Below, in pieces: positions 1 to 64,000 of a DNA stretch of 64,000 nt. Both the position numbers and the translations under genes were made by a program. Origin of the DNA: Aquabacterium humicola (GTDB lineage: Bacteria; Pseudomonadota; Gammaproteobacteria; Burkholderiales; Burkholderiaceae_C); assembly GCF_030167915.1 (NCBI RefSeq), contig NZ_JARGNB010000001.1, forward strand, positions 62,001 through 126,000. Direction: 5' to 3'. Under the pieces are notes generated by a model. It was not told the origin of the DNA. It worked only from the letters and a program-made list of their open reading frames with translations, and searched no databases. Position 1 is the stretch's first letter; the number at the start of each line of letters is the position of its first letter.

Positions 1-680
1 AGGGCGCCGACGTGCTGGCCACCGACATCGATGCCGCGGCATTGGAGCGGCTGCGCGCCGACTGCGGCTGCCGCGGGCGGCAGCTCGACGTCACCGATGC
101 GCAGGCGATCGCCGCGGCCGCGGCCGCCGCGGGACCGGTGGACGTGCTGTTCAACGGCGCCGGTTTCGTTCACGCCGGTACGGTGCTCGACTGCAGCGAG
201 GAGCAGTGGGCCTTCGCGATGGACCTGAACGTGCGCTCGATGTACCGCACGATCAAGGCGCTGCTGCCGGGCATGCTGGAGCGCGCAGGGCAGGGCGCCT
301 CGTGCTCGATCATCAACGTGGCCTCGGTCGCCGGCAGCCTGAAGGGTGCGCCGAACCGCTTCGTCTACGGCACGACCAAGGCCGCGGTGATCGGCCTGAC
401 CAAGGCCGTGGCCGCCGACTTCGTCGCCCGCGGCGTGCGCTGCAACGCGATCTGCCCGGGCACGGTCGAGTCGCCGTCGCTGCGCGAGCGCATCGCGGCG
501 CAGGCCCAGGCCAGCGGCCAGACGCTGGCGCAGGTGGAAGCCGGCTTCGTCGCGCGCCAGCCGATGGGCCGGCTCGGCCGCACCGAGGAGATCGCCGCGC
601 TGGCCGTCTACCTGGCCAGCGACGAATCGGGCTTCACCACCGGCACGACCCAGGTCATCGACGGCGGCTGGTCGAACTGA
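1..680 (+). CDS. SDR-family sugar-acid dehydrogenase (5' end cut by window edge)
   Basis: Classical short-chain dehydrogenase/reductase; the reading frame is open to the first base, so the N-terminal glycine-rich NAD(P) loop lies outside the window. Visible family motifs are the NGAG strand, the catalytic Ser in NVASVAG, the catalytic Y-x3-K (YGTTK) and a PG motif after it (ICPGTVESP), with a C-terminal GTTQVIDGGW typical of SDRs. It is followed by an FAH-family hydrolase and then a UxaA-type dehydratase. That pairing is known from non-phosphorylated deoxysugar pathways, where 2-keto-3-deoxy-L-fuconate or -rhamnonate is oxidised and the diketo acid is then cleaved. The substrate is inferred from context only; the SDR family assignment is secure. 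Confidence 0.85.
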   Translation, partial: GADVLATDIDAAALERLRADCGCRGRQLDVTDAQAIAAAAAAAGPVDVLFNGAGFVHAGTVLDCSEEQWAFAMDLNVRSMYRTIKALLPGMLERAGQGASCSIINVASVAGSLKGAPNRFVYGTTKAAVIGLTKAVAADFVARGVRCNAICPGTVESPSLRERIAAQAQASGQTLAQVEAGFVARQPMGRLGRTEEIAALAVYLASDESGFTTGTTQVIDGGWSN

Positions 681-683
681 ACA

Positions 684-697
684 ACTGACCGGTCAGT
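684..697. promoter_or_regulatory. Perfect 14-bp palindrome, TetR-like operator
   Basis: ACTGACCGGTCAGT is a perfect palindrome three bases after the SDR stop and about 45 bases before the FAH start. Its composition and symmetry fit operators bound by TetR-family repressors. No TetR gene is in the window, so the assignment is inference. It could separately control the downstream hydrolase. Confidence 0.4.
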
Positions 698-743
698 CGG
701 TAACCATCCGACCTCATCGATCCATAAGCAAGGAGCGTTCCGA

Positions 744-1610
744 ATGAAACTGATGCGCATCGGCCCGAAGGGGCGCGAGAAGCCGGCGCTGCTGGACATT
801 GAAGGGCGCGTGCGCGACCTGTCCGGCGTGATCCCCGACCTGCACGCGGCGATGCTGACGCCCGAGGGCCTGGCGCCGCTGCGCGCGGTCGATCCGTCGT
901 CGCTGCCGATCGTCGAGCGGCCGGGCCGCATCGCGCCGCCGTGGAGCGGCATGGGCAAGTTCGTCTGCGTTGGCCTGAACTATGCAGACCACGCGGCCGA
1001 GTCCGGGCTGCCGGTGCCGGCCGAGCCGGTGTTGTTCACCAAGCACACCAGCACGGTGATCGGTGCCAACGATCCCGTCGTGCTGCCGCAGGGCTCGGTG
1101 AAGACCGACTGGGAGGTCGAGCTGGGGGTGGTTATCGGCCGCAAGGCGCGTTACGTCGCCGAGGCTGATGCGCTGCAGCACGTCGCCGGTTACTGCGTGG
1201 TCAACGACGTCTCGGAGCGCGAATACCAGATCGAGCGCGGCGGCACCTGGGACAAGGGCAAGGGCTGCGACACCTTCGGACCGATCGGTCCGTGGCTGGT
1301 CACGGCCGATGAAGTGGCCGATCCGCAACAGTTGGCGATGTGGCTCGAAGTGAACGGCCACCGCTACCAGAACGGCAGCACGCGCACGATGGTGTTCGGC
1401 GTCGCCCAGCTGGTGAGCTACATCAGCCGCTTCATGACCCTCTATCCGGGGGATCTGATCAGCACGGGCACGCCGCCCGGCGTCGGCATGGGGCAGAAAC
1501 CCTCTCCCGTCTATTTGAGGCCTAGGGATACAATGCGCCTGGGCATTGAAGGTCTGGGGCAACAAGAACAGACCGTGCATGCGTGGAACCCCGAGTTGAT
1601 CGATGGTTAG
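744..1610 (+). CDS. Fumarylacetoacetate hydrolase (FAH) family protein, probable diketo-sugar-acid hydrolase
   Basis: 288-residue FAH-family enzyme with the N-terminal cap common to ureidoglycolate lyase/2,4-diketo-3-deoxy-L-fuconate hydrolase members. The metal-binding region is visible as the E-x-E pair in WEVELGVVIG, the Asp in VNDVSEREYQ, and the KGCDTFGPIGPW stretch. The ATG at 744 is preceded by AAGGAG at good spacing. The gene sits between an SDR and a UxaA-type dehydratase, so cleavage of a diketo acid made by the SDR into pyruvate or a hydroxy acid is the likely role. FAH members are hard to tell apart by sequence (acylpyruvases, fumarylpyruvate hydrolases), so the substrate is inference. 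Confidence 0.85.
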   Translation: MKLMRIGPKGREKPALLDIEGRVRDLSGVIPDLHAAMLTPEGLAPLRAVDPSSLPIVERPGRIAPPWSGMGKFVCVGLNYADHAAESGLPVPAEPVLFTKHTSTVIGANDPVVLPQGSVKTDWEVELGVVIGRKARYVAEADALQHVAGYCVVNDVSEREYQIERGGTWDKGKGCDTFGPIGPWLVTADEVADPQQLAMWLEVNGHRYQNGSTRTMVFGVAQLVSYISRFMTLYPGDLISTGTPPGVGMGQKPSPVYLRPRDTMRLGIEGLGQQEQTVHAWNPELIDG

Positions 1611-1697
1611 GCGCGGCGCGATGCTCAGGCACTACGCGCTGCCGGCGATGGGGATCGGCGGCCTCAGGGTGTGGTGTTCCGTTGGGGGAACCAGGCC

Positions 1698-2216
1698 ATG
1701 CAGTTCAGGACCATCACATTGCCGTACGGGGCACGCTGTCGCGTGCCGGAACACGTCCAGCGCATCGACTCGCACAGCACGCACGGCTGGCAGTTGCGCT
1801 ACGGGACGCCGACGCGCTTCTTCTCTGACAAGTCGCACGACAACAAGGGCGCACGTGCAGCGCTCGCCATGGCGGTCGTCGAGCTGCGCGCCCGCGTGCG
1901 CAAGCTGCCGGCGCCCACCGGGCTGCAACGCAAGGTCAGTGCGCACAAGCAGAACGACCTGCCGGTGGGCATCAGCGGCCCGATCCTGCGCCAGCGCCGG
2001 GGCAGCTCGGTGCAGGAGTGCAGCTTCTCGGTCAACCTGCCGCGCTACGGCGACAAGCCGCTGCGCCGCAGCGTCTACATCGCCAGCAAGAACACCTACT
2101 CGAAGGAACGCTACGAGCAGGCCTTGCAAACCGCGATGGAGCTGCGCAAGCAGGCCGAAGAGGAATACCAGAAGGCTGCCACGGCGGCCAAACGAAAAGC
2201 TGTCGCGAAACTCTGA
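1698..2216 (+). CDS. Conserved-looking hypothetical protein, basic, possible AP2/Arm-type DNA-binding fold
   Basis: 172 residues from the ATG at 1698, which has a GGGGGAA ribosome-binding site; an in-frame GTG at 1671 would add nine residues. The protein is basic. Its middle part (VGISGPILRQ followed by FSVNLPRYG and SVYIASKNTYS) has the alternating strands and aromatic/Gly pattern of small three-strand DNA-binding folds such as AP2 or integrase Arm domains, and it ends in a long charged helix rich in E, K and A. No catalytic motif is visible. It lies between the FAH hydrolase and the dehydratase on the same strand but need not belong to the pathway. I do not recognise a function; the fold suggestion is tentative. 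Confidence 0.7.
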   Translation: MQFRTITLPYGARCRVPEHVQRIDSHSTHGWQLRYGTPTRFFSDKSHDNKGARAALAMAVVELRARVRKLPAPTGLQRKVSAHKQNDLPVGISGPILRQRRGSSVQECSFSVNLPRYGDKPLRRSVYIASKNTYSKERYEQALQTAMELRKQAEEEYQKAATAAKRKAVAKL

Positions 2217-2279
2217 CGCGGCGCTCGTCCTGAACCTCGCGCCGGCGGCTTGCGCTGCCGGCGTGATGGCAGCGCTGTC

Positions 2280-3809
2280 ATGACTGCCAGCGCCGTGATC
2301 CGCATCCATGCGGCGGACAACGTCGTCATCGCACGCCGGCAACTGCTGGGCGGCACGGTCATCGACGCCGAGGGTTTCGCCGTGCAGGGCCTGGTGCCGC
2401 CCGGGCACAAGATCGCCACGCGCGCCATCGCGCCCGGCGAGGCGGTGCTGCGCTACGGCCAGGTCATCGGCCTGGCGACGCAGCCCATCGCGCCCGGCAT
2501 GCATGTGCATACGCACAACCTCGCGTGCAGCGATTTCACCCGCGCGCACGAACCCGGTGCCGGCGCACTGCCGACCGCCTACGTCGCCGAACCCGCCACG
2601 TTCGACGGCATCGTGCGCGCCGACGGGCGCATCGCGACGCGCAACTACATCGGCATCCTGACCTCGGTGAACTGCTCGGCGACGGTCGCGCGGGCGATCG
2701 CCGACCATTTCCGGCGCGACGTGCATCCCGAGGTGCTGGCCGCCTACCCGAACGTCGACGGCGTGGTCGCGCTGACGCACGGCATGGGCTGCGCCACCGA
2801 CAGCGAGGGCGAGGACCTGCGCGTGCTGCGGCGCACGCTCGGCGGTTACGCCCGCCATCCGAACTTCGCCGCGGTGCTGGTGATCGGCCTGGGCTGCGAG
2901 ACCAACCAGATCCAGGGCATGGTGGCCCAGGAAGGCCTGACCGAAGGCGCGAAGCTGCAGCTCTTCGACATCCAGGGCAGCGGCGGCACCGCGAAGGCCG
3001 TGGCCAAGGGCATCGCCGTGGTGCATGGCCTGCTGGCCGAGGCCGACCGGGTGCAGCGCCAGCCGGTGCCGGCGCGCCACCTGACGGTCGGGCTGCAGTG
3101 CGGCGGCTCGGATGGCTATTCGGGGATCAGTGCAAACCCGGCGCTGGGGGCGGCGGTCGACCGGCTGGTGCGCCATGGTGGGGCCGCCATCCTGAGCGAA
3201 ACGCCCGAGGTCTACGGCGGCGAACACCTGCTGACGCGCCGCGCGGTGTCGCGCGCGGTGGCGGACAAGCTGCTCGCGCGCATCGCCTGGTGGGAGGACT
3301 ACACCGCCCGCCACCGCATGAAGATGGACAACAACCCGTCGGCCGGCAACAAGGCCGGCGGCCTGACCACCATCCTCGAGAAGTCGCTCGGCGCGATCGC
3401 CAAGAGCGGCACCACCGCGCTGGTCGACGTGCTGCAGTTCGCCGAACCCGCCACGGCCCGCGGCCTGCTGTTCATGGACACCCCGGGCTACGACCCGGTG
3501 TCGGCCACCGGCCAGGTCGCCGGCGGCGCGAACCTGATCTGCTTCACCACCGGGCGCGGCTCGGCCTACGGCTGCGCGCCGTCGCCTTCCCTGAAACTGT
3601 CGACCAACACCGCGCTGTGGCTGAAGCAGCAGGACGACATCGACATCGACTGCGGCGGCATCGTCGAGGGCAACGACAGCGTCGACGCGGCCGGCGAGCG
3701 CATCTTCCGGCTGATGCTGGACACCGCCTCCGGCCGGCGCACGAAGAGCGAGCAGCACGGCTACGGGCAGAACGAGTTCGTGCCCTGGCAACTGGGCGCG
3801 GTGATGTAG
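2280..3809 (+). CDS. UxaA/altronate-galactarate dehydratase family protein
   Basis: 509 residues, full length for the single-chain altronate/galactarate dehydratase family. An N-terminal SAF-like domain (about residues 1-95, ending in HVHTHNL) is followed by the large dehydratase domain starting at RADGRIATRNYIGI. This domain contains the conserved motifs NCSATVA, ALTHGMGC, LGCETNQ, LQCGGSDGYSG and MDNNPSAGN KAGG characteristic of the family. These enzymes remove water from aldonic or aldaric acids with an iron centre in the cytoplasm. The ATG at 2280 is preferred over an upstream in-frame ATG at 2250 because it begins directly at the family N-terminus. Context suggests it feeds a keto-deoxy sugar acid to the SDR/FAH pair; the substrate cannot be read from sequence. 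Confidence 0.9.
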   Translation: MTASAVIRIHAADNVVIARRQLLGGTVIDAEGFAVQGLVPPGHKIATRAIAPGEAVLRYGQVIGLATQPIAPGMHVHTHNLACSDFTRAHEPGAGALPTAYVAEPATFDGIVRADGRIATRNYIGILTSVNCSATVARAIADHFRRDVHPEVLAAYPNVDGVVALTHGMGCATDSEGEDLRVLRRTLGGYARHPNFAAVLVIGLGCETNQIQGMVAQEGLTEGAKLQLFDIQGSGGTAKAVAKGIAVVHGLLAEADRVQRQPVPARHLTVGLQCGGSDGYSGISANPALGAAVDRLVRHGGAAILSETPEVYGGEHLLTRRAVSRAVADKLLARIAWWEDYTARHRMKMDNNPSAGNKAGGLTTILEKSLGAIAKSGTTALVDVLQFAEPATARGLLFMDTPGYDPVSATGQVAGGANLICFTTGRGSAYGCAPSPSLKLSTNTALWLKQQDDIDIDCGGIVEGNDSVDAAGERIFRLMLDTASGRRTKSEQHGYGQNEFVPWQLGAVM

Positions 3810-3901
3810 GGCGGTACGCCGCCGCGCTCCCGGGCGCCATCCCCGGCCCCGGGCGAGCACGGTTGCGCTGTCGCCACCGGCAGCGGTAGCCTCACAGCGC
3901 C

Positions 3902-6283
3902 ATGGCCATCTGGCACAAGGAAGTCACCGCAGGCATCGACTCGGTGGTCGACAACCCCGAGGTGATCGCGCTCTTCCGCCGCTGGCAGGCCCTGTCCGAG
4001 GAGCGCGGTGGCGCGCTGCCGCTGCTGGCCGATTTTGATCTCGCGCGGCTCGGCTTCATCGCCGACAAGATGATGCTGTTGCGTGCCGAAGGCAGCGACT
4101 TCCGCTACGAACACTACGGGCTGGACATCCAGCGCCATGCGAAGTTCGACCTCACCGGACACCGGGTCTCGGAGTTCGGCGGCGAGCTCGGCGAGTTCTT
4201 CCTCGAGCGCTACCGCAAGGCGGTCAGCGGGCGGCGGCCGCTGTACACGGTGCACTTTTCCGACCGCGCGCCCAGCGTCTTCACCTGGGAGCGGCTGATC
4301 CTGCCGCTGCTCGATGGCGATGAGCACGATGCAGCGGGCGGCGAGGTGGTGCTGCTGGCCTACAACACGCCGCTCGAGTCGCGCCAGCAGATGCTGGAGG
4401 CGGTGCTCAATGCCACCAGCGACGGCATCATCGCGCTGCGCGCGATCCGCGACAGCGCCGGCCGCCAGGTCGACTGGCTGGTCGTGATGGTCAACCGGCA
4501 GTTCGGCGAACTGCTCGAGGCGGCGGTGGAGAACCCGACCGGCTGCCTGGTCAGCGTCGCGTACCCGGCCTGGCCGCAGCTGCAGCTCGACGAGCGCTGC
4601 CGCGCCGCGATGTCGCAGTCGGCCGGCTCGAGCTGCGAGGTGGCGCTGCGGCGCGGCGGCCGGCGCAGCGTCTTCCTCGCGCAGCTGGGCCCGCTGGGCG
4701 AGGGCTGCGTGCTGCGGCTGACCGGCATCACCGAGCGCAAGCAGGCCGAGGACCACCTGCGCGAGCGTGAGCAGCTGCTGCAGCAGCTGTTCGACAACAG
4801 CCTCGACGGCATCCTCTACACCGCGGCGCGCGGCCGCATCCTGGATGCCAATCCGGCGGCCTGCCAGATGCTGGGCCGCTCGCGCGAGGCGCTGCAGCGG
4901 CTCGGGGCGGCGTCGCTGGTCGATGCCGGCGACTCGCGACTGCACGCGGCGCTGGACGAAGTGCGCCGCACCGGCCTGTTCAAGGGCCAGCTGCGCCTGC
5001 TGCGCGCCGATGGCCGGGTCTTCGAAGCCGAGATCTTCGCCGCGGTGCATGTCGACGCGCAGGGGCACCTGCGCAATACGATCAACGTGCGCGACATCAG
5101 CGACCGCATCGCCGCCGAGGCCGCGCGCGCCGAGCTGGAGGAGCGGCTGCGCGAGGCGCACAAGCTGGAGGCCATCGGCACGCTGGCGCGCGGCATTGCG
5201 CACGACTTCAACAACATCCTCGGCGCGATGCTCAGCAACGTGGTGCTGGCGCGGCAGGACGTGGCGCCGGCGCATCCGGCGCGACTGGCGCTGGACGAGC
5301 TGCTGAAGTCCGGCATGCGCGCGAAAGACCTGGTCTCGCAGATCCTCACGTTCAGCCGGCAGGGGCCCGAGCCCTACGTCAAGCTGCCGCTGAAGCCGGT
5401 GGTCGAGGAGGTGGTGCAGACCCTGCGCACGCTGCTGCCGGCTGGCAGCACCATCGTTGCCGAGTTTGGCGACGCGCCGTGCCGCGTATCGGCACACCCG
5501 ACGCAACTGCACCAGGTGCTGATGAACCTGTGCACCAACGCGCTGCATGCGATCGAAGGCCGCGCCGGACGCATCGCGCTGGTGCTGGACGAGGTGCGGC
5601 TCGATGCCGAGGCGGCGCGCACGCGGCCGGGCCTGCTGCCCGGCGTGCACGTGCGGCTGCAGGTGCGCGACGACGGCATCGGCATGGACGCGGCGACCCG
5701 CGCACGCATCTTCGAGCCCTTCTACACGACCAAGCCGGTGGGCAAGGGCACCGGGCTCGGGCTGTCGGTGGTGCACGGCATCGTGATGGCGCATGGCGGC
5801 GCGATCGCCATCGACAGCGCACCCGGCGCCGGCAGCTGCTTCACGATCCACCTGCCGGCGCTGGCGCCCGAGCTGGAAACGACGGCGGGCGCCGCGGGCG
5901 GCGGCCACGGCGAACGTGTGCTGTGCATCGACGACGACCCGACCATGCTGCTGGTGTTGCAGCGGCTGCTCGAACGCGACGGCTACCAGGTCACGGCCTT
6001 CGGCAGCGGCGAGCCGGCGATCGCCGCGGTGCGGGCGGACCCGGCGGCGGTCGACGTCGTGGTCACCGACTACAACATGCCGGTGGCCGACGGGCTGGTG
6101 GTGGCCGCGGCCATCCACCAGCTGCGCGAGGACCTGCCGATCGTGCTGTGCTCGGGCTACATCTCGGACGAGCTGCGCATCGATGCCCGCCGCGCCGGCG
6201 TGCGCCGCCTGGTGCCCAAGGCCGACAGCTACGACGAGCTGCCGGCCGTGGTGCGACAGCTGCTGGCGCCGCTGGGGCCTTGA
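3902..6283 (+). CDS. PAS-containing hybrid sensor histidine kinase with C-terminal receiver
   Basis: 793 residues with no membrane segment, so probably a cytoplasmic sensor. Order: an N-terminal PAS-like domain (1-150), a second PAS (about 155-275, from the [13 protein letters not shown] helix), a third PAS (about 285-405, with [20 protein letters not shown]), a histidine phosphoacceptor helix with AHDFNNIL (His about 434), a HATPase domain with N box ([10 protein letters not shown]), [14 protein letters not shown] and GKGTGLGLS, and a receiver domain (about 660-790) with Asp about 723 in VTDYNMP. The HDFNN form of the H-box marks the NtrB/FixL-related hybrid kinase class. No cognate regulator gene is adjacent, so it may pass phosphate to its own receiver or to a distant partner. 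The signal is unknown. Confidence 0.92.
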
Positions 6284-6342
6284 AGGGCGCTGCGCCCGGC
6301 CGCAAGCACAATGCGGCCTTCACGATGGCGAAGGACCCCTGC

Positions 6343-6825
6343 ATGCGATCGATTGCCCTGGGCGCCGGCTGCTGGCCCGCGCTGCTGCTGCTGGCGGCCT
6401 GCAGCGCCGGCGCCGAGCCGGTCGGCGAAGTCGACACCGTCTTCAAGCTGATCGGCCCGGACCACAAGATCGTCGTCGAGGCCTACGACGACCCGAAGGT
6501 CGTCGGCGTCACCTGCTACGTGTCGCGCGCGAAGACCGGCGGCATCAAGGGTGCGCTGGGCCTGGCCGAGGACAAGTCGGAAGCCTCGATCGCCTGCCGC
6601 CAGGTCGGCCCGGTCTCGTTCCCGAAGCCGCTGCCGCAGCAGGAGGAGGTGTTCAACGAACGCCTGTCGATCCTCTTCAAGCGCCTGCGCATCGTGCGCA
6701 TGGTCGATGCGAGGCGCAACGCGCTGGTCTACATGACCTACTCGGAGAAGCTGATCGAAGGCTCGCCGCAGAACAGCGTGACGGCGGTGCCGGTGGACCG
6801 CGGCACGCCCATTCCGCTGAAATAG
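6343..6825 (+). CDS. creA: CreA-family secreted lipoprotein-like protein
   Basis: 160 residues from the ATG at 6343; an ATG at 6325 would add six residues (MAKDPC). A hydrophobic signal segment ends in LLAAC, a plausible lipobox, so a periplasmic or lipoprotein location is likely. The body has the CreA signature: the [19 protein letters not shown] segment, [28 protein letters not shown] and the near-C-terminal [13 protein letters not shown]. CreA is a conserved periplasmic protein of unknown function, named for its place in the E. coli cre locus. It stands between a sensor kinase and a converging phosphatidylserine-synthase-like gene; no operon partner is evident. Confidence 0.85.
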
Positions 6826-6873
6826 CGCGTCATCGACGCTGAGGCGAGGGCGCGGTACTCCGGGCCTGGGGGC

Positions 6874-7491
6874 TCAGACCTTCGGTATCCGGATCCGGCT
6901 GATCATCAGCGAGCCGGACACCAGGAACATCAGCACCAGCGGGTGGAGCTTGAAGCCGCCGAGCTCGATCACGCCGAACCACAGCTGCGGGCCGAGCGCA
7001 CCCTGCCACGCGGCGATCCACAGCACGATCACCAGCAGCAGCGAGGTGGGAATCGGCGTGCCTTCGAAGTACTTGACCTTGTCGCCGCCGTCGGCCAGCT
7101 TCTCGGCCGTGATGTTGTAGCGCGCCAGGCGCGACACCCCGCAGGCGACGAAGAAGACCAGGATGATGCGGTCGTACAGCCCCTGCATGCCGCAGGCGTA
7201 GGCGATGGCCGCCGGCGCGACGCCGAAGGAGATCACGTCGGCCAGCGAATCGAGCTCGCGGCCCATGGCCGACGAACGCTGCCGCCAGCGCGCGATGCGG
7301 CCGTCCAGCACGTCGAACACCAGCGCCAGCGGGATCAGTGCGCAGGCGAAGTACAGGTGCTGCACTTCACGGGTCTGCAGGTAGGACATCACCGCGAACA
7401 GCGCCCCGACGCCGCAGAAGGCATTGGCCAGCGTGAACCAGTCCGCGAGGTGGAACTCGCGGATCATCGAGAAGGGTTTCGGTCTATCCAT
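6874..7491 (-). CDS. pssA: CDP-alcohol phosphatidyltransferase, CDP-diacylglycerol-serine O-phosphatidyltransferase type
   Basis: 205-residue polytopic membrane enzyme with about six hydrophobic helices. The CDP-alcohol phosphotransferase motif D-G-x2-A-R-x8-G-x3-D-x3-D is complete, running from DVLDGRIAR to RELDSLADVISFG. The family makes phosphatidylserine from CDP-diacylglycerol and serine at the inner membrane; the N-terminal SMIREFHLADWFTLANAFCG pattern and the FGVAPA segment after the motif favour PssA over PgsA. The ATG at 7491 is chosen because it begins just before the family N-terminus; a longer frame upstream (to 7599) is low complexity. It is divergently transcribed from the next SDR. 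Confidence 0.8.
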   Translation of the reverse strand: MDRPKPFSMIREFHLADWFTLANAFCGVGALFAVMSYLQTREVQHLYFACALIPLALVFDVLDGRIARWRQRSSAMGRELDSLADVISFGVAPAAIAYACGMQGLYDRIILVFFVACGVSRLARYNITAEKLADGGDKVKYFEGTPIPTSLLLVIVLWIAAWQGALGPQLWFGVIELGGFKLHPLVLMFLVSGSLMISRIRIPKV

Positions 7492-7613
7492 GGTCAGGAA
7501 TGATCGCACTTTGCGCTCCCGGCCGGCACGGGCCGGCAGCGCCCCGCGGGGCCTGGCATGCGGCGGGGCAAGTCGCGGGCCCACGCGCCGGCCACGCACC
7601 AGCCGCCCGGCGG

Positions 7614-7647
7614 TTGACGCTCAATTACTTTAAGTCTAAAGTAATTG
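7614..7647 (+). promoter_or_regulatory. Promoter covered by an 11-bp-arm inverted repeat, MarR-like operator
   Basis: TTGACG (7614-7619), a 17-base spacer and TAAAGT (7637-7642) form a plausible -35/-10 pair. Over the spacer and -10 lies a perfect inverted repeat, arms CAATTACTTTA (7622-7632) and TAAAGTAATTG (7637-7647), separated by AGTC. The AT-rich block is isolated in very GC-rich DNA. Arm length and symmetry fit MarR-family operators. The predicted transcription start falls on or next to the ATG at 7649, so the message may be leaderless. The regulator gene is not in the window. Confidence 0.6.
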
Positions 7648-7648
7648 C

Positions 7649-8470
7649 ATGAACTCGCCGAGCCCGATGCCGATGCCGACCCCGATGCCAAGCCCGGTGC
7701 CTCTAGCCGGCCGCCATGCCCTGGTCACCGGTGCCGGCCGCGGCATCGGCGCCGCGATCGCCCGCCGCCTGGCGGCCGACGGGGCCGTGCTGACGCTGCT
7801 GGGCCGCGGCGCCGAGGCGCTGCAGACGCTGGCCGCCGAACTGCCCGCCAGCGCGCGCCCCCACGCCATCGCCTGCGACGTCGGCGATGCGCAGGCCATC
7901 GCACGGGCGTTCCACGAAGCCGCCGAGGTGCACGGCGGCGTGCAGGTGCTGGTCAACAACGCCGGCCAGGCCGAAGCCGCGCCGTTCGGCCGCACCAGCG
8001 ACGAGCTGTGGCAGCGCATGCTGACGGTCAATCTGAGCGGCAGCTTCTACTGCGCCCGCGCCGCGCTGCCGGCGATGCAGCGGGCCGGCTGGGGCCGCAT
8101 CGTCAACATCGCCAGCACTGCCGGCCAGCGGGGTTATGCCTACGTCGCCGCCTATGCCGCGGCCAAGCACGGCGTGATCGGCCTGACGCGTTCGCTGGCG
8201 CTGGAGGTGGCTGCGCAGGGCATCACGGTGAACGCGGTGTGCCCCGGCTACACCGAGACCGCGCTGCTGCAGGCCAGCGTCGACCAGGTGATGCACAAGA
8301 CCGGCCGCAGCGCCGAGGACGCGCGCGCGGCTTTCGAGCGCAGCAACCCGCAGGGCCGCATCGTGCAGCCCGACGAGGTGGCCGACGCGGTGGCCTGGCT
8401 GGCGACGCCGGCGGCGGCATCGATCAACGGCCAGTCGATCTCGGTCAGTGGCGGCGAGGTGATGAATTGA
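7649..8470 (+). CDS. SDR-family oxidoreductase (acyl-CoA-type context)
   Basis: 273-residue SDR. After a Pro/Met-rich N-terminus come the cofactor loop [12 protein letters not shown], the catalytic Ser in IASTAG, Y-x3-K in YAAAKHG, and the post-catalytic CPGYTET. The ATG at 7649 directly follows the palindrome and has no Shine-Dalgarno sequence, so either the message is leaderless or a downstream ATG among the Met/Pro codons (for example 7667) is used. The stop overlaps the start of a thioesterase of the 4-hydroxybenzoyl-CoA type. This suggests that the SDR acts on a CoA-bound (aromatic or alicyclic) substrate or on a 3-hydroxyacyl-CoA; this is inference. Confidence 0.85.
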
Positions 8471-8928
8471 GCGCCGCCGGGCGCCCGGCGGCCGCCGCCG
8501 CGGCGGCGGGTGCGCGCTTCGAGCGCCCGCTGCGCATCCGCTTCGGCCATTGCGACCCGGCCGGCATCGTCTACTTCCCGACCTACTTCGTGATGCTCAA
8601 CGGCCTGGTCGAGGACTGGATCAGCGACGGGCTGGGCATTCCGTATGCGTCGCTGCTCGGCGAGCGCCGCACCGGACTGCCGACGGTCAGCCTGCAGACC
8701 GACTTCAAGGCGATCAGCCGCATGGGCGACGAGGTGGTGCTCGGCCTCGCGGTGCAGCGGCTCGGCGCGCGCTCGTTCACGCTGGCGCTGGACGTGCGCG
8801 GCGCCGACGGCGGGCTGCGCGTGCAGGCGAGCAAGGTGATCGTGACGACCGACCTCGAGACGCACCGCTCGATCGAGATCCCGCCCGACCTGCGCGCGGC
8901 GATCGAGCGCTTCATGCGCGCGGCCTGA
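8467..8928 (+). CDS. 4-hydroxybenzoyl-CoA thioesterase-type acyl-CoA thioesterase
   Basis: 153-residue hot-dog-fold thioesterase. The motif [15 protein letters not shown] contains the Asp that is catalytic in the Pseudomonas 4-hydroxybenzoyl-CoA thioesterase class. The only plausible start is the TTG at 8467, which overlaps the SDR stop (TTGA); the next in-frame ATG would remove the active-site region. It is therefore translationally coupled to the SDR and under the same palindrome-controlled promoter. The substrate is probably an aromatic or alicyclic acyl-CoA, inferred from the motif class and partner. Confidence 0.85.
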
Positions 8929-8949
8929 GCCGCGGCCCGAGCCGGAGCA

Positions 8950-9642
8950 TCACGTCGGCGGATCGAAGCGGTAGCCCACGCCGTAGACCGCCGCGATGCA
9001 GTCGCAGCCCGGCTCCACCGCCTGGATCTTGCGGCGCAGGTTCTTCACGTGGCTGTCGATCGCGCGGTCGCTGACCTCGCGCAACTCGGGCCGCAGGCCG
9101 TCGAGCAGCTGCGCGCGCGAGAACACGCGGCCAGGCCGCGCCAGCAGCCGCCGCAGCATGCGGAACTCCAGCGGCGTCAGCGGCAGCCACTGGCCGCGCC
9201 AGGCGATGCGCAGGGCGTCGTCGTCGACCGTCCACGGCGCGGCGGCGGCGACCAGCCGGCCCTCGGCACGCCGCAGCTGCGCCTTCACCCGCGCCACGAC
9301 CTCGCGCGGGCTGAAGGGCTTGCAGACGTAGTCGTCGGCGCCGCTGTCCAGCCCGAGCAGGCGGTCGACTTCGTCGACGCGCGCGGTGAGCATCACGATC
9401 GGCACGTCGCTGAACGTGCGCACCGCGCGGCAGACCGCCAGGCCGTCGAGGCCCGGCAGCATCAGGTCCAGCACGATGGCGGCCGGCGGCTGCGCGCGGA
9501 TGCGCTCCAGCGCCGACGCGCCGTCGCCGAAGGCTTCGGCCTCGAGCCCCTCGACCTGCAGGTAGTCCAGCAGCAGGCGCGCGATCTTCGGATCGTCCTC
9601 GACGACCAGCACCGGGCGCGGCAGCACGGCCGGGCGATTCAT
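8950..9642 (-). CDS. OmpR/PhoB-type response regulator, BaeR-like
   Basis: 230 residues: receiver domain (about 10-125) with acidic pocket EDD, phospho-Asp about 59 in VLDLMLPG, switch Thr in MLTA and Lys in CKPF; then a winged-helix DNA-binding domain (about 135-228) with LTPLEFRMLRRL and RAIDSHVKNLRRK. Its ATG overlaps the stop of the upstream sensor kinase (ATGA), so the two are translationally coupled, with the kinase first. The overall pattern resembles BaeR, which responds to envelope stress, but targets cannot be assigned. Confidence 0.9.
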   Translation of the reverse strand: MNRPAVLPRPVLVVEDDPKIARLLLDYLQVEGLEAEAFGDGASALERIRAQPPAAIVLDLMLPGLDGLAVCRAVRTFSDVPIVMLTARVDEVDRLLGLDSGADDYVCKPFSPREVVARVKAQLRRAEGRLVAAAAPWTVDDDALRIAWRGQWLPLTPLEFRMLRRLLARPGRVFSRAQLLDGLRPELREVSDRAIDSHVKNLRRKIQAVEPGCDCIAAVYGVGYRFDPPT

Positions 9643-11222
9643 CGCCCGCTTTCCTTCGACGCGTCGAGCGGCAGCTCGACGGTGATGCGCAGTCCGCCGA
9701 GCGGCGAGGGGAGCGCCTCGATGCGCCCTTGGTGCGCCTGCACGATCGCCGCGCAGATCGCCAGGCCCAGGCCGCTGCCGCCGGATTCGCGGTCGCGCGC
9801 GCGGCCGGCGCGGTACAGCGGCTCGAACAGCCGCGGCAGCTCGGCGGCCGGCACGCCGGGCGCGCTGTCGTCGAGCGTGATGCGCACGCGCTCGCCGCTG
9901 CGCTGCAGCGCGAGCTCGATGCGTCCCGGCGCATCGGTGTAGCGCAGGCTGTTCTGCAGCAGGTTGCCCAGCAGCTGGCCGATGCGGCCGGCGTCCCAGC
10001 GCACCGGCAGCGGCGCATCGCCAGCGTTCAAAGTGAGCGTCATCCGCTGCGCCGAAGCGCGCGCGGCGAAGCGCTGCACGGCGTCGCGGCACAGCGCGGC
10101 GGCATCGGCGGCGTCGAAACGGCAGGGCAGCGCGTTCAAGTCGGCCATCGCCAGCAGGTGCAGGTCGTCGACCAGCGTGCCCAGGCGCAGCACCTCCTCG
10201 CGCAGCGACTGCGCGGCCTGCGGCGTCCACGCCCGCACGCCGTCGATCTGCGCCTCGATCTCGCCGCGCAGCACCGCCAGCGGCGTGCGCAGCTCGTGCG
10301 ACAGGTCGGCGATCCAGCGCCGCCGCGCGCCCTCGATGCGCTGCAGGCTCTCGGCCATCAGGTTGACGTTGTGGACGACATCGCCGAACTCGTCGTCGCG
10401 CGTGCGCGGCAGGCGAACGTCGAGCTCGCCGCGGGCGATGCGCGCGGTGGCGGCCTGCACCGCCAGCAGCGGCCTGACCCACTGGCGCGACAGCCACCAG
10501 CCGACCGCCACCGCCAGCAGCGTCAGCCCGAGCGCCACGCCGGTGATGCCGGCGTACTGGTGGCGCAGGAATTTCTGCTCGCTCGCTTCCGGCGCGCGCT
10601 GCGGTGCGCGCATGCGGGCGATGGCGACGGTGCGGCCGTCCAGCTGCACCGGCCGCTCGACCAGCGCGGCGCCGGTCTCCGGCAGCGCATGGCCGGCCAG
10701 GCGGCGGCCTTCGAGGTCGAACAGCGCGACGCGGCCACCGAAGCCATGGTCCGGACGGCGCGGGCGCTCGCCGCGCGCCTCGGGCGGACCACCCGGTGGA
10801 CCGTCGGCACGCAGGTGCGGCGGCGGCCGGCGAGCATCGCCCTCGCTGCCCGGTGGGCCGCGCCCGTCGGCTTGTCGGCCCGGGGGGCCGCGTCCATCCT
10901 GCGCGCGTCCCGGCCGAGCGACGTCTTCCTGCGGTGACGGGTTGCGCAGCGCCGAGGTGTCGCCCTCGCGCAGCGCCACCTCGCGCAGCAGCTGTCGCAT
11001 GTCGAGCCGCCCGTCCTGCAGCGCCGCTTCGCCGCCGCCGGCGCGCAGCGCATCGGCGACCACGCCGGCAAAGGTCTCCAGCCGCTCGGTGTCGCGCGCG
11101 GCCAGGTAGTCGCCGAAGCCCTGGCGCAGATTCCAGGCCAGCACCGCGCCCATCGCCAGAACGCTCGAGGCCACCGCCGCCACGAGGCACAGCGACAGGG
11201 TGTGGACGAGGCGCAGGCGCAT
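9639..11222 (-). CDS. Membrane sensor histidine kinase, BaeS-like, with Pro/Gly/Arg-rich sensor insert
   Basis: 527 residues: TM1 near the N-terminus, a periplasmic region to about residue 215, TM2 (AGITGVALGLTLLAVAVGWWLS), HAMP, dimerisation helix with SHELRTPLAV (His about 309), and a HATPase domain with N box (GNLLQNSLRYT), DSAPGVP, a G2-type SGLGLAI. The periplasmic domain contains a long low-complexity run rich in Pro, Gly, Arg and Asp (roughly residues 85-160), unusual for a folded sensor; it may be disordered. The GTG/ATG at 11222 gives the first membrane helix at the N-terminus. Forms an operon with the response regulator downstream and diverges from a di-heme oxidoreductase gene. Confidence 0.9.
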   Translation of the reverse strand: MRLRLVHTLSLCLVAAVASSVLAMGAVLAWNLRQGFGDYLAARDTERLETFAGVVADALRAGGGEAALQDGRLDMRQLLREVALREGDTSALRNPSPQEDVARPGRAQDGRGPPGRQADGRGPPGSEGDARRPPPHLRADGPPGGPPEARGERPRRPDHGFGGRVALFDLEGRRLAGHALPETGAALVERPVQLDGRTVAIARMRAPQRAPEASEQKFLRHQYAGITGVALGLTLLAVAVGWWLSRQWVRPLLAVQAATARIARGELDVRLPRTRDDEFGDVVHNVNLMAESLQRIEGARRRWIADLSHELRTPLAVLRGEIEAQIDGVRAWTPQAAQSLREEVLRLGTLVDDLHLLAMADLNALPCRFDAADAAALCRDAVQRFAARASAQRMTLTLNAGDAPLPVRWDAGRIGQLLGNLLQNSLRYTDAPGRIELALQRSGERVRITLDDSAPGVPAAELPRLFEPLYRAGRARDRESGGSGLGLAICAAIVQAHQGRIEALPSPLGGLRITVELPLDASKESGR

Positions 11223-11346
11223 GGCGGGACGGGTGCAGGCGAGTAGGCGCGGCGATTGTGGAGGCATTGTGGAGAGCGCTCCATGCTCGCTCCACGGTCG
11301 GCGTTCACGCTGCGGGCCGTCCGACATCCGTACCCGAGGAGACCCG

Positions 11347-12612
11347 ATGAAGATCCCGTTCCCGCCGCGGCGCCGCGTCGCCGCAGGCGCTGCCGCCGTG
11401 ATCGGTGCCGGCGCCATCGCCACCGCCGTGGTGGCGGTCGCGCAGACCGCCAGCTTCGCGCCGCGGCCCAAGCTCGCGCCGCCGGTGGTGAACGCAGCGC
11501 CGCCGCCCGGCGTCAACCTGCCCGGCGCGCCGCTCGTCGGCCTGAACGACGCTCAGGCGCAGGCCTTCACGACCGGACGCGAGGAGTTCGAGGCGGTCGA
11601 GACCCCGGAAGGCGGCCTCGGCCCGATCTTCAACGACCGCAGCTGCGCCGCCTGCCACGACGCCGGCGGCATCGGTGGCGGTGGCCCGCGCACCGTCACG
11701 CGCTTCGGCCGCCGCGTGGCCGATGGCCGCTTCGACGCGCTGGCCCACCTGGGCGGCTCGCTGCTGCAGGCGCGGGCGATCGACCCGGCGGCGCTCGAGC
11801 GCATTCCGCCGCAGGCCAACGTGGTCGCGCGTCGCGTCACGACGCCGCTGTTCGGCGCCGGGCTGATCGAGGCCATCGACGATCTGACGCTGGAGCTGCA
11901 GGCGCAGCGGCCGAAGCCGGATGGCGTGCGCGGCCGCGTACACCGGGTGGTGGATGTGGCGAGCGGGCAGTCGCGCGTCGGCCGCTTCGGCTGGAAGGCG
12001 CAACACGCGACGCTGCTGTCGTTCTCGGCCGACGCCTACCTCAACGAGATGGGCGTCACCAACCGCTTCTTCCCGACCGAGAACGCGCCCAACGGCCGCG
12101 CCGACCTGCTGGCCCGCTTCGACCGCGTGCCCGACATCGAGGACGCGGTGAACCCGGCGACCGGCCGCGGCGACGTCGATGCACTGGCCGACTTCATGCG
12201 CCTGCTCGCGCCGCCACCGACGCTGGCGCCGACCGCGGCCAGCGTCGCGGGCCAGCGCCTGTTCGAGCAGGCGCGCTGCACCGCCTGCCACGTGCCGTCG
12301 ATGAACACGGGCGCCAGCGCCATCGCGGCGCTGGCGCACCAGCCGGTGCGGCTGTACTCGGACCTGCTGCTGCACGACATGGGCACGCTCGGCGACGGCA
12401 TCGAGCAGGGCAGTGCATCGGGCCGCGAGATGCGCACGGCGCCGCTGTGGGGCCTGCGGCTGCGGCCGAGCTACCTGCACGACGGCCGTGCCCGCACGGT
12501 GGCCGAAGCGATCGCCGCGCACGGCGGCGAAGCGGGCGCGGCGCGCCAGCGCTACCAGGCCATGTCAGCGGCCGAGCAGCGGCAGCTGCTGGAGTTCCTG
12601 CGCACGCTGTGA
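11347..12612 (+). CDS. Di-heme oxidoreductase (DUF1111, cytochrome c peroxidase-like)
   Basis: 421 residues with a Tat/Sec-like signal (RRR followed by a hydrophobic Ala-rich segment) and two c-type heme motifs, CAACH near residue 103 and CTACH near residue 317, giving an exported di-heme cytochrome. The N-terminal GPIFNDRSCAACHD pattern and C-terminal PLWGLRL...YLHDGRA fit the DUF1111 di-heme oxidoreductase family, often called thiol oxidoreductase. These proteins are related to, but distinct from, MauG and bacterial cytochrome c peroxidases; physiological substrates are mostly unknown. AGGAGA lies upstream of the ATG. It diverges from the BaeS-like kinase. Confidence 0.88.
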   Translation: MKIPFPPRRRVAAGAAAVIGAGAIATAVVAVAQTASFAPRPKLAPPVVNAAPPPGVNLPGAPLVGLNDAQAQAFTTGREEFEAVETPEGGLGPIFNDRSCAACHDAGGIGGGGPRTVTRFGRRVADGRFDALAHLGGSLLQARAIDPAALERIPPQANVVARRVTTPLFGAGLIEAIDDLTLELQAQRPKPDGVRGRVHRVVDVASGQSRVGRFGWKAQHATLLSFSADAYLNEMGVTNRFFPTENAPNGRADLLARFDRVPDIEDAVNPATGRGDVDALADFMRLLAPPPTLAPTAASVAGQRLFEQARCTACHVPSMNTGASAIAALAHQPVRLYSDLLLHDMGTLGDGIEQGSASGREMRTAPLWGLRLRPSYLHDGRARTVAEAIAAHGGEAGAARQRYQAMSAAEQRQLLEFLRTL

Positions 12613-12622
12613 CGCGAAGCCG

Positions 12623-15373
12623 TCACGCCGGCCGCGCCGCCGCCGGCGCGAGCAGCTCGCGCAGCCGCGGCAGCACGCGGTCGAAGTCCAGCGGCTTGGT
12701 CCAGTAGTCGGTGGCGCCGGCGGCGATCGCCGCAGCCACGTCCTCCGGCATCGCGCTGGCCGACAGCGCGACGATCGGCAGCGTCGACATCGATGGATCG
12801 GCCCGCAGCCGGCGCATCACCTCCAGGCCGCCGAGGTCGGGCAGGTGCAGGTCCAGCAGCAGCAGGTCCGGCCGCAGCGAACGTGCCAGCGCCAAGCCGC
12901 GCTCGCCGCCGCCGGCGGTGACCGTGCGCACCTCGGGCCAGCGCGCCAGCAGCTGCTCGACCAGCAGCAGGTTGACAGGGTCGTCGTCGACGTAGACCAC
13001 CAGGCCGCGCGGCGGCGGGCCGTCGCCGGGTGCGGCCGGGGCCACCGCCGGGGCCGCCGCGGCCGACGCCGGATCGGCGGGCGCACGCGCCAGCGGCAGC
13101 TCGATGCGTGCGCAGGTGCCCTGGTCGGGCGTGCTGTCGAGCTGCAGCGTGCCGTTCATCATGTGCACCAGCTGCCGCGTCAGCGTCAGGCCGATGCCGG
13201 TGCCTTCGATGCCGCTGCCTTCGCGGCCGAGCCGGTTGAAGGGCTGGAACAGCTGCGCCAGCTGCTCGGGCTGCATGCCGAGGCCGGTGTCGGTGATCTC
13301 GATCGCGACATGGTGGTCGGCCTGCGCCAGACCGACGGTGACCTTGCCGCCCGGCCGGTTGTACTTCGCGCCGTTGGACAGCAGGTTCAGCAGCACCTGG
13401 CGCAGCCGGATCGGGTCGGCGCGGACCCAGGTGCCGTCGCGCGCGGCGGGCGTCGCCTGCAGCGTCACCTGGTGGCGGTCGGCGAGCGGGCGGCTCATCT
13501 GCAGCGCCTCGTCGATCAGCGGGCCCAGCGCCACCGGCTGCAGGCTCAGCTGCAGCTGGCCGGCCTCGATGCGCGAGACGTCGAGCACGTCGTCGATCAG
13601 CGCCAGCAGGTGCTGGCCGGCGCGGTGGATGTGGCCCAGCTGCGCGCGCCGCGGCGCATCAAGCGCGGCGCCGGCATCGTCCTGCAGCAGCCGCGCGAAG
13701 CCGATCACCGCGTTCAGCGGCGCGCGCAGCTCATGGCTCATGCGCGACAGGAACTCGGTCTTCGCGCGGTTCGCCGCTTCGGCCACCGCCTGGGCCTGCT
13801 CGGCACGGTGCAGGCTGGTGACGTCGAGCGACATCGCCACATGGCAGGGCTCGCCGAGGTAGTCGATCGGCTCGGCGCTGATCAGCTCGCGGCGCACCGT
13901 GCCGTCGCGGTCGCGCACGCGCACCACGCGGTCGCGCACGCGGCCGGTCTGGCGCAGCTCGGTATAAAACGCGTCGCGGTCCTCGGACACCAGGCCGATG
14001 CCCAGCGCGCGCAGGGTGTGGCCGATGAAGGCGTCGCGCGGCAGGCCGTAGCGCTGGCAGCAGGTGTCGTTGATGTCGACGATGCGGTAGTCGCGCATCG
14101 AGGTGATGACCGTGGCGATCGGCGACGCGTGGAAGACGCGGCGGAAGCGTTCGAGCCCCGCTTCGGCCTCGCGCAGCGCGGCCACGCGTTCGGCCCGGCG
14201 GTCGATGTCGTCGAGCGCGAACGAGAGGTCGTGGGCCATCTCGGTCAGCAGCCCGGTCAGGGCCTCGTCGAAGAAGTCGCGTTCGGTCGCGTAGACCGAC
14301 AGCACGCCGACCGCCCGGCCGCCGCGCAGCAGCGGGAAGGCGGCCACCGCCTGCAGCCCGAGCGCGACGGCCTGCTCGCGCAGCAGCGCCGAGCGCGGGT
14401 CGGCGACGTAGTCGTTGCTGACCGTCGGCTGCTGCGTCGTGAACGCATGGCCGATGACCGAGCCGCGCACCGCGGGCTGCTCGATGTCCCAGCGCACCGG
14501 CACGCCGGCATGCAGCCGGTGCGACTCGCCGGCCGAGGACGCGAGTTGCAGGTGGCCGTCCTCGAGCACGAAGACGCAGGTGGCCCAGGCATGGCCGGTG
14601 TCGACGCAGATGCGCACGATCTCGTCGAACAGGCGCTGCATGTCGCGCTCGCGCACGATCAGCTGGTTGGTGCGCGACAGCGCCTGGTAGAAGCCCAGCA
14701 TGCGCTGTTCGCGGGCCTCGGACTCCCGGCGCTCGTGCGCGTGCCGCGACAGCACGGCCCAGCCCAGCGCGCCGCAGGCCAGCAGCCCGACCAGCCCGAG
14801 CGCCGCCAGCCGCACCGTCGATTCGCGCTGGTGCTGCCGCTCCTGCGCGAGCAGCGACTGCGCGACCGACCACTGCACGTCCATCAGCCGCGCCAGCGCG
14901 TCGGCCACGGGATCGAGGACTTGGCGCAGCGGCTGGGCATCGTCGCGCCAGGCGCTGCCGGCGTCGGCGGCGATCAGCGTGCGCAGCTCGGCCCAGCGCC
15001 GGTCGGCCGCGTGCAGCAGCGGCCGGGCCGCGGCGATCAGGCGCTGCTCGTCGTCGACCAGCAGCGTGCGCAGGTAGGCCGCCCACTGCTCGTCGACCTG
15101 CCTGCGCGCGGCATCCAGCCGCGCCAGCGCCTGCGCCTTGTCGAGCCGGCCTTCGCGCAGGCGCGCGACGGTGTCGCCGAAACCCTGCGCGTAGCCGTCG
15201 GCGACGAGGCGCAGCTGCCGCAGCGGCGCGATGCGGTCGTCCACCACCGACTGCAGCGCCGACGTGGCGCCGCGGAAGTGCCGCACCGTCAGCACGCCGC
15301 CGAGGGCCAGCAGCACCAGCAGCATGCCGAGCAGCGCGGCGAGGCGGGCTTGCAGACCGAATCGGTGCGTCAT
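12623..15373 (-). CDS. Membrane hybrid sensor histidine kinase with 4HB, GAF, PAS, kinase and receiver domains
   Basis: 916 residues. An N-terminal TM helix precedes a helical periplasmic region of the 4HB-MCP kind (about 35-190), then TM2, a GAF domain (about 225-380), a PAS domain (about 400-520, with YRIVDINDTCCQRYG), the phosphoacceptor SHELRAPLNAV (His 547), a HATPase domain with N box (NLLSNGAKYN), DTGLGM and GTGIGLTL, and a C-terminal receiver with LLLDLHLPDLGG. It converges on the di-heme oxidoreductase gene and has no adjacent regulator. The layered sensor suggests integration of a periplasmic and a cytoplasmic cue. Confidence 0.92.
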   Translation of the reverse strand: MTHRFGLQARLAALLGMLLVLLALGGVLTVRHFRGATSALQSVVDDRIAPLRQLRLVADGYAQGFGDTVARLREGRLDKAQALARLDAARRQVDEQWAAYLRTLLVDDEQRLIAAARPLLHAADRRWAELRTLIAADAGSAWRDDAQPLRQVLDPVADALARLMDVQWSVAQSLLAQERQHQRESTVRLAALGLVGLLACGALGWAVLSRHAHERRESEAREQRMLGFYQALSRTNQLIVRERDMQRLFDEIVRICVDTGHAWATCVFVLEDGHLQLASSAGESHRLHAGVPVRWDIEQPAVRGSVIGHAFTTQQPTVSNDYVADPRSALLREQAVALGLQAVAAFPLLRGGRAVGVLSVYATERDFFDEALTGLLTEMAHDLSFALDDIDRRAERVAALREAEAGLERFRRVFHASPIATVITSMRDYRIVDINDTCCQRYGLPRDAFIGHTLRALGIGLVSEDRDAFYTELRQTGRVRDRVVRVRDRDGTVRRELISAEPIDYLGEPCHVAMSLDVTSLHRAEQAQAVAEAANRAKTEFLSRMSHELRAPLNAVIGFARLLQDDAGAALDAPRRAQLGHIHRAGQHLLALIDDVLDVSRIEAGQLQLSLQPVALGPLIDEALQMSRPLADRHQVTLQATPAARDGTWVRADPIRLRQVLLNLLSNGAKYNRPGGKVTVGLAQADHHVAIEITDTGLGMQPEQLAQLFQPFNRLGREGSGIEGTGIGLTLTRQLVHMMNGTLQLDSTPDQGTCARIELPLARAPADPASAAAAPAVAPAAPGDGPPPRGLVVYVDDDPVNLLLVEQLLARWPEVRTVTAGGGERGLALARSLRPDLLLLDLHLPDLGGLEVMRRLRADPSMSTLPIVALSASAMPEDVAAAIAAGATDYWTKPLDFDRVLPRLRELLAPAAARPA

Positions 15374-15523
15374 GGGCAGGGCGATGATGCCTCGCCGGGC
15401 CGCGAAATGGTTCGCCTTTCGGTCGTTCGCGGCCGGATTCCGGTCGCTCGTCGCGTGCGCGCTGCCCGGGCGATCGCGGCTCTCCAGAATCGGCGCCTCC
15501 TGTGGTTCCCCGAGGAGATTCCG

Positions 15524-15913
15524 ATGCGAAGCAGCGTGTTCCCGGCGTCGATCGCGATGCTGATGTCGGCCTGTGCCAGCCCGCAGGGCATCGGTCCAGC
15601 GGCCGATCCAGCCGCCGACCTGAGCGGCCGCTGGAGCTTCCAGGTCGCGACGCCGGCCGGCGTGGCCAACGGCCAGCTGAACGTGACGAAGGAGGCCGAG
15701 CGTTACGGCGGCACGCTGACCACCGACCAGGGCAACCAGGTGCTGAAGGTGCGCACGCTGACGCTGGAGCGCTCGGCGATGCGGCTGGCGGTGGAATCGC
15801 CGAACGGCGACGTGACCTTCCAGGGCCGGATCAGCGGCGACCGGCGCAGCTTCAACGGCACGGTGACCTATTTCAACGGGCAGCAGTTTCCGATGGCCGG
15901 GGTCAAGCGCTAG
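15524..15913 (+). CDS. Small lipoprotein of unknown function
   Basis: 129 residues. A short signal peptide ends in the lipobox-like LMSAC, so membrane anchoring after cleavage is likely. The mature part begins with DLSGRWSFQV and is made of predicted beta strands with repeated polar/aromatic alternation, like small beta-barrel or lipocalin-like domains. The ATG at 15524 has GAGGAG upstream. Not recognised further. It diverges from the hybrid kinase and is followed by a MaoC-type gene on the same strand. Confidence 0.75.
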   Translation: MRSSVFPASIAMLMSACASPQGIGPAADPAADLSGRWSFQVATPAGVANGQLNVTKEAERYGGTLTTDQGNQVLKVRTLTLERSAMRLAVESPNGDVTFQGRISGDRRSFNGTVTYFNGQQFPMAGVKR

Positions 15914-15984
15914 CCGGGGCGGGCCGGCGGTTCCGTGTCGCGCGCCCAACGGCGGGGCCGCGGCGGCCCGGGTATGCTGGCCCG

Positions 15985-16491
15985 ATGAGCACCGATCCGC
16001 CCACTGCCGCCACCCGCCCGGCACCCGAGCGCATTCCACGTTATTGGTGGGAAGACTTCCCGGCCGGCCATGTGCGCGAGTTCGGCCACATGCCGGTGAC
16101 GCGCGAGGCGACGCTGGCCTTTGCGCAGGCGTTCGACCCGCAGCCCTTCCATCTGGACGACGCGGCGGCGGAGGCCTCGCTGTTCGGCCGCCTGTCGGCC
16201 AGCGGCTGGCACACCTGCGCGATGACGATGCGCATGATGTGCGACGACTACCTGCTGGACGCCGCCAGCCTGGGCAGCCCAGGCATCGACAACCTGCGCT
16301 GGTTGAAGCCGGTGTTCCCCGGCGACACGCTGCGCGGGCGGCTGACCGTGCTGGCGGCGCGGCCGATGAACAGCCGGCCCGACGTCGGCCTGGTGCAATC
16401 GCGCTGGGAGATCTTCAACCAGCATGGCGACGCGGTGCTGTCGATGGAGGGCTGGGGCATGTTCCGCCGCCGGCCGGCCGACCTGCGCTGA
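15985..16491 (+). CDS. MaoC-like hydratase/dehydratase
   Basis: 168-residue hot-dog protein with the (R)-specific hydratase motif in FDPQPFHLDD (the D-x4-H pattern of MaoC proteins) followed by the ASGWHTC segment. Family members hydrate trans-2-enoyl-CoAs to (R)-3-hydroxyacyl-CoAs, which can feed polyhydroxyalkanoate synthesis; a phasin elsewhere in the window shows that this organism likely stores PHA. Link to PHA is inference, as many MaoC proteins act in other degradative routes. Stands alone between a lipoprotein gene and a diguanylate cyclase. Confidence 0.88.
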   Translation: MSTDPPTAATRPAPERIPRYWWEDFPAGHVREFGHMPVTREATLAFAQAFDPQPFHLDDAAAEASLFGRLSASGWHTCAMTMRMMCDDYLLDAASLGSPGIDNLRWLKPVFPGDTLRGRLTVLAARPMNSRPDVGLVQSRWEIFNQHGDAVLSMEGWGMFRRRPADLR

Positions 16492-16547
16492 ACGGCCGCG
16501 CGGCGGCGCGTCCGAAGCGGGGCGCCGGTTCGCCGTTGCCCCGACTA

Positions 16548-16584
16548 GCCGCGGAAATCGCCCGCTGTTCGCGGTTTCCGCGGC
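16548..16584. promoter_or_regulatory. Strong nested hairpin in the leader of the GGDEF gene
   Basis: GCCGCGGAAA (16548-16557) pairs perfectly with TTTCCGCGGC (16575-16584), and an inner CCGC/GCGG pair closes the loop, giving a nested stem. No T-run follows on either strand, so it is not a canonical terminator. It sits between the maoC stop and the diguanylate cyclase start 43 bases downstream. It may be a leader structure, an mRNA-end hairpin of maoC, or a protein-binding dyad. Confidence 0.45.
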
Positions 16585-16626
16585 GGCCCGCCTGCGCACA
16601 CTGGGCGCTCCCGAAGGAGTGCCTAC

Positions 16627-17601
16627 ATGATCCCGGCCGGTGCGACCCCCGACGACGACAACCGCGTGCGCGCGCTGCGCAGCCTGCAGGTGCTGGACAC
16701 ACCGCCGGACGAACGTTTCGACCGCATCACGCGGCTTGCGCAGGCGCTGTTCGGCACGCCCATGGCCGCGGTGAACTTCGTCGACGCCGAGCGCACCTGG
16801 ATGAAGTCGCGCATCGGCCTGAAGGACGCGCAGACGCCGCGCGGCACCTCGCTCTGCGGCCATGTCGTGCACGACGCGCAGCCGCTGATCGTCGAGGACG
16901 CGCACGCCGACCCGCGGTTCCACGACAACCCCAACGTCACCGGCGACCCGCACGTGCGCTTCTACGCCGGGCACCCCATCCGCGCGGCCGGCCACCTGCT
17001 GGGCGCCTTGTGCGTCGTCGACACGCAGCCACGGCAGTTCAGCGATGCCGACCGCCGCCACCTGGCCGACCTGGCCGCGCTGGTGGAGCGGGAACTGCAC
17101 TCCGCCGAGACGGCGACCACCGACGACCTGACCGGCCTGCTGAACCGCCGCGGCTTCGAGCTCGTTGCCAGGCAGTGCCTCAGCCACACCGAGCGCGAGC
17201 GCGAGGCCGCCTGCCTGCTGTTCATCGACCTCGACGGCTTCAAGCAGATCAACGACACGCTGGGCCATGAACAAGGCGATGACGCGCTGCGCCAGTTCGC
17301 GCACTGCCTGACCCAGACCTTCCGCGTCTCCGACGTCGTCGCCCGCATGGGCGGGGACGAGTTCGCCGTGCTGCTGAGCGCGGCCGGCCTGGCGGACATT
17401 CCGCCGGCGCTGGTGCGGCTGCAGCGGCATGTCAACGTCGTCAACCGGCGTGCCGGCCTCGGCTACACGCTGCGCTACAGCGCGGGGGCGAGCGTGGTGG
17501 TCAGCCCGGGGGCCGTCGGGCTGCGGGATGCGCTGCAGAAGGCGGACGAGCAGATGTACGCGAAGAAGCGGGAGCAGGTGGCGGCGGGCGCCGCCGCCTG
17601 A
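16627..17601 (+). CDS. GAF-GGDEF diguanylate cyclase
   Basis: 324 residues, soluble. N-terminal GAF domain (about 20-160; DRITRLAQALFGTPMAAVNF and the SLCGHVV segment typical of this sensor subclass), then a GGDEF domain (about 165-318). The active-site loop is intact: MGGDEF near residue 242. An RxxD inhibitory site (RVSD) lies exactly five residues before it, so product inhibition by c-di-GMP is expected. It should convert two GTP to c-di-GMP, controlling motility or biofilm. This is the last core gene before the accessory island. Confidence 0.93.
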   Translation: MIPAGATPDDDNRVRALRSLQVLDTPPDERFDRITRLAQALFGTPMAAVNFVDAERTWMKSRIGLKDAQTPRGTSLCGHVVHDAQPLIVEDAHADPRFHDNPNVTGDPHVRFYAGHPIRAAGHLLGALCVVDTQPRQFSDADRRHLADLAALVERELHSAETATTDDLTGLLNRRGFELVARQCLSHTEREREAACLLFIDLDGFKQINDTLGHEQGDDALRQFAHCLTQTFRVSDVVARMGGDEFAVLLSAAGLADIPPALVRLQRHVNVVNRRAGLGYTLRYSAGASVVVSPGAVGLRDALQKADEQMYAKKREQVAAGAAA

Positions 17602-17820
17602 CCGGACCCGCCTGCGGCGGCGCGGGGCCGGACGGACGTCGGGCGATGGGCGCCGGGCGTTGTGCTACGCGATGCTCGTCAGCGCCCAGCGCGACAGGCC
17701 AACGCGCGTACCGTCGTGCTGGCGGCTTCGGCGCCGGAAGTGTCAGCAAACCATAACTGGCCAGGCCCACGGCCGCGGCGTCCAGCGTGCTTCACTCGGG
17801 ATGGTGGCCGACGGCCGAAC

Positions 17821-18603
17821 TCAAGCCGTCACGTTCGGTGTCATGAAGGTCCCGGCCTGCAACGCGACCCGCGCCCGATCTACATCGAACTCCCAATGCC
17901 ACGGCTCCTTGCTGACCGTGCGCACGAAGCCGAAGCGGGTGGCGTGCTTCTTCAACCACTCGTAGGTCGGATTGCCGTCGCCACCGGGCACTGCGATGTC
18001 GAACGCAATGCCGTTCTGGTGATTCGAGAGGCCGGGTCGGGCCGCGGTGTTGAATCCCGGCAGGCCACGCTCGAAGCCGTCGTGCAGGTGCTTCTGTTCC
18101 GGGTAGGAGCGGAAGCCGCTGTTCAGCGTGACCAGCACGCCGTCCCTTGCGGCGGCGGCCACGAGCGCTGCGTAGGGCTCGATGGTCGAGAGCGCGAGGC
18201 GTTCGATCTCCAGCTTGGCGTCGACGATGGCTGCGAGCTCGATCTGACCCAGGAAGCTGCCGCGCGCCCACGCCGCGTTCGGTCCGAACCGGCTCGCGCC
18301 GGGCGCGGGCGAAACGGCGCCGATCGTCTCGTTCATGAACTTGCCTTCGAGGTTCCGCGTCGAGGTCCAGCCGAAGAGGCGGTTGCCATTCACCGAGGTC
18401 GCATGACCGAAGACGATGTTGCTGCGGCTCCCGGTCTCCACCACCTTCACGGCGTCGATGCGCACCTGCGTGCCCTTCGGGATGGTCTGGAAGCGCCCGC
18501 CGGCGTCGAGCGCAAAGGCCATCAGGTCTTCGGGTCGGCGGATGCGAGCGTCCGGATCGACGACAAGGAACGATCTGTCTCGAAAGCTTTCGGCGGCATT
18601 CAT
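17821..18603 (-). CDS. M15-family D-alanyl-D-alanine carboxypeptidase/endolysin-like peptidase
   Basis: 260 residues from the ATG at 18603, which has GGGAGGAG upstream. An N-terminal beta-rich region (about 1-120) precedes the VanY-type M15 domain. Its zinc motifs are intact: SNHQNGIAFD (S-x-H-x6-D) and EPWHWE (the general base Glu and third zinc His), with the substrate-binding GFRSYPEQ upstream. No signal peptide is evident, so either export is non-classical or it acts like a phage lysin. A longer in-frame extension to 18801 reads through a degraded AbiEii start and is not part of this enzyme. Peptidoglycan peptide cleavage is the expected activity. Confidence 0.85.
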   Translation of the reverse strand: MNAAESFRDRSFLVVDPDARIRRPEDLMAFALDAGGRFQTIPKGTQVRIDAVKVVETGSRSNIVFGHATSVNGNRLFGWTSTRNLEGKFMNETIGAVSPAPGASRFGPNAAWARGSFLGQIELAAIVDAKLEIERLALSTIEPYAALVAAAARDGVLVTLNSGFRSYPEQKHLHDGFERGLPGFNTAARPGLSNHQNGIAFDIAVPGGDGNPTYEWLKKHATRFGFVRTVSKEPWHWEFDVDRARVALQAGTFMTPNVTA

Positions 18604-18681
18604 GGCTCCTCCCGCGGCCGGACACTGTAGGGTCGAGCGGCGGGCGTGCTCATCGGCAACTTTGAGGAGAGGGGGGAGGCG

Positions 18682-18801
18682 AGACCGCGAGTCGCCCCGC
18701 TCCAGGCCGTAGCGGGTCAGTGTGAGGTTGAAGTCCTCGTTCGCAGCGTCGGCGTGCTGCTTCAGCCGGTCGCGTACAGATGCGGCGAGGTTGCGCGTCA
18801 C
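18682..18801 (-). pseudogene. AbiEii toxin, N-terminal remnant
   Basis: The GTG at 18801 opens a frame beginning MTRNLAASVRDRLKQHA and continuing with NEDFNLTLTRYGLER. This is the recognisable N-terminus of type IV toxin AbiEii/AbiGii nucleotidyltransferases (commonly MTRNxAASVRxRL...FNxxLxRYxxER). The similarity stops after about 40 codons, and the nucleotidyltransferase core is missing. The frame runs on into the M15 peptidase gene, which has its own start and RBS. The toxin is dead. Confidence 0.65.
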
Positions 18802-18878
18802 GCCGTGACGCTTTCGAGGTAGGGGCGCATCACGTTGGCCAGCCGGCCGGACATGCGGACGACCGCTTGCCGGCGGCC
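18798..18878 (-). pseudogene. AbiEi antitoxin, C-terminal remnant
   Basis: A short frame ends ...RLANVMRPYLESVTA with its TGA overlapping the GTG start of the AbiEii remnant, the gene order and coupling seen in abiE operons. The VMRPYLE ending resembles AbiEi antitoxin C-termini. Upstream homology is lost within about 25 codons, and a related DYANVCRL segment appears in another frame, suggesting a frameshift. Identification rests on the short tail plus context, so confidence is moderate. Confidence 0.45.
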
Positions 18879-18981
18879 ACCAGGCGACACACGTTGGCGT
18901 AGTCTCCTGTCGGACCTCGCTGCTCTAATGGTGCACGCCGAACGGCGATGCTTGCCGCCGAAACATTGGGAGGGGTCGCCC

Positions 18982-20172
18982 TTGGACTTGAAAGCGTTGC
19001 AGACCACGCTGCGCGAGTTCGCAGCGGAACGCGCATGGCAGCCCTTCCACACGCCGAAGAACCTGGCGATGGCCTTGATGGTGGAAGCAGCGGAACTGGC
19101 CGAAATCTTCCAGTGGATGACGCCCGAGCAGTCGCAGGCGGCGGGTACGGACTCGATGACGCAGGAGCGGGTCGCGGACGAAGTGGCGGACGTCCTGCTC
19201 TACCTGCTCCAGATCGCCGATCGCACCGGCGTCGATCTGAAGCGGGCGGTGGGCCGCAAGCTCGTCAAGAACGCCAGGAAGCATCCGCCCGTGCGGCCCG
19301 GTCTTCCGTCAGGCTCATCCGGTCCGGCCCGGGTCGAGACCCATGTGCTCGTCGATTGGGAGAACGTGCAGCCGAACGACACCGATGTCCGAACTCTGGT
19401 GCCGGACGTGACCGACGTCTGGCTCTTCCATGGGCCAGACCAGAAGGCGGTGGGCGCACGGCACGCGTCATTCGGCGACAAGGTGACGTTGGTGAAGACC
19501 TCGCGTGCTGGAAAGAACTCGCTCGACATGCACCTGTCGTTCTACATGGGCCACATCGCCGCGCGCCACCCTGAAGCGCGTTTCGTGGTGGTCTCCAACG
19601 ACCAAGACTACTTGCCGATGCTGGAGCACGCCGCCGAACTGGGCTATGCGGCGCGACTGATCGGGTTTGATGCTGCTGGTGCCAAAGCGACGACCAAGAG
19701 CAGCCCGGCGAAGAAAGCCGGGCCTGCAGCCAAGAAGGCCGGGCCTGCGGCCAAGAAGGTGACGGCCAAGAAGACGCCGGCGAAGACCGCCGCCTCGAAG
19801 CCGAAGCCGGATCCTGCGAGCAAAGCAGTGCCCGCGTCCGCGAAAGAGCCAGCGAAGAAGACGCCGGCGGCGAAGAAGTCACCAGCGAAGAAGAAGCTGG
19901 CCGCCGGCCAGACGGCGGCGCCGGCGGGTTTCGATTCGACGCGAATCGATGGCGGCAGCGTGCCCGACCTGAACAAGGCGGTGAACCACGTCATCGCCAG
20001 CCTGAAGAAGACGACAAGCAGGCCGACCAAGCAGGCAAAGCTGCTGTCCACTGTGAAGTCGCTGCTCGGGCCGACCGGGAACGAGCAGTTGCTGAACTCG
20101 GTGCTGGCGCAGTTGTTTGCCAGCGGCAAGGTCACCATCGATGCGTCGGGCGCAGTGGCATATGCGCTGTGA
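18982..20172 (+). CDS. MazG-like NTP pyrophosphohydrolase fused to NYN/PIN-type nuclease with histone H1-like linker
   Basis: 396 residues from a TTG at 18982 placed seven bases after GGGAGGGG; an ATG at 18928 is possible but precedes the family N-terminus. Residues 1-105 form a MazG/dCTPase-like domain with the metal-binding E-x2-E in MVEAAELAEIFQW and the D-E-x2-D of VADEVADVLLYLLQIAD. Residues about 118-225 are an NYN/PIN-like domain with acidic residues in VLVDWENVQP, SLDMHL and VSNDQDYLP. A linker of about 75 residues follows, rich in Ala, Lys and Pro and resembling histone H1/AlgP tails, then a small helical C-terminal domain. NYN proteins with H1-like tails are common in this group; the N-terminal MazG fusion looks unusual. 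Expected activities are hydrolysis of (d)NTPs and metal-dependent RNA cleavage; the biological role is unknown. Confidence 0.85.
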   Translation: MDLKALQTTLREFAAERAWQPFHTPKNLAMALMVEAAELAEIFQWMTPEQSQAAGTDSMTQERVADEVADVLLYLLQIADRTGVDLKRAVGRKLVKNARKHPPVRPGLPSGSSGPARVETHVLVDWENVQPNDTDVRTLVPDVTDVWLFHGPDQKAVGARHASFGDKVTLVKTSRAGKNSLDMHLSFYMGHIAARHPEARFVVVSNDQDYLPMLEHAAELGYAARLIGFDAAGAKATTKSSPAKKAGPAAKKAGPAAKKVTAKKTPAKTAASKPKPDPASKAVPASAKEPAKKTPAAKKSPAKKKLAAGQTAAPAGFDSTRIDGGSVPDLNKAVNHVIASLKKTTSRPTKQAKLLSTVKSLLGPTGNEQLLNSVLAQLFASGKVTIDASGAVAYAL

Positions 20173-20205
20173 CACATGCTGGCGAGCGCCCCGTCGAACT
20201 TCGAC

Positions 20206-21144
20206 TCACCCCAGCCTGAACAGCGCCTTCAACTCCTCCGGCGGCAATTGCCCGACCCACGTCTCCCCGCTGCCCACTGTCATCTCCACGAGCTCGCGCT
20301 TGCTGCGGATCATTTCGTTGATGCGCTCCTCGAAGGTGCCGCGGGTGATGAAGCGGTGGACCTGCACCTTGCGCTGCTGTCCGATGCGGTAGGCGCGATC
20401 GGTCGCCTGCGCCTCGACGGCCGGGTTCCACCACAGATCGAAGTGCACAACATGGCTGGCGGCGGTGAGGTTCAGGCCCGTTCCTCCGGCCTTCAGCGAG
20501 AGGAGGAACACGCGCTCGGCGCGCTCGCCCTGGAAGCGGTCGACCATCTGGTCGCGGCGCGCGCGCGTGACGCCGCCGTGCAGGAACAGCGGCTCGTGGC
20601 CGTGGCGTTCGCGCAGCATGCGCTGCAGCAGCTCGCCCATCTCGCGGAACTGCGTGAAGACCAGCACCTTCTCCTGCGCCGCGTGGATCTCCTCCAGCAG
20701 GTCGAGCAGCCGCTGGGCCTTGCCTGATTCGTCCGGGTCGGCCGCGCCTTGCTTCAGGTAGTGCGCCGGGTGGTTGCACACCTGCTTGAGCGCCAGGATC
20801 ATCTGCAGCACCAGGCCCTGGCGCTGGAAGGTGTCCGATTCGCCCGCGATGCTTTTCAGGCCTTCCTTCACCACCGATTCGCCGGCATCGGCCGCCAGGC
20901 GCTTCACCAGCCGAGCGGCATCGGCCTTGGAGACCGCGGGCACCTGGACCTCGACCTCGTAGGGCCGCGGCCGCGAGCCCTGCACGCGGGCATGCACGCG
21001 ACCTTCTTCCACCTCGAGGCCGAGCACCGCGCCGCGGTTGGCGTAGCTGCGCCCGCGCGGCAGGCGGTTCTCGTGGTCGATCTGCGTCAGCGCCTGCAGC
21101 CATTGCGCGCCCCACCACGTGCGTCCGTAGGCGGTGCGGCTCAC
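20206..21144 (-). pseudogene. Chimera of SWIM-protein N-terminus and SNF2-helicase C-terminus
   Basis: 312-residue open frame from a GTG at 21144. Residues 1-80 (SRTAYGRTWWG, LPRGRSYANRG, VQGSRPRPYEV) match the N-terminus of SWIM zinc-finger proteins that are encoded next to SNF2 helicases; the zinc-binding SWIM motif itself is missing. From about residue 90 (SDTFQRQGLVLQM onward) it is the C-terminal helicase lobe of the SNF2 partner, with VLVFTQF, LHGG, LLSLKAGGTGLNL and DRAYRIGQ motifs V/VI. Lobe 1, with Walker A and B, is absent. A single in-frame deletion through a SWIM-SNF2 gene pair explains this. ATPase activity is not possible without lobe 1. Confidence 0.75.
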
Positions 21145-21190
21145 CGGTGCAGATCCTGCCGAGGGTCGGGTGAAACGAGTGAAAGCCAAT

Positions 21191-22465
21191 TCAGACGACG
21201 TCTGGTGGCGTGTCGCGGAAGAAGGAAGGCGGGAGCATGGCCTGCTCGAGCATCTCGATGCTGCGCTGTTCGACACCGCGTTCGGTGAAGAACTCGCGCC
21301 AGCCGCGGACGACGGCGAGCATCCCGTCGATCAGCGCCTGGGCCTCTTCCTTCGAGAGCCCGAACGCATCGCAGTGCGACAGGATGTTGTAGAGACTCGC
21401 GGCTCGACCAAAGCGGCCGACCTCGAGAGCCAAGTCCCGCCGCTCGACCGAGACCATGGCGACGGGCAGGATGTCGTACGCGGGTGATAGCCGCCAGCCA
21501 CCTCTGGTCTGCAAGAGCGCATGGTTGCGCGGATGGTCGTCGTTGTTGGTGACCATGGCGTTGAACACCATGCGGAGGAACAATTCGCGACGGTCATCGT
21601 TGCTCTTGACGGACCAGCGCCGAAGTTCATCCGCCAGCAGCCGGTACGACCAGCGCTCGCGACCGAGGTAGCCATCTTCAGCGTCAAGCACCGTCAGACC
21701 CGAGACAAGCCCGTAGCGCCAGTAGGCGTTGGCGTCCGGATTCCATTCGCGGTCGAAGCGGTCGAGCATCAGCGCGTCGCGGTTCGCGACGCGCTCGAGG
21801 CGGGTTCCGCAGACGCGAAGGCCGCTGGCGCGGGCCAACTCGAGTGTCGCGTACTCGATGCGCTGCATGTTGTGCCGGTCTGCCTTCTCAGGCAGTTTGG
21901 CCAGCCAGACTCTGTGGTCGTCCTCGACCGTCACTTTGGGTCTTGCACCACCCATGCTCGTGCCGGGTTCGAGTTCCTCGAGTACCTCGTGTGGAAGCCG
22001 TCCGTCTTCTTCCAACTTCTCGGCTGCTTCGATGAGGGCAGGCAGCTGATGCGTGCGATTGAAGCGTCGCCGCGGAGCGGGCGGAGTTGCGGTTCTTCCG
22101 AAGCTCAGGTTGCCAGCGCCATCGTCCGGCCCGTTGAGCACGTACTCCACTTCCTGGATGTCGCCTTCGGGCCGCTGCAGCTTGGCCTGAATGACTCGAC
22201 GGCCCCAGGCGTCCGGGCTCGCGTCACGAACGGCGCCGGGAATGCCCTTGAGCTTCGTGAACCTCTGAGGACGCGTCGACAAGGGTAGGTGGAACGGGTC
22301 CAAGGCCACCACCTCAGGCCGTTCGAGATAGCGCTTGCCGTACGTGAAGGTGCCTTCGAAGGCGCCTGCGCCGACGGCACGGACCTTGAGCGACGCGCAG
22401 GGCACCGTTTCCATCGTCCCAGGGAGCTGGATGTAGACGTAGCAGGCTTGTTCGTCGTTGGCCAT
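21191..22465 (-). CDS. hipA: HipA-family serine/threonine kinase toxin
   Basis: 424 residues, full length for HipA. The N-terminal subdomain is followed by a glycine-rich stretch (GTSMGGARPKVTV) with the ATP-loop lysine region (WLAKLP), the catalytic loop VTNNDDHPRNHALL containing the conserved DDHxxN, and the metal-binding SPAYDILP. Family members phosphorylate aminoacyl-tRNA synthetases (E. coli HipA modifies GltX), halting growth. It starts three bases after the stop of the HTH gene, so the two form a hipBA operon. All catalytic motifs look intact. The specific target here is unknown. Confidence 0.9.
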   Translation of the reverse strand: MANDEQACYVYIQLPGTMETVPCASLKVRAVGAGAFEGTFTYGKRYLERPEVVALDPFHLPLSTRPQRFTKLKGIPGAVRDASPDAWGRRVIQAKLQRPEGDIQEVEYVLNGPDDGAGNLSFGRTATPPAPRRRFNRTHQLPALIEAAEKLEEDGRLPHEVLEELEPGTSMGGARPKVTVEDDHRVWLAKLPEKADRHNMQRIEYATLELARASGLRVCGTRLERVANRDALMLDRFDREWNPDANAYWRYGLVSGLTVLDAEDGYLGRERWSYRLLADELRRWSVKSNDDRRELFLRMVFNAMVTNNDDHPRNHALLQTRGGWRLSPAYDILPVAMVSVERRDLALEVGRFGRAASLYNILSHCDAFGLSKEEAQALIDGMLAVVRGWREFFTERGVEQRSIEMLEQAMLPPSFFRDTPPDVV

Positions 22466-22468
22466 GGG

Positions 22469-22798
22469 TCAGAAGTCGTTGTCGCTGTCGAGCGGGTTGC
22501 GCACGCGCTTCGGCCTGCGGGCAGCCTCGAGAATCTTCCCGTGCTCGTCGGCATCGGGGTCGGCAAGCGCAGCCGCCGTGCTGAGCAGGCCGAGCTTCCA
22601 GAGCACGGTAAAGGCCGTGGCGACGGTTGCGCCTGATGCGCCTTTCTCGAGGGCGTACAGGGTCTTGCGGGTGATGCCGCAGGCTTGAGCGAGTTCTTCT
22701 TGGGTCAGGTGACGGCGGACGCGGGCGAGCCGGACGTTCTCGCCGAACCTCTGCGCTGCCGTGGTGACTTCCAGCGGAAGGGTCGTCTCGGTTGTCAT
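22469..22798 (-). CDS. hipB: HipB-type XRE antitoxin/repressor
   Basis: 109 residues: a helix-turn-helix domain (about 15-75) with LTQEELAQACGITRKTLYALEKG, preceded by a short acidic/threonine tail and followed by about 35 residues with charged ends. HipB proteins neutralise HipA and repress their operon. The gene immediately precedes hipA on the same strand. Five TACCCA/TGGGTA half-sites stand directly upstream, and the weak ribosome-binding region overlaps the first of them, consistent with autoregulation. Confidence 0.85.
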   Translation of the reverse strand: MTTETTLPLEVTTAAQRFGENVRLARVRRHLTQEELAQACGITRKTLYALEKGASGATVATAFTVLWKLGLLSTAAALADPDADEHGKILEAARRPKRVRNPLDSDNDF

Positions 22799-22799
22799 C

Positions 22800-22917
22800 T
22801 GCTACCCATAAAGCGACTTTGTGAGTAATAGTTTACCCATTTTCGTGAACCGAGGGCAATGGCCGCGACTGTCATGGTGGGTAGTTCGGTACCCATATTG
22901 TCGGATAGTGGGTAGCA
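22800..22917 (-). promoter_or_regulatory. hipBA operator array: five TACCCA/TGGGTA half-sites
   Basis: Half-sites lie at 22803-22808 (TACCCA), 22834-22839 (TACCCA within TTTACCCAT), 22878-22883 (TGGGTA), 22890-22895 (TACCCA) and 22909-22914 (TGGGTA). The central pair forms a perfect inverted repeat TGGGTA-N6-TACCCA, and the outermost copies extend to TGCTACCCA and TGGGTAGCA. This matches the architecture of HipB operators (inverted half-sites repeated in the promoter), though the sequence differs from the E. coli TATCC motif. The interval is more AT-rich than its surroundings and should contain the hipBA promoter. Confidence 0.65.
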
Positions 22918-22938
22918 AATTGCTCTGCCGTTCAACCC

Positions 22939-23214
22939 CTCTTCTTCGACCTGCATCAGGTGGCCACGATGCTGAGCATCAACTACTGCACCGCCTGGGA
23001 CCTGGTGAACACCGGCCGTATCAGCGCGATGCAGATCGGCCGCCGCTGGAAGCTTCGCGACGAGTGCTTGAACGAGCACTGGTTCGAGACGCTGCCCCAG
23101 GCCAGGGTGATCATCGCGAACTGGCGCCTGGACTACAACGAAGTGCGGCCCCACAGCAGTTGCGGCAGGATGCCACCGGCGAAGTTCGCTTCGCTACATC
23201 GCCAATCCAGGTAG
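22939..23214 (+). pseudogene. Chimera: excisionase-type HTH start joined to IS3 transposase OrfB tail
   Basis: The frame begins with a MerR/excisionase-type DNA-binding helix set (FFDLHQVATML...CTAWDLVNTGRISAMQIGRRWK). At about 23050 it changes without a break into the C-terminus of an IS3-family OrfB (RDECLNEHWFETL, RLDYNEVRPHSS, GRMPPAKF). The DDE core of the transposase is missing apart from this tail. A possible GTG start lies at 22960. It is a recombination scar, not a functional transposase; the HTH part could in principle still be expressed. Confidence 0.7.
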
Positions 23215-23480
23215 AACAGGCCCTGGTTGATGACGTTCTCGCCCATCGAGCGCTTGTATTCCAGGATGACGGGACAGTTGTTCTCGTCCAGGCCCAGCGA
23301 GTCGATCCGGCCCGCATGGGTCTTGCCGGTGGAGTACTCGGTGGCCAGGAAGCGGATGCCCAGCAGGGTGTCGAGGTTGGCCTCGATCAGCGTCTGCAGC
23401 GGCTTCTCCAGCTCGGATGCGTCACCCTGAAGCTCGAGGGCTTTACCGGCCTGCAGCCGGAAGAGTTTGATGTCACTCAT
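23133..23480 (-). pseudogene. NucS/DUF91-like nuclease-domain protein, C-terminus replaced by IS3 sequence
   Basis: From the ATG at 23480 the first 93 codons read as a PD-(D/E)xK-type domain. It has the predicted active site D in AGRIDSLG and E-x-K in PVILEYKR, and the conserved ENVINQGLFYLDW that ends the core in this family of uncharacterised proteins (often annotated DUF5655/NucS-like). At about 23200 the frame enters the antisense of the IS3 tail and stops at 23133, so the C-terminus is foreign. It is about 100 bases downstream of the HNH gene on the same strand and may once have been the sixth gene of the restriction operon. The nuclease motif itself survives. Confidence 0.65.
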
Positions 23481-23582
23481 GCTGCGGCCCCCAGCTGCTC
23501 GGGTCGTGCCGCGCGCACAGCGAGCCAAGGGAGCTTGCGGCGCCGCGGCATCTCAACCATGGGGACGGGTTGCCTCGTGCGC

Positions 23583-24683
23583 CTAGATGACTAACGCCAG
23601 TTCTGCCAACCAGGCCCGCGTTCGAGCCGGTTGCATCAGCGCGTGACTCAGCACGGAGTGCACTGCATGGTGCGGCTCGCTCGGCGAAAGAGTGGCAGTC
23701 CACTGTTGCACGTGCTGCTGGATCTCTGCCAACGAGTGCCTTGCTTGCCCCAGCGCAATTCGACGACGCTCCCGGCGGTGCAAGAGATCCTGATGCTTGG
23801 CATACTCGGCCTTGAATTCGCGCGTCCATCGGCTTGACAGGTTGAGCATGCCATCCAGATTGGTTGCCTTCGGCTGATCTGCTGGCGCGGCAGCGCACCG
23901 CACCGCGAAGGCAGGCGGCACATAGTCCAACTGCACGCAACCGTTGCCTGGACGCAAGTAGGGGTGGAACCAGTCCGCGAAACTCCCGGCGGAATGAACA
24001 GGCTTTTGCCCCTTGTTCGGCGCCTCGTTGCAGGTGCTGCAAATCAACTGCAGGTTGTCGGCACATACGCTTAGCAGTGGAAACGCGCCCTTGGTCACCC
24101 AGTGGTCGACGTGCGGGGTGTCGCCAAGGGGGCCGCCACAGAGAACGCAGACCTCGCGGGCATGCGGGTTCGGATTCAGGCGGTGCGCACCTCGAAACGC
24201 CCGCACATACTCTGCATAAGTCACCCCCCCGGCGGCTGTAGGCGTGCCATCGCCCTGATAGGGCAGGCCGTCGACGAAGCCTTTCTCGTAGACGGACTCC
24301 ATCAGCGCCTTGAACGTGTTCCAGTCCTGTTTGCTGGCAAGTGGCCGCGTCACTGGCCACACGGCCGCACCGGGTTGAAACTGTGCAGGCAGCGCCGAGA
24401 TCGTCTGCACCCAGGTCGCCAGGGCAGTCTTTTGCGCTGCAGGCAACGCTGCAATTGTCTGTGCGCGGCTCAGAAGGGTTTGCCCAGACTCGATGCGCTG
24501 GAGAAGACCCCATAACCAATCGGCCTCTATCGCCGTCAAAAGAACCGGCGGCTGTAGGCCCTGCTGGCTGACATGTGCAGGGGCGGTCGCAGGCTGGCAC
24601 AACCAAAGCGCGAATCGCTGCATCATTTGCTGGCACGCTGCCAGAGCCGGTGAGCACACGACGCGATGGACTGGCTTAAGCAT
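23583..24683 (-). CDS. HNH-type nuclease, partner of the restriction-associated ATPase
   Basis: 366 residues. The ATG at 24683 has GAGGTGG six bases upstream and overlaps the end of the ATPase gene by eight bases; a GTG at 24689 is an alternative. The N-terminal half is helical with no recognisable motif. A treble-clef HNH nuclease core follows: C179-x2-C182, the D-H-W of HVDHWVTKGAFPL near 195, and C-x2-C-N near 218 (LICSTCNEAPNKGQK). The C-terminal third is charged and helical. Cys4 HNH proteins of this type partner with AAA ATPases in defence systems such as Septu (PtuB). Here the gene is the last intact one of the hsd operon. DNA or RNA cleavage licensed by the ATPase is inferred. Confidence 0.8.
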   Translation of the reverse strand: MLKPVHRVVCSPALAACQQMMQRFALWLCQPATAPAHVSQQGLQPPVLLTAIEADWLWGLLQRIESGQTLLSRAQTIAALPAAQKTALATWVQTISALPAQFQPGAAVWPVTRPLASKQDWNTFKALMESVYEKGFVDGLPYQGDGTPTAAGGVTYAEYVRAFRGAHRLNPNPHAREVCVLCGGPLGDTPHVDHWVTKGAFPLLSVCADNLQLICSTCNEAPNKGQKPVHSAGSFADWFHPYLRPGNGCVQLDYVPPAFAVRCAAAPADQPKATNLDGMLNLSSRWTREFKAEYAKHQDLLHRRERRRIALGQARHSLAEIQQHVQQWTATLSPSEPHHAVHSVLSHALMQPARTRAWLAELALVI

Positions 24684-26478
24684 CGCCACCTCGCCACGTA
24701 TTCAGCAGCGTCCGCAACTCGCTGCGGTAAAAGCCGGAGCCCATTCGGTCGATCAGCCGCTCCAGATCAACAATTTCCGCCTGAGTGCCGGTCGCTTGTC
24801 GCAGCTTGTCCTCGATGAACTCTTGCGCTCGCTTGCCGATGCTGTCGTCTGCACCAAAGACCGTCATCATCAGCGCGCTGGGGTCGGTGCCGAAGGTTGG
24901 CTCGTCCACACTACGCACGGTCGAGCCGCTTGCACTCTTTTGAACCATCACGATTTCGTTGTTGAACACATCAGAAAGCACGATGGCTGAATGCGTGGAG
25001 ATCAGCACATCGTTGCTGGTGTGGCCGATGGCGTCGTCGATGATGTCGACGATCTCTCGCTTCCACTTGTCGTTAAAGTGGGTCTCGGGCTCGTCGAGCA
25101 GGAGCAGAGCGTCCTGCTGACCCTGCAGTAAGTGAAAGAGTGCCATGCGGCCCAGCACCATTTGTTCGCCGTCTGACAGCTCTTCGTAGCGAAGCACGCC
25201 GATGTCATCCGCCTCGTTCACATCGCCGTCGCCGGGCAGCGGTGCGCGTCGGAGGCGAATCAACAGATCGTCGAACAGTCCGACCTGGTTCAGTTCCAGC
25301 AGTCGAGTGAACAGCTCGAATGCGCTCGCATCCTTGGCCCCGCCCAACAAGGCCCACAGTGCTTCGCCATGGGTGGTGCATGTCTGAAGCTCGTCGCGGG
25401 CAGCCGAAGCGAAGCTCAGCGTCTGGGCATCGAACGCTCCCTTAAGGTCAAACACGAGGGTGCGGCGGGCTTCCGCCGGATGGGGTTCGGCGAACACTTC
25501 GCTCGCACACAGCCACCAGTCGTGCGCTGTCTCGCAGAGCTTCTGGTCCCACTGAGCCGCCTGCAAGCGTGAGCGGAAGGTCACTGACACCAGGTGATGC
25601 CATCCTCCGCGCTCCAAGAGTTCCTGAAGCCCGTTCTTGTTGTCGGAGCGACGACGAAGCCGAGCCATCGCGGCATCGGCTTTGGCACGACCAGGATAGT
25701 CCGTGGTCTCTATGAATGCCTGTGGCAGGGCCACCGCCAGCAACGCGCACTTGAGCAGGGTTGCATCCAGCAGCAGGGGGCGCCGGAAGCTATCAGCCTC
25801 CACAGGTGAAAGTCGTTTGTCGAGATCACGAGTTGCTTGAAAGGGTGGGCGGGCCGCTCGTAACGCGCGCTCCTGAGCAACGGTCCAGCCTGCCGGTCGC
25901 TCTTCCCCTTCGTTGTCAGCATCGCTGCGCTGCCAGCCCTCCGCGTTCTGGTTGCGACTCCAAACGGACCGCCACGGCCGGAGGTCGCCCGTTGTGTAGG
26001 CGAGCACTGCCGAGGGCAGCGCAATCTGGGGTGGCGTACTGTCGCGTTGTGGCCAGCGACCACGGTCAATCAGAGCCGTGAAACCCGGCACAGTAGGTAG
26101 CCCCTTGACCGCCAAATGCTCGATACACGCCTCAAAAACCTCTTGCCCGTTGTCGTCGTCGAACTGGAAGCGCTCGTGCAGCCACAAGCTAGCTTGTTGC
26201 CTGTCGCCGGGGCAGTGCAACAACAGGGTGCGGTGGCTCGGTGAGCCACGAACACCCAGTTCGTAGACCAGGCTTACGGGGAACGCTGGCACGCGCAAGT
26301 CGGCCAGTGCCAGGAATACTTCGGCGACGGCCCGTAGCAGATTGGACTTGCCGCTCCCGTTCACGCCAATCACAAACCGGATTGAGCATTCGCGCCCCAG
26401 TGGCGAGCCACTCGCGAAGCACACCTTGATGTTCGAGATCGGCGGATAGTTCTGAAGGTGAAGATAGCGCAGGCGCAT
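24676..26478 (-). CDS. Restriction-system-associated AAA/ABC-type ATPase
   Basis: 600 residues with the layout of OLD/RecF-like AAA ATPases. Walker A GVNGSGKS is at 38-45 right after an N-terminal beta strand pair, followed by a long helical insert (about 60-420), an ABC-type signature LSDGEQM, Walker B ALLLLDEPETHF near 460, an H-loop His in LISTHSAIVLSD, and a C-terminal helical tail. No Toprim domain is visible. Its ATG shares one base with the hsdS stop (TGATG), so expression depends on hsdS translation. The pattern agrees with the known family of ATPases encoded beside type I restriction genes, and with PtuA-like ATPases paired with HNH nucleases. It probably senses a DNA or replication intermediate and controls the HNH protein. 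Confidence 0.85.
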   Translation of the reverse strand: MRLRYLHLQNYPPISNIKVCFASGSPLGRECSIRFVIGVNGSGKSNLLRAVAEVFLALADLRVPAFPVSLVYELGVRGSPSHRTLLLHCPGDRQQASLWLHERFQFDDDNGQEVFEACIEHLAVKGLPTVPGFTALIDRGRWPQRDSTPPQIALPSAVLAYTTGDLRPWRSVWSRNQNAEGWQRSDADNEGEERPAGWTVAQERALRAARPPFQATRDLDKRLSPVEADSFRRPLLLDATLLKCALLAVALPQAFIETTDYPGRAKADAAMARLRRRSDNKNGLQELLERGGWHHLVSVTFRSRLQAAQWDQKLCETAHDWWLCASEVFAEPHPAEARRTLVFDLKGAFDAQTLSFASAARDELQTCTTHGEALWALLGGAKDASAFELFTRLLELNQVGLFDDLLIRLRRAPLPGDGDVNEADDIGVLRYEELSDGEQMVLGRMALFHLLQGQQDALLLLDEPETHFNDKWKREIVDIIDDAIGHTSNDVLISTHSAIVLSDVFNNEIVMVQKSASGSTVRSVDEPTFGTDPSALMMTVFGADDSIGKRAQEFIEDKLRQATGTQAEIVDLERLIDRMGSGFYRSELRTLLNTWRGGDA

Positions 26479-28208
26479 CAGTTCGCCTCCTCACCTGTGT
26501 CAGGCGCCATGGACTTGCGAAATACCTGCAGGTCTGCCAGACGCGTGTACTCGTCTTCGCGCAGGGGCCGGAACGCCTTCAGGTACTCGAGCTCGCCACT
26601 CTCCGTGTCGACCTTGGGCAAAGTGACCTTTGCGATCAAGCCCAGGGCTGCGAGTTGGCCGAGCGTGCGGCGGATACGGTTGCCTTGCGAGCTACCGTAG
26701 CTTTGCAGCCTTTCGGTCACTGACGTGTCGTCACAGAATCGCGCGAACACGTCCGGGTCCTCGACCAAGAGGGGCTCGCCGCTTGCTTCGCAATACGTGG
26801 TGAACGCCGCCAACACATGGCGCTGGAAGTCGCTCAGTTCGCCAAGCAGCCAATGGCGCGCGGGTCGGATAGTCAGATGGGCCTGCACCGAGGTCGTCGC
26901 GGTGATGGTGGCGCCGAGCGTGATCTTTGCGCCGCGCTCGCGCAGCAGCTCATCACGTACGAGTGCAGCCTGGGCAAGCTCTGCTGCGTGACTTTCCCTC
27001 CATTGAGCAGTGAGGTCACCCGACAACGCGCTGATGGTGAGGGCCGAACGCAGTGCTGTCGCAGCATCTTCCGACTTCCTAACGAGGCGACGAATCTCCC
27101 TGACCTGAAGCCACAGCTGGCGGAACCGCCTTTGCGCTTCGATATCCGGAACAGGCAATCGAACCTTGGCCAAGTTCTCACCGCTCAAGTTGCTCTGACC
27201 CGCTGTCGTTCTGATGGCATTCCTCATCGCCGCCCGGCCGTAGGCGCTGTTGAGGAAGGCGCTCAGATACTCGGGCAGCAAGCGGACGCCATCCGTTCGT
27301 AGGCGAATCAAGTACGACGCGTACACGATCACAGAATGGCAAACATCCTCAGTGATAGGCGCTGACCGCCCGACATACTCTGGGTTGCCATTGGATCGAA
27401 CAATCAACACGTCGGCCGCCGTCAATCGCAATCGGCCCAACTCAGCCTGAGTGAGCTCGACGTACTTCATGTCCGTGGTGTCAACTTCACCACCCATGAC
27501 GTTGGGGATGCGCAGCACCGGAACCCCGGTTGCCGCCGTCGCGTCGGCCGATACCGAAGTGCCGTAGCGCGTGTCAACTAGCGCGCCGAGTTGGACCCAT
27601 TCACCATCGTCGCGGTCAAGCACTAGTTGATCGAGTGCAGCCTTGATCAGTTGATCGAGATGTCCGCGCCGTTCGTTGACTTGGCTGAGGGCTTCTGCCT
27701 GCTGCAACACATCAACGATGCGCTGTTGCTCCGGCAGGGTCGGGAGCGGGAGTTTGACCCGACCCAAAAATTCTGGAGGGACTCTCTGCAAGCCGCCCGT
27801 ACCGACAAAGGCAGACGCGGCTCGGTCACGAAACGCCTGCTGACGAATGAAGCTGAACAGGAATTCAGGGAGTACCGCAGGCGTAGGACGGAGAACATGA
27901 AACTCGGTAGAACCGAATCCCATTCCATTCTGCAGTTGACGCGCAACTGCAGCCTTTCCGTTCTCCATACAAGGCGTGACCTTTGCGAACAGCACATCGC
28001 GTTCGCGAAAACTTGTGTAGCCTTTCGCCACCTCGCCGAACGTGCGCTCTTCCGGTTTGTCGATCTCACCCGCGGATTCGTTCACGGCGGACATCGGAAC
28101 AAAGGTCACTCGCAAATCGTCGGCGGGCCGCTCCTCGGCCAGCAGTCGAGGGTTCAGCTCGCAGACATCAGTGAGCCGCACCTCTGCCCAGGTCTCTGGA
28201 ATTCTCAT
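26478..28208 (-). CDS. hsdS: Type I restriction-modification specificity subunit HsdS with C-terminal extension
   Basis: 576 residues. Two target-recognition domains are each followed by a conserved helix: the first ends in LPLPTLPEQQRIVDVLQQAE, the second in VRLPVPDIEAQRRF. Such TRDs read the two halves of a bipartite DNA site. After about residue 415 the chain continues for some 150 residues, including GELSDFQRHVLAAF and RRTLGQLAALGLIAKV, which look like a winged-helix domain and are not part of normal HsdS (about 400-450 residues). The ATG overlaps the hsdM stop (ATGA) and the stop overlaps the ATPase start. Confidence 0.9.
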   Translation of the reverse strand: MRIPETWAEVRLTDVCELNPRLLAEERPADDLRVTFVPMSAVNESAGEIDKPEERTFGEVAKGYTSFRERDVLFAKVTPCMENGKAAVARQLQNGMGFGSTEFHVLRPTPAVLPEFLFSFIRQQAFRDRAASAFVGTGGLQRVPPEFLGRVKLPLPTLPEQQRIVDVLQQAEALSQVNERRGHLDQLIKAALDQLVLDRDDGEWVQLGALVDTRYGTSVSADATAATGVPVLRIPNVMGGEVDTTDMKYVELTQAELGRLRLTAADVLIVRSNGNPEYVGRSAPITEDVCHSVIVYASYLIRLRTDGVRLLPEYLSAFLNSAYGRAAMRNAIRTTAGQSNLSGENLAKVRLPVPDIEAQRRFRQLWLQVREIRRLVRKSEDAATALRSALTISALSGDLTAQWRESHAAELAQAALVRDELLRERGAKITLGATITATTSVQAHLTIRPARHWLLGELSDFQRHVLAAFTTYCEASGEPLLVEDPDVFARFCDDTSVTERLQSYGSSQGNRIRRTLGQLAALGLIAKVTLPKVDTESGELEYLKAFRPLREDEYTRLADLQVFRKSMAPDTGEEAN

Positions 28209-30733
28209 TCCCGTCCCTCCACCATCGCGAGCAGCTTGTCTAGGCCCCGAATGATGTCCAGCTCCGTCGTCCTTAGCGTACCAACCAGATCAGCTACGCT
28301 CTTGTCACTTTTGAGCTGAGTGAAGTCGAACGGCTTGTATTGGCCAGCGGACAGGTTCCACTCACGTGCCTCGATGCAGTCGGGGTCTAGCAGCCCGTCT
28401 TTGAGCGTGCCTTTGTCGTCGTACAGACCAGCAGCCAGCATGGCCTCAACATAGGCGAAACGCACAAGGCCGTCTGCGTCATGCGACCCAACGAGCTTGT
28501 CGTCCTCGCTGCGCCATTCATCGTTTCGCGCCCAGCTGCGAACCGGAACGACCCAGTGCTTGGTCGCTTGGAGTTCACTGGCTTGATCAACCTCCAGGCT
28601 GCGCAGCGTCACGTCGAAGCCGTCTAGCTTGGCGACTTCACGGGCGATGGCTTCAAGTGCAGCCTTGAGGTCAGCCACGGGGTCCTGCGGACTGAACCGC
28701 GACATGGGCGCCTGCTTGACGGAGTGCTCATGGAACGAGAGGCCGGCTTTGACGGCGTCCTTGACCATGTCCTTCCACAATTGCAAGGCAGGGCTGTCCT
28801 CCGCGTCGAAGAAGCTTTGAACCTCCTTTGCAGCCCGGTTGAAGTCTTGCTGCGGCACCTTGATGGCCTTTTGCCAGTCGGCCAAGGCATGCTCTGCGAT
28901 CATGGGCTTGTCGCCTGTACCCGCGGTGCGCCATTGCTCCCAGATCGGCTGCGTGGGGGGAGCAAAGTAGCGGATTACCAAGTCGTACAACTGCTGGCTC
29001 GCAGCATTGCGGACTTGTACTTCTGCGGCTTTCGGGTCCGCGGGCAGTTCAGGGAACAGCTCATGGATTCCCCATACATGCCCATCCCACATGCTGGTGT
29101 CAGGCAAGGCCGCGAAGGCCTCACCGGCCGGCGTGAGTTGATCCGCGGTATCGCGCAGCAGCGCCTGGCGCCAGCGCTCGACGCGAAAGCGAGGTTGCAG
29201 CAGCACCTTCTCGTGGCGCTGAGCACCTGTGCGGCCGTGCGCGATCCAGGCCTTGAACTTTTCCAGTGCATCCCAAAGGTCGTTCTGCTGGCCGGGCCGG
29301 GGATTGCGCTTGGCATCCTTCGAATAGCCGTCCTCCTCCACTTCGTAAAACCAGACGTGCTCAGTGCGCGGGGCCGCGCGGCTGGCGGAGGTGGGGCGTT
29401 CGTCTCGGCGAGTCTCTTTGCGAAAGATGAGAACCGAAGTCTTGACGCCGGTATACGGCTGAAAGACACCACCCGGCAGAGAGATGATGCCTTCGACTAC
29501 GTGCTCGCTCAGCAGCTCGCGGCGCAGGCGAACGTGAGCATCGGTACTTCCGAAAAGCACACCTTCGGGAATGATCACCGCGCATCGGCCGCCCACGCGC
29601 AGGAGGTCGAGCATCAGCCACAAGAAGAGCAACTCGCTCTTGTTGGTGATGCTTTCGTCCTTCTTCTTGCCGCTTCCGCCGACGCGCGGAAACAGCAGTG
29701 AATCGGGTTCCAGATCGCCGCTATCGACTGTGCCGGTGAAGGGCGGGTTGGCCAGGACAAAGTTGTAGGTCTCCGGTTCCAGTAGTTGCTTGAGTTGCCC
29801 CTTGCCTTCACGCTTGCTCAGGGAATCGCCCTGAAGCAGGTGGGGATCGGTCACATCATGGAGAACCAGGTTCATCCAGCCGATTCGCGCCATAGTGCGG
29901 TCGTTGTCGAGACCGACGAAGTTGGCGCCGTTGTGGATGGCGGTGTATTGCTCGGGCTCTGCTGCCGCGCCGTCTGTGCGATGCGGCGTGCCGTCCCACT
30001 CCAGCACCACCGTTTCTGGTGCCGTGTACTTGCGCATCAAATGCTGCTGTGTGCTAAACAGGAAGCCGCCCGTGCCGGCAGCGGGGTCGATCACTCGCTG
30101 GCCAGGCTCGGGGTCGAGCAGCTCGACCATGAAGCGAATCAAGTGGCGCGGCGTGCGGAATTGTCCGTTCTTGCCTGCAGTGGCGACCTCGCTGAGCAGG
30201 TATTCGAAGGTATCGCCCATGATGTCCTGGGCGGCATTGCCTTCACCGGCGCGGGCAAAGAGCTGGTCGATGGCGTCGATGGCGTCGCTCAGCACCTTGC
30301 CTTTGTTCGGATCGAGCTGAAAGTAGGCGTCGGCCATTCGGTCATCAACGCTGGCCAACTCCGTCCCGGCATCGTCAGTAGAAAGACGAGCGCCGATGGT
30401 CCGCAACCACGGGAAGACCTTTTCGATCAGATGCGAAGGCCTGGTCTTCTCTTGCCTGATGTAACTCCAGCGGCAAGACGTGGCGTCAAGCTGGGTGCGG
30501 AGTGCTTCCTTGGTATCGTCTGCGGCAGCCTCGATTTGTCGCTCTTCATCAGGCGTCAAGGCGTAGACGGAGCGGAGGCCACGCTCTACCCGCTTGCGAT
30601 CAATGTCCTCCAGGCGCTTGAGGAACAGGAGGTAGGTGATCTGCTCGACCGCGACCAGAGGATTCGTGAGGCCGGCAGACCAAAATCGATTCCAGAGTTC
30701 GTCGACCTTCTTCTTGATGTGTGGGGCAAGCAT
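28205..30733 (-). CDS. hsdM: Type I restriction-modification methyltransferase subunit HsdM (long form)
   Basis: 842 residues, longer than the usual 500-550. N-terminal helical HsdM_N domain (KKKVDELWNRFWSAG), then an N6-adenine methyltransferase domain with SAM-binding DPAAGTGGFL near 216 and catalytic NPPF near 328. About 300 extra C-terminal residues follow, of helical type, with no catalytic motif that I recognise. It methylates adenine at the site chosen by HsdS and is needed for restriction too. AGGA precedes the ATG; hsdR ends 20 bases upstream and hsdS overlaps the 3' end by four bases. Confidence 0.93.
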   Translation of the reverse strand: MLAPHIKKKVDELWNRFWSAGLTNPLVAVEQITYLLFLKRLEDIDRKRVERGLRSVYALTPDEERQIEAAADDTKEALRTQLDATSCRWSYIRQEKTRPSHLIEKVFPWLRTIGARLSTDDAGTELASVDDRMADAYFQLDPNKGKVLSDAIDAIDQLFARAGEGNAAQDIMGDTFEYLLSEVATAGKNGQFRTPRHLIRFMVELLDPEPGQRVIDPAAGTGGFLFSTQQHLMRKYTAPETVVLEWDGTPHRTDGAAAEPEQYTAIHNGANFVGLDNDRTMARIGWMNLVLHDVTDPHLLQGDSLSKREGKGQLKQLLEPETYNFVLANPPFTGTVDSGDLEPDSLLFPRVGGSGKKKDESITNKSELLFLWLMLDLLRVGGRCAVIIPEGVLFGSTDAHVRLRRELLSEHVVEGIISLPGGVFQPYTGVKTSVLIFRKETRRDERPTSASRAAPRTEHVWFYEVEEDGYSKDAKRNPRPGQQNDLWDALEKFKAWIAHGRTGAQRHEKVLLQPRFRVERWRQALLRDTADQLTPAGEAFAALPDTSMWDGHVWGIHELFPELPADPKAAEVQVRNAASQQLYDLVIRYFAPPTQPIWEQWRTAGTGDKPMIAEHALADWQKAIKVPQQDFNRAAKEVQSFFDAEDSPALQLWKDMVKDAVKAGLSFHEHSVKQAPMSRFSPQDPVADLKAALEAIAREVAKLDGFDVTLRSLEVDQASELQATKHWVVPVRSWARNDEWRSEDDKLVGSHDADGLVRFAYVEAMLAAGLYDDKGTLKDGLLDPDCIEAREWNLSAGQYKPFDFTQLKSDKSVADLVGTLRTTELDIIRGLDKLLAMVEGRE

Positions 30734-30753
30734 TCGGAGTCGTTCCTAAAGGG

Positions 30754-33498
30754 TTAGGCTGCGTCGTCCAACAGCTGGTTGGCCAAGGCGATGAGTTCGT
30801 TGATGTCCTGCGCAGGAAACAGCGCCTCCACACGACCCACGCGCGAAAGCGGGGGCTCGTTCAGCGCTGCGAGCGTGATGCGACCGTGACGAAGAACGGC
30901 GGCCTTCACTGCGCGCAAGAAGTTGAGCTGGTTGGCGCGCAGGTATCCGTGCTTCGAAATGAAGGTGTCAAACGCCGCATTGATCCGCTCTTCGCGGTTG
31001 GGCAGGTGTGCGCCTTCACATAGCATGTGCCGCAAAAAATCCGCAAGCGACGCAGCCGGCGCCTCGAAGGCCTTGCGCAGTGTCTCCTCCGTGACAAAGA
31101 GGTCCGCTTGATTCAGCGTGGCACTGATGCGCTCGATCTCGTCCTGGCCCAGGGTTTCGCCGTTCTTGAGTTTGGCCAGCTCGGGGAGTTGATCTGCCAG
31201 GCGGCGCACCAACGCTTCCACCTGCTCCCGATAGCTCTCTGCGAAGGCACCTTCGCCGGTCGGGCCGTAGATGATCCAGCTGCGTTGAGTGATGCTGTCG
31301 GGCAGGTTGATTTCCACCGTATTCCCAGCAGCGCGGGTGCGGTAGCGCATCAGCGGCGCAAACACGGTTTGCAGAGTGGCAAGCCGGTCCACATCAAGGT
31401 GCTTCCAGAACCCGTCGGACTGGACCCAGGAGCGCTGCTCGGCTACGCGCTGCACCTCGGGGATGCTATCGGCCAAGCTGGCCACCGCGCTCTGGATGCG
31501 CTCGCGTACCTTGCTCTGCTCATCGAGGTCGCCCTTGAGCCAGGCAACTGTCAGCCGCTCACACCAAATGCGGAACTGCAACTCGTCCAGTCCCGCTAGC
31601 GGCGCCAAGCGCATCAGCGGGCCAATGAGCAGCGACAGGTGTTCGAGCGTTTTAGGGTCGGGTGTGGGCCATTGCTGAGCCAGGGCGTCGAGCTCGTCCC
31701 AGTGCGGTCGGACATTGATGCTCTGGCGTGGCAGAGCCTGCAACATAGCTTGCAGCGCAGCAATGGCGTCCCGGGTGCCCTTTGCGTCGGGCTGCAGGCC
31801 GTGCAGCAACTGCCAAGCCTCCAGCCGCAGCCGAAACAAGCGCACGGGCAAGGGCTCGCTCGGGTGATCGATCTCACCGTCGGGCTTGAGCTTGAAGTAA
31901 GCGAAGTTCTTCCAGTGGTCGATGATCAGGAAGTCCTTCTTGATCTCGCCAGTGGCCTTGTCGACATGCAGACGCGTGCCGCGGCCGATCATCTGCCAGA
32001 ACTTGACCTTGCTGAAGACCGGCTTGGCAAAGACCAAATTTTGAATGGCTGGAACATCGACGCCCGTATCGAGCATGTCCACTGAAATGGCTACTCGTGG
32101 CATGGTGCGAAACTTGAAGTCGTCGAGCGTGCTGTCGGCGCGTTCCATATGGCTGTCGATGATCTCGGCCAGGCCTTGGCGTTGCAGCTCTGGGTACAAG
32201 CGATTGAAGCTCTCGTACAGCCGCTTTGCGTGGGCGTGACTGACTGCAAAGATGATGGACTTGTGGGGGAGCCCTCGAATGTCCTTGCGGCTCTTGTCCA
32301 TGAATTCGCGCACCATGGCGTCGTTCGTGCCTTGGTTGATGACGCCCTTCTCAATGTCGGAGCCGTCGAAATTGAGTTCGTCGGGTTCCACGCCTTGGTC
32401 ACGCGCCATCTGCTGGAGCGGCTGTGGTAGGGCGTCGCCCTGGATCCCCTTCAACTGGAAGTTGGTTTGCGCGTCCAGCACGCGGTAGTTCACGAGGTTC
32501 TTCTCAGCGACAGCCTGCTCATAGCTGTAGTAATAGCTCGGCACGCCATCCCCGCAATCGAACAGTTCAAATGTGTTGTGGTCGATATAGTCGGTTGGCG
32601 TCGCCGTCAGGCCAAGATGAATGGCATCGAAGTGATCAAAGACGGCCTTGTAGCGCTGGTAGATTGAGCGATGACTTTCGTCGGCGACGATCAGATCGTA
32701 GTAGCCCACTGACAGGCGTGAGTACACCTGCATCATGCTGGGGTAGGTGGAGAACTGGATGCGTGCACCCGACGTTTCGCCAGACTCGATACGCGCCAGG
32801 CTTTCATTGGGCAGGTGCGTCTTGAACTCCGACATGGCCTGGCGCACCAACTCCCGACGGTCCGCCAGGAAGAGCACTCGCTGCACGCGCTTCGATCGCA
32901 GCAGGGTGTCAACGAGTGCGATGGTCGTTCGCGTCTTGCCTGTGCCGGTAGCCATCACCAACAGGAATTTCCGCTTGGCGGCGTCTACCCCTTCCGTAAC
33001 TCGGCGGATGGCTTCGTTCTGGTAGTCGCGGCCGGCGATGCCCGCGTCGATCGCGATCCCGTCCAACGCCTGTGCGAACTGACTTTGGTGGCGCAGACGC
33101 TCGAGATCGTCCCTTGTGTAGAAGCCGGACACCTTTCGTGGCGGGTAGCGTTCGCGATCCCAGAACTGGATCTCTTTGCCATTGGTGAGGAAGATGAACG
33201 GGTCGTGGTCAAACTTGGACTTGATAGCGTCAGCGTAGTCGGCGGCTTGGCGCTTGCCGGCCAACTCGTCCCGCGCCGTCCGTTTGGCTTCCACGACTGC
33301 CAGCGGCTTGCCGTCGCTGCCGAGCAAGACGTAGTCTGCGAACTGCTGCCCGTCAAATGCGCGGTCTGGCTCTTTCGCTGTCACAACGAACTCTTCGATG
33401 AGGCTGCGGCGTGACTTGCTCCAGCCCGCTTGAGCAAGCTGGCTGTCGATGACCTGCGATCGCGTTGTTGCTTCGTTGGCGCTTGATGCAATCGACAT
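30754..33498 (-). CDS. hsdR: Type I restriction endonuclease subunit HsdR (EcoEI type)
   Basis: 914 residues from the ATG at 33498, with AGGGAGGA upstream; the longer frame to 33567 is leftover IS3 OrfA coding sequence. N-terminal nuclease domain with the PD-ExK core (E-x-K in LAVVEAKR near residue 70), superfamily 2 translocase with Walker A MATGTGKT near 185, DESH near 272, TATP, and VDMLDTGVDVP in lobe 2, and the EcoEI-type C-terminal domain. It cuts unmodified DNA after ATP-driven translocation in complex with HsdM and HsdS. First gene of the five-gene operon; its promoter must lie in or upstream of the IS3 fragment. Confidence 0.93.
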   Translation of the reverse strand: MSIASSANEATTRSQVIDSQLAQAGWSKSRRSLIEEFVVTAKEPDRAFDGQQFADYVLLGSDGKPLAVVEAKRTARDELAGKRQAADYADAIKSKFDHDPFIFLTNGKEIQFWDRERYPPRKVSGFYTRDDLERLRHQSQFAQALDGIAIDAGIAGRDYQNEAIRRVTEGVDAAKRKFLLVMATGTGKTRTTIALVDTLLRSKRVQRVLFLADRRELVRQAMSEFKTHLPNESLARIESGETSGARIQFSTYPSMMQVYSRLSVGYYDLIVADESHRSIYQRYKAVFDHFDAIHLGLTATPTDYIDHNTFELFDCGDGVPSYYYSYEQAVAEKNLVNYRVLDAQTNFQLKGIQGDALPQPLQQMARDQGVEPDELNFDGSDIEKGVINQGTNDAMVREFMDKSRKDIRGLPHKSIIFAVSHAHAKRLYESFNRLYPELQRQGLAEIIDSHMERADSTLDDFKFRTMPRVAISVDMLDTGVDVPAIQNLVFAKPVFSKVKFWQMIGRGTRLHVDKATGEIKKDFLIIDHWKNFAYFKLKPDGEIDHPSEPLPVRLFRLRLEAWQLLHGLQPDAKGTRDAIAALQAMLQALPRQSINVRPHWDELDALAQQWPTPDPKTLEHLSLLIGPLMRLAPLAGLDELQFRIWCERLTVAWLKGDLDEQSKVRERIQSAVASLADSIPEVQRVAEQRSWVQSDGFWKHLDVDRLATLQTVFAPLMRYRTRAAGNTVEINLPDSITQRSWIIYGPTGEGAFAESYREQVEALVRRLADQLPELAKLKNGETLGQDEIERISATLNQADLFVTEETLRKAFEAPAASLADFLRHMLCEGAHLPNREERINAAFDTFISKHGYLRANQLNFLRAVKAAVLRHGRITLAALNEPPLSRVGRVEALFPAQDINELIALANQLLDDAA

Positions 33499-33540
33499 GC
33501 GTGTCCTCCCTGGGGTGCTGCCGGTTCCTTGGACTCGATG

Positions 33541-33746
33541 AATCGAACATGCCTGCTCGGGCTTCATGACACCATTGCCGGGGGGACGATTGCTGCGGAT
33601 CGGACGCCTGCCGTGAACCCATTTGCGCGACGCGTTCTCGTGTACGTCCAGTCACGAGAGGCCCGCGCTTCCGTCACGCCCCGTTCCTTGACTAGCCTCA
33701 CGGCCTCAGGCTTGAACTCCCCGCTGAACTGCCGTCTCGTTCCCAT
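33541..33746 (-). pseudogene. IS3-family OrfA remnant with one frameshift
   Basis: The ATG at 33746 starts MGTRRQFSGEFKPEAVRLVKERGV, the N-terminus of an IS3-family OrfA. After ASRD one base is missing, and the protein continues in the next frame as DVHENASRKW and then NGVMKPEQA, which is the expected OrfA sequence. Similarity ends near 33541, about 45 bases before the hsdR start. OrfB is absent. It is a dead fragment marking a recombination point at the right side of the restriction operon; its group need not be that of the OrfB tail at 23.1 kb. Confidence 0.75.
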
Positions 33747-33962
33747 CGCCCACCTCCGGTTCCATCTTCCACCGAAACAAGGTGTCTTTGAAACCGGCGG
33801 CAGCCCAATGCCGGCCCTCCATGCTTGGTGGGGCCTGGGCTGTCAATGCAGCCATTCAAGGCTACTCGCCGGTCGTCTGCTATCCGCGGGCGGCCGGTGC
33901 GTCTTGTAGTCATGGCGATCTCAGCCTGCTTGCCCCGCGCTTGCCCAGCCCACAAAGCAAAA

Positions 33963-33986
33963 AGCCCAACCGGTTAAGGCTGGGCT
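33963..33986 (-). terminator. Rho-independent terminator of tRNA-Asn
   Basis: On the minus strand AGCCCAGCC pairs with GGTTGGGCT (one G-U), with a six-base loop, followed by a T-rich run (plus-strand A-run at about 33957-33963). It lies 25 bases downstream of the tRNA 3' end. Confidence 0.75.
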
Positions 33987-34011
33987 AAGTGCTTGCTATT
34001 ACTAGCTTTTT

Positions 34012-34087
34012 TGGCTCCCCGACCTGGGCTCGAACCAGGGACCTACGGATTAACAGTCCGGCGCTCTACCGACTGAGCTATCGGGGA
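34012..34087 (-). tRNA. tRNA-Asn (GTT)
   Basis: 76 bases with encoded CCA. The acceptor stem TCCCCGA pairs with TCGGGGA; the D-arm contains AGCTCAGTCGGTAGAGC, the anticodon loop CTGTTAAT with anticodon GTT, and the T-arm GGTTCGAGCC. A -10-like TATACT is 12 bases upstream (34100-34105 on the plus strand as AGTATA). Its 3' end faces the accessory island. Confidence 0.97.
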
Positions 34088-34146
34088 AGTGAGCCTCGCA
34101 GTATAGCCCAACTTTTTCGGCCGTCCAGATCGGCCGCCTCAAGCCG

Positions 34147-36279
34147 TCAAAACTGCACGTTCAGCGACGCGTGTGCGCGGCGCGGGGCCAGCGGGTACAG
34201 GTAGGCGTGGCTGAACTGGTACGGGGTCTCCTTCCAGGCACGGCGGTCGGCCACGTTGTCGATGCCGGCGCGCCAGGTCAGCGTGGTGGGGCCGGCCTTC
34301 ATCGCGTAGCGCAGGCCCAGGTCGATGCGGGTCCAGCCGGCGGCGACGATGCTGTTGTCGGGCAGCACGGCGCGGTCGCCCTCGTGGCTGACGAAACCCA
34401 GCAGCGCCAGGCCGGGCAGGGTCGGCACGTTGTACGCGGCCTGGGCCTTGAGCGCGATCTTCGGCACGTTCGTGGGCCGCTTATCTTCGACGCTAGGGTT
34501 GCTGTTGCCTTCGATCCGGGCCTTGAGAAGCATCGCGCTTCCCCGCAGGCTGAAGGCACCCAGCCTGGCCTCGGCCTCGGCCTCGATGCCGCGGTGGCGC
34601 TGCTCGCCATCGGCGCGGCGGATGCAGGTGCCGTCGTCGTCGCAGCTGCCGATGTCGGCCCACAGCGGGCGGCGGATGTCGAAGAGGGTCACGCCGGCGT
34701 CGACCGCGGTGCTGCGGTGCTTCAGGCCGGCTTCGAGCTGCCGGCTCTTCAGCGCGGGCAGCGGCTGGCCGCGGTTGAGGTAGCGCGCACGGTTCGGCGC
34801 CACCTCGGTTTCCACGCCCTGGCCCCAGCTGGCGTAGGCCATCGTCGCGGGGCTCAGCTGGTGGCTGATGGCGAGCCACGGGGTGCTCAGCGTCTGCTCG
34901 TAGTCGGTCGGGCGCGAGCCGTCGGTGCGCACGCTGGCGCGCTCGACCTTCGAGCTGCGCAGGCCGGCCCACAGCGTGGTGTCTCGGGTGATCGCCACCT
35001 GGTCCTGCAGGCGCAGCTCGGTGCTGCGTTCGTCGCGGTTCGTGTTCTCGTCGGTCAGCGTCGGGTCGGCGGGGGCGATCGCGCTGCCGTCGATGTGGCC
35101 GACGCCCACCCAGTTGTAGGCCTGGCGGTTGAAGCGCGCGTCGAGGCGCGTGGCCATCAGGCCGACGGTGAAGCGGTGCTCCATGCCAGCCAGCGTGGTG
35201 CGGCCGCTCAGGGCGGCGTCCAGCACGTCGGTGTCGCGGCGTTCGCCTTCGCTGCGGAAGTCGTAGAAGTCGAACGTGCCGTCGCTGCAGTAGCGGTCGT
35301 AGTTGTTCTCGGCGCTGCAGCCGAAGGGGAAGGCCACGCGGTCGTCGCTGCGCAGGCGCTGGGTCATCGCCTGCACGCTGAGCTTCCAGTCGGGCCGCAG
35401 CTCGTGCGTGTAGCGCAGCGATGCGGTGCGGCCTTCCAGCACCACCGGCAGGCTCCACGGCTGGTTGTTGAGGTTGGTGCGCGGGTCGATGGCACCGGCA
35501 TCGGGCAGGCGGCTGCCCAGCAGGCTGAAGCCGGGCAGGCTGGGCTGGCGCTGGCGGCTCCATTCGAGCTCGGCTTCGATGAGGCTCCCCGGGCCCAAGC
35601 GCGCGTCGGCGGCCAGTGCCAGCAGGTGGCGGCGGCCTTCGGCATGGCGCAGCTGCGGGTCCAGCTTCTCGGCGTCGGCGTTGATGCGCCAGCCGAATGA
35701 TCCGGTAGCGCCGTTGGTGCCGCTGCGGTCGGACAGGTCCAGCGATGCGCCGACGCTGCCGCCTTGTTCCACGCCGATGGCTGCGCTGCGCAGCCCGGCC
35801 ACCGGCCGCTTGACCACCAGGTTCACCAGGCCGCCGGGGGCGCTGGTGCCGGCCTGCAGGCCGGAGGTGCCCTTCAGCACCTCGATGGCCTGCTTGTTCG
35901 CCAGGCCGATGGCGGTCTCGGCATTGATCGGCAGACCGTCGCGGCGGTAGTTGTAGCGGTTGTCCAGCACGAAACCGCGGATGGTCAGGCTGCTCCAGTA
36001 GCCGGGTGAGTTGTAGGCGTCGCTCAGGCTGGCGTCGAGCCGGGTGATGTCGGCCAGCGTCGAGATCGCGGCGTCGGCCAGCTGGTCGGTGCCGATGGCG
36101 GTGGCCGACATCGGCAGCTTTCCGATCGGCACGCCGTTGAACCCGGCGACACTGGCATTGGCCTGCGTGCGGCCGGTGACGGTGACGGTTTGCGCCGCGG
36201 CGCTGCTGCTGTCCTGGGCCAGCGCCTGCAGCGCGGCGAGGGCCAGCGTTCCTAACGCGAAACAAGTGCGGAGTGCCAT
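34147..36279 (-). CDS. TonB-dependent outer-membrane receptor, probable thiamine-compound importer
   Basis: 710 residues: signal peptide (ALGTLALAALQALAQ), plug domain (about 45-160; RGFVLDNRYNYRRDGLP and the GLVNLVVKRP end of the plug), and a 22-strand type barrel ending in the outer-membrane C-terminal Phe (HASLNVQF). By protein sequence it looks like a siderophore-type receptor. But a TPP riboswitch lies in its leader, about 90 bases upstream, so the transported ligand is more likely thiamine or a derivative. An AAGGTCA stretch precedes the ATG at 36279. Transport needs TonB-ExbBD, not encoded here. Confidence 0.9.
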   Translation of the reverse strand: MALRTCFALGTLALAALQALAQDSSSAAAQTVTVTGRTQANASVAGFNGVPIGKLPMSATAIGTDQLADAAISTLADITRLDASLSDAYNSPGYWSSLTIRGFVLDNRYNYRRDGLPINAETAIGLANKQAIEVLKGTSGLQAGTSAPGGLVNLVVKRPVAGLRSAAIGVEQGGSVGASLDLSDRSGTNGATGSFGWRINADAEKLDPQLRHAEGRRHLLALAADARLGPGSLIEAELEWSRQRQPSLPGFSLLGSRLPDAGAIDPRTNLNNQPWSLPVVLEGRTASLRYTHELRPDWKLSVQAMTQRLRSDDRVAFPFGCSAENNYDRYCSDGTFDFYDFRSEGERRDTDVLDAALSGRTTLAGMEHRFTVGLMATRLDARFNRQAYNWVGVGHIDGSAIAPADPTLTDENTNRDERSTELRLQDQVAITRDTTLWAGLRSSKVERASVRTDGSRPTDYEQTLSTPWLAISHQLSPATMAYASWGQGVETEVAPNRARYLNRGQPLPALKSRQLEAGLKHRSTAVDAGVTLFDIRRPLWADIGSCDDDGTCIRRADGEQRHRGIEAEAEARLGAFSLRGSAMLLKARIEGNSNPSVEDKRPTNVPKIALKAQAAYNVPTLPGLALLGFVSHEGDRAVLPDNSIVAAGWTRIDLGLRYAMKAGPTTLTWRAGIDNVADRRAWKETPYQFSHAYLYPLAPRRAHASLNVQF

Positions 36280-36370
36280 CGTGTGACCTTCGATGCGTCG
36301 ATGGCAGGTGGGCAAACACTGCAGACGGTGCGCGCCGGGAGACGACAGAGTTGGCGCGCCGTTCGAGAGC

Positions 36371-36458
36371 TGCTTCCCTGCGCGAGGATTACCTCAGTCA
36401 GGTTCAAAGGGACTGTCTCAGTCGCGCCTGCTTGCACCGGCGCAACACCCCTAGCGAA
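36371..36458 (-). promoter_or_regulatory. TPP (thi-box) riboswitch
   Basis: The minus strand reads CTAGGGGTG near 36455, then a variable P3 stem, GACTGAGA near 36420, CCCTTTGAACCTGA near 36410, then GGTAATCCTCGCGCAGGGAAGC to 36371. These are the conserved TPP-aptamer blocks (AGGGGTGC, CTGAGA, CCCTTTGAACCTGAT, GxTAAT, GCGxAGGGAA) in the right order and spacing. Between it and the receptor start, GCGCGCC and GGCGCGC (about 36330-36358) can form a hairpin without a clear T-run, so the expression platform may be a weak terminator or act on translation. Ligand binding should lower receptor expression. Confidence 0.92.
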
Positions 36459-36572
36459 GCCGCGCGGCCGGTCGGGTGGACCCGCCGCGAGGAGAACGGA
36501 TTATCGACGACGGGTGTCGCTTGGTTGCGACGGCAGGGACATCGCAGCCTTGCGCTGCGTCAGTCGTCCAGG

Positions 36573-37622
36573 TCAGTCGTCGAACGAGGGCGTCTCGACG
36601 CCCAGCACCTTGTGCAACTTCGGGCTGGTGGTCGTGTACTGCAGCAGCACGCGCTTGTCGGGGAAGACGTAGGGCGCGGCGCCGAAGGCGGCCAGCGCCG
36701 CTTCGTGGAAGCCCGAGAGGATCAGCTTCTTCTTGCCCGGGTAGGTGTTGACGTCGCCGACCGCGAAGATGCCCGGGATGTTGGTCTCGAACTTCTCGGT
36801 GTCGACGGTGACCTGCTTGCGCTCGATGCCGAGGCCCCATTCGGCGATGGGCCCCAGCTTCGGGCTCAGACCGAAGAAGACCAGCAGCATCTCCAGCGGC
36901 ACGATGCGCGTCACCGCGTCGGCGCCGGTGACCTTCAGGCCGGTGAGGCGGCCCGCCTTCTCTTCGATGCCGGTGGCCTGGCCGACGATGAACTGCATCT
37001 GCAGGGCATCGCACAGCTCGCGCATCTTGGCCACCGAGGCCGGCGCGGCGCGGAAGCCGTCGCGGCGGTGGACCAGGATGACGCTGGCGGCCTGGTTCGG
37101 CCCTTCCTGCGCGAAGTTCAGCGCCCAGTCCAGCGCCGAGTCGCCGCCGCCGACGATCACCAGTTCCTTGCCGGCGAACTGGGCGGGGTCGCGCACGCGG
37201 TAGAAGACCTGGCTGTCGTTGTACTTGTCGAGGCCCTCGACCTTCAGTTGCCGCGGCTGGAAGGCGCCGACGCCGCCGGCGACGAAGACGGTCTTCGTCA
37301 GGAACTGCGTGCCGCGGCTGGTCTCGACGAAGAAGCGGCCGTCTTCCTGGCGCTCGACGCGGGTGACTTCCTGGCCCAGGTGGAAGGTGGCGCCGAAGGG
37401 CTCGATCTGCTTGAGCAGGCTGTCGGTCAGCTCGCGGCCGGTGCACACGGGCACCGCGGGGATGTCGTAGATCGGCTTGTCGGGGTACAGCTCGATGCAC
37501 TGCCCGCCGGGGTAGGCGAGCGAGTCGACGATGTGGGCCTTGATCTCCAGCAGGCCGAGCTCGAAGACCTGGAACAGGCCGACGGGGCCGGCGCCGACGA
37601 TGACGGCATCGGTTTCGATCAT
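36573..37622 (-). CDS. Ferredoxin-NADP+ reductase (thioredoxin-reductase-like type)
   Basis: 349-residue flavoprotein with FAD-binding GAGPVGLF at the N-terminus, NADP-binding GGGDSALDW in the middle (about 165), and C-terminal FAD motif [17 protein letters not shown]. The CxxC of true thioredoxin reductases is missing, which is diagnostic of the TrxR-like ferredoxin reductases of the Bacillus YumC/Rhodopseudomonas type. It should pass electrons between NADPH and ferredoxin. The fdxA gene lies directly upstream on the same strand, 43 bases away. Confidence 0.9.
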
Positions 37623-37665
37623 CGGGAAGCGGCTGGATCGGCCCGGGTTGCGCCGACGGACCCGA

Positions 37666-37989
37666 TCAGCGGATCAGTTCCTGGATCTTGTCCTTGCGGT
37701 CTTTCCACTCGTCCGCATCCGGCAGCGCGGCCTTGCGCTTGGTGATGCTGGGCCACTGCTTCGCGAGGTCGGCGTTGATCTTGATGAACGCCAGCTGGTC
37801 GCTCGGCACGTCTTCCTCGGGCAGGATCGCGTTGACCGGGCACTCGGGGATGCACACCGCGCAGTCGATGCACTCGTCGGGATCGATCGTGAGGAAGTTC
37901 GGGCCCTCACGGAAGCAGTCGACCGGACAGACGTCGACGCAGTCGGTGTACTTGCAGCGGATGCACGATTCGGTGACGACGTGGGTCAT
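37666..37989 (-). CDS. fdxA: 7Fe-type ferredoxin FdxA
   Basis: 107 residues. The N-terminal cluster region [17 protein letters not shown] and the second [12 protein letters not shown] provide the cysteines for a [3Fe-4S] and a [4Fe-4S] cluster; the C-terminal extension ([14 protein letters not shown]) is typical of FdxA. It is a low-potential electron carrier in the cytoplasm. It stands between the sulfate-reduction operon and the ferredoxin reductase gene, suggesting an electron path to a reductase such as CysI (inference). Confidence 0.95.
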
Positions 37990-38071
37990 GGGTCTGGCCA
38001 GGGTTGTTGGCGGCGGTTGAAGGCGGCGCTGTAGCGGCGGTTGACGCGGCCGGGGCGACGAAAGGCGGATT

Positions 38072-38821
38072 TTAAGGCTGCGGCGTGGTCTGGGATGTCG
38101 CCTGGGTATCGGCCGTGACCGTGGGTCGATCCAGCGCAAGGGCGCCGGCGCCGACGGTGACGACCGCCGGCCGCCCGGCATGCAGCACCGCGGCATCGGC
38201 CAGCGACTCGACGCGGTGCGTGCTGGTGATCGCATCCGGCCAGCCGGCGCGCGACACCACGCAGGCCGGCGCCTCGGCCGGCCAGCCGGCTTCGCGCAGC
38301 TTGCGCGACAGCGCGCCGAGCTGACGGCCGGCCATGTAGAAGACCTCGGTGTCGGCGCTGCGCGTGGCCTGCAGCGTGCCGAGCTGCGTCATCGCGGTGG
38401 TCAGGCTCACGCTGCGGCCGCTGCCGCGGCGGGTCAGCGGACGGGCGCTGTCGGCGGCGGCGGCCAGCGCGGCGGTGACGCCGGGCACGATCTCGTAGTC
38501 GATGCCGTGGCGCTGCAGCGCCTGCAGCTCTTCCTCGAGCCGGCCGAAGACGCTGGGGTCGCCGCCTTTCAGGCGCACGACGACGTCATGGGCTTGGGCC
38601 TCGCGCACCAGTCGCGCGTTGATCGCCTCCTGGTTCGCCGCCGGACCGAAGCCGCGCTTGCCGACGTCGACCCAGCGCGCCTGCGGTGCGAGCTCGCGCA
38701 GCGCGGGGTCGGTCAGCGCGTCGAACAGCACGACGTCGGCGGCGGCCAGCCGGCGCACGCCGCGCACGGTGATCAGGTCGGCCGCACCGGGCCCGGCACC
38801 GATGAAGATCACGCGGCCCAT
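38072..38821 (-). CDS. cobA: Uroporphyrinogen-III C-methyltransferase (siroheme branch)
   Basis: 249 residues, stand-alone SUMT. SAM-binding and active-site motifs: [14 protein letters not shown] at the N-terminus, [13 protein letters not shown], and [13 protein letters not shown]. It makes precorrin-2, the precursor of siroheme and cobalamin. Being the last gene of the sulfate-reduction operon, six bases after cysN, it most likely supplies siroheme to CysI. The dehydrogenase/ferrochelatase half found in CysG is absent here and must be encoded elsewhere. Confidence 0.92.
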
Positions 38822-38826
38822 GGTGC

Positions 38827-40137
38827 TTACGCGGCGTTGGCCTTGCGCACCAGCAGCGCGCCGCTGGTGCGGTTGCTCGCGGGGTCGACCACGATCAGCG
38901 CGCCGCCGACGCGGTTGGTCTCGTAGGCCTCCAGCGGCAGCGGCTGCTGCAGCTCGACCGTGACGTGGCCGATCTCGTTGACGGCGAGCTCGTGCGCACC
39001 GGTCGGCTCCAGCGTATGGATGTCCAGGCGGTGCTCGATCGACGCGATGCGCGCCTGCACCCAGCGGTTGCCGTGGCGCACCCAGTACTTGCGGCCGACC
39101 TGCGCGGGCTCGGTGTCCAGCCAGGCCAGCGTGGCGTCGAAGCGCTGCGTGGGCTTCAGGCTGTCGGGACTGGCGATCCAGTCGCCGCGCGAGATGTCGA
39201 GCTGGCGGTCGAGCACGATGCCGGCCGATTCGCCGGCCTGGGCCGACGGCACGGTGCTGCCGGCGCGACGCACTTCGGCGACGGTCGCGCGTTCACCGCT
39301 CGGGAAGACCTGGATCGAGTCACCCGCGCGCACGTTGCCGTGGGCGATGCGGCCCCAGAAGACGCGCGGCAGGTGGCCGGCGCCATCGGCTTCGACGCCG
39401 GCATCGCGCGCGACGTACTGCACCGGCTGCAGCAGTTCACCGGCGGTGCGCTCCTGCGTCGTCGGCAGCGATTCCAGCAGCTCGAGCAGCGACGGGCCGT
39501 CGTACCACGCGGCGTCGAGCTTGCGCGTGACGTTGTCGCCGCGCAGCGCGCTGACCGGGATGATGCCGGCCACGTCGCGGATGACGGCTTCTTCGGCGAA
39601 GTTCAGCAGCGCATCGCGCGTGGCCTCGAACGCGGCCTGCGGCTGGTCGACGGCGTCGAGCTTGTTCACCGCGAACACGATGCTCGGCACGCGCAGCAGG
39701 TGTGCCAGCAGCGCGTGGCGGCGTGTCTGCGGCAGCAGCTGAACCGGCTTCTGCTGCCAGTCGATCTTCGTGATGTCCACCAGCACGACGGCGGCATCGC
39801 TGCCCGCGGCCGCGGTGACCATGTTGCGCGTGTACTGCTCGTGGCCCGGCGCGTCGGCGATGATGAACTTGCGCTGGCGCGTCGCGAAGTAGCGGTAGGC
39901 GACGTCGATCGTGATGCCCTGTTCGCGCTCGGCCTCCAGGCCGTCGGTCAGCAGCGACAGGTCGATCGGCTCGCCGGCGGCGCGCTTGTGCAGGTTGTCG
40001 AGCTGGTCGGCGAGGATGGCCTGCGCATCGAACAGCAGGCGGCCGATCAGCGTGCTCTTGCCGTCGTCGACGCTGCCGGCGGTCAGGAATCTCAGGGCGC
40101 GGTGGTCGGGTTGTTGTTGCTTCAGCACGGCGCTCAT
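38827..40137 (-). CDS. cysN: Sulfate adenylyltransferase subunit 1, GTPase
   Basis: 436 residues, without a fused CysC kinase. GTPase motifs: G1 GSVDDGKST, G3 DAPGHEQYTRNM, G4 NKLD. Two beta-barrel domains follow. With CysD it forms ATP sulfurylase, coupling GTP hydrolysis to adenosine 5'-phosphosulfate formation. It starts two bases after cysD ends. No APS kinase is present in the operon, which fits direct reduction of APS by the CysH encoded upstream. Confidence 0.96.
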   Translation of the reverse strand: MSAVLKQQQPDHRALRFLTAGSVDDGKSTLIGRLLFDAQAILADQLDNLHKRAAGEPIDLSLLTDGLEAEREQGITIDVAYRYFATRQRKFIIADAPGHEQYTRNMVTAAAGSDAAVVLVDITKIDWQQKPVQLLPQTRRHALLAHLLRVPSIVFAVNKLDAVDQPQAAFEATRDALLNFAEEAVIRDVAGIIPVSALRGDNVTRKLDAAWYDGPSLLELLESLPTTQERTAGELLQPVQYVARDAGVEADGAGHLPRVFWGRIAHGNVRAGDSIQVFPSGERATVAEVRRAGSTVPSAQAGESAGIVLDRQLDISRGDWIASPDSLKPTQRFDATLAWLDTEPAQVGRKYWVRHGNRWVQARIASIEHRLDIHTLEPTGAHELAVNEIGHVTVELQQPLPLEAYETNRVGGALIVVDPASNRTSGALLVRKANAA

Positions 40138-40139
40138 GA

Positions 40140-41099
40140 TCAGAAATACCCTTCCTTCTTGCGGCGCTCCATCGAGGCATCCGACGTGCGGTCGTCCATG
40201 CGCGTGGCGCCGCGCTCGCTGACGGTCACGGTCAGCGTCTCGGCGACGATGTCGGCGGCGGTCTCGGCGCCGCTTTCGACCGGGCAGGTGCAGGTCATGT
40301 CGCCGACGGTGCGAAAGCGCACGGTCGCGGTCTCGACCGTCTCGCCGGCCGCCGGCGGCGTCACGCCGGTCACCGGCACCAGCAGGCCCTTGCGGCGGAT
40401 CACCTCGCGCTGGTGCGCGAAGTACAGGTTCGGCAGCGGGATGTTCTCGCGCGCGATGTAGAGCCAGACGTCGAGCTCGGTCCAGTTCGAGATCGGGAAC
40501 GAGCGGAAGTGCTCGCCGGGGCGGTGGCGGGTGTTGAACAGCGTCCACAGCTCGGGCCGCTGCTCCTTCGGCTGCCATTGGCCGAAGCTGTCGCGGTGGC
40601 TGAAGATGCGCTCCTTCGCGCGCGCCTTCTCCTCGTCGCGCCGCGCGCCGCCGATCAGGCAGTCGAAGCGGTGTTCTTCGATCGCTTCGAGCAGGGTCAC
40701 GGTCTGGTGGCCGTTGCGCGATTCGAGCGGATCGGCCAGGCGCACGGTGCCGCGCTTGATCGAATCCTCGAGGTGGCCGACGACCAGGCGCTCGCCCATC
40801 TCGGCGACACGCTGGTCGCGGAACTCGATCACCTCGGGGAAGTTGTGGCCGGTGTCGACGTGCAGCAGCGGGAAGGGCAGCTTGCCCTTGAAGTCATTGC
40901 CGTCGATGCGCGTCTTGAAGGCCTTCTCGGCGAGACGGAGCACGACGCACGAATCTTTGCCGCCGGAGAACAGCAGCGCGGGACGCTCGAACGTGGCCGC
41001 GACCTCGCGCAGGATGAAGATCGCCTCTTCCTCCAGCCAGTCGAGGTGGCGGTGGTCGAGTTCGGGCAGCAGTTGGTCGAGGTCGACGCGGGCATTCAT
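40140..41099 (-). CDS. cysD: Sulfate adenylyltransferase subunit 2
   Basis: 319 residues of the PP-loop superfamily: the PP motif LFSGGKDSCVVL binds ATP; HVDTGHNFPEV and the C-terminal RRKKEGYF are family hallmarks. It catalyses adenylylation of sulfate with CysN. Its ATG overlaps the cysH stop by four bases, giving translational coupling. Confidence 0.97.
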   Translation of the reverse strand: MNARVDLDQLLPELDHRHLDWLEEEAIFILREVAATFERPALLFSGGKDSCVVLRLAEKAFKTRIDGNDFKGKLPFPLLHVDTGHNFPEVIEFRDQRVAEMGERLVVGHLEDSIKRGTVRLADPLESRNGHQTVTLLEAIEEHRFDCLIGGARRDEEKARAKERIFSHRDSFGQWQPKEQRPELWTLFNTRHRPGEHFRSFPISNWTELDVWLYIARENIPLPNLYFAHQREVIRRKGLLVPVTGVTPPAAGETVETATVRFRTVGDMTCTCPVESGAETAADIVAETLTVTVSERGATRMDDRTSDASMERRKKEGYF

Positions 41100-41872
41100 A
41101 CACGGTTCTCCACGGGGCGCTGCAGCAGGCTGACGGCGCCGCCTTCTTGTTCGTCGGCGGCTGCACTGACGTGCAGGCCGCACTCCTTGGCGTTGTCCTG
41201 TTCCCACCACCAGCGGCCGGCGCGGAAGTCTTCGCCGACGGCGATGGCCCGGGTGCACGGCGCGCAACCGATGCTCGGCATGAACTGGTCGTGCAGCGGG
41301 TTGTACGGGACGTCGTTGCTGGCGATGTAGTGCCAGACGTCGTTCCAGGTCCAGTCGGCGAGCACGTTGAGCTTGGCGCGGCCGGCGTCGTCGCGGTCCT
41401 CGAACGGCACCTCGCCGCGCGCATCGCTCTGCTCGCGGCGCAGGCCGGTGATCCACGCGCTGCGATCGGCCAGCATGCGCGACAGCGGCTCGAGCTTCCT
41501 CAGCCCGCAGCAGGCCTTGCGCAGCTCCAGGCTCTTGTACATCGGCTCTTCGCCGTTCTGCTTCACGAAGTGCACGACCGCCTGGTGCTTCGGCTGGTAG
41601 ACCTCGACCTTGAGCCGATAGCGCTGCTCGATGCGGCCGATCAGCGCGACGGTTTCGGGATGCAGCTTGCCGGTCTCCAGCGTGCCGATCGCGATGGGCA
41701 GGTGATGGCGCGCGATCAGGTCGGTGATCACCATGTCCTCGGCGCCGAGGCTGGTGGCCTGCACGATGCGGCCGGCATGATCATGCGCGGCCTGCTTCAG
41801 CTGCGCGACGGTGCGCGCGACGCGGTCTTCGAAGCCCGGGGTGGCGCGGGCGTAGAGGTCGATCGCGCTCAT
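41096..41872 (-). CDS. cysH: Adenosine 5'-phosphosulfate (APS) reductase
   Basis: 258-residue phosphoadenylyl/adenylyl-sulfate reductase. Two cysteine pairs, CC in RKACCGLRK and C-x2-C in GCAPCTRA, bind a [4Fe-4S] cluster and mark it as the APS-using type rather than the PAPS-using one. The nucleophilic cysteine is in the C-terminal KECGLH. It reduces APS to sulfite with thioredoxin. Starts one base after the DUF934 stop. Confidence 0.95.
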   Translation of the reverse strand: MSAIDLYARATPGFEDRVARTVAQLKQAAHDHAGRIVQATSLGAEDMVITDLIARHHLPIAIGTLETGKLHPETVALIGRIEQRYRLKVEVYQPKHQAVVHFVKQNGEEPMYKSLELRKACCGLRKLEPLSRMLADRSAWITGLRREQSDARGEVPFEDRDDAGRAKLNVLADWTWNDVWHYIASNDVPYNPLHDQFMPSIGCAPCTRAIAVGEDFRAGRWWWEQDNAKECGLHVSAAADEQEGGAVSLLQRPVENRV

Positions 41873-41873
41873 G

Positions 41874-42425
41874 TCAGATCCCCTCGCCGACGAACGAATC
41901 GGCCTTGCGCTGCGCGTGCGCCTGGGCCTCGGCCGCGACATCGCGCGCGAAGGCGGGCTGCGTCTGCTTGACGTCGCCCTGGTAGTGGCCGGGGAAGAAG
42001 TTCAGCGCGCGGCGCGCCGACTCCAGCTTCTGGTCATGGCGCAGCTTCACCGCGTCGAAGCCGGTGCGGGCCAGCAGCGGCATCATGTCGACGACCACGT
42101 CGCCGGTGGCGCGCACTTCGCCCGCGTAGCGGTAGCGCGAGCGCAGCAGGCGCGCCTGGCTGTAGGCCCGGCCGTCGATCCACTTCGGGAACTGCAGGGC
42201 GATCAGCGCCAGGCGCGGCAGGTCGGGCACCAGCGTCTCGATGTCGGTGTCGTTCGGAACGATGACGCCGGTGGGCAGGTTTGCGGGCCACGACTCGCGC
42301 ACCGCGTGCCATTGCTCCAGGCTCAGCAGCAGGTGCGCGCGCGGCGCGGGGTTCTGGATCGGGCCGTCTTCGCCGCCGGCGACGTGCCACTGGTCGTGGT
42401 GGGTGTCGATGAACTTCATGGTCAT
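41874..42425 (-). CDS. DUF934 protein of the sulfate-reduction operon
   Basis: 183 residues from the ATG at 42425 (a second ATG at 42419 is equally possible). The sequence has the DUF934 hallmarks: GVIVPNDTDIETL, IALQFPKWIDGRAYSQARLLRSRY and GDVVVDMMPLLARTGFDA. The family has no known catalytic function but is almost always encoded between cysI and cysH in proteobacteria, as here, so a role in sulfite reduction or assembly is likely. Confidence 0.93.
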   Translation of the reverse strand: MTMKFIDTHHDQWHVAGGEDGPIQNPAPRAHLLLSLEQWHAVRESWPANLPTGVIVPNDTDIETLVPDLPRLALIALQFPKWIDGRAYSQARLLRSRYRYAGEVRATGDVVVDMMPLLARTGFDAVKLRHDQKLESARRALNFFPGHYQGDVKQTQPAFARDVAAEAQAHAQRKADSFVGEGI

Positions 42426-42441
42426 GGCGTTCAGAAGGCGG

Positions 42442-44133
42442 TCAGGCGGCGGTGAGGTGGCGCTGCGCATCGGCGGCGGTCTTGAACGGCGCGGGGCCGA
42501 TGCGGCGCACGGTGTCGATGAAGCGCTCGCCGGCGCTGCGCTCGCGGCGGTAGACGTCGATCAGCGCCTCCAGCACGTCGGGCACTTCCTCGGCGGCGAA
42601 CGACGGGCCGATCACCTTGCCGGGCACCGCGGTGCCGGACAGCGTCGAGCCGTCGGAGCCGGCCAGCGACACCTGGTACCACTCGCTGCCGTCCTTGTCG
42701 ACGCCGAGGATGCCGATGTGGCCGCTGTGGTGGTGGCCGCAGCTGTTGATGCAGCCGCTGATGTGCAGGTCGATGTCGCCGATGTCGTAGACCGCGTCCA
42801 GGTCGTCGAAACGTTCGGTGATCGCCGCGGCGATCGGGATCGAGCGTGCGTTGGCCAGCGCGCAGAAGTCACCGCCGGGGCAGGCGATCATGTCGGTCAG
42901 CAGGCCGATGTTCGGCGTCGCGAAGCTGGCGTCGCGCGCGGCCTGCCACAGCGCGCGCAGCTCGCTCGCGCGCACCCAGGGCAGCAGCAGGTTCTGGTCG
43001 TGCGTGACGCGCAGCTCGCCGTGGCTGAAGCGGTCGGCGAGGTCGGCGGCCAGCTCCATCTGCACATCGGTCACGTCGCCGGGCGCCTGGCCCGGGCGCT
43101 TCAGCGACAGCGTGACGGCGCGGTAGCCCGGCACCTGGTGCGCATGAACGTTGCGCTCGAGCCAGCGGCTGAAGGCCTGGGGGCGGTCGACGTCGTCTGG
43201 CCGCGTCTCTTCGGCGATAGGCGCCACGCCCGCCGGGCGCACGAAGCAGGCGGCGACACGGTCGAATTCGGCCTGCGGGATCAGGTGGGCGCTGCCGGCG
43301 GCGTCGTCCTCGAGGATGTGCTTGAACTCCGCGGCGACGGCGTCGAAGAACTTCTTGCCTTCGGCCTTCACCAGGATCTTGATGCGGGCCTTGTAGGCGT
43401 TGTCGCGCCGCCCGTAGCGGTTGTAGACGCGCACGATCGCCTCGATGTAGCAGAGGATCTGCTGCCACGGCACGAAGGCGCTGGCGACCTGGCCGATCAC
43501 CGGCGTGCGGCCCATGCCGCCGCCCACCAGCACCTCGAAGCCCACGTCACCGGCCGCGTTCTTCTTCAGCTGCAGGCCGATGTCGTGCCAGGCGATCGCG
43601 GCGCGGTCTTCCTTCGCGCCGGAGACGGCGATCTTGAACTTGCGCGGCAGGAAGGCGAACTCGGGGTGCAGCGTGCTCCACTGGCGCAGGATCTCGCAGT
43701 AGGGCCGCGGGTCGACGATCTCGTCGGCGGCGACGCCGGCGGTGGCGTCGCTGGTGATGTTGCGGATGCAGTTGCCGCTGGTCTGGATGCCGTGCATGTC
43801 GACATCGGCCAGCAGCTCCATCACGTCGGCGGCCTTGGGCAGCGGAATCCAGTTGAACTGGCAGTTCTGGCGCGTCGTGAAGTGGGCGTAGCCGCGGTCG
43901 AACTCGCGGGCGATGCGGGCCAGGCGGCGCAGCTGGTTCGCGCTGAGTTCGCCGTAGGGCACGGCGATGCGGGCCATCGGCGCATGGCGCTGCACGTACC
44001 AGCCGTTCTGCAGGCGCAGCGGGCGGAAGTCGTCATCGGAGAGCTCGCCGCGCAGGTTGCGCTCCAGCTGGTCGCGGAACTGCGCCGCGCGGGCGTGCAC
44101 GAACTGGCGGTCGAAGTCGGTGTAGGCGTACAT
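42442..44133 (-). CDS. cysI: Sulfite/nitrite reductase hemoprotein, CysI type
   Basis: 563 residues with two nitrite/sulfite reductase ferredoxin-like repeats. The siroheme/[4Fe-4S] cysteines are in CPGGDFC and CINSCGHH. It reduces sulfite to sulfide with six electrons. No flavoprotein CysJ is encoded nearby, so ferredoxin is a plausible donor; fdxA and a ferredoxin reductase gene lie at the end of the cluster. The stretch GDIDLHISGCINSCG is well conserved in the ferredoxin- and CysJ-dependent forms alike, so the donor cannot be read from this protein alone. Confidence 0.93.
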   Translation of the reverse strand: MYAYTDFDRQFVHARAAQFRDQLERNLRGELSDDDFRPLRLQNGWYVQRHAPMARIAVPYGELSANQLRRLARIAREFDRGYAHFTTRQNCQFNWIPLPKAADVMELLADVDMHGIQTSGNCIRNITSDATAGVAADEIVDPRPYCEILRQWSTLHPEFAFLPRKFKIAVSGAKEDRAAIAWHDIGLQLKKNAAGDVGFEVLVGGGMGRTPVIGQVASAFVPWQQILCYIEAIVRVYNRYGRRDNAYKARIKILVKAEGKKFFDAVAAEFKHILEDDAAGSAHLIPQAEFDRVAACFVRPAGVAPIAEETRPDDVDRPQAFSRWLERNVHAHQVPGYRAVTLSLKRPGQAPGDVTDVQMELAADLADRFSHGELRVTHDQNLLLPWVRASELRALWQAARDASFATPNIGLLTDMIACPGGDFCALANARSIPIAAAITERFDDLDAVYDIGDIDLHISGCINSCGHHHSGHIGILGVDKDGSEWYQVSLAGSDGSTLSGTAVPGKVIGPSFAAEEVPDVLEALIDVYRRERSAGERFIDTVRRIGPAPFKTAADAQRHLTAA

Positions 44134-44164
44134 CGGGTGCTCTTCTTGTGGGTTCAGTCGGTGC

Positions 44165-44932
44165 TCAGTGGATCACCTTCAGGCCGGCGCCGACCAGCGA
44201 CAGGCACAGCAGCGTGCGCACGATGCGCTCGGGCATGGCCTTCGTCAGGTGGGCGCCGATCCAGATGCCGGGCAGCGAGCCGATCAGCAAAGCGCCGAGC
44301 AGGCCCCAGTCGATGTGGCCCAGCGTGGCGTGGCCGATGCCGGCGACGAGCGTCAGCGGCACGGCGTGCGCGATGTCGGTGCCGACCAGGCGCTGCGCCG
44401 GCAGGCGCGGGTACAGCAGCAGGATCAGCGTCGCGCCGACGGCGCCGGCGCCGATCGAGCTCAAGCTCACCAGCACGCCCAGCAGCACGCCGGCGGCGAT
44501 CGTCAGGCCGCGCTTGCGGCTCTCGGGCAGCCAGCGCTCCAGGCGGATGCCGACGGCCTGCCAGGCCTGGCGGTAGAAGACCGTGACGGCGGTCAGCAGC
44601 AGCGCGATGCCGAGCGCGAGGGTGAGCGCGCTGGCCCAGCCCTTGGTGACGCCGGTGAGGTGCATCATGCCGATCGTCGCGATCGACGCCGGGATGCTGC
44701 CCAACAGCATCAGGCCGGTGATGCGGTAGTCGACATGGCCGTGGCGGTGGTGGGCCCACGAACCGCCGGACTTGGTGATCGCGGCGAACCACAGGTCGGT
44801 ACCGATGGCCACCGCCGGGTGCAGCTTGAAGACGCTGATCAGCAGCGGCGTCATCAGCGAACCGCCGCCCACGCCGGTCATGCCGACGATGGCGCCGATG
44901 CCGAACCCACTGACGATCGCCAACCAATCCAT
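44165..44932 (-). CDS. TSUP (TauE/SafE) family transporter
   Basis: 255 residues, about seven to eight transmembrane helices, with the two-repeat TSUP pattern (GIGAIVGMTGVGGGSLMTPLL at the start and a second GxGA in LSSIGAGAVGATL). The family carries sulfur-containing anions such as sulfite, sulfolactate or thiosulfate. It is the first gene of the sulfate-reduction operon, 31 bases before cysI, and could serve as a sulfate importer or a sulfite exporter. Confidence 0.88.
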   Translation of the reverse strand: MDWLAIVSGFGIGAIVGMTGVGGGSLMTPLLISVFKLHPAVAIGTDLWFAAITKSGGSWAHHRHGHVDYRITGLMLLGSIPASIATIGMMHLTGVTKGWASALTLALGIALLLTAVTVFYRQAWQAVGIRLERWLPESRKRGLTIAAGVLLGVLVSLSSIGAGAVGATLILLLYPRLPAQRLVGTDIAHAVPLTLVAGIGHATLGHIDWGLLGALLIGSLPGIWIGAHLTKAMPERIVRTLLCLSLVGAGLKVIH

Positions 44933-45085
44933 GAATGCTCCAAGGCGTGCGGCCGGGCGGCCGTCCGAGTGGCGGACTGTAGTAAACCCGTATATAGATG
45001 AGAACTACATATAAGTTGTCTGCAAATTCTTCTGCGGAATTTAGAGATGCAAGCCGGGACCGGCCGTTTCCTAGAATCGCAGCCG
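44933..45085 (-). promoter_or_regulatory. Divergent promoter region of the cys operon and patatin gene
   Basis: An AT-rich island (about 44986-45045) in GC-rich DNA, with the partly symmetrical TATATAG and CATATAAG around GATGAGAACTA. It is the only plausible site for the TSUP-cys operon promoter and for LysR-type (CysB-like) control, but no consensus can be assigned with confidence. Confidence 0.4.
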
Positions 45086-45982
45086 ATGAACCGTCGTGAT
45101 GCCTGCCTGGGGCTCGCCGCGCTGCTCGCGCTGGCCGGCTGCCAGACCACCCCGCGGCCGGTGAGCCCTGCACCGCCGCCCGCCACCCCTGAACCCCCGC
45201 CGCGCCCGCCGAAGATCGGCCTGGCGCTGGGCGGCGGCGCCGCGCGCGGCTTCGCGCACATCGGCGTCATCCAGGTTCTGGAAGAAGCCGGCATCCGGCC
45301 GGAACTGGTCGTCGGCACGTCCGCCGGCAGCCTGGTCGCGGCGATGTACGCCGCCGGGCGCTCGGGCGCCGAGCTGGCGCGCATCGCGCTGGCGATGGAC
45401 GAATCGGCGATCACCGACTGGTCCTTCCCCGGCCGCGGGCTGATCCGCGGCGAAGCGCTGGCGCGCTACGTGCGCGAGCAGACCGGCGGCAAGTCGATCG
45501 AGCAGTTGCCGCTGCCGCTGGGCATCGTCGCCACCGACCTCGACAGCGGCGAGGCCGTGCTGTTCCAGCGCGGCGATCCCGGCGTCGCGGTGCGGGCATC
45601 CAGCGCGGTGCCGGCGGTGTTCCAGCCGGTGAAGATCGGCACGCGCGAATACGTCGACGGTGGCCTCGTGTCGCCGGTGCCGGTGCGCTTCGCCCGCCAG
45701 ATGGGTGCGGAGCTGGTGATCGCGGTCGACATCTCGACCGCCCCGGACGGCAACCCGACCGGCGACATGATGCGCCTGCTGCTGCAGACCTTCGCGATCA
45801 TGGGCCGCAGCATCAACCGCTTCGAGCTGAAGGAAGCCGACGTCGTGCTGCGACCGAAGCTGCGGGGCTTCTCGGGCGCCGACTTCACCGTGCGCAGGCA
45901 GACCATCGATGCCGGGCGCGAAGCGGCGCTCGCCGCGCTGGGGCCGCTGAAGCAGCGGCTGGCCGCGTTGGCGGCGCACTGA
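45086..45982 (+). CDS. Patatin-like phospholipase lipoprotein
   Basis: 298 residues. Signal peptide with lipobox LALAGC, then a Pro-rich linker (about 20-45), then a patatin domain: oxyanion-hole GGGAARG, nucleophile GTSAG (Ser about 85), and catalytic Asp in DGGLVSP. The Ser-Asp dyad is complete. Expected to be a lipid acyl hydrolase anchored to a membrane facing the periplasm. Resembles the RssA-like group of bacterial patatins but with its own lipid anchor. Diverges from the cys operon. Confidence 0.9.
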   Translation: MNRRDACLGLAALLALAGCQTTPRPVSPAPPPATPEPPPRPPKIGLALGGGAARGFAHIGVIQVLEEAGIRPELVVGTSAGSLVAAMYAAGRSGAELARIALAMDESAITDWSFPGRGLIRGEALARYVREQTGGKSIEQLPLPLGIVATDLDSGEAVLFQRGDPGVAVRASSAVPAVFQPVKIGTREYVDGGLVSPVPVRFARQMGAELVIAVDISTAPDGNPTGDMMRLLLQTFAIMGRSINRFELKEADVVLRPKLRGFSGADFTVRRQTIDAGREAALAALGPLKQRLAALAAH

Positions 45983-46041
45983 CGGACTGGCTCCGCCAAG
46001 AGCCGGAACCGCGGGGTAACAGGCGTTGCCGCCAAAGAAAA

Positions 46042-46067
46042 AGCCCGCAAGCCGAAGCCTGCGGGCT
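46042..46067 (-). terminator. Rho-independent terminator of the phasin gene
   Basis: AGCCCGCA and TGCGGGCT form an 8-bp stem with a ten-base loop; on the minus strand it is followed by TTTTTCTTT. It is about 170 bases downstream of the phasin stop and also converges with the patatin gene end. Confidence 0.75.
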
Positions 46068-46208
46068 GAAGGTACCTTGAAAGGGGGTTTCGAGAGGTAC
46101 CGAGGAGACAACCTTTCACCCTGACCGCAGCGCGCTAACGCCACGGTCGCTGGTCTGAGGCCCGGGCCGGCGGATTGGTTCCGCCTTTCTCCGTGACACG
46201 ACCCGCTT

Positions 46209-46232
46209 CAGGCCCGCGACTGCGCGGGCCTG
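46209..46232 (-). promoter_or_regulatory. 10-bp perfect stem-loop just after the phasin stop
   Basis: CAGGCCCGCG pairs perfectly with CGCGGGCCTG around a four-base loop, five bases past the stop codon. No T-run follows. It may protect the 3' end of an abundant phasin mRNA, or be the first of two tandem termination structures. Confidence 0.5.
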
Positions 46233-46237
46233 GGTCA

Positions 46238-46801
46238 TCAGGCGGCGCGCTTGGCCGGCTTGACGGAAGCGGCCTGCGACGCCTTCACGGCCGTCGTGGT
46301 GACGGCATTGAAGTTGGCTTCGGCGATGTCGGCAGCCTGCTTGGCGGCCTTGTTGACCGACTCGTAGGCGTTGTTGGCGGCGGTGATCGCCGACTTGACC
46401 AGCGTCACGGCGTTCTCGGTGCCGGCCGGGGCGTTCTTGACGGCGGTGTCGACGGCCGACAGGAACTTCTTCTGCAGCTCGGCGAGCTGGGTCTCGGCGG
46501 TCTTGGTGACTTCGCTGTTGGTCGCGCTGGCGATGTCGTACAGGTGACGGCTGTAGGCAGCGGCCTTCTCGGCCGACGGCTGCAGCAGGCTGGCTTGCAG
46601 GGCCAGCAGCTCTTGCGCGTCCTTGACGGCCAGCACGGCCAGGGTGTTCTCGGCGACTTCGCCCAGCGCGGTCTTCGCGACTTGCAGGTTCAGTTCGACC
46701 AGCTTCTCGACGCCTTCGAAGGCCTTGTTGGTCAGACCGAACAGGGTCTCGATGTTGGCCTTGTTGGCGGCGGCGAATTGCTCGGGGGTCAGGTAGGACA
46801 T
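46238..46801 (-). CDS. phaP: Phasin, PHA granule-associated protein
   Basis: 187 residues, almost wholly helical and Ala/Lys-rich, with the phasin_2 pattern: [28 protein letters not shown] at the N-terminus and a Lys/Ala-rich C-terminus. Phasins coat polyhydroxyalkanoate granules and limit their size. GGAG precedes the ATG. A strong promoter and a near-perfect palindrome lie upstream, as expected for PhaR-controlled phasins. Presence implies PHA storage; the synthase is outside the window. Confidence 0.95.
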
Positions 46802-46838
46802 GTGCGGCTCCGTAGGAAGTGGGTAGATCTGAATTCCG

Positions 46839-46890
46839 ATGTTGCACTGCAACATGACCCGAAGTATAGAGGCCGGCGACGTGATTGCAA
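46839..46890 (-). promoter_or_regulatory. Phasin promoter with palindromic operator at the start site
   Basis: On the minus strand TTGCAA (46885-46890), a 16-base spacer and TATACT (46863-46868) form a promoter. Right downstream, ATGTTGCACTGCAACAT (46839-46855) is a perfect 8-bp-arm palindrome around one base, placed over the predicted start of transcription. Another TTGC/GCAA-type sequence is near 46900-46915. The TGC/GCA dyad and position fit a PhaR repressor site; the regulator is not in the window. Confidence 0.65.
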
Positions 46891-46984
46891 GACATTTTTG
46901 TTGCGGTGCAGCAATCTAGGGATGCCGGCCTAGTTCAGCCCTGGATCGATCCGTTACCGCCGCTTCGCCACAATGCCGTCATCG

Positions 46985-47965
46985 ATGCAAGTCTTCAGCA
47001 ACGACCGTTTCGCGCTGGCACTGCCCGCGGGCCACACGTTCCCGATGCCGAAGTACCGGCTGCTGCGCGAACGGGTACAGGCCGAGCTGCCCGAACTGCG
47101 GCTCGCCGAAGCCGAGGCGGCTTCCGAAGGCGAGCTCGCGCTGGCCCACACGCCCGACTACATCGGCTCGGTCTTCGCCGGCACGCTGCCCGGGCCGGCA
47201 CAGCGGGCGATCGGGTTTCCGTGGTCGCCGCAGATGGTGGAGCGCTCGCGGCGCTCGGTCGGCGCGACGATCGCCGCGGCCCGCGCCGCGCTGGCCGAAG
47301 GCGTCGGCCTGCAGCTAGGCGGCGGCACGCACCACGCCTACGCCGACCGGGGCGGCGGCTACTGCGTATTCAACGACGTGGCCGTGGCGGCGCGACTGAT
47401 GCAGGCGGAGGTGCACCGGCGCGAGCGCCGCCTGCTGCGGGTCTGGGTGATCGACCTCGACGTGCACCAGGGCAACGGCACCGCGGCGATCTTCCAGGAC
47501 GATCCGACCGTCTTCACGCTGTCGCTGCACGGCGCGAAGAACTTCCCGTTCCGCAAGGAGCGCGGCGACCTCGACGTCGAGCTGCCCGACGGCTGCCGCG
47601 ACGAGGCCTACCTCGATGCGCTGGACCGCGCGTTCGAACAATCCTGGCAGCGCCAGCGCGAAGCGCCGCCCGGCCTGGTCTTCTACCTCGCCGGTGCCGA
47701 CCCGCACGAGGATGACCGGCTCGGGCGGCTGAAGCTCAGCCTGGCGGGCCTGGCCGAACGCGACCGCCGAATCTTCGATCGCCTGCTGCACCACCGCGTG
47801 CCGGTCGTCGTGACGATGGCCGGCGGTTATGGCCGGGACATCGCGGTGACGGTCGCCGCGCAGATGGAGACGGTCCGCCTGGCGCTCGGCGCCTGGAACC
47901 GCTGGCAGACCTGCCATGCGCGCGACAGCGCGCCGGCGGCCGGCTGGCAACAATCGCCCGCATGA
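46985..47965 (+). CDS. Histone deacetylase-family (class IV-like) amidohydrolase
   Basis: 326 residues. HDAC fold motifs: GGGTHHAYADRGGGYCVFND, zinc ligands in IDLDVHQGNGT (Asp and His) and AGADPHEDDRLG (Asp), and the transition-state Tyr in MAGGYGRD. The ATG at 46985 matches the family start; one at 46973 adds four residues. Bacterial members deacetylate small acetylated amines or proteins; the substrate is unknown here. The stop overlaps the next thioesterase start (ATGA). Confidence 0.93.
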   Translation: MQVFSNDRFALALPAGHTFPMPKYRLLRERVQAELPELRLAEAEAASEGELALAHTPDYIGSVFAGTLPGPAQRAIGFPWSPQMVERSRRSVGATIAAARAALAEGVGLQLGGGTHHAYADRGGGYCVFNDVAVAARLMQAEVHRRERRLLRVWVIDLDVHQGNGTAAIFQDDPTVFTLSLHGAKNFPFRKERGDLDVELPDGCRDEAYLDALDRAFEQSWQRQREAPPGLVFYLAGADPHEDDRLGRLKLSLAGLAERDRRIFDRLLHHRVPVVVTMAGGYGRDIAVTVAAQMETVRLALGAWNRWQTCHARDSAPAAGWQQSPA

Positions 47966-48408
47966 GCATTCGTCCGATACCCGAGGGCCGCGAGACCTTC
48001 CGCCACCACGCCCGCATCACCACGCGCTGGATGGACAACGACCTCTACGGCCACGTCAACAACGTCCAGTACTACAGCTACTTCGACACGGTGGTGAACC
48101 GCTACCTGATCGAGGCCGGTGCGCTCGACATCCATGCCGGCGCGGTGATCGGCCTCGTCGTCGAGACGCACTGCAACTACTTCGCGCCGCTGTCGTTCCC
48201 GATGGAGGTCGAGGCCGGGCTGCGTGTCGCGCATGTGGGCAGCTCGAGCGTGCGCTACGAGATCGGCCTGTTCGCGCCGGGAGAGCCCCTGGCAGCGGCG
48301 ATCGGCCATTTCGTGCATGTCTACGTCGACCGCCAGACGCGCCGGCCCGTGCCGCTGCCCGACGCGCTGAAGCAGGCGCTGCAGCCGCTGCGTCCGATCG
48401 GCGGCTGA
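47962..48408 (+). CDS. Acyl-CoA thioesterase, 4HBT/YbgC-like
   Basis: 148-residue hot-dog protein with TTRWMDNDLYGHVNNVQYYSYFD, in which the D-x-Y-G-H-V-N-N segment is the active-site helix of the 4HBT superfamily. Translationally coupled to the HDAC-like gene (ATGA overlap). Expected to hydrolyse acyl-CoA esters in the cytoplasm; chain specificity is not predictable. Confidence 0.9.
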   Translation: MSIRPIPEGRETFRHHARITTRWMDNDLYGHVNNVQYYSYFDTVVNRYLIEAGALDIHAGAVIGLVVETHCNYFAPLSFPMEVEAGLRVAHVGSSSVRYEIGLFAPGEPLAAAIGHFVHVYVDRQTRRPVPLPDALKQALQPLRPIGG

Positions 48409-48509
48409 CTGCGGGTTGTCCCGAGCGGCGGATTCAGCCGCCGTTCAGCCGCGCGCGCAGTGCGCTTCCTAGAATGCGCCGCCATTGCCCACCAACGCGG
48501 AAGCTGCGC

Positions 48510-49931
48510 ATGCGATTCGGTCGAACCCTGCCCCTGCTGTCGTTCGGGCTCGGCCTCTGGACAGTGGCCACCGCGGCGACGGCGGCCGAGGTGAACGGTG
48601 CGGCGCTCGCCGCGTGGTGGGGGCTGCCCTTTGCCGGCGTGCTGCTGTCGATCGCGTTGATGCCGCTGCTGGCACCCCAGGTCTGGCACCACCACTACGG
48701 CAAGATCGCCGCCGGCTGGGCACTGGCCTTCGTGCTGCCCTTCGCGGCCAGCTACGGCGCCGGCACCGCGGCGCAGGCGCTGCTGCACACGCTGCTGGCC
48801 GAGTACCTGCCGTTCATCATCCTGCTCACGGCGCTGTTCACCGTCTCGGGCGGCATCTACGTGCGCGGCAACCTGCACGGCAGCCCCGCGCTGAACACCG
48901 GCCTGATGGCCATCGGCGCGGTGCTCGCGAGCCTGATGGGCACCACCGGCGCGTCGATGCTGCTGATCCGGCCGCTGATTCGCGCCAATGACAACCGGCG
49001 GCACGTCGCGCACGTCGTCATCTTCTTCATCTTCATCGTCAGCAATGCCGGCGGCTCGCTGACGCCGCTGGGCGATCCGCCGCTGTTCCTCGGCTTCCTG
49101 AAGGGCGTGGAGTTCACCTGGACGCTGAAGCACCTGTTTCCGGAGACGCTGTTCCTCGTCGGGGCGCTGCTGGCGATCTTCTTCGCGCTCGACAGCTACT
49201 GGTACCGCCGCGAGGGCGTGCTGCCCGTCGACCCCACGCCCGACGCGGCCCCCACCTTCGGCCTGGACGGCAAGGTGAACCTGCTGTCGCTGGCCGCCAT
49301 CGTGGCGCTGGTGCTGATGAGCGGCACCTGGCAGCCGGGCATCGCCTTCGACGTCTGGGGAACGACGGTCGAACTGCAGCAGCTGGTGCGCGACGGCCTG
49401 CTGATCGTCGTCACGTTCGTGTCGCTGGCGATCACGCCGCAGTCGGTGCGGCTGGCCAACCAGTTCGGCTGGGGGCCGATGCAGGAGGTCGCCAAGCTCT
49501 TCATCGGCATCTTCGTGACGATGCTGCCGGTGCTCGCGATGCTGAAGGCTGGCGAGTCCGGCGCCTTCGCCGCCGTGACGCGCGCGGTGACGGGTGCCGA
49601 CGGCCAGCCGCTGCCGTGGGCCTACTTCTGGTTCAGCGGCATCCTGTCGTCCTTCCTCGACAACGCGCCGACCTACCTCGTCTTCTTCAACCTCGCCGGC
49701 GGCGATCCGCAGCAGCTGATGGGGCCGCTGGCGACGACGCTGGCCGCCATCTCTGCCGGCTCGGTCTTCATGGGCGCGAACAGCTACATCGGCAACGCGC
49801 CGAACTTCATGGTCAAGGCGATCGCCGAGGACCGCGGCATCCGCATGCCCAGCTTCTTCGGCTACATGCTGTGGTCCGGCACCATCCTGATACCGCTGTT
49901 CGTGCTGATCACGTTCATCTGGATGACCTGA
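48510..49931 (+). CDS. Ion-transporter superfamily (NhaD/ArsB/citrate-type) antiporter
   Basis: 473 residues with a signal-like first helix and about twelve to thirteen transmembrane segments. The SNAGGSLTPLGDPP loop and the later FSGILSSFLDNAPTYLVFFN followed by MGANSYIGNAPNFMVKAIAE are the two symmetric pore hairpins typical of NhaD-like sodium/proton antiporters (UIT family). It probably exchanges Na+ or transports an organic acid; substrate is uncertain. Followed four bases later by a hydroxyacid dehydrogenase gene. Confidence 0.85.
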   Translation: MRFGRTLPLLSFGLGLWTVATAATAAEVNGAALAAWWGLPFAGVLLSIALMPLLAPQVWHHHYGKIAAGWALAFVLPFAASYGAGTAAQALLHTLLAEYLPFIILLTALFTVSGGIYVRGNLHGSPALNTGLMAIGAVLASLMGTTGASMLLIRPLIRANDNRRHVAHVVIFFIFIVSNAGGSLTPLGDPPLFLGFLKGVEFTWTLKHLFPETLFLVGALLAIFFALDSYWYRREGVLPVDPTPDAAPTFGLDGKVNLLSLAAIVALVLMSGTWQPGIAFDVWGTTVELQQLVRDGLLIVVTFVSLAITPQSVRLANQFGWGPMQEVAKLFIGIFVTMLPVLAMLKAGESGAFAAVTRAVTGADGQPLPWAYFWFSGILSSFLDNAPTYLVFFNLAGGDPQQLMGPLATTLAAISAGSVFMGANSYIGNAPNFMVKAIAEDRGIRMPSFFGYMLWSGTILIPLFVLITFIWMT

Positions 49932-49935
49932 GGCC

Positions 49936-50922
49936 ATGAACCAGATCCTGGTCGCGATTCCCGTGTTCGACGACGTGCTGGCGCGCCTGCGCGAGCACTT
50001 CGAGGTCGACAGCTGCGGCGACGCGCCGATCACCGCGCGCGACGAGCTGATCCACCGGCTGCAGGGCCGGCGCGGCGTCTTCGTCGCCGGCACGCCGACG
50101 ATCGATGCCGCGCTGCTCGATGCCTGCCCCGACCTGCGCGCGGTCTGCAGCATGGCGGTGGGCTTCAACAACATCGACGTGCCGGCCTGCACGGCGCGCG
50201 GCGTGCTGGTCAGCAACGCGCCCGGCGTGCTGACCGAGACGACCGCCGACTTCGGCTTCGCGCTGATGATGGCCACCGCGCGCCGCATCGCCGAAAGCGA
50301 ACACTTCCTGCGCGCCGGCCGCTGGACCGAATGGCGCTACGACCTCTTCGCCGGCGCCGACGTGCACGGCGCGACCCTGGGCGTACTCGGCATGGGCCGC
50401 ATCGGCCAGGCGATCGCGCGGCGCGGCGCACTGGGTTTCGGCATGCCGGTGATCTACCACAACCGCTCACGGCTCGACGCGGCCGTCGAGCAGGAACTGG
50501 GTGCGCGCTGGGTCGACAAGGCGACGCTGATGCGCGAGGCCGACCACCTGGTGATCGTCGTGCCGTACAGCCCGGCCTCGCACCACCTCGTCGGCGCGGC
50601 CGAGCTGGCGTTGATGAAGCCGACCGCCACGCTGACCAACGTCGCGCGTGGCGGGGTCGTCGACGACGCGGCGCTGGCGCAGGCGCTGCGCGAGCGCCGC
50701 ATCGCGGCCGCGGGCCTGGACGTGTTCGAAGGCGAGCCGGCCGTGCACCCCGCGCTGCTGGAGGTGCCGAACGTCGTGCTGACGCCGCACATCGCCAGCG
50801 CCAGCCTGCCGACGCGGCGCGCGATGGCCAACCTGGCGGCCGACAACCTGATCGCGGCGCTGGGTGGCGGCGCCGGCCAGCCGCCGACGGCGCTGAATCC
50901 CGAGGTGCTGCCGCTGCGCTAG
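49936..50922 (+). CDS. ghrB: D-2-hydroxyacid dehydrogenase, glyoxylate/hydroxypyruvate reductase B type
   Basis: 328 residues. NAD(P)-binding GVLGMGRIGQAIARR, catalytic Arg in NVARGGVVDD, Glu in VFEGEPAV and His in LTPHIASAS. The SMAVGFNNIDVPACTARGVLVSNAPGVLTE region is characteristic of the GhrB/TkrA group, which reduces glyoxylate, hydroxypyruvate and 2-ketogluconate. Nearly overlaps the antiporter gene, so the two may be co-expressed. Confidence 0.9.
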   Translation: MNQILVAIPVFDDVLARLREHFEVDSCGDAPITARDELIHRLQGRRGVFVAGTPTIDAALLDACPDLRAVCSMAVGFNNIDVPACTARGVLVSNAPGVLTETTADFGFALMMATARRIAESEHFLRAGRWTEWRYDLFAGADVHGATLGVLGMGRIGQAIARRGALGFGMPVIYHNRSRLDAAVEQELGARWVDKATLMREADHLVIVVPYSPASHHLVGAAELALMKPTATLTNVARGGVVDDAALAQALRERRIAAAGLDVFEGEPAVHPALLEVPNVVLTPHIASASLPTRRAMANLAADNLIAALGGGAGQPPTALNPEVLPLR

Positions 50923-50929
50923 CGCCGGA

Positions 50930-51541
50930 TCAGAGCGGCCACGACGGCAGCGGCGTGACGTCGGCGGTCGGCCGCGAGGGCGTGCGCGCGACGTTCATCA
51001 CCCACGACACCATCACGAAGTAGCCGACCAGCGTCGACAGCTCGACGACGCCGGCTTCGCCGAAGGTCTCGACCGCAAGGGCGTAGGTGGCATCGGCGAG
51101 GCCGTTGCGCTGCAGCAGTTCGGTCGCGACGTCGACCGCCACCTGCTCGTCGGCCTTCAGGCCCTCGGGCCGCGCGGCGACCCGCACCGCTTCGAGCGCG
51201 GCGGCCGCGACGCCGGCGGCTTCGGCCAGCGGCCGGTGCATCACCCACTCGAACTGGTTGCCGACCTCGCGTGCGGCGACGCAGATCGCGAGCTCGCGCA
51301 CGCGGGCGTCGAGCGTGCCCCCGAATCGCAGCGCCTCGCCGAGCTGCGCGACGCGGTCCAGCAGCGCCGGCGTGCGCAGCAGCGGCACGAAGGGGCCATA
51401 GACGGCCTTGCGCGGCCCGTCGATCAACGCCTGCGCGGCGGCGCGCTGCTCGGCGTTCAGCTGATCCATCGGCGGCAGCGGCAGGCGTTCGCCGCCGCGC
51501 CCCTGTTCAACGGGGCGCGGCGAGGGGGTCGGTTCGGACAT
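50930..51541 (-). CDS. Carboxymuconolactone decarboxylase-like (AhpD-type) protein
   Basis: 203 residues, helical, with the CMD pattern DARVRELAICVAAREVGNQFEWVMH; the canonical AhpD CxxC pair is absent, so peroxidase activity is unlikely. A second half-repeat ends in ELSTLVGYFVMVSWVMN. The ATG at 51541 lies inside the 3' end of the MFS gene, overlapping it by 35 bases. Function unclear; related proteins decarboxylate lactones in aromatic degradation. Confidence 0.85.
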   Translation of the reverse strand: MSEPTPSPRPVEQGRGGERLPLPPMDQLNAEQRAAAQALIDGPRKAVYGPFVPLLRTPALLDRVAQLGEALRFGGTLDARVRELAICVAAREVGNQFEWVMHRPLAEAAGVAAAALEAVRVAARPEGLKADEQVAVDVATELLQRNGLADATYALAVETFGEAGVVELSTLVGYFVMVSWVMNVARTPSRPTADVTPLPSWPL

Positions 51542-52724
51542 GCGGACTCTCCTGTTTGAAACGCAGCCAGCCGGCACTGGCGACCAGCAGCAACGCCGCC
51601 AGCAGCAGCGTCGACTCGATGCCGGTGCGACCCGGCAGCGGCGCGCGCGACCAGGCCAGCGCGACCAGCGGGCCGGCGATCTGGCCGAGCGCGAAGGCCG
51701 CCGTCATGCGGCCGAGCAGCGGCGCGGGGTGCGCGGGTGCCAGCAGCCGGGCCTGCTGCAGCCCGGCCATCGTCGCGACCATGAACGAGCCTCCGACCGC
51801 GAGCGCCGCGAAGCCTATCAGCCAAGGCGAGCGGCCCAGCAGCGGCGCCGCGCAGCCGGCCGCCAGCAGCAGGTGGCAGGCGGCCCAGACGTCCAGTTGG
51901 CGCCAGCGGCGCAGCGCGCGGGCCGCGAGCAGCGTCGACGCCGCCGCGGCGAGGCCGAACACCGGCCACGCCAGACCGAAGCGCTGCGGATCGTCGACCA
52001 GCTCGCGCGCCAGCGCCGGCAGGTAGGTTGCCGGCAGGATGTAGGCGAAGCCGAAGGTCGCGTAGCAGGCGATCAGGCCGGTGCTGCCGCGCGGCAGCGG
52101 CGCGCGCGGCGGCGGCGGGGTGGCCACCGACGCGGCTGCGCCTGGTCGCCAGCAGGCGGCGATCACCGCCGTCGCGGCCAGCGCCAGCGCGCCGAGCTGC
52201 CACCACAGCGCGGCCGCGCCGTCGGCGGCCCGCCACCACGCCAGGGCACCCGCCGCCGCAATGCCGCAGCCGACCCCCGCGAAGACCACGCCGCCGAGCG
52301 ATGCCCGTCCGAGGCGGGCCAGCTCGCCAAGCGCCCAGATGCTGATGCCGACCATCACCCAGGCGCTGAACACGCCGGCCAGGCCGCGCAGCACCAGCCA
52401 GGCGGGCAGGCCGTGCAGCGCACCGGCACCGGCGGTCACCGCGGCGGTCGCCAGCAGGCCGCCGAGCACCAGCCGGCGTGGCCGGCGCGCGAGCGCCGCG
52501 GCGCTGAGCGCACCGGCGAAATAGCCGAGGTAGTTCACCGCCGCGAGCGCCGCGCCGCCGTCGCCGTCGAGCAGGCCTTCGCGCTGCATCAGCGGCAGCA
52601 GCGGCGTGAACGCGAAGCGGCCGATGCCCATCGCGACCGCCAGCGCCAGCAGCGCGGCCAGGGAGACCCGCAGCGCGTCGGCGCGGGCGGTAGGGGGCGA
52701 TGCCGGGGGGGCCATGCGCCGCAT
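51507..52724 (-). CDS. MFS transporter, YbfB/YjiJ-like
   Basis: 405 residues, twelve predicted helices, with the YbfB family N-terminus (ALLALAVAMGIGRFAFTPLLPLM) and NYLGYFAGALSAA. Starts at 52724 (a second ATG is at 52715). Overlaps the CMD gene downstream and diverges from a LysR regulator. An exporter or importer of a small molecule, probably controlled by that LysR protein. Confidence 0.88.
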   Translation of the reverse strand: MRRMAPPASPPTARADALRVSLAALLALAVAMGIGRFAFTPLLPLMQREGLLDGDGGAALAAVNYLGYFAGALSAAALARRPRRLVLGGLLATAAVTAGAGALHGLPAWLVLRGLAGVFSAWVMVGISIWALGELARLGRASLGGVVFAGVGCGIAAAGALAWWRAADGAAALWWQLGALALAATAVIAACWRPGAAASVATPPPPRAPLPRGSTGLIACYATFGFAYILPATYLPALARELVDDPQRFGLAWPVFGLAAAASTLLAARALRRWRQLDVWAACHLLLAAGCAAPLLGRSPWLIGFAALAVGGSFMVATMAGLQQARLLAPAHPAPLLGRMTAAFALGQIAGPLVALAWSRAPLPGRTGIESTLLLAALLLVASAGWLRFKQESPHVRTDPLAAPR

Positions 52725-52760
52725 TGGAGCGGTTTCCGCTCCGCTGCACAAATGAATAAT

Positions 52761-52778
52761 CGAGAACTATCATTCTCG
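52761..52778. promoter_or_regulatory. Inverted repeat between MFS and LysR genes
   Basis: CGAGAACTATCATTCTCG has perfect 6-bp arms with a six-base centre and ends two bases before the LysR ATG. It is in the AT-rich divergent promoter region and is the natural candidate for the LysR recognition site. Confidence 0.55.
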
Positions 52779-52780
52779 TC

Positions 52781-53707
52781 ATGAGAACACTCGACCTCGA
52801 CTCGCTGGAGATCTTCCGCAGCGTTGCGCGCGAGGGCGGCGTGATCCGCGCGGCGGCGCGGCTGAACCGCGTGCAGAGCAACGTCACCACGCGCATCAAG
52901 CAGCTCGAGGAGCGGCTGGGCGTCGCGCTGTTCAAGCGCCAGGGTCGATCGCTGGCGTTGACGGCCGAAGGCGAGGGCCTGCTGGTGCATGCCGAGCAGT
53001 TGCTGCGGCTGGCCGACGAAGCCGAGAGCGCGTTGCGCGAAGGGCCGGCCCGAGGACCGTTCCGCCTGGGCGCGCTGGAGAGCACGGCCGGCAGCCGCCT
53101 GCCGGCGATCCTGGCGCGTTACCACCGGCTGCATCCGGCGGTGGTGATCGAGCTGAGCACCGCGAACACCGGCGCGCTGCTGCAGCGCGTGCTCGACTAC
53201 CGTATCGAAGCGGCCTTCGTCAGCGAGCCCTTCACCGCGCCGGGCCTGCAGACGATGCCGGTGTTCGAGGAGGAGCTGGTGCTGATCACCGCGCGCGGCC
53301 ATGCGCCGGTGAAGCGCGCGGCGGACCTCGGGCGCGGCACGATCCTGGCGTTCGCGCAGGGCTGCTCGTACCGCAAGCGGCTCGAAGACTGGTTCGGCCA
53401 GGCCGACGTGCTGCCCGAGCGTGTGCTGGAGTTCGCCAGCTACCCGGCGATCATCGCCTGCGTCGCCGCCGGCACCGGTTGTGCGATCGCGCCGCGTTCG
53501 GTGCTGCAGACCCTGCGCGCCGCGGCCGATGTCGCCGAGCATGTCCTGCCCGAGCGCGTGCGCCGCAACCGCACGCACCTGGTCTGGCGCGGCGATCCGT
53601 CGCCGGCACTGCAGCGGCTGATCACGCTGCTCGATGCGTTGCCGCCGGCGGCGCGTGCATCCGCGCTGCCCGCCCGTCGCAAGGCTGCTGACACAATCGC
53701 TGGATGA
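52781..53707 (+). CDS. LysR-family transcriptional regulator
   Basis: 308 residues. N-terminal winged HTH (about 1-60; SLEIFRSVAREGGVIRAAARLNRVQSNVTTRIKQLE) and a periplasmic-binding-like effector domain (about 90-295). The C-terminal half resembles regulators of the YjiE/CysB-like class only in general fold. Divergent from the MFS transporter it probably controls, with a palindrome at its own start codon, implying autoregulation. Effector unknown. Confidence 0.92.
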   Translation: MRTLDLDSLEIFRSVAREGGVIRAAARLNRVQSNVTTRIKQLEERLGVALFKRQGRSLALTAEGEGLLVHAEQLLRLADEAESALREGPARGPFRLGALESTAGSRLPAILARYHRLHPAVVIELSTANTGALLQRVLDYRIEAAFVSEPFTAPGLQTMPVFEEELVLITARGHAPVKRAADLGRGTILAFAQGCSYRKRLEDWFGQADVLPERVLEFASYPAIIACVAAGTGCAIAPRSVLQTLRAAADVAEHVLPERVRRNRTHLVWRGDPSPALQRLITLLDALPPAARASALPARRKAADTIAG

Positions 53708-53713
53708 CCTGCC

Positions 53714-53780
53714 CCCAGCTCACTCCGTTCGCGGCCCCCGAGGGGCGCTCAGTGCCCTTCGGGCGGCCGGGCGGGCACTG
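53714..53780. repeat. C-rich intergenic repeat, copy 1
   Basis: A block with GCCCCCAGCTCACTCC..., GCCCCCGAGGGGC and CCTTCGGGCGGCC, forming nested GC hairpins. Its reverse complement aligns with the block after rmuC (CCCCTCGGGGG, GCGAAGCGACG/GCGAACGGAGTG, GGGGGCC). Such elements are common intergenic repeats in Comamonadaceae and relatives. Confidence 0.6.
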
Positions 53781-55160
53781 ATGACTGAATGGATCGTGCT
53801 GGCGCTGCTGGCACTCGATACGCTGCTGCTGATCGGCTGGTGGCTGCGGTCGGGGGACAAGGAGCGGCGGGCGCGCGAGGACGAGGCGCAGCGCGCGCAG
53901 CGGTCGCGCGACGAGGAATACCAGCGCGCGCTGCGCACCGAGCTGCAGGACGGTGCGCGGGCGACGCGTCAGGAGCTGGCCGGCTCGCTGGCCCTGCTGC
54001 AGCAGACCCTGCTCGCGCAGAGCGGCGACGTCGCGCGCACGCAGAACGAGCAGATCGATTCCTTCCGCGGCCAGCTCGCGCAGCACCAGCAGGCGGTCGC
54101 GCAGTCGCTGCAGGCGCTGACCGCGCAGCTGACCGAACACCTGCGGGCGATGAGCGAGGCCAACGAGCGGCGCCTGGCCGAAGTGCGCCAGGCCGTCGAA
54201 GGGCGCCTGCTCGCACTGCAGGACGGCAACGAGAAGAAGCTCGAGCAGATGCGCGCGACGGTCGACGAAAAGCTGCACGCGACGCTCGAGCAGCGGCTGG
54301 GCGAGAGCTTCAAGCAGGTCGCCGAGCGGCTCGAGCAGGTGCACCGCGGCCTGGGCGAGATGCAGGTGCTGGCGCGCGACGTCGGCTCGCTGAACCGCGT
54401 GCTGACCAACGTGAAGACGCGCGGCATCTTCGGCGAGGTGCAGCTGGCCGGCCTGCTGGAGCAGGTGTTCACGCCCGAGCAGTACGCGGCCAACGTCGAG
54501 ACCGTGCCGGGCAGCGGGGCGCGGGTCGAGTTCGCGATCAAGCTGCCGGGCCGCCATGGCCACGAGGCGGGCACGCACGTCTGGCTGCCGATCGACGCCA
54601 AGTTCCCGCGCGAGGACTACGAGCGCCTGCTCGAGGCGCAGGAGCGTGCCGACGTGGCCGGTGTCGAGTCCGCGGCGCGCGCGATCGAGAGCCGCATGAA
54701 GCTCGAAGCGCGCACGATCCGCGAGAAGTACCTCGCCGCGCCGCACACCACCGATTTCGCGATCCTCTTCGTGCCGACCGAGAGCCTGTATGCCGAGGTG
54801 CTGCGCCGCCCCGGTCTCGTCGAGCACCTGCAGCGCGAGCACCGCATCATGCTGGCCGGGCCGACCACGCTGCTGGCCACGCTGTCGAGCCTGCAGATGG
54901 GCTTCCGCACGCTGGCGCTGGAACGCCGCAGCGCCGAGGTCTGGCAGGTGCTGGGCGCGGTGAAGACCGAGTTCGCGAAGTTCGGCGAGGTGCTGGCGCG
55001 CACGCGCAAGAAGCTGCAGGAGGCCGGCAATACGATCGAGGCCGCCGAAGTGCGCACGCGGGCGATGGCGCGCCAGCTGCGCGGTGTCGAGGCGGTGGGC
55101 GATGCCTATGCGCAGCAGGTGCTGCCCGGCATTCCGGCGGAGGGCGATGACGAGGCCTGA
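53781..55160 (+). CDS. rmuC: DNA recombination protein RmuC
   Basis: 459 residues: an N-terminal membrane helix (EWIVLALLALDTLLLIGWW), a long coiled coil (about 30-200), and the RmuC endonuclease-like core with NVKTRGIFGEVQL, VWLPIDAKFPREDYE (a D-A-K resembling the restriction-type active site) and the FVPTES...GPTTLLATLSSLQMGFRT block. RmuC limits inversions at short inverted repeats in E. coli. The gene is itself flanked by inverted copies of an intergenic repeat. Confidence 0.95.
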   Translation: MTEWIVLALLALDTLLLIGWWLRSGDKERRAREDEAQRAQRSRDEEYQRALRTELQDGARATRQELAGSLALLQQTLLAQSGDVARTQNEQIDSFRGQLAQHQQAVAQSLQALTAQLTEHLRAMSEANERRLAEVRQAVEGRLLALQDGNEKKLEQMRATVDEKLHATLEQRLGESFKQVAERLEQVHRGLGEMQVLARDVGSLNRVLTNVKTRGIFGEVQLAGLLEQVFTPEQYAANVETVPGSGARVEFAIKLPGRHGHEAGTHVWLPIDAKFPREDYERLLEAQERADVAGVESAARAIESRMKLEARTIREKYLAAPHTTDFAILFVPTESLYAEVLRRPGLVEHLQREHRIMLAGPTTLLATLSSLQMGFRTLALERRSAEVWQVLGAVKTEFAKFGEVLARTRKKLQEAGNTIEAAEVRTRAMARQLRGVEAVGDAYAQQVLPGIPAEGDDEA

Positions 55161-56526
55161 GCCGCCGCCGGGCCGCCCCAAGGCGGCTCGGCCTTGCAGG
55201 CCGCGCTGGTCCTGGCGGACCGGCCGTTCGCCAGGCGAGAACAGTCCGCCGGACTGTCCTCGTCCGGGCTCACCCCCCTCGGGGGGCAGGAGCGAAGCGA
55301 CGTGGGGGCCGCCTGACGGCTCGAACGGCGCGGCGAACAACGCTGCGCAGTTTCTGCCGGCCTTGATCGCCGGGCAGATCGCGCTGCATGCGGCGATGGC
55401 CGGCCAGCGCATGGCGGCGCCGCTGCAGGCGCTGCAGCAGGGCTACAGCGCGTGGTCCGTGGGCGTGCTGCTGGCGCTGTTCGCCGCGCTGCCGGTGGTC
55501 ACCGCGCTGGCCGCCGGGCGCATGGCCGACCGGCATGGCTACCACCGGCCGCTGCGGGTGGCGGTCGGCGCGACGATGGTCGGCGCCGGCCTCGCGTTCA
55601 TCGCCTGCTTCGTCGACGGCTGGTGGCGCTTCGGCCTGCTGTGCGTCGGCGCGGCCCTCAGCGGCGTCGGCACCAACGTCGGCCTGATCGCGATCCAGCG
55701 CACCGCGGGCATGCTGGCGGTCAGCTCGACCGAGCGGCTGCGCGTCTTCAGCTGGCTGGGCATGGCACCGTCGCTGGCCAACGTGGTCGGGCCGGTGGCC
55801 GCGGGTTTCATGATCGATGCCGGCGGCTTCGCATCGGCCTATGCGCTGATGTGCGCGCTGCCGCTGGGCTCGCTGGTCGCGGCGCGTTATGTGCCGGTGG
55901 TCGCGCGCCAGGGGCCCGCGCGCGGCAGCGCCGCCGGCGGCGGCGCCTGGGACCTGCTGGCCACGCCAGGGCTGAAGCGGCTGCTGTTCGTCAACTGGCT
56001 GCTGTCGGCGAGCTGGGACGTGCACAGCTTCGCGGTGCCGGTGCTCGGCCATGGCCGCGGCTACAGCGCATCGACGATCGGCCTCGTGCTCGGCAGCTTC
56101 ACGCTGGCGGTGACGCTGGTGCGCTTCGTGATCCCGATGGTCGCGCACCGCCTGCGCGAAGTGACCGTGCTGCGTTTCGCGATGGTGCTGACCGGCGTGG
56201 TGTTCGCCGCCTATCCGTTCGCGCAGACCGCGTGGCTGATGGGCATCTGCGCGACCCTGCTCGGCTTCACGCTCGGCGCGGTGCAGCCGATGATCATGTC
56301 GACCCTGCACCACCTGACGCCCGAGCACCGCCATGGCGAGGCGATCGCCTTCCGCTCGATGGCCATCAACGCGTCCAGCAGCGTGATGCCGCTGGCCTTC
56401 GGCGTGCTGGGCTCGATGCTCGGGCCGGGCGTGATGTTCTGGATCATGGGCGCCGCGGTCGGTGCCGGCAACTGGGTCGCGAAGGGCATCACGCGCGCGG
56501 CGACGGCCGGCGATCCGGCCCGTTAG
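55148..56526 (+). CDS. MFS transporter with repeat-derived N-terminus
   Basis: 459 residues if read from the ATG at 55148, which overlaps rmuC by 13 bases. Residues 1-65 are Pro/Arg/Gly-rich and derive from the intergenic repeat; the transporter proper starts at about QFLPALIAGQIALHA (55350) and has twelve helices with an A-motif GRMADRHGYHRP. No ATG or GTG with a good RBS is available between, and the in-frame ATG at 55388 would cut the first helix. So either a rare start is used or the repeat was captured into the coding sequence. Confidence 0.75.
55161..55320. repeat. C-rich intergenic repeat, copy 2 (inverted relative to copy 1)
   Basis: Contains GCCGCCCCAAGGCGGC, ACAGTCCGCCGGACTGT (perfect-stem hairpin near 55240) and CCCCCCTCGGGGGG followed by AGGAGCGAAGCGACG. 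It corresponds to the reverse complement of the block before rmuC. It lies within the upstream part of the MFS reading frame. Confidence 0.6.
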
Positions 56527-56574
56527 GCGCCGACTGCCCGGCGGGCCCGGGCGGCCGCTGTCAGCCGCGCAGCG

Positions 56575-57180
56575 TCAGAAGCGGATGCCCGAGGCCGCCG
56601 GCTCCGGTGCCTCCGGCACGTCCGGCGATGGCGCGGGCGGCGCCACCGGCACCGGTGGCGGCGGGGCCGGGCGCGGCGTGATCGGCTGGGGCGCCGCGGC
56701 CTGGTAGTCGCGCGGCAGCTTCGATTCGCGCGGGTAGCCGGCGAGGTCGAGCAGCGCGTTCCACTGCGATGACGACCAGCCGTTGATCGCCTGCGCGCCG
56801 ACGGTCATGGCCGGCATGCCGCGGCTGCCGGTGGCACGTTCGACCGCGACGAGGTCCTCCTGCCGCATCACCTGGCGTTCGGTCAGCGGGATGCCGCGCT
56901 GCTTCAGCATCGTGCGGGCGTTGTCGCAGAGCTCGCACTCGGGCGCGGTGAACAGCACGACCGGGAAGCGCGCGACGACCGGGCGCAGTTCGGCCGGCAG
57001 CGGCGCGGCCGGAGTCGACGCGACCGCACCGTCGCGGCGCATCGCGCTCACCTGGCCCTGCGCGGCCGGCGGCGGCCGGTCGGTGTAGGTGATGCGGCCG
57101 TCGGGACCGACCACCTTGTATTGCGCGAACGCGGGCAGGACAGCCAGGCAGGCCGCGGCGAGCACGAGGGATCGTTTCAT
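56575..57180 (-). CDS. Exported glutaredoxin-like protein with DUF4124 N-terminus
   Basis: 201 residues. Signal peptide (LVLAAACLAVLPAFA), a short DUF4124-like segment (YKVVGPDGRITYTDRPP), then a glutaredoxin-type thioredoxin fold with CELC (ECELCDNARTMLKQRGI) and cis-Pro in RGMPAMTV. A C-terminal tail of about 40 residues is Pro/Ala-rich. Probably a periplasmic thiol-disulfide protein; partner unknown. It stands on the opposite strand to the MFS gene and upstream of nothing else in operon. Confidence 0.88.
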   Translation of the reverse strand: MKRSLVLAAACLAVLPAFAQYKVVGPDGRITYTDRPPPAAQGQVSAMRRDGAVASTPAAPLPAELRPVVARFPVVLFTAPECELCDNARTMLKQRGIPLTERQVMRQEDLVAVERATGSRGMPAMTVGAQAINGWSSSQWNALLDLAGYPRESKLPRDYQAAAPQPITPRPAPPPPVPVAPPAPSPDVPEAPEPAASGIRF

Positions 57181-57236
57181 GCGTCGAATCTAGCCGAGGG
57201 GGCGGGGGCCGCTCAAGCGGTCTCGTGAGGCCCGCT

Positions 57237-59300
57237 TCACGTCATGCCCTGGTGCCGCAGCAGCGCGTCGATCGTCGGCTCGCGGCCGCGGAAGGCGCGG
57301 AAGCTGTCCATCGCCGGGCGGCTGCCGCCGGCCTCGAGGATCTCGCGGCGGTAGCGGCGACCGGTCTCGGCATCGAAGAGGCTGGCCTCCTCGAAGGCCG
57401 CGAAGGCGTCGGCCGACAGCACCTCGGCCCACTTGTAGCTGTAGTAGCCCGCCGAGTAGCCGCCCGCGAAGATGTGCGAGAAGGTGTGCTGGAAGCGGTT
57501 GTACGCGGGCGGGATGATCACCGCGACCTCGCGCCGGACGTCGTCCAGCAGCGCCTGGATGTGTGCGGCCGCGCCGGCCTCGGCATGCAGCCGCATGTCG
57601 AACAGCGCCATCTCGACCTGACGCATCGTCTGCAGGCCGCTCTGGAAGTTGCGCGCGGCGGTCATGCGGTCGAAGAGGGCGCGCGGCAGCGGCGCGCCGG
57701 TGTCGACATGGGCGGTCAGGCGCGACAGCACCTCCCATTCCCAGCAGAAGTTCTCCATGAACTGGCTCGGCAGCTCGACCGCGTCCCACTCGACGCCCGA
57801 GATGCCGGCAACCGCCAGCTCGTCGACCTGCGTCAGCATGTGGTGCAGCCCGTGGCCGAACTCGTGGAACAGCGTGATGACGTCGTCGTGGGTCAGCAGC
57901 GCCGGCTTGCCCGCCACCGGCGCGGCGAAGTTGCAGACCAGCTGCGCCACGGGTGTCTGCAGCACGCCGTCCGGGCGCAGCCAGCGGCCGCGCACGTCGT
58001 CCATCCACGCGCCTGGGCGCTTGCCGGGCCGCGCGTACGGGTCGAGGTAGAACTGGCCGACGAGCTCGCGCGCGCCCGCGCCATCCGCGGCGCCGCCGGC
58101 CGCGCGCTCGATGCGGTAGAAGCGCACGCTGTCGTGCCAGGTGCCGTCGGCGGTGTCGGGCCGCACCTGCACCTCGAACAGCGTCTCGACGATGCGGAAC
58201 AGGCCGTCGAGCACGCGCGGCTCGGTGAAGTACTGCTTCACCTCCTGCTCGCTGAACGCGTAGCGCGCCTCCTTCAGCTTCTCGGACGCGTAGGCGACGT
58301 CCCAGGGCTGCAGGTCGGGCAGCGACAGCTGCTCGGCGGCGAAGGCGCGCAGCTCGGCGAGGTCGCGTTCGGCATGCGGGCGCGCCTTGGCGGCGAGCTC
58401 GCGCAGGAACTGCATCACCTGCGCCGGCGACTCGGCCATCTTCGGCACCAGCGACAGCTCGGCGTAGTTCGCATGCCCGAGCAGCGCCGCCTCTTCCTGG
58501 CGCAGCTCGATCAGCTCGCGCATCAGCGCGCTGTTGTCGCGCTCGGCAGGCCCGTGCTCGCTGGCGCGGGTGACGTAGGCGCGGTACATCTCCTCGCGCA
58601 GCGCGCGGTCGTGCGCGTACTGCATCACCGGCAGCCACACGGGCACGTGCAGCGTCAGCTTGTGGCCGTCCTGCTGCCCGGCCTGCGCGGCCTCCCGCGT
58701 CGCGGCGAGCACGTCGTCCGGCACACCCGCGAGGCGCTCGGGGCCGACGATCAGCGAGAAGCCGTCGGTGGCATCGAGCACGTGTTCGGAGAAGGCCTGC
58801 GATTTCTCCGCATGCGCTTCCTGGATCGCCTTGAAGCGCTCCTTGGCCTCGCCCTGCAGCTCGGCGCCGGACAGCACGAAGTCGCGCATCGCGTTCGACA
58901 GCGCCTTCTGGCGCGACGCACTCAGCGTGGCTGCGGAGGGCGCCTGCGCGATCGCCTTGTACCTGGCGTAGAGCCGCTCATCGGCGCCGAGGCGGGTGTA
59001 CAGCTCGGTGATGCGGCCGAGGTTCTCGTTGTAGGCGGCCCGCAGCTCGGGCGTGTTCGCCACCGCATTGAGGTGGCCGACGGCGCCCCAGGCGCGGCCC
59101 AGGCGCTCCAGCGGCACGTCGAGCACGCGCGACAGCGCGTCGTAGTCGGCCGGCGTGTCGGGGCTCACCGCGCGTTCGAGCGCGGCTTCGGCCTCGGGCA
59201 GCAGCACGTCGAAGGCCGGCGTGACGTGTTCGGGCCGGATCTCGGCAAAAGCGGGCAGGCCGCCGGTGCGCAGCAGCGGGTTGTCGGAGGTGTCGCTCAT
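57237..59300 (-). CDS. prlC: Oligopeptidase A, M3 metallopeptidase
   Basis: 687 residues, full length for PrlC. Zinc motif HEFGH in ITLFHEFGHGLHHML with the third ligand Glu in GVEWDAVELPSQFMENFCWE; the substrate-binding GGYSAGYYSYKWAEV motif is complete. It degrades peptides, including cleaved signal peptides, in the cytoplasm. The ATG at 59300 is preferred over an upstream in-frame start (59387) which would overlap folD. Confidence 0.96.
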   Translation of the reverse strand: MSDTSDNPLLRTGGLPAFAEIRPEHVTPAFDVLLPEAEAALERAVSPDTPADYDALSRVLDVPLERLGRAWGAVGHLNAVANTPELRAAYNENLGRITELYTRLGADERLYARYKAIAQAPSAATLSASRQKALSNAMRDFVLSGAELQGEAKERFKAIQEAHAEKSQAFSEHVLDATDGFSLIVGPERLAGVPDDVLAATREAAQAGQQDGHKLTLHVPVWLPVMQYAHDRALREEMYRAYVTRASEHGPAERDNSALMRELIELRQEEAALLGHANYAELSLVPKMAESPAQVMQFLRELAAKARPHAERDLAELRAFAAEQLSLPDLQPWDVAYASEKLKEARYAFSEQEVKQYFTEPRVLDGLFRIVETLFEVQVRPDTADGTWHDSVRFYRIERAAGGAADGAGARELVGQFYLDPYARPGKRPGAWMDDVRGRWLRPDGVLQTPVAQLVCNFAAPVAGKPALLTHDDVITLFHEFGHGLHHMLTQVDELAVAGISGVEWDAVELPSQFMENFCWEWEVLSRLTAHVDTGAPLPRALFDRMTAARNFQSGLQTMRQVEMALFDMRLHAEAGAAAHIQALLDDVRREVAVIIPPAYNRFQHTFSHIFAGGYSAGYYSYKWAEVLSADAFAAFEEASLFDAETGRRYRREILEAGGSRPAMDSFRAFRGREPTIDALLRHQGMT

Positions 59301-59358
59301 GGAATCTCGATTCGCGTCGTGGGCGTCGGGTTCCGCGCGGGCAGCCGACGTACCGGGA

Positions 59359-60210
59359 TCAGGTCGCGTCGCGCTCGGCGGATTCAAGAGTATTGACGAG
59401 CAGCATCGCGCGCGTCATCGGACCGACCCCGCCGGGCACCGGGGTGATCCAGCCCGCGACTTCCTTCACGCCGTCGAAGTCGACGTCGCCGCAGAGCTTG
59501 CCGTCGTCCTTCTTGTTCATGCCGACGTCGATGACGATCGCGCCCGGCTTGACCATGCCGGCGGTCAGCACGTTGCGGCGGCCGACCGCGGCAACCACCA
59601 CGTCGGCCTGCCGCGTGTGCGCGCCGAGGTCTGGCGTGCCGCTGTGGCAGACGGTCACCGTGGCGTTGGCCTGCAGCAGCAGCAGCGCCATCGGCTTGCC
59701 GACGGTGTTGCTGCGGCCGATCACCACCGCGTGCTTGCCCTTCAGGTCGACACCGGTGGTCTCGATCAGCTTCATGCAGCCGTAAGGCGTGCAGGGCCGG
59801 AAGCCGGGCAGGCCGCAGACGAGGTCGCCGGCGCTCTGCACCGAATAGCCGTCGACGTCCTTGGCGGTCGAGATGGTCTCGATCACGCGCTGCGGGTGGA
59901 TGTGTTTCGGCAGCGGCATCTGCACCAGGATGCCGTGCACCGTCGGGTCGGCGTTGAGCGCCTGCAGGCGGGCCAGCAGATCGGCTTCGCTCAGGCTGGC
60001 CGGGTAGCGTTCGAGGATCGAGCGCATGCCGACGCTTTCGCAGTCGGCCACCTTGTGCTTCACATAGACCTGCGACGCCGGGTCGTCGCCGACCAGGATC
60101 ACCGCCAGGCCGGGCTGGCGCCCGCGGGCGGCGAGGGCGGCCACGCGCTGCGCGACCTCGCCGCGGATCTGCTTCGCGAGGGCATTGCCGTCGATCAACT
60201 GGGCGGTCAT
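59359..60210 (-). CDS. folD: Bifunctional methylenetetrahydrofolate dehydrogenase/cyclohydrolase
   Basis: 283 residues. Active-site [10 protein letters not shown] (catalytic Lys), [17 protein letters not shown] and the NADP-binding [14 protein letters not shown] and C-terminal [14 protein letters not shown] signatures are all intact. Interconverts methylene-, methenyl- and formyl-tetrahydrofolate. AGGAG precedes the ATG. Lies between prlC and the FixJ-like regulator gene, from which it is separated by a terminator hairpin. Confidence 0.97.
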
Positions 60211-60236
60211 GGTGAAAGAGCTCCTTGGAAATGCAA

Positions 60237-60261
60237 GAGGCCGCTGGATTGCAGCGGCCTC
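60237..60261 (-). terminator. Terminator-like hairpin between response regulator and folD
   Basis: GAGGCCGCTG and CAGCGGCCTC form a perfect 10-bp stem with a five-base loop, followed on the minus strand by TTGCATTT. It lies about 20 bases past the response-regulator stop and probably separates it from folD. Confidence 0.6.
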
Positions 60262-60279
60262 GAACGGGATGTGTTGCGG

Positions 60280-60906
60280 TCAGGCTTTCGCGGTATTCGC
60301 CCCGAGCGCGATCTTCAGCAGGTCGGCCACGGTGTTCGCGTTGAGCTTTTCCATGATGTTGGCGCGGTGCGCCTCGACCGTCTTGATGCTGATGCCGAGG
60401 TCGTCGGCGATCTGTTTGTTCAGGCGGCCGGCGACGATGCGCTCGAGCACCTGCGCCTCGCGCGTCGTCAGGCGCGACAGCAGCGCGTCGCGGCTGGCCT
60501 GTTCCTGGTGCTGGCTGAACGCGGCGCGCGCCGAATCGAGCATGCGTTCGACGAGGTTGAGCAGGTCATCCTCCTTGAACGGCTTCTCGATGAAATCCAT
60601 CGCGCCCTTCTTCATCGTCGTCACCGCCATCGGCACGTCGCCGTGGCCGGTGATGAAGACGACCGGCAGCGGGCTCTTGCGCTCGAGCAGGCGGTCCTGC
60701 AGTTCCAGGCCGCTCATGCCGTCCATGCGGATGTCGGCGATCAGGCACGCGACCTCGCGCGGGTCGAAGCGGGAGAGGAAGGATTCGGCCGAGTCGAAGC
60801 ACTTGACCCGGTAGTCCTTGCCTTCGAGCAGCCATTGCAGCGAATCGCGCACCGCCTCGTCGTCATCGACGACGTACACGGTGCCCTTCTTGGGGATCAG
60901 GCTCAT
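60280..60906 (-). CDS. FixJ/NarL-type response regulator
   Basis: 208 residues. Receiver domain with DDDEAVRDSL, phospho-Asp 58 in IADIRMDG, Thr in FITGHG and Lys in EKPF; LuxR-type HTH at about 140-205 (LTTREAQVLERIVAGRLNKQIADDLGISIKTVEAHRANIMEKL). Its ATG overlaps the sensor kinase stop (ATGA). It is the FixJ-like half of a pair divergent from aceE; control of aerobic carbon metabolism is possible. Confidence 0.95.
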   Translation of the reverse strand: MSLIPKKGTVYVVDDDEAVRDSLQWLLEGKDYRVKCFDSAESFLSRFDPREVACLIADIRMDGMSGLELQDRLLERKSPLPVVFITGHGDVPMAVTTMKKGAMDFIEKPFKEDDLLNLVERMLDSARAAFSQHQEQASRDALLSRLTTREAQVLERIVAGRLNKQIADDLGISIKTVEAHRANIMEKLNANTVADLLKIALGANTAKA

Positions 60907-63569
60907 GGAGTGGTGTTGGCCGCAGGTGGTGCGTCAGCGTCGGGCGCTACGGTCGTCCGCCGGGAGTTCAGCGGAGGCGGTGGCAGCGTTGTCTCCTCGT
61001 GCCGCGCACTGGTTTCGACGGGCAGGGTGAAGGCGAACCGGCATCCTGCAACAGAGCTGCCATTGTAGAGGTTCTGCGCCTTGATCCGCCCCCGGTGGGA
61101 CTCCACGATCGAGCGGCACAGCGACAGCCCGATGCCCATGCCTTCGGCCTTGGTCGAGAAGAAGGCCTCGTAGAGCCGGTTGATCACTTCGTCGGGCAGG
61201 CCGGGGCCCATGTCGGTGACGCTGAACTCGATCACGCCGCCTTCTTCCGGCGTGTGGCGCGGGATTACGCGCAGCTCGATGTGGCGGCGCGCGGCCGGCA
61301 GCTTGGCCGAGTCGATCGCCTCGGCCGCGTTCTTCAGCAGGTTCAAGAGCACCTGCTCGATCAGGATCGGGTCGCACTTCAGCAGCGGCAGGCGCTGCGC
61401 GACGTAGTGGTGGATCGCGACATTGCGGCGGCGCAGCTCGATGCTGGCGAGCTCCACCGCGTCCTCGACGATGTCCTTCGCATGCGCGGGCTGGCGCTGC
61501 GGCTCGCTCTTCTTCACGAAGGCGCGGATGCGGTGGATGATCTGCCCCGCGCGTTCGGCCTGGCGCGCGGTCTTCTCCAGCGCGGCGATCAGGTCGGCCT
61601 GCTGGATGGTCTCGGCCTTCACGCGCGAGACCATGCCGCTGCAGTAGTTGGTGATCGCGGTCAGCGGCTGGTTCAGCTCGTGCGCCACCGACGAGGCCAT
61701 CTCGCCCATCGTGATCAGCCGGCTCGAGACCTGCGCCTTCTCGGCCTGCGCCGAGGCCTGCTCCTCGGCGCGGCGGCGCGCGGTGATGTCGGTGGCGATC
61801 AGCATCTGCGCCAGGCGGCCGTCGGTCCACTGCAGGTAGCGCGAGCGCACGTCGAACCACTTGTCGAGCTGGTGCGTGTAGACCTCGCGCGGGTTGGTGC
61901 CGATGCTGGTCAGCTCCTGCGTCGGCAGGCCCGAGAGGCCGTCGACCGCATCGTCGGGCTCGGCGATGAAGGGCACGGCGGGACCGGCGCCGCTGGCCAG
62001 CAGGCCGTGGCCACGCGCATCGGCGCCGAACCACAGCCGGTACGAGCGGTTGGCGAACAGCAGCTCGCCTTGCTGCACCGACAGCACCGACACCGCGGCG
62101 TCCAGGCCCTCGAGCACCGTCGTGAAGCGTTCGTGCGAGGCCGACAGCTGGTCGCGGATGCGCTTGGCCTCGGTGATGTTGGTCATCGAGGTCATCCAGC
62201 CGGTCTGGTGGCCGCGGGCGTCGACCAGCGGCGAGACGTACATGCGCGCATCGAACAGCGTGCCGTTCTTGCGCATCACCTTGACCTCGATGCCGCCGGC
62301 CGGGCTGCGGCCCTGCAGCTCCTGCTGCAGCAGGCGGCTGTTCTCGTCGATGCGGTCGTGCGGCCAGTAGGGGTAGGGCGGCAGGCGGCCGATCAGCTCG
62401 TTCTCGGTGAAGCCGGTCATCGCGCAGAAGGCCGGGTTCACGTAGCTGACGCGGCCTTCCAGGTCCATCGCGCGCATGCCGGTCAGCATGGAGTTCTCCA
62501 TCGCGCGGCGGAAGTTGGTCTCGGCGACCAGCGCGCTCTGGATCTGCGACCGGCGCCGCATGTGGCGCCAGGTGCCCAGCAGCATCCACACCGTCAGCAC
62601 GGACAGCGCGACGACCATCCAGAACAGCGTATTGCCGATCAGGCCGACCGAGGTGCGGTAGCCGGTGCCGCGCAGGATCAGCCCGTTGGCCGCGGGGGCC
62701 AGCGGCACGTCGTTGACCAGCGCCGGCGCGCGCACGATCCCCGGCATCGGTGTCACGGAGCTCGCGATCACCCGCTCGCGCTCGTCGATCACCGCGATCG
62801 CGTGGCGCGAGGTGACCTCGGCCGGCACGAAGTGGCGCAGCAGCACGTCGATGGAGTACTCGACGACCAGCGCGCCGGAGAAGCTGCCGCGGTCCAGCAG
62901 CGGCACGTGCAGCTCGAAGACCATCGTGCCGGCGGGGTCCTTGAACGGCCGCGAGTAGATCGGCTGGCGCACGTCGCGCGCGGCGATGAACGCCCAGTCG
63001 GCCTCGCTCGGGCGGCTGGCTGCGGCAGCCGCCAACGCGGCGGCTTCCGCTGCGCTGGCGGCCGCGGCCTGCGCGGCCGAGCGCGCGGCGAAGCGGCCGG
63101 CGGGCGCCGGTTTCGGCGGCGGCGGCAGCTCGCGTTCGGAGAAGGCCGACTGGCGGGCGCGCACCCGGCGATCGGAACCGACCCAGCTCAGCTGCAGGAT
63201 CTCGGGCCGGTCGGCGGTGAAACGGGCGGCCTGCGCCAGGAAGTTCGGCGCCTCGAGCTCGCGGGTGACGATCTCGCGCGCCATGCGCACCAGCTGTTCC
63301 TGGTTCTCGATCAGCCGCAGCCGGATCTGCTGCTGAGCGATCTCGGTGTCGCGCTTGACGGCCTCGGCCTCGCGATCGATTTCCTCGTTGCGCAAGTACC
63401 AGAAGGCCGAAATGATCGCGGCCAGGAACAGCAGCACCGAGACCAGCGGCCCCAGCGTCGCGAAGCGGTCCTGCCGGGCCGGCGACTGCCGCCGCCACCA
63501 GCGCCCCAGCAGTCGGCGCCCCAGCGGCGTGACGCCGGGACCGGCGGGGGCAGGCTTCGAGGGAGTCAT
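60903..63569 (-). CDS. PAS-domain membrane sensor histidine kinase, FixL/DctB-like
   Basis: 888 residues. TM1 (about 38-60), a large periplasmic domain (about 60-310) with an Ala-rich insert (about 155-185), TM2 (about 312-335), PAS (about 355-475; FRRAMENSMLTGMRAMDLEGRVSYVNPAF), a second PAS-like domain (about 480-615), the phosphoacceptor VAHELNQPLTAI, and HATPase with NLLKNAAEAI, DMGPGLP, and GMGIGLSLC. The HELNQPL H-box is that of the FixL/DctB subfamily. Encoded with a FixJ-type regulator, and divergent from aceE, suggesting it controls pyruvate dehydrogenase or related genes. Confidence 0.93.
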   Translation of the reverse strand: MTPSKPAPAGPGVTPLGRRLLGRWWRRQSPARQDRFATLGPLVSVLLFLAAIISAFWYLRNEEIDREAEAVKRDTEIAQQQIRLRLIENQEQLVRMAREIVTRELEAPNFLAQAARFTADRPEILQLSWVGSDRRVRARQSAFSERELPPPPKPAPAGRFAARSAAQAAAASAAEAAALAAAAASRPSEADWAFIAARDVRQPIYSRPFKDPAGTMVFELHVPLLDRGSFSGALVVEYSIDVLLRHFVPAEVTSRHAIAVIDERERVIASSVTPMPGIVRAPALVNDVPLAPAANGLILRGTGYRTSVGLIGNTLFWMVVALSVLTVWMLLGTWRHMRRRSQIQSALVAETNFRRAMENSMLTGMRAMDLEGRVSYVNPAFCAMTGFTENELIGRLPPYPYWPHDRIDENSRLLQQELQGRSPAGGIEVKVMRKNGTLFDARMYVSPLVDARGHQTGWMTSMTNITEAKRIRDQLSASHERFTTVLEGLDAAVSVLSVQQGELLFANRSYRLWFGADARGHGLLASGAGPAVPFIAEPDDAVDGLSGLPTQELTSIGTNPREVYTHQLDKWFDVRSRYLQWTDGRLAQMLIATDITARRRAEEQASAQAEKAQVSSRLITMGEMASSVAHELNQPLTAITNYCSGMVSRVKAETIQQADLIAALEKTARQAERAGQIIHRIRAFVKKSEPQRQPAHAKDIVEDAVELASIELRRRNVAIHHYVAQRLPLLKCDPILIEQVLLNLLKNAAEAIDSAKLPAARRHIELRVIPRHTPEEGGVIEFSVTDMGPGLPDEVINRLYEAFFSTKAEGMGIGLSLCRSIVESHRGRIKAQNLYNGSSVAGCRFAFTLPVETSARHEETTLPPPPLNSRRTTVAPDADAPPAANTTP

Positions 63570-63740
63570 GGCGGCCGATTATCCGGGGCTGGCTGGCTCC
63601 GACAGCCACCCGGGCGAAGGGAAGCCTCTACGTAGTTTCACGATGCAAAATCGACTCGCGCCATTTGAAAACTGATGGCGTCTGTGTCAAACTTCGCGCG
63701 CCCCGCCCGACCCAGACGAATTGCCACAGGAGACCCCGCG

Positions 63741-64000
63741 ATGTCCGCAGTGCCCTCTTCCTTCCTCGGTGCCGCCGCGAACGATGCCGATGCCCAGGAA
63801 ACCCGTGAATGGCTCGAAGCGCTCGACGCCGTCATCGCCAACGAGGGCCCCGAGCGCGCCCACTTCCTGCTCGAGCAGCTGATCGACGAGGCCCGCCAGG
63901 CCGGCATCGACCGCCCGTTCTCGGCCAACACCGCCTACGTCAACACCATCCCGCCGGACCAGGAAGAGCGCTGCCCCGGCAACCTGGAGATCGAGGAGCG
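63741..64000 (+). CDS. aceE: Pyruvate dehydrogenase E1 component, homodimeric type (3' end cut)
   Basis: First 86 residues only. AGGAGA precedes the ATG. The segment DAQETREWLEALDAVIANEGPERAHFLLEQLIDEAR followed by ANTAYVNTIPPDQEERCPGN is the conserved AceE N-terminus. The full enzyme decarboxylates pyruvate with thiamine diphosphate in the pyruvate dehydrogenase complex. The 170-base gap to the divergent sensor kinase must contain both promoters. Confidence 0.93.
   Translation, partial: MSAVPSSFLGAAANDADAQETREWLEALDAVIANEGPERAHFLLEQLIDEARQAGIDRPFSANTAYVNTIPPDQEERCPGNLEIEE

What the first reader, a model, noticed from the sequence alone, without database searches (positions are those of the whole stretch)
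23583..33498. Five-gene coupled operon: type I restriction-modification plus AAA ATPase and Cys4 HNH nuclease
hsdR, hsdM, hsdS, an OLD/RecF-like ATPase and an HNH protein lie on one strand with junctions of +20, -4, -1 and -8 bases. The last two genes are coupled by stop/start overlap to hsdS, so they are made in fixed proportion with the RM complex. ATPase-HNH pairs act on their own in Septu; ATPases next to type I systems are known as a family, but a joint RM/ATPase/HNH mechanism is, to my knowledge, not described. A testable idea: the ATPase detects DNA that HsdR has stalled on or failed to restrict and releases the HNH nuclease, as a second or abortive layer. A sixth gene (NucS-like) may once have belonged to it.
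Basis: partly seen in the sequence, partly recalled or inferred. Interest (0 to 1): 0.78.

Follow-up and report, generated by a model that had tools for sequence, protein, structure and literature searches.

The report
Restriction operon carrying a tethered Septu-like nuclease
A bacterial type I restriction-modification operon carries a second ATPase-nuclease pair related to the Septu phage defence, and relatives in several phyla suggest that this pair is docked on the DNA-recognition subunit and may even stand in for the usual cutting subunit.

Summary
In detail: hsdR, hsdM, hsdS, a PtuA-type ATPase and a Cys4 HNH protein, minus strand, junctions +20, -4, -1, -8. Among solved structures the ATPase is closest to Septu/retron PtuA. 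Of 47 ATPase-anchored loci, 35 of 35 above a cut-off set after looking have hsdS upstream, against 1 of 12 below it. (1) HsdS next to the ATPase has a long C-terminal extension (102 residues or more in 30 of 33) that control HsdS lack (78 or fewer in 54 of 55); one has a winged-helix-like predicted order. (2) HsdR was not found in 11 of 34 linked loci, against 0 of 20 Bacteroidota control loci. (3) ATPase and HNH evolve together, and in one relative both look exchanged. Best reading: a Septu-like effector held by the methylase-specificity complex through the HsdS tail, a second or alternative nuclease, resembling PrrC in EcoprrI and retron-Septu. Contact, trigger and substrate are not shown. 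The NucS link is not supported.

The parts
30754..33498 (-). hsdR, type I restriction subunit (EcoEI/EcoAI-like helicase-nuclease)
   Evidence: closest solved relative 3h1t, E 2e-40
28205..30733 (-). hsdM, N6-adenine methyltransferase subunit, 842 aa
   Evidence: N6_Mtase 3e-49, HsdM_N 6e-16
26478..28208 (-). hsdS, specificity subunit with two target-recognition domains
26481..27113 (-). part of hsdS after the second target-recognition domain: 211 residues, against a median of 30.5 in same-family control HsdS; proposed docking domain (window-type extension)
   Evidence: residues 451-550 are 80-86% identical in G042 and G096 while residues 201-400 are 24-40%
24676..26478 (-). OLD/PtuA-type ABC ATPase, 600 aa
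   Evidence: PDB PtuA chains E about 1e-16 with alignment A1; PADLOC PtuA1 1e-29; TIGR04435 115 bits, cut-off 300
26344..26367 (-). Walker A, GVNGSGKS (residues 38-45)
   Evidence: G-x-NGSGKS invariant in 9 aligned sequences
25078..25107 (-). Walker B region, residues 458-467, with DEPE at 462-465
   Evidence: D462, E463, P464, E465 and H467 invariant in 9 aligned sequences
24679..24981 (-). ATPase C-terminal 101 residues, dissimilar together with the HNH gene in the Pantoea relative
23583..24683 (-). Cys4 HNH nuclease, 366 aa
24027..24149 (-). HNH core: C179, C182, D193, H194, N210, C215, C218, N219
23133..23528 (-). NucS-like fragment, matching only the first 110 or so residues of its profile; judged NOT part of the system
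   Evidence: PDC-S18 profile matched over 10-110 of 365; integrase (rve_3) remnant overlapping its end on the other strand

Best explanation
A type I restriction-modification enzyme with a second, Septu-like effector. HsdM and HsdS form the methylating, site-reading complex. The C-terminal extension of HsdS holds the ATPase, and the ATPase C-terminus holds the HNH nuclease. While cell DNA is methylated the pair is kept silent. When the M-S complex meets unmethylated target sites on invading DNA, or is itself put out of action by a phage inhibitor, the ATPase changes state and lets the HNH nuclease cut. HsdR is a separate and dispensable nuclease of the same complex; in some relatives the pair stands without it. 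Shown by sequence here: gene order, intact motifs, the ATPase-HNH partnership, the HsdS extension, and absence of a neighbouring HsdR in some loci. Inferred: the physical contacts, the silencing, the trigger and the substrate (DNA or tRNA).
For: hsdS upstream of the ATPase in 35 of 35 clear relatives (26 of 26 if the 9 rows used to build the profile are left out), 1 of 12 weaker ones (cut-off chosen after seeing the data). In the tree 33 linked ATPases are separated from 7 unlinked ones by a branch with support 98/94. HNH directly downstream by profile in 32 of 35; in the other three a match to the TIGR02646 HNH model in L039, below its cut-off, and HNH-like motifs seen by eye in L027 and L073. 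HsdS tail of 102 residues or more in 30 of 33 adjacent cases; controls 18-60 in 26 of 26 same-family HsdS and 18-78 in 28 of 29 Bacteroidota HsdS (Mann-Whitney p 3e-10 for the first comparison). In the three linked loci where hsdS and the ATPase lie 1.8-1.9 kb apart the tail is only 26-31. Tail of L078 HsdS predicted helix-strand-helix-helix-strand-strand, block pLDDT 75-82, which I read as a winged helix. HsdR not found in 11 of 34 linked loci versus 0 of 20 controls (Fisher p 0.004), among them the whole 41.6-kb plasmid pHsw2 and the first 100 of 109 kb of the Priestia plasmid; on the tree starred branches force at least three changes of this trait. ATPase-HNH distances correlate (rho 0.76), as do HsdR-HsdM (0.88); pairs across these two modules 0.34-0.54 (22 loci). 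In the Pantoea relative HsdR is 85% and ATPase residues 1-500 about 70% identical, while the last 100 ATPase residues (16-30%) and the whole HNH protein (25%) are not. Precedents, from passages only: PtuAB sequester-and-release (PMC12948488), PtuAB and tRNA-Tyr (PMC11555353, PMC13096335), PrrC inside a type I enzyme (PMC3874165, PMC12707154).
Against: No experiment. Three adjacent cases have no long tail (L027 23, L037 68, L041 72), one control HsdS (L129) without a tail is followed by a weaker ATPase match, and one control (L135) has a 232-residue tail of another kind. The main tail profile also matches control HsdS that have short tails (L130 E 6e-6, L129 8e-3, L138 0.15, L142 0.49), presumably through the stretch just after the recognition domain, so it is not a clean marker. 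The window's own tail belongs to a sequence class not alignable with the main class (hhalign probability 0.7%), so its winged-helix nature is not shown; it also ends some 70-80 residues before those of its three closest relatives. The HNH model is too poor to use (mean pLDDT 45). HsdR absence was judged in loci of 16.5-21 kb, about 5-6 kb upstream of hsdM; an HsdR in trans is possible. All 20 controls are Bacteroidota, 9 of the 20 and 7 of the 34 linked loci were themselves HsdR query sources; with only the 11 other controls and without the broken loci L022 and L036 the comparison weakens to p 0.08. A third of the R-less loci (L022, L036, L038) have broken ATPase genes or, in L022, broken hsd genes.
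Confidence: 0.55

Rival explanations
1. Guard model, PrrC-like: the RM complex keeps the pair silent and is not its targeting device. Phage inhibitors of type I enzymes (Ocr- or Stp-like) release it, and the HNH nuclease cuts host tRNA or other nucleic acid, stopping the infected cell.
For: EcoprrI/PrrC precedent (PMC3874165, PMC12707154, passages); PtuAB of retron-Eco7 depletes tRNA-Tyr and one Septu cleaves it (PMC11555353, PMC13096335, passages); PARIS senses Ocr (passage in PMC12839542); HsdS tail as tether.
Against: Loci without HsdR have no restriction of their own for a phage to inhibit, so a pure guard makes less sense there; another Septu PtuAB and retron-Septu Ec83 are reported to cut DNA (passages of PMC11555353 and PMC12948488).
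Confidence: 0.25
2. Plain co-transcription: a stand-alone Septu that happens to be moved and expressed with a type I RM system, each acting on its own.
For: Septu works as a two-gene system (PMC13096335, passages); weaker relatives of the pair do stand alone (11 of 12); two partly separate co-evolving modules, R-M and ATPase-HNH.
Against: One branch of ATPases tied to hsdS, long HsdS tail mainly where the ATPase is next to it, absence of HsdR while HsdM and HsdS stay.
Confidence: 0.13
3. The pair is a brake or assembly factor for the RM enzyme (for example protecting the host while HsdR is active) and not an effector.
For: Nothing found here speaks for it directly; host proteins that restrain type I enzymes are known, such as ClpX acting on EcoKI (passage of PMC12707154).
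Against: Conserved HNH catalytic residues and loci without HsdR, where nothing needs a brake.
Confidence: 0.04
4. Decayed passenger genes without function.
For: A transposase remnant and a truncated NucS-like gene lie beside the operon, and 3 of 36 linked relatives have split ATPase genes.
Against: All five window frames open, motifs intact, dN/dS 0.06-0.13 for the four genes other than hsdS.
Confidence: 0.03

Closest known systems
Septu type I (PtuA + PtuB)
   Same: OLD-type ABC ATPase gene followed by an HNH gene; PtuA chains are the best solved matches; PADLOC PtuA1 profile E 1e-29
   Different: lies in an hsd operon; HNH protein 366 aa with the HNH core at 179-219, against 215 aa with the match at 41-79 for a solved PtuB chain; far below the NCBIfam PtuA cut-off
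Retron-Septu (type I-A retrons Eco7/Ec78, Ec83)
   Same: PtuAB-like pair that would be under control of a partner that senses infection; sequester-and-release is reported for Ec83 (review passage, PMC12948488)
   Different: the partner here would be HsdM-HsdS; none of the ten window ORFs scanned matched a reverse transcriptase
EcoprrI-PrrC
   Same: a nuclease gene inside a type I operon whose product is held by the RM enzyme (PMC3874165, PMC12707154, passages); PrrC has an ABC-ATPase domain (PMC11555353, passage)
   Different: PrrC is one protein (its HEPN-type nuclease domain is recalled); here two proteins with an HNH nuclease, after hsdS, and with an HsdS tail
TIGR04435 restriction system-associated AAA ATPase (NCBIfam)
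   Same: the family by name and by gene neighbourhood; 8 of 247 genomes sampled from the phylum of G940 (a Flavobacterium; G940 included) pass its cut-off
   Different: the window ATPase scores 115 bits against a cut-off of 300 and lies in a sub-branch apart from the members above the cut-off
PARIS (AriA/AriB)
   Same: OLD-type ATPase plus nuclease as a backup to restriction-type systems (passage in PMC12839542); AriA is among the solved matches, E 7e-9
   Different: TOPRIM nuclease, not HNH; that it is not tied to hsdS is recalled
Type I RM, EcoEI/EcoAI-like
   Same: HsdR, HsdM and HsdS all present with their domains
   Different: the two extra genes and the HsdS tail

Membership tests
Type I restriction-modification | HsdR with helicase and HSDR_N nuclease domains | tested here: met
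Type I restriction-modification | HsdM N6-methylase and HsdS with two recognition domains | tested here: met
Type I restriction-modification | methylation and restriction activity | not testable with these tools
   no methylome or assay
Septu (PtuAB) | PtuA-like ATPase with Walker A and B | tested here: met
Septu (PtuAB) | PtuB-like HNH protein | tested here: inconclusive
   HNH motif conserved; PADLOC PtuB1 3.6e-7; PDB PtuB only E 0.63; no NCBIfam match; predicted model unusable
Septu (PtuAB) | curated NCBIfam PtuA score | tested here: not met
   NF041760 30 bits, cut-off 500
Septu (PtuAB) | stand-alone two-gene system | tested here: not met
   hsdS upstream here and in 35 of 35 clear relatives, window included
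Septu (PtuAB) | 6:2 PtuA-PtuB oligomer | not testable with these tools
   ratio from a table in PMC12948488; no complex prediction was available
TIGR04435 | score above 300 bits | tested here: not met
   115.5 bits; relatives L014, L046-L048 and L055-L061 are above it
PrrC/EcoprrI | single-chain ABC-ATPase anticodon nuclease | tested here: not met
   two separate genes, HNH instead
PrrC/EcoprrI | nuclease sequestered by the type I enzyme | not testable with these tools
   HsdS tail is suggestive only
Retron-Septu | reverse transcriptase next to ptuAB | tested here: not met
   no reverse-transcriptase match among the ten window ORFs scanned with Pfam; not every ORF was scanned

The most novel reading that the evidence does not exclude
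A class of methylation-gated Septu systems: HsdM and an HsdS with a docking tail act as sensor and switch of a PtuAB-like nuclease, which in several lineages has replaced HsdR altogether, giving a type I-like restriction system without a translocating restriction subunit.
Probability: 0.35. Interest if true: 0.82.

Novelty: new variant of a known kind. Interest (0 to 1): 0.62.

Why it matters
If right, an hsd operon can carry two interchangeable cutting modules on one site-reading core, and the HsdS tail helps to tell which systems do. It would give Septu-type nucleases a third kind of master (after none and retrons), explain some hsdM-hsdS operons without hsdR, and offer a tail-based lead to backup effectors in RM systems, which the profile libraries used here split into type I RM and Septu or candidate-system calls.

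Tried and rejected
HNH protein against viral contigs and ATPase against viral contigs by single sequence: no relative. ATPase against phage records: no match. AlphaFold model of the HNH protein: mean pLDDT 45, not interpreted and not searched. Homology of the window-type HsdS tail to the main tail class: not found. tRNA-Asn as attachment site: no exact repeat of 12-30 bases of its sequence found elsewhere in the window. NucS as sixth gene: rejected. Promoter and terminator scans: at or below chance level. A first HsdR scan of control loci missed many HsdR and was replaced by a wider one with 16 queries. Two weak ATPase hits left out at first (Priestia megaterium p1, and a second place in G936) were fetched at the end; both have an HNH gene and no hsd match. 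Papers: the Septu structure paper, the ABC-ATPase classification and the retron-Septu Science paper are not held; I used only passages of other papers. No paper was read whole. That the HsdS tail or HsdR replacement is not in print rests on searches alone.
Full report
What is there. HsdR, HsdM and HsdS are an ordinary EcoEI/EcoAI-like type I set by domain content. The fourth gene is an OLD-type ABC ATPase: Pfam AAA_21 (E 5.5e-16), PADLOC PtuA1 (1e-29), and, with an alignment of nine sequences, PtuA chains as the best solved matches (E about 1e-16). The fifth is an HNH protein with four zinc-type cysteines and a DH...N...CN core that is kept in an alignment of 10 sequences, but with only weak sequence matches to PtuB.

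Relatives. Starting from the ATPase I collected 47 loci, the window included: three same-family genomes, plasmids, samples of the class and of three phyla with the NCBIfam model or the alignment, and related-loci scans with one further place in G936. The ATPase is rare: at E 1e-20 with TIGR04435, 7 of 398 genomes of the window's phylum (G000 and G042 among the seven), 10 of 247 in the phylum of G940 (G940 among them) and 2 of 199 in the phylum of G943. I called frames and scanned them with phmmer and profiles built here. With the ATPase profile at E 1e-36 or better, 35 of 35 loci have hsdS upstream on the same strand; below that, 1 of 12 (L038, where the ATPase gene is split). The cut-off was set after seeing the values, and the margin is thin: the weakest linked loci have 3e-37, the strongest unlinked 1e-35 and 1e-34. 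Nine of the 35 were training rows; the other 26 behave alike. In the tree, 33 linked ATPases (the three with broken genes left out) are split from seven unlinked ones by a branch with support 98/94.

Gene order. The usual order is (hsdR) hsdM hsdS ATPase HNH, with frames touching or overlapping. Variants: a second methylase between hsdS and the ATPase on Herpetosiphon pHAU02; two ORFs there in L023 and a 1.9-kb stretch in L077 that I did not examine; hsdM after HNH in L036 and L042; GIY-YIG and hypothetical genes between hsdM and hsdS in Sphingobium.

HsdS tail. I measured residues after the last recognition domain with one profile for all proteins. Adjacent linked HsdS: 33 proteins, median 156, 30 of them 102 or more (exceptions L027 23, L037 68, L041 72). 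Left out of the count: two N-terminal fragments and the three non-adjacent cases, which have 26-31. Same-family controls: 26 proteins, 18-60, after leaving out the window's own locus, two fragments and one duplicate. Bacteroidota controls: 29 of 30 loci (one not central was left out), 28 at 18-78 and one (L135) at 232 with a tail of another kind; one of the 28 (L129) is followed by a weaker ATPase match. Most tails belong to one class: a profile built without a group finds 16 of 21 members of the left-out groups at E 1 or better, 11 of 21 at 0.01 or better. The full profile also matches four short-tailed Bacteroidota controls, best E 6e-6, so part of it lies in the stretch that all HsdS share. 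Pfam gave no significant match in the tails of the nine HsdS scanned. For L078 the tail is predicted as helix-strand-helix-helix-strand-strand, the order of a winged helix; the whole-model search lists HsdS structures first and MarR/SlyA-type winged-helix proteins far below, at E about 0.7-0.9. The window's tail is a second class; its residues 451-550 are 80-86% identical in G042 and G096 and 66-72% in Pantoea although residues 201-400 are 22-42% in all three.

HsdR. With 16 HsdR queries, HsdR was found in 23 of 34 linked loci with enough flank (L025 and L068 were too short) and in 20 of 20 Bacteroidota control hsd loci. Nine of the 20 and seven of the 34 were themselves query sources; 11 of 11 of the other controls were found. 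The 11 without are L009, L022, L024, L027, L036, L038, L039, L045, L071, L072 and L073; L022, L036 and L038 also have broken ATPase genes. Pfam scans of some large neighbours of L024, L027, L038, L039, L071, L072 and L073 showed no HsdR. No HsdR match was found on the whole of pHsw2 (L045) or on the first 100 of 109 kb of the Priestia plasmid (L009); that plasmid does carry genes annotated 'restriction endonuclease' at 41-42 and 49.6-51.6 kb. HsdM keeps its NPPF motif in the nine R-less loci that I checked. The tree needs four changes for this trait and starred branches force three. So the pair does not depend on a neighbouring HsdR, and in such loci it is the only candidate nuclease of the operon that I saw.

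Partnership. Over 22 loci with HsdR, ATPase and HNH distances agree (rho 0.76), HsdR and HsdM agree (0.88), pairs across the two modules less (0.34-0.54). Against the Pantoea plasmid operon the ATPase is about 70% identical up to residue 500, then 16-30%, and the HNH protein is 25%. This is what a swap of a cassette 'ATPase C-terminus + HNH' would leave, and points to the ATPase C-terminus as the HNH contact; it is one case.

Mechanism. The published relatives offer two templates: PtuAB sequestered by retron msDNA and released on infection (PMC12948488, passage), and PrrC sequestered in a type I enzyme and released on inhibition (PMC3874165, PMC12707154, passages). Here HsdM-HsdS would be the sequestering, sensing partner and the HsdS tail the tether. 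HsdR-free loci favour sensing of unmethylated DNA over pure guarding of restriction, but do not decide. Substrate: both DNA cutting and tRNA-Tyr cleavage or loss are reported for PtuAB systems (PMC11555353, PMC13096335, PMC12948488, passages).

Novelty. TIGR04435 shows that the ATPase-RM link was noticed; PMC12839542 says coupled OLD-ABC nucleases in RM-like systems were reported before (references 52 and 142, not read). PMC11811056 reports that PADLOC calls of PDC-M62 and PDC-M01 often duplicate Septu calls (passage). Other defence genes inside type I operons are known, such as DarTG2 (PMC12255303, passages). I found no text on the HsdS tail or on HsdR replacement in searches of the held library, which lacks most subscription papers. 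I file it as a new variant of a known kind.

Noticed in passing
window 21191-22798 (-): HipA-like kinase with HTH partner (HipBA toxin-antitoxin type) next to the RM island.
   Followed up: no
window 23133-23528 (-): NucS-like candidate defence gene (PDC-S18 profile) that stops matching at about residue 110; a 301-aa relative with a DUF5655 domain is in L071.
   Followed up: partly
window 22960-23214 (+) and about 33640-33746 (-): Transposase remnants on both sides of the operon: an integrase (rve_3) piece, and on the right a stretch that looks like the start of an IS3-type OrfA, read by eye; the IS3 label is recalled.
   Followed up: no
window 34012-34087 (-): tRNA-Asn whose 3' end faces the lower-GC stretch of about 22-34 kb (GC 0.60-0.63 against 0.66-0.76 elsewhere), as at many island insertion sites; no repeat of it found in the window.
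   Followed up: partly
window 18835-20172 (+): One ORF with a MazG-like and a PIN7/NYN domain in the same frame; the start codon is unsure.
   Followed up: no
window 26478-26800 (-): The window's HsdS ends about 70-80 residues earlier than in its three closest relatives, yet keeps the stop/start overlap with the ATPase.
   Followed up: partly
L135 760-2724: A Bacteroidota HsdS with a 232-residue C-terminal extension of another kind and no PtuA-like ATPase match in the short locus.
   Followed up: no
L156 3384-14333: hsdR-hsdM-hsdS followed by a weaker PtuA-like ATPase and a second HsdR-like helicase; HsdS without a tail.
   Followed up: no
L023 7346-9206: Two ORFs between hsdS and the ATPase; the larger has a weak tRNA nucleotidyltransferase match, below Pfam's cut-off.
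   Followed up: no
L071, L072: Behind the HsdR-less operon lie two opposite-strand ORFs (patatin-like in L071, the one scanned) and a NucS-like gene, possibly further defence genes.
   Followed up: no
L168 6888-10538: A stand-alone ATPase-HNH pair followed by a second HNH gene on a Priestia megaterium plasmid, with no hsd gene in the 16 kb seen.
   Followed up: partly
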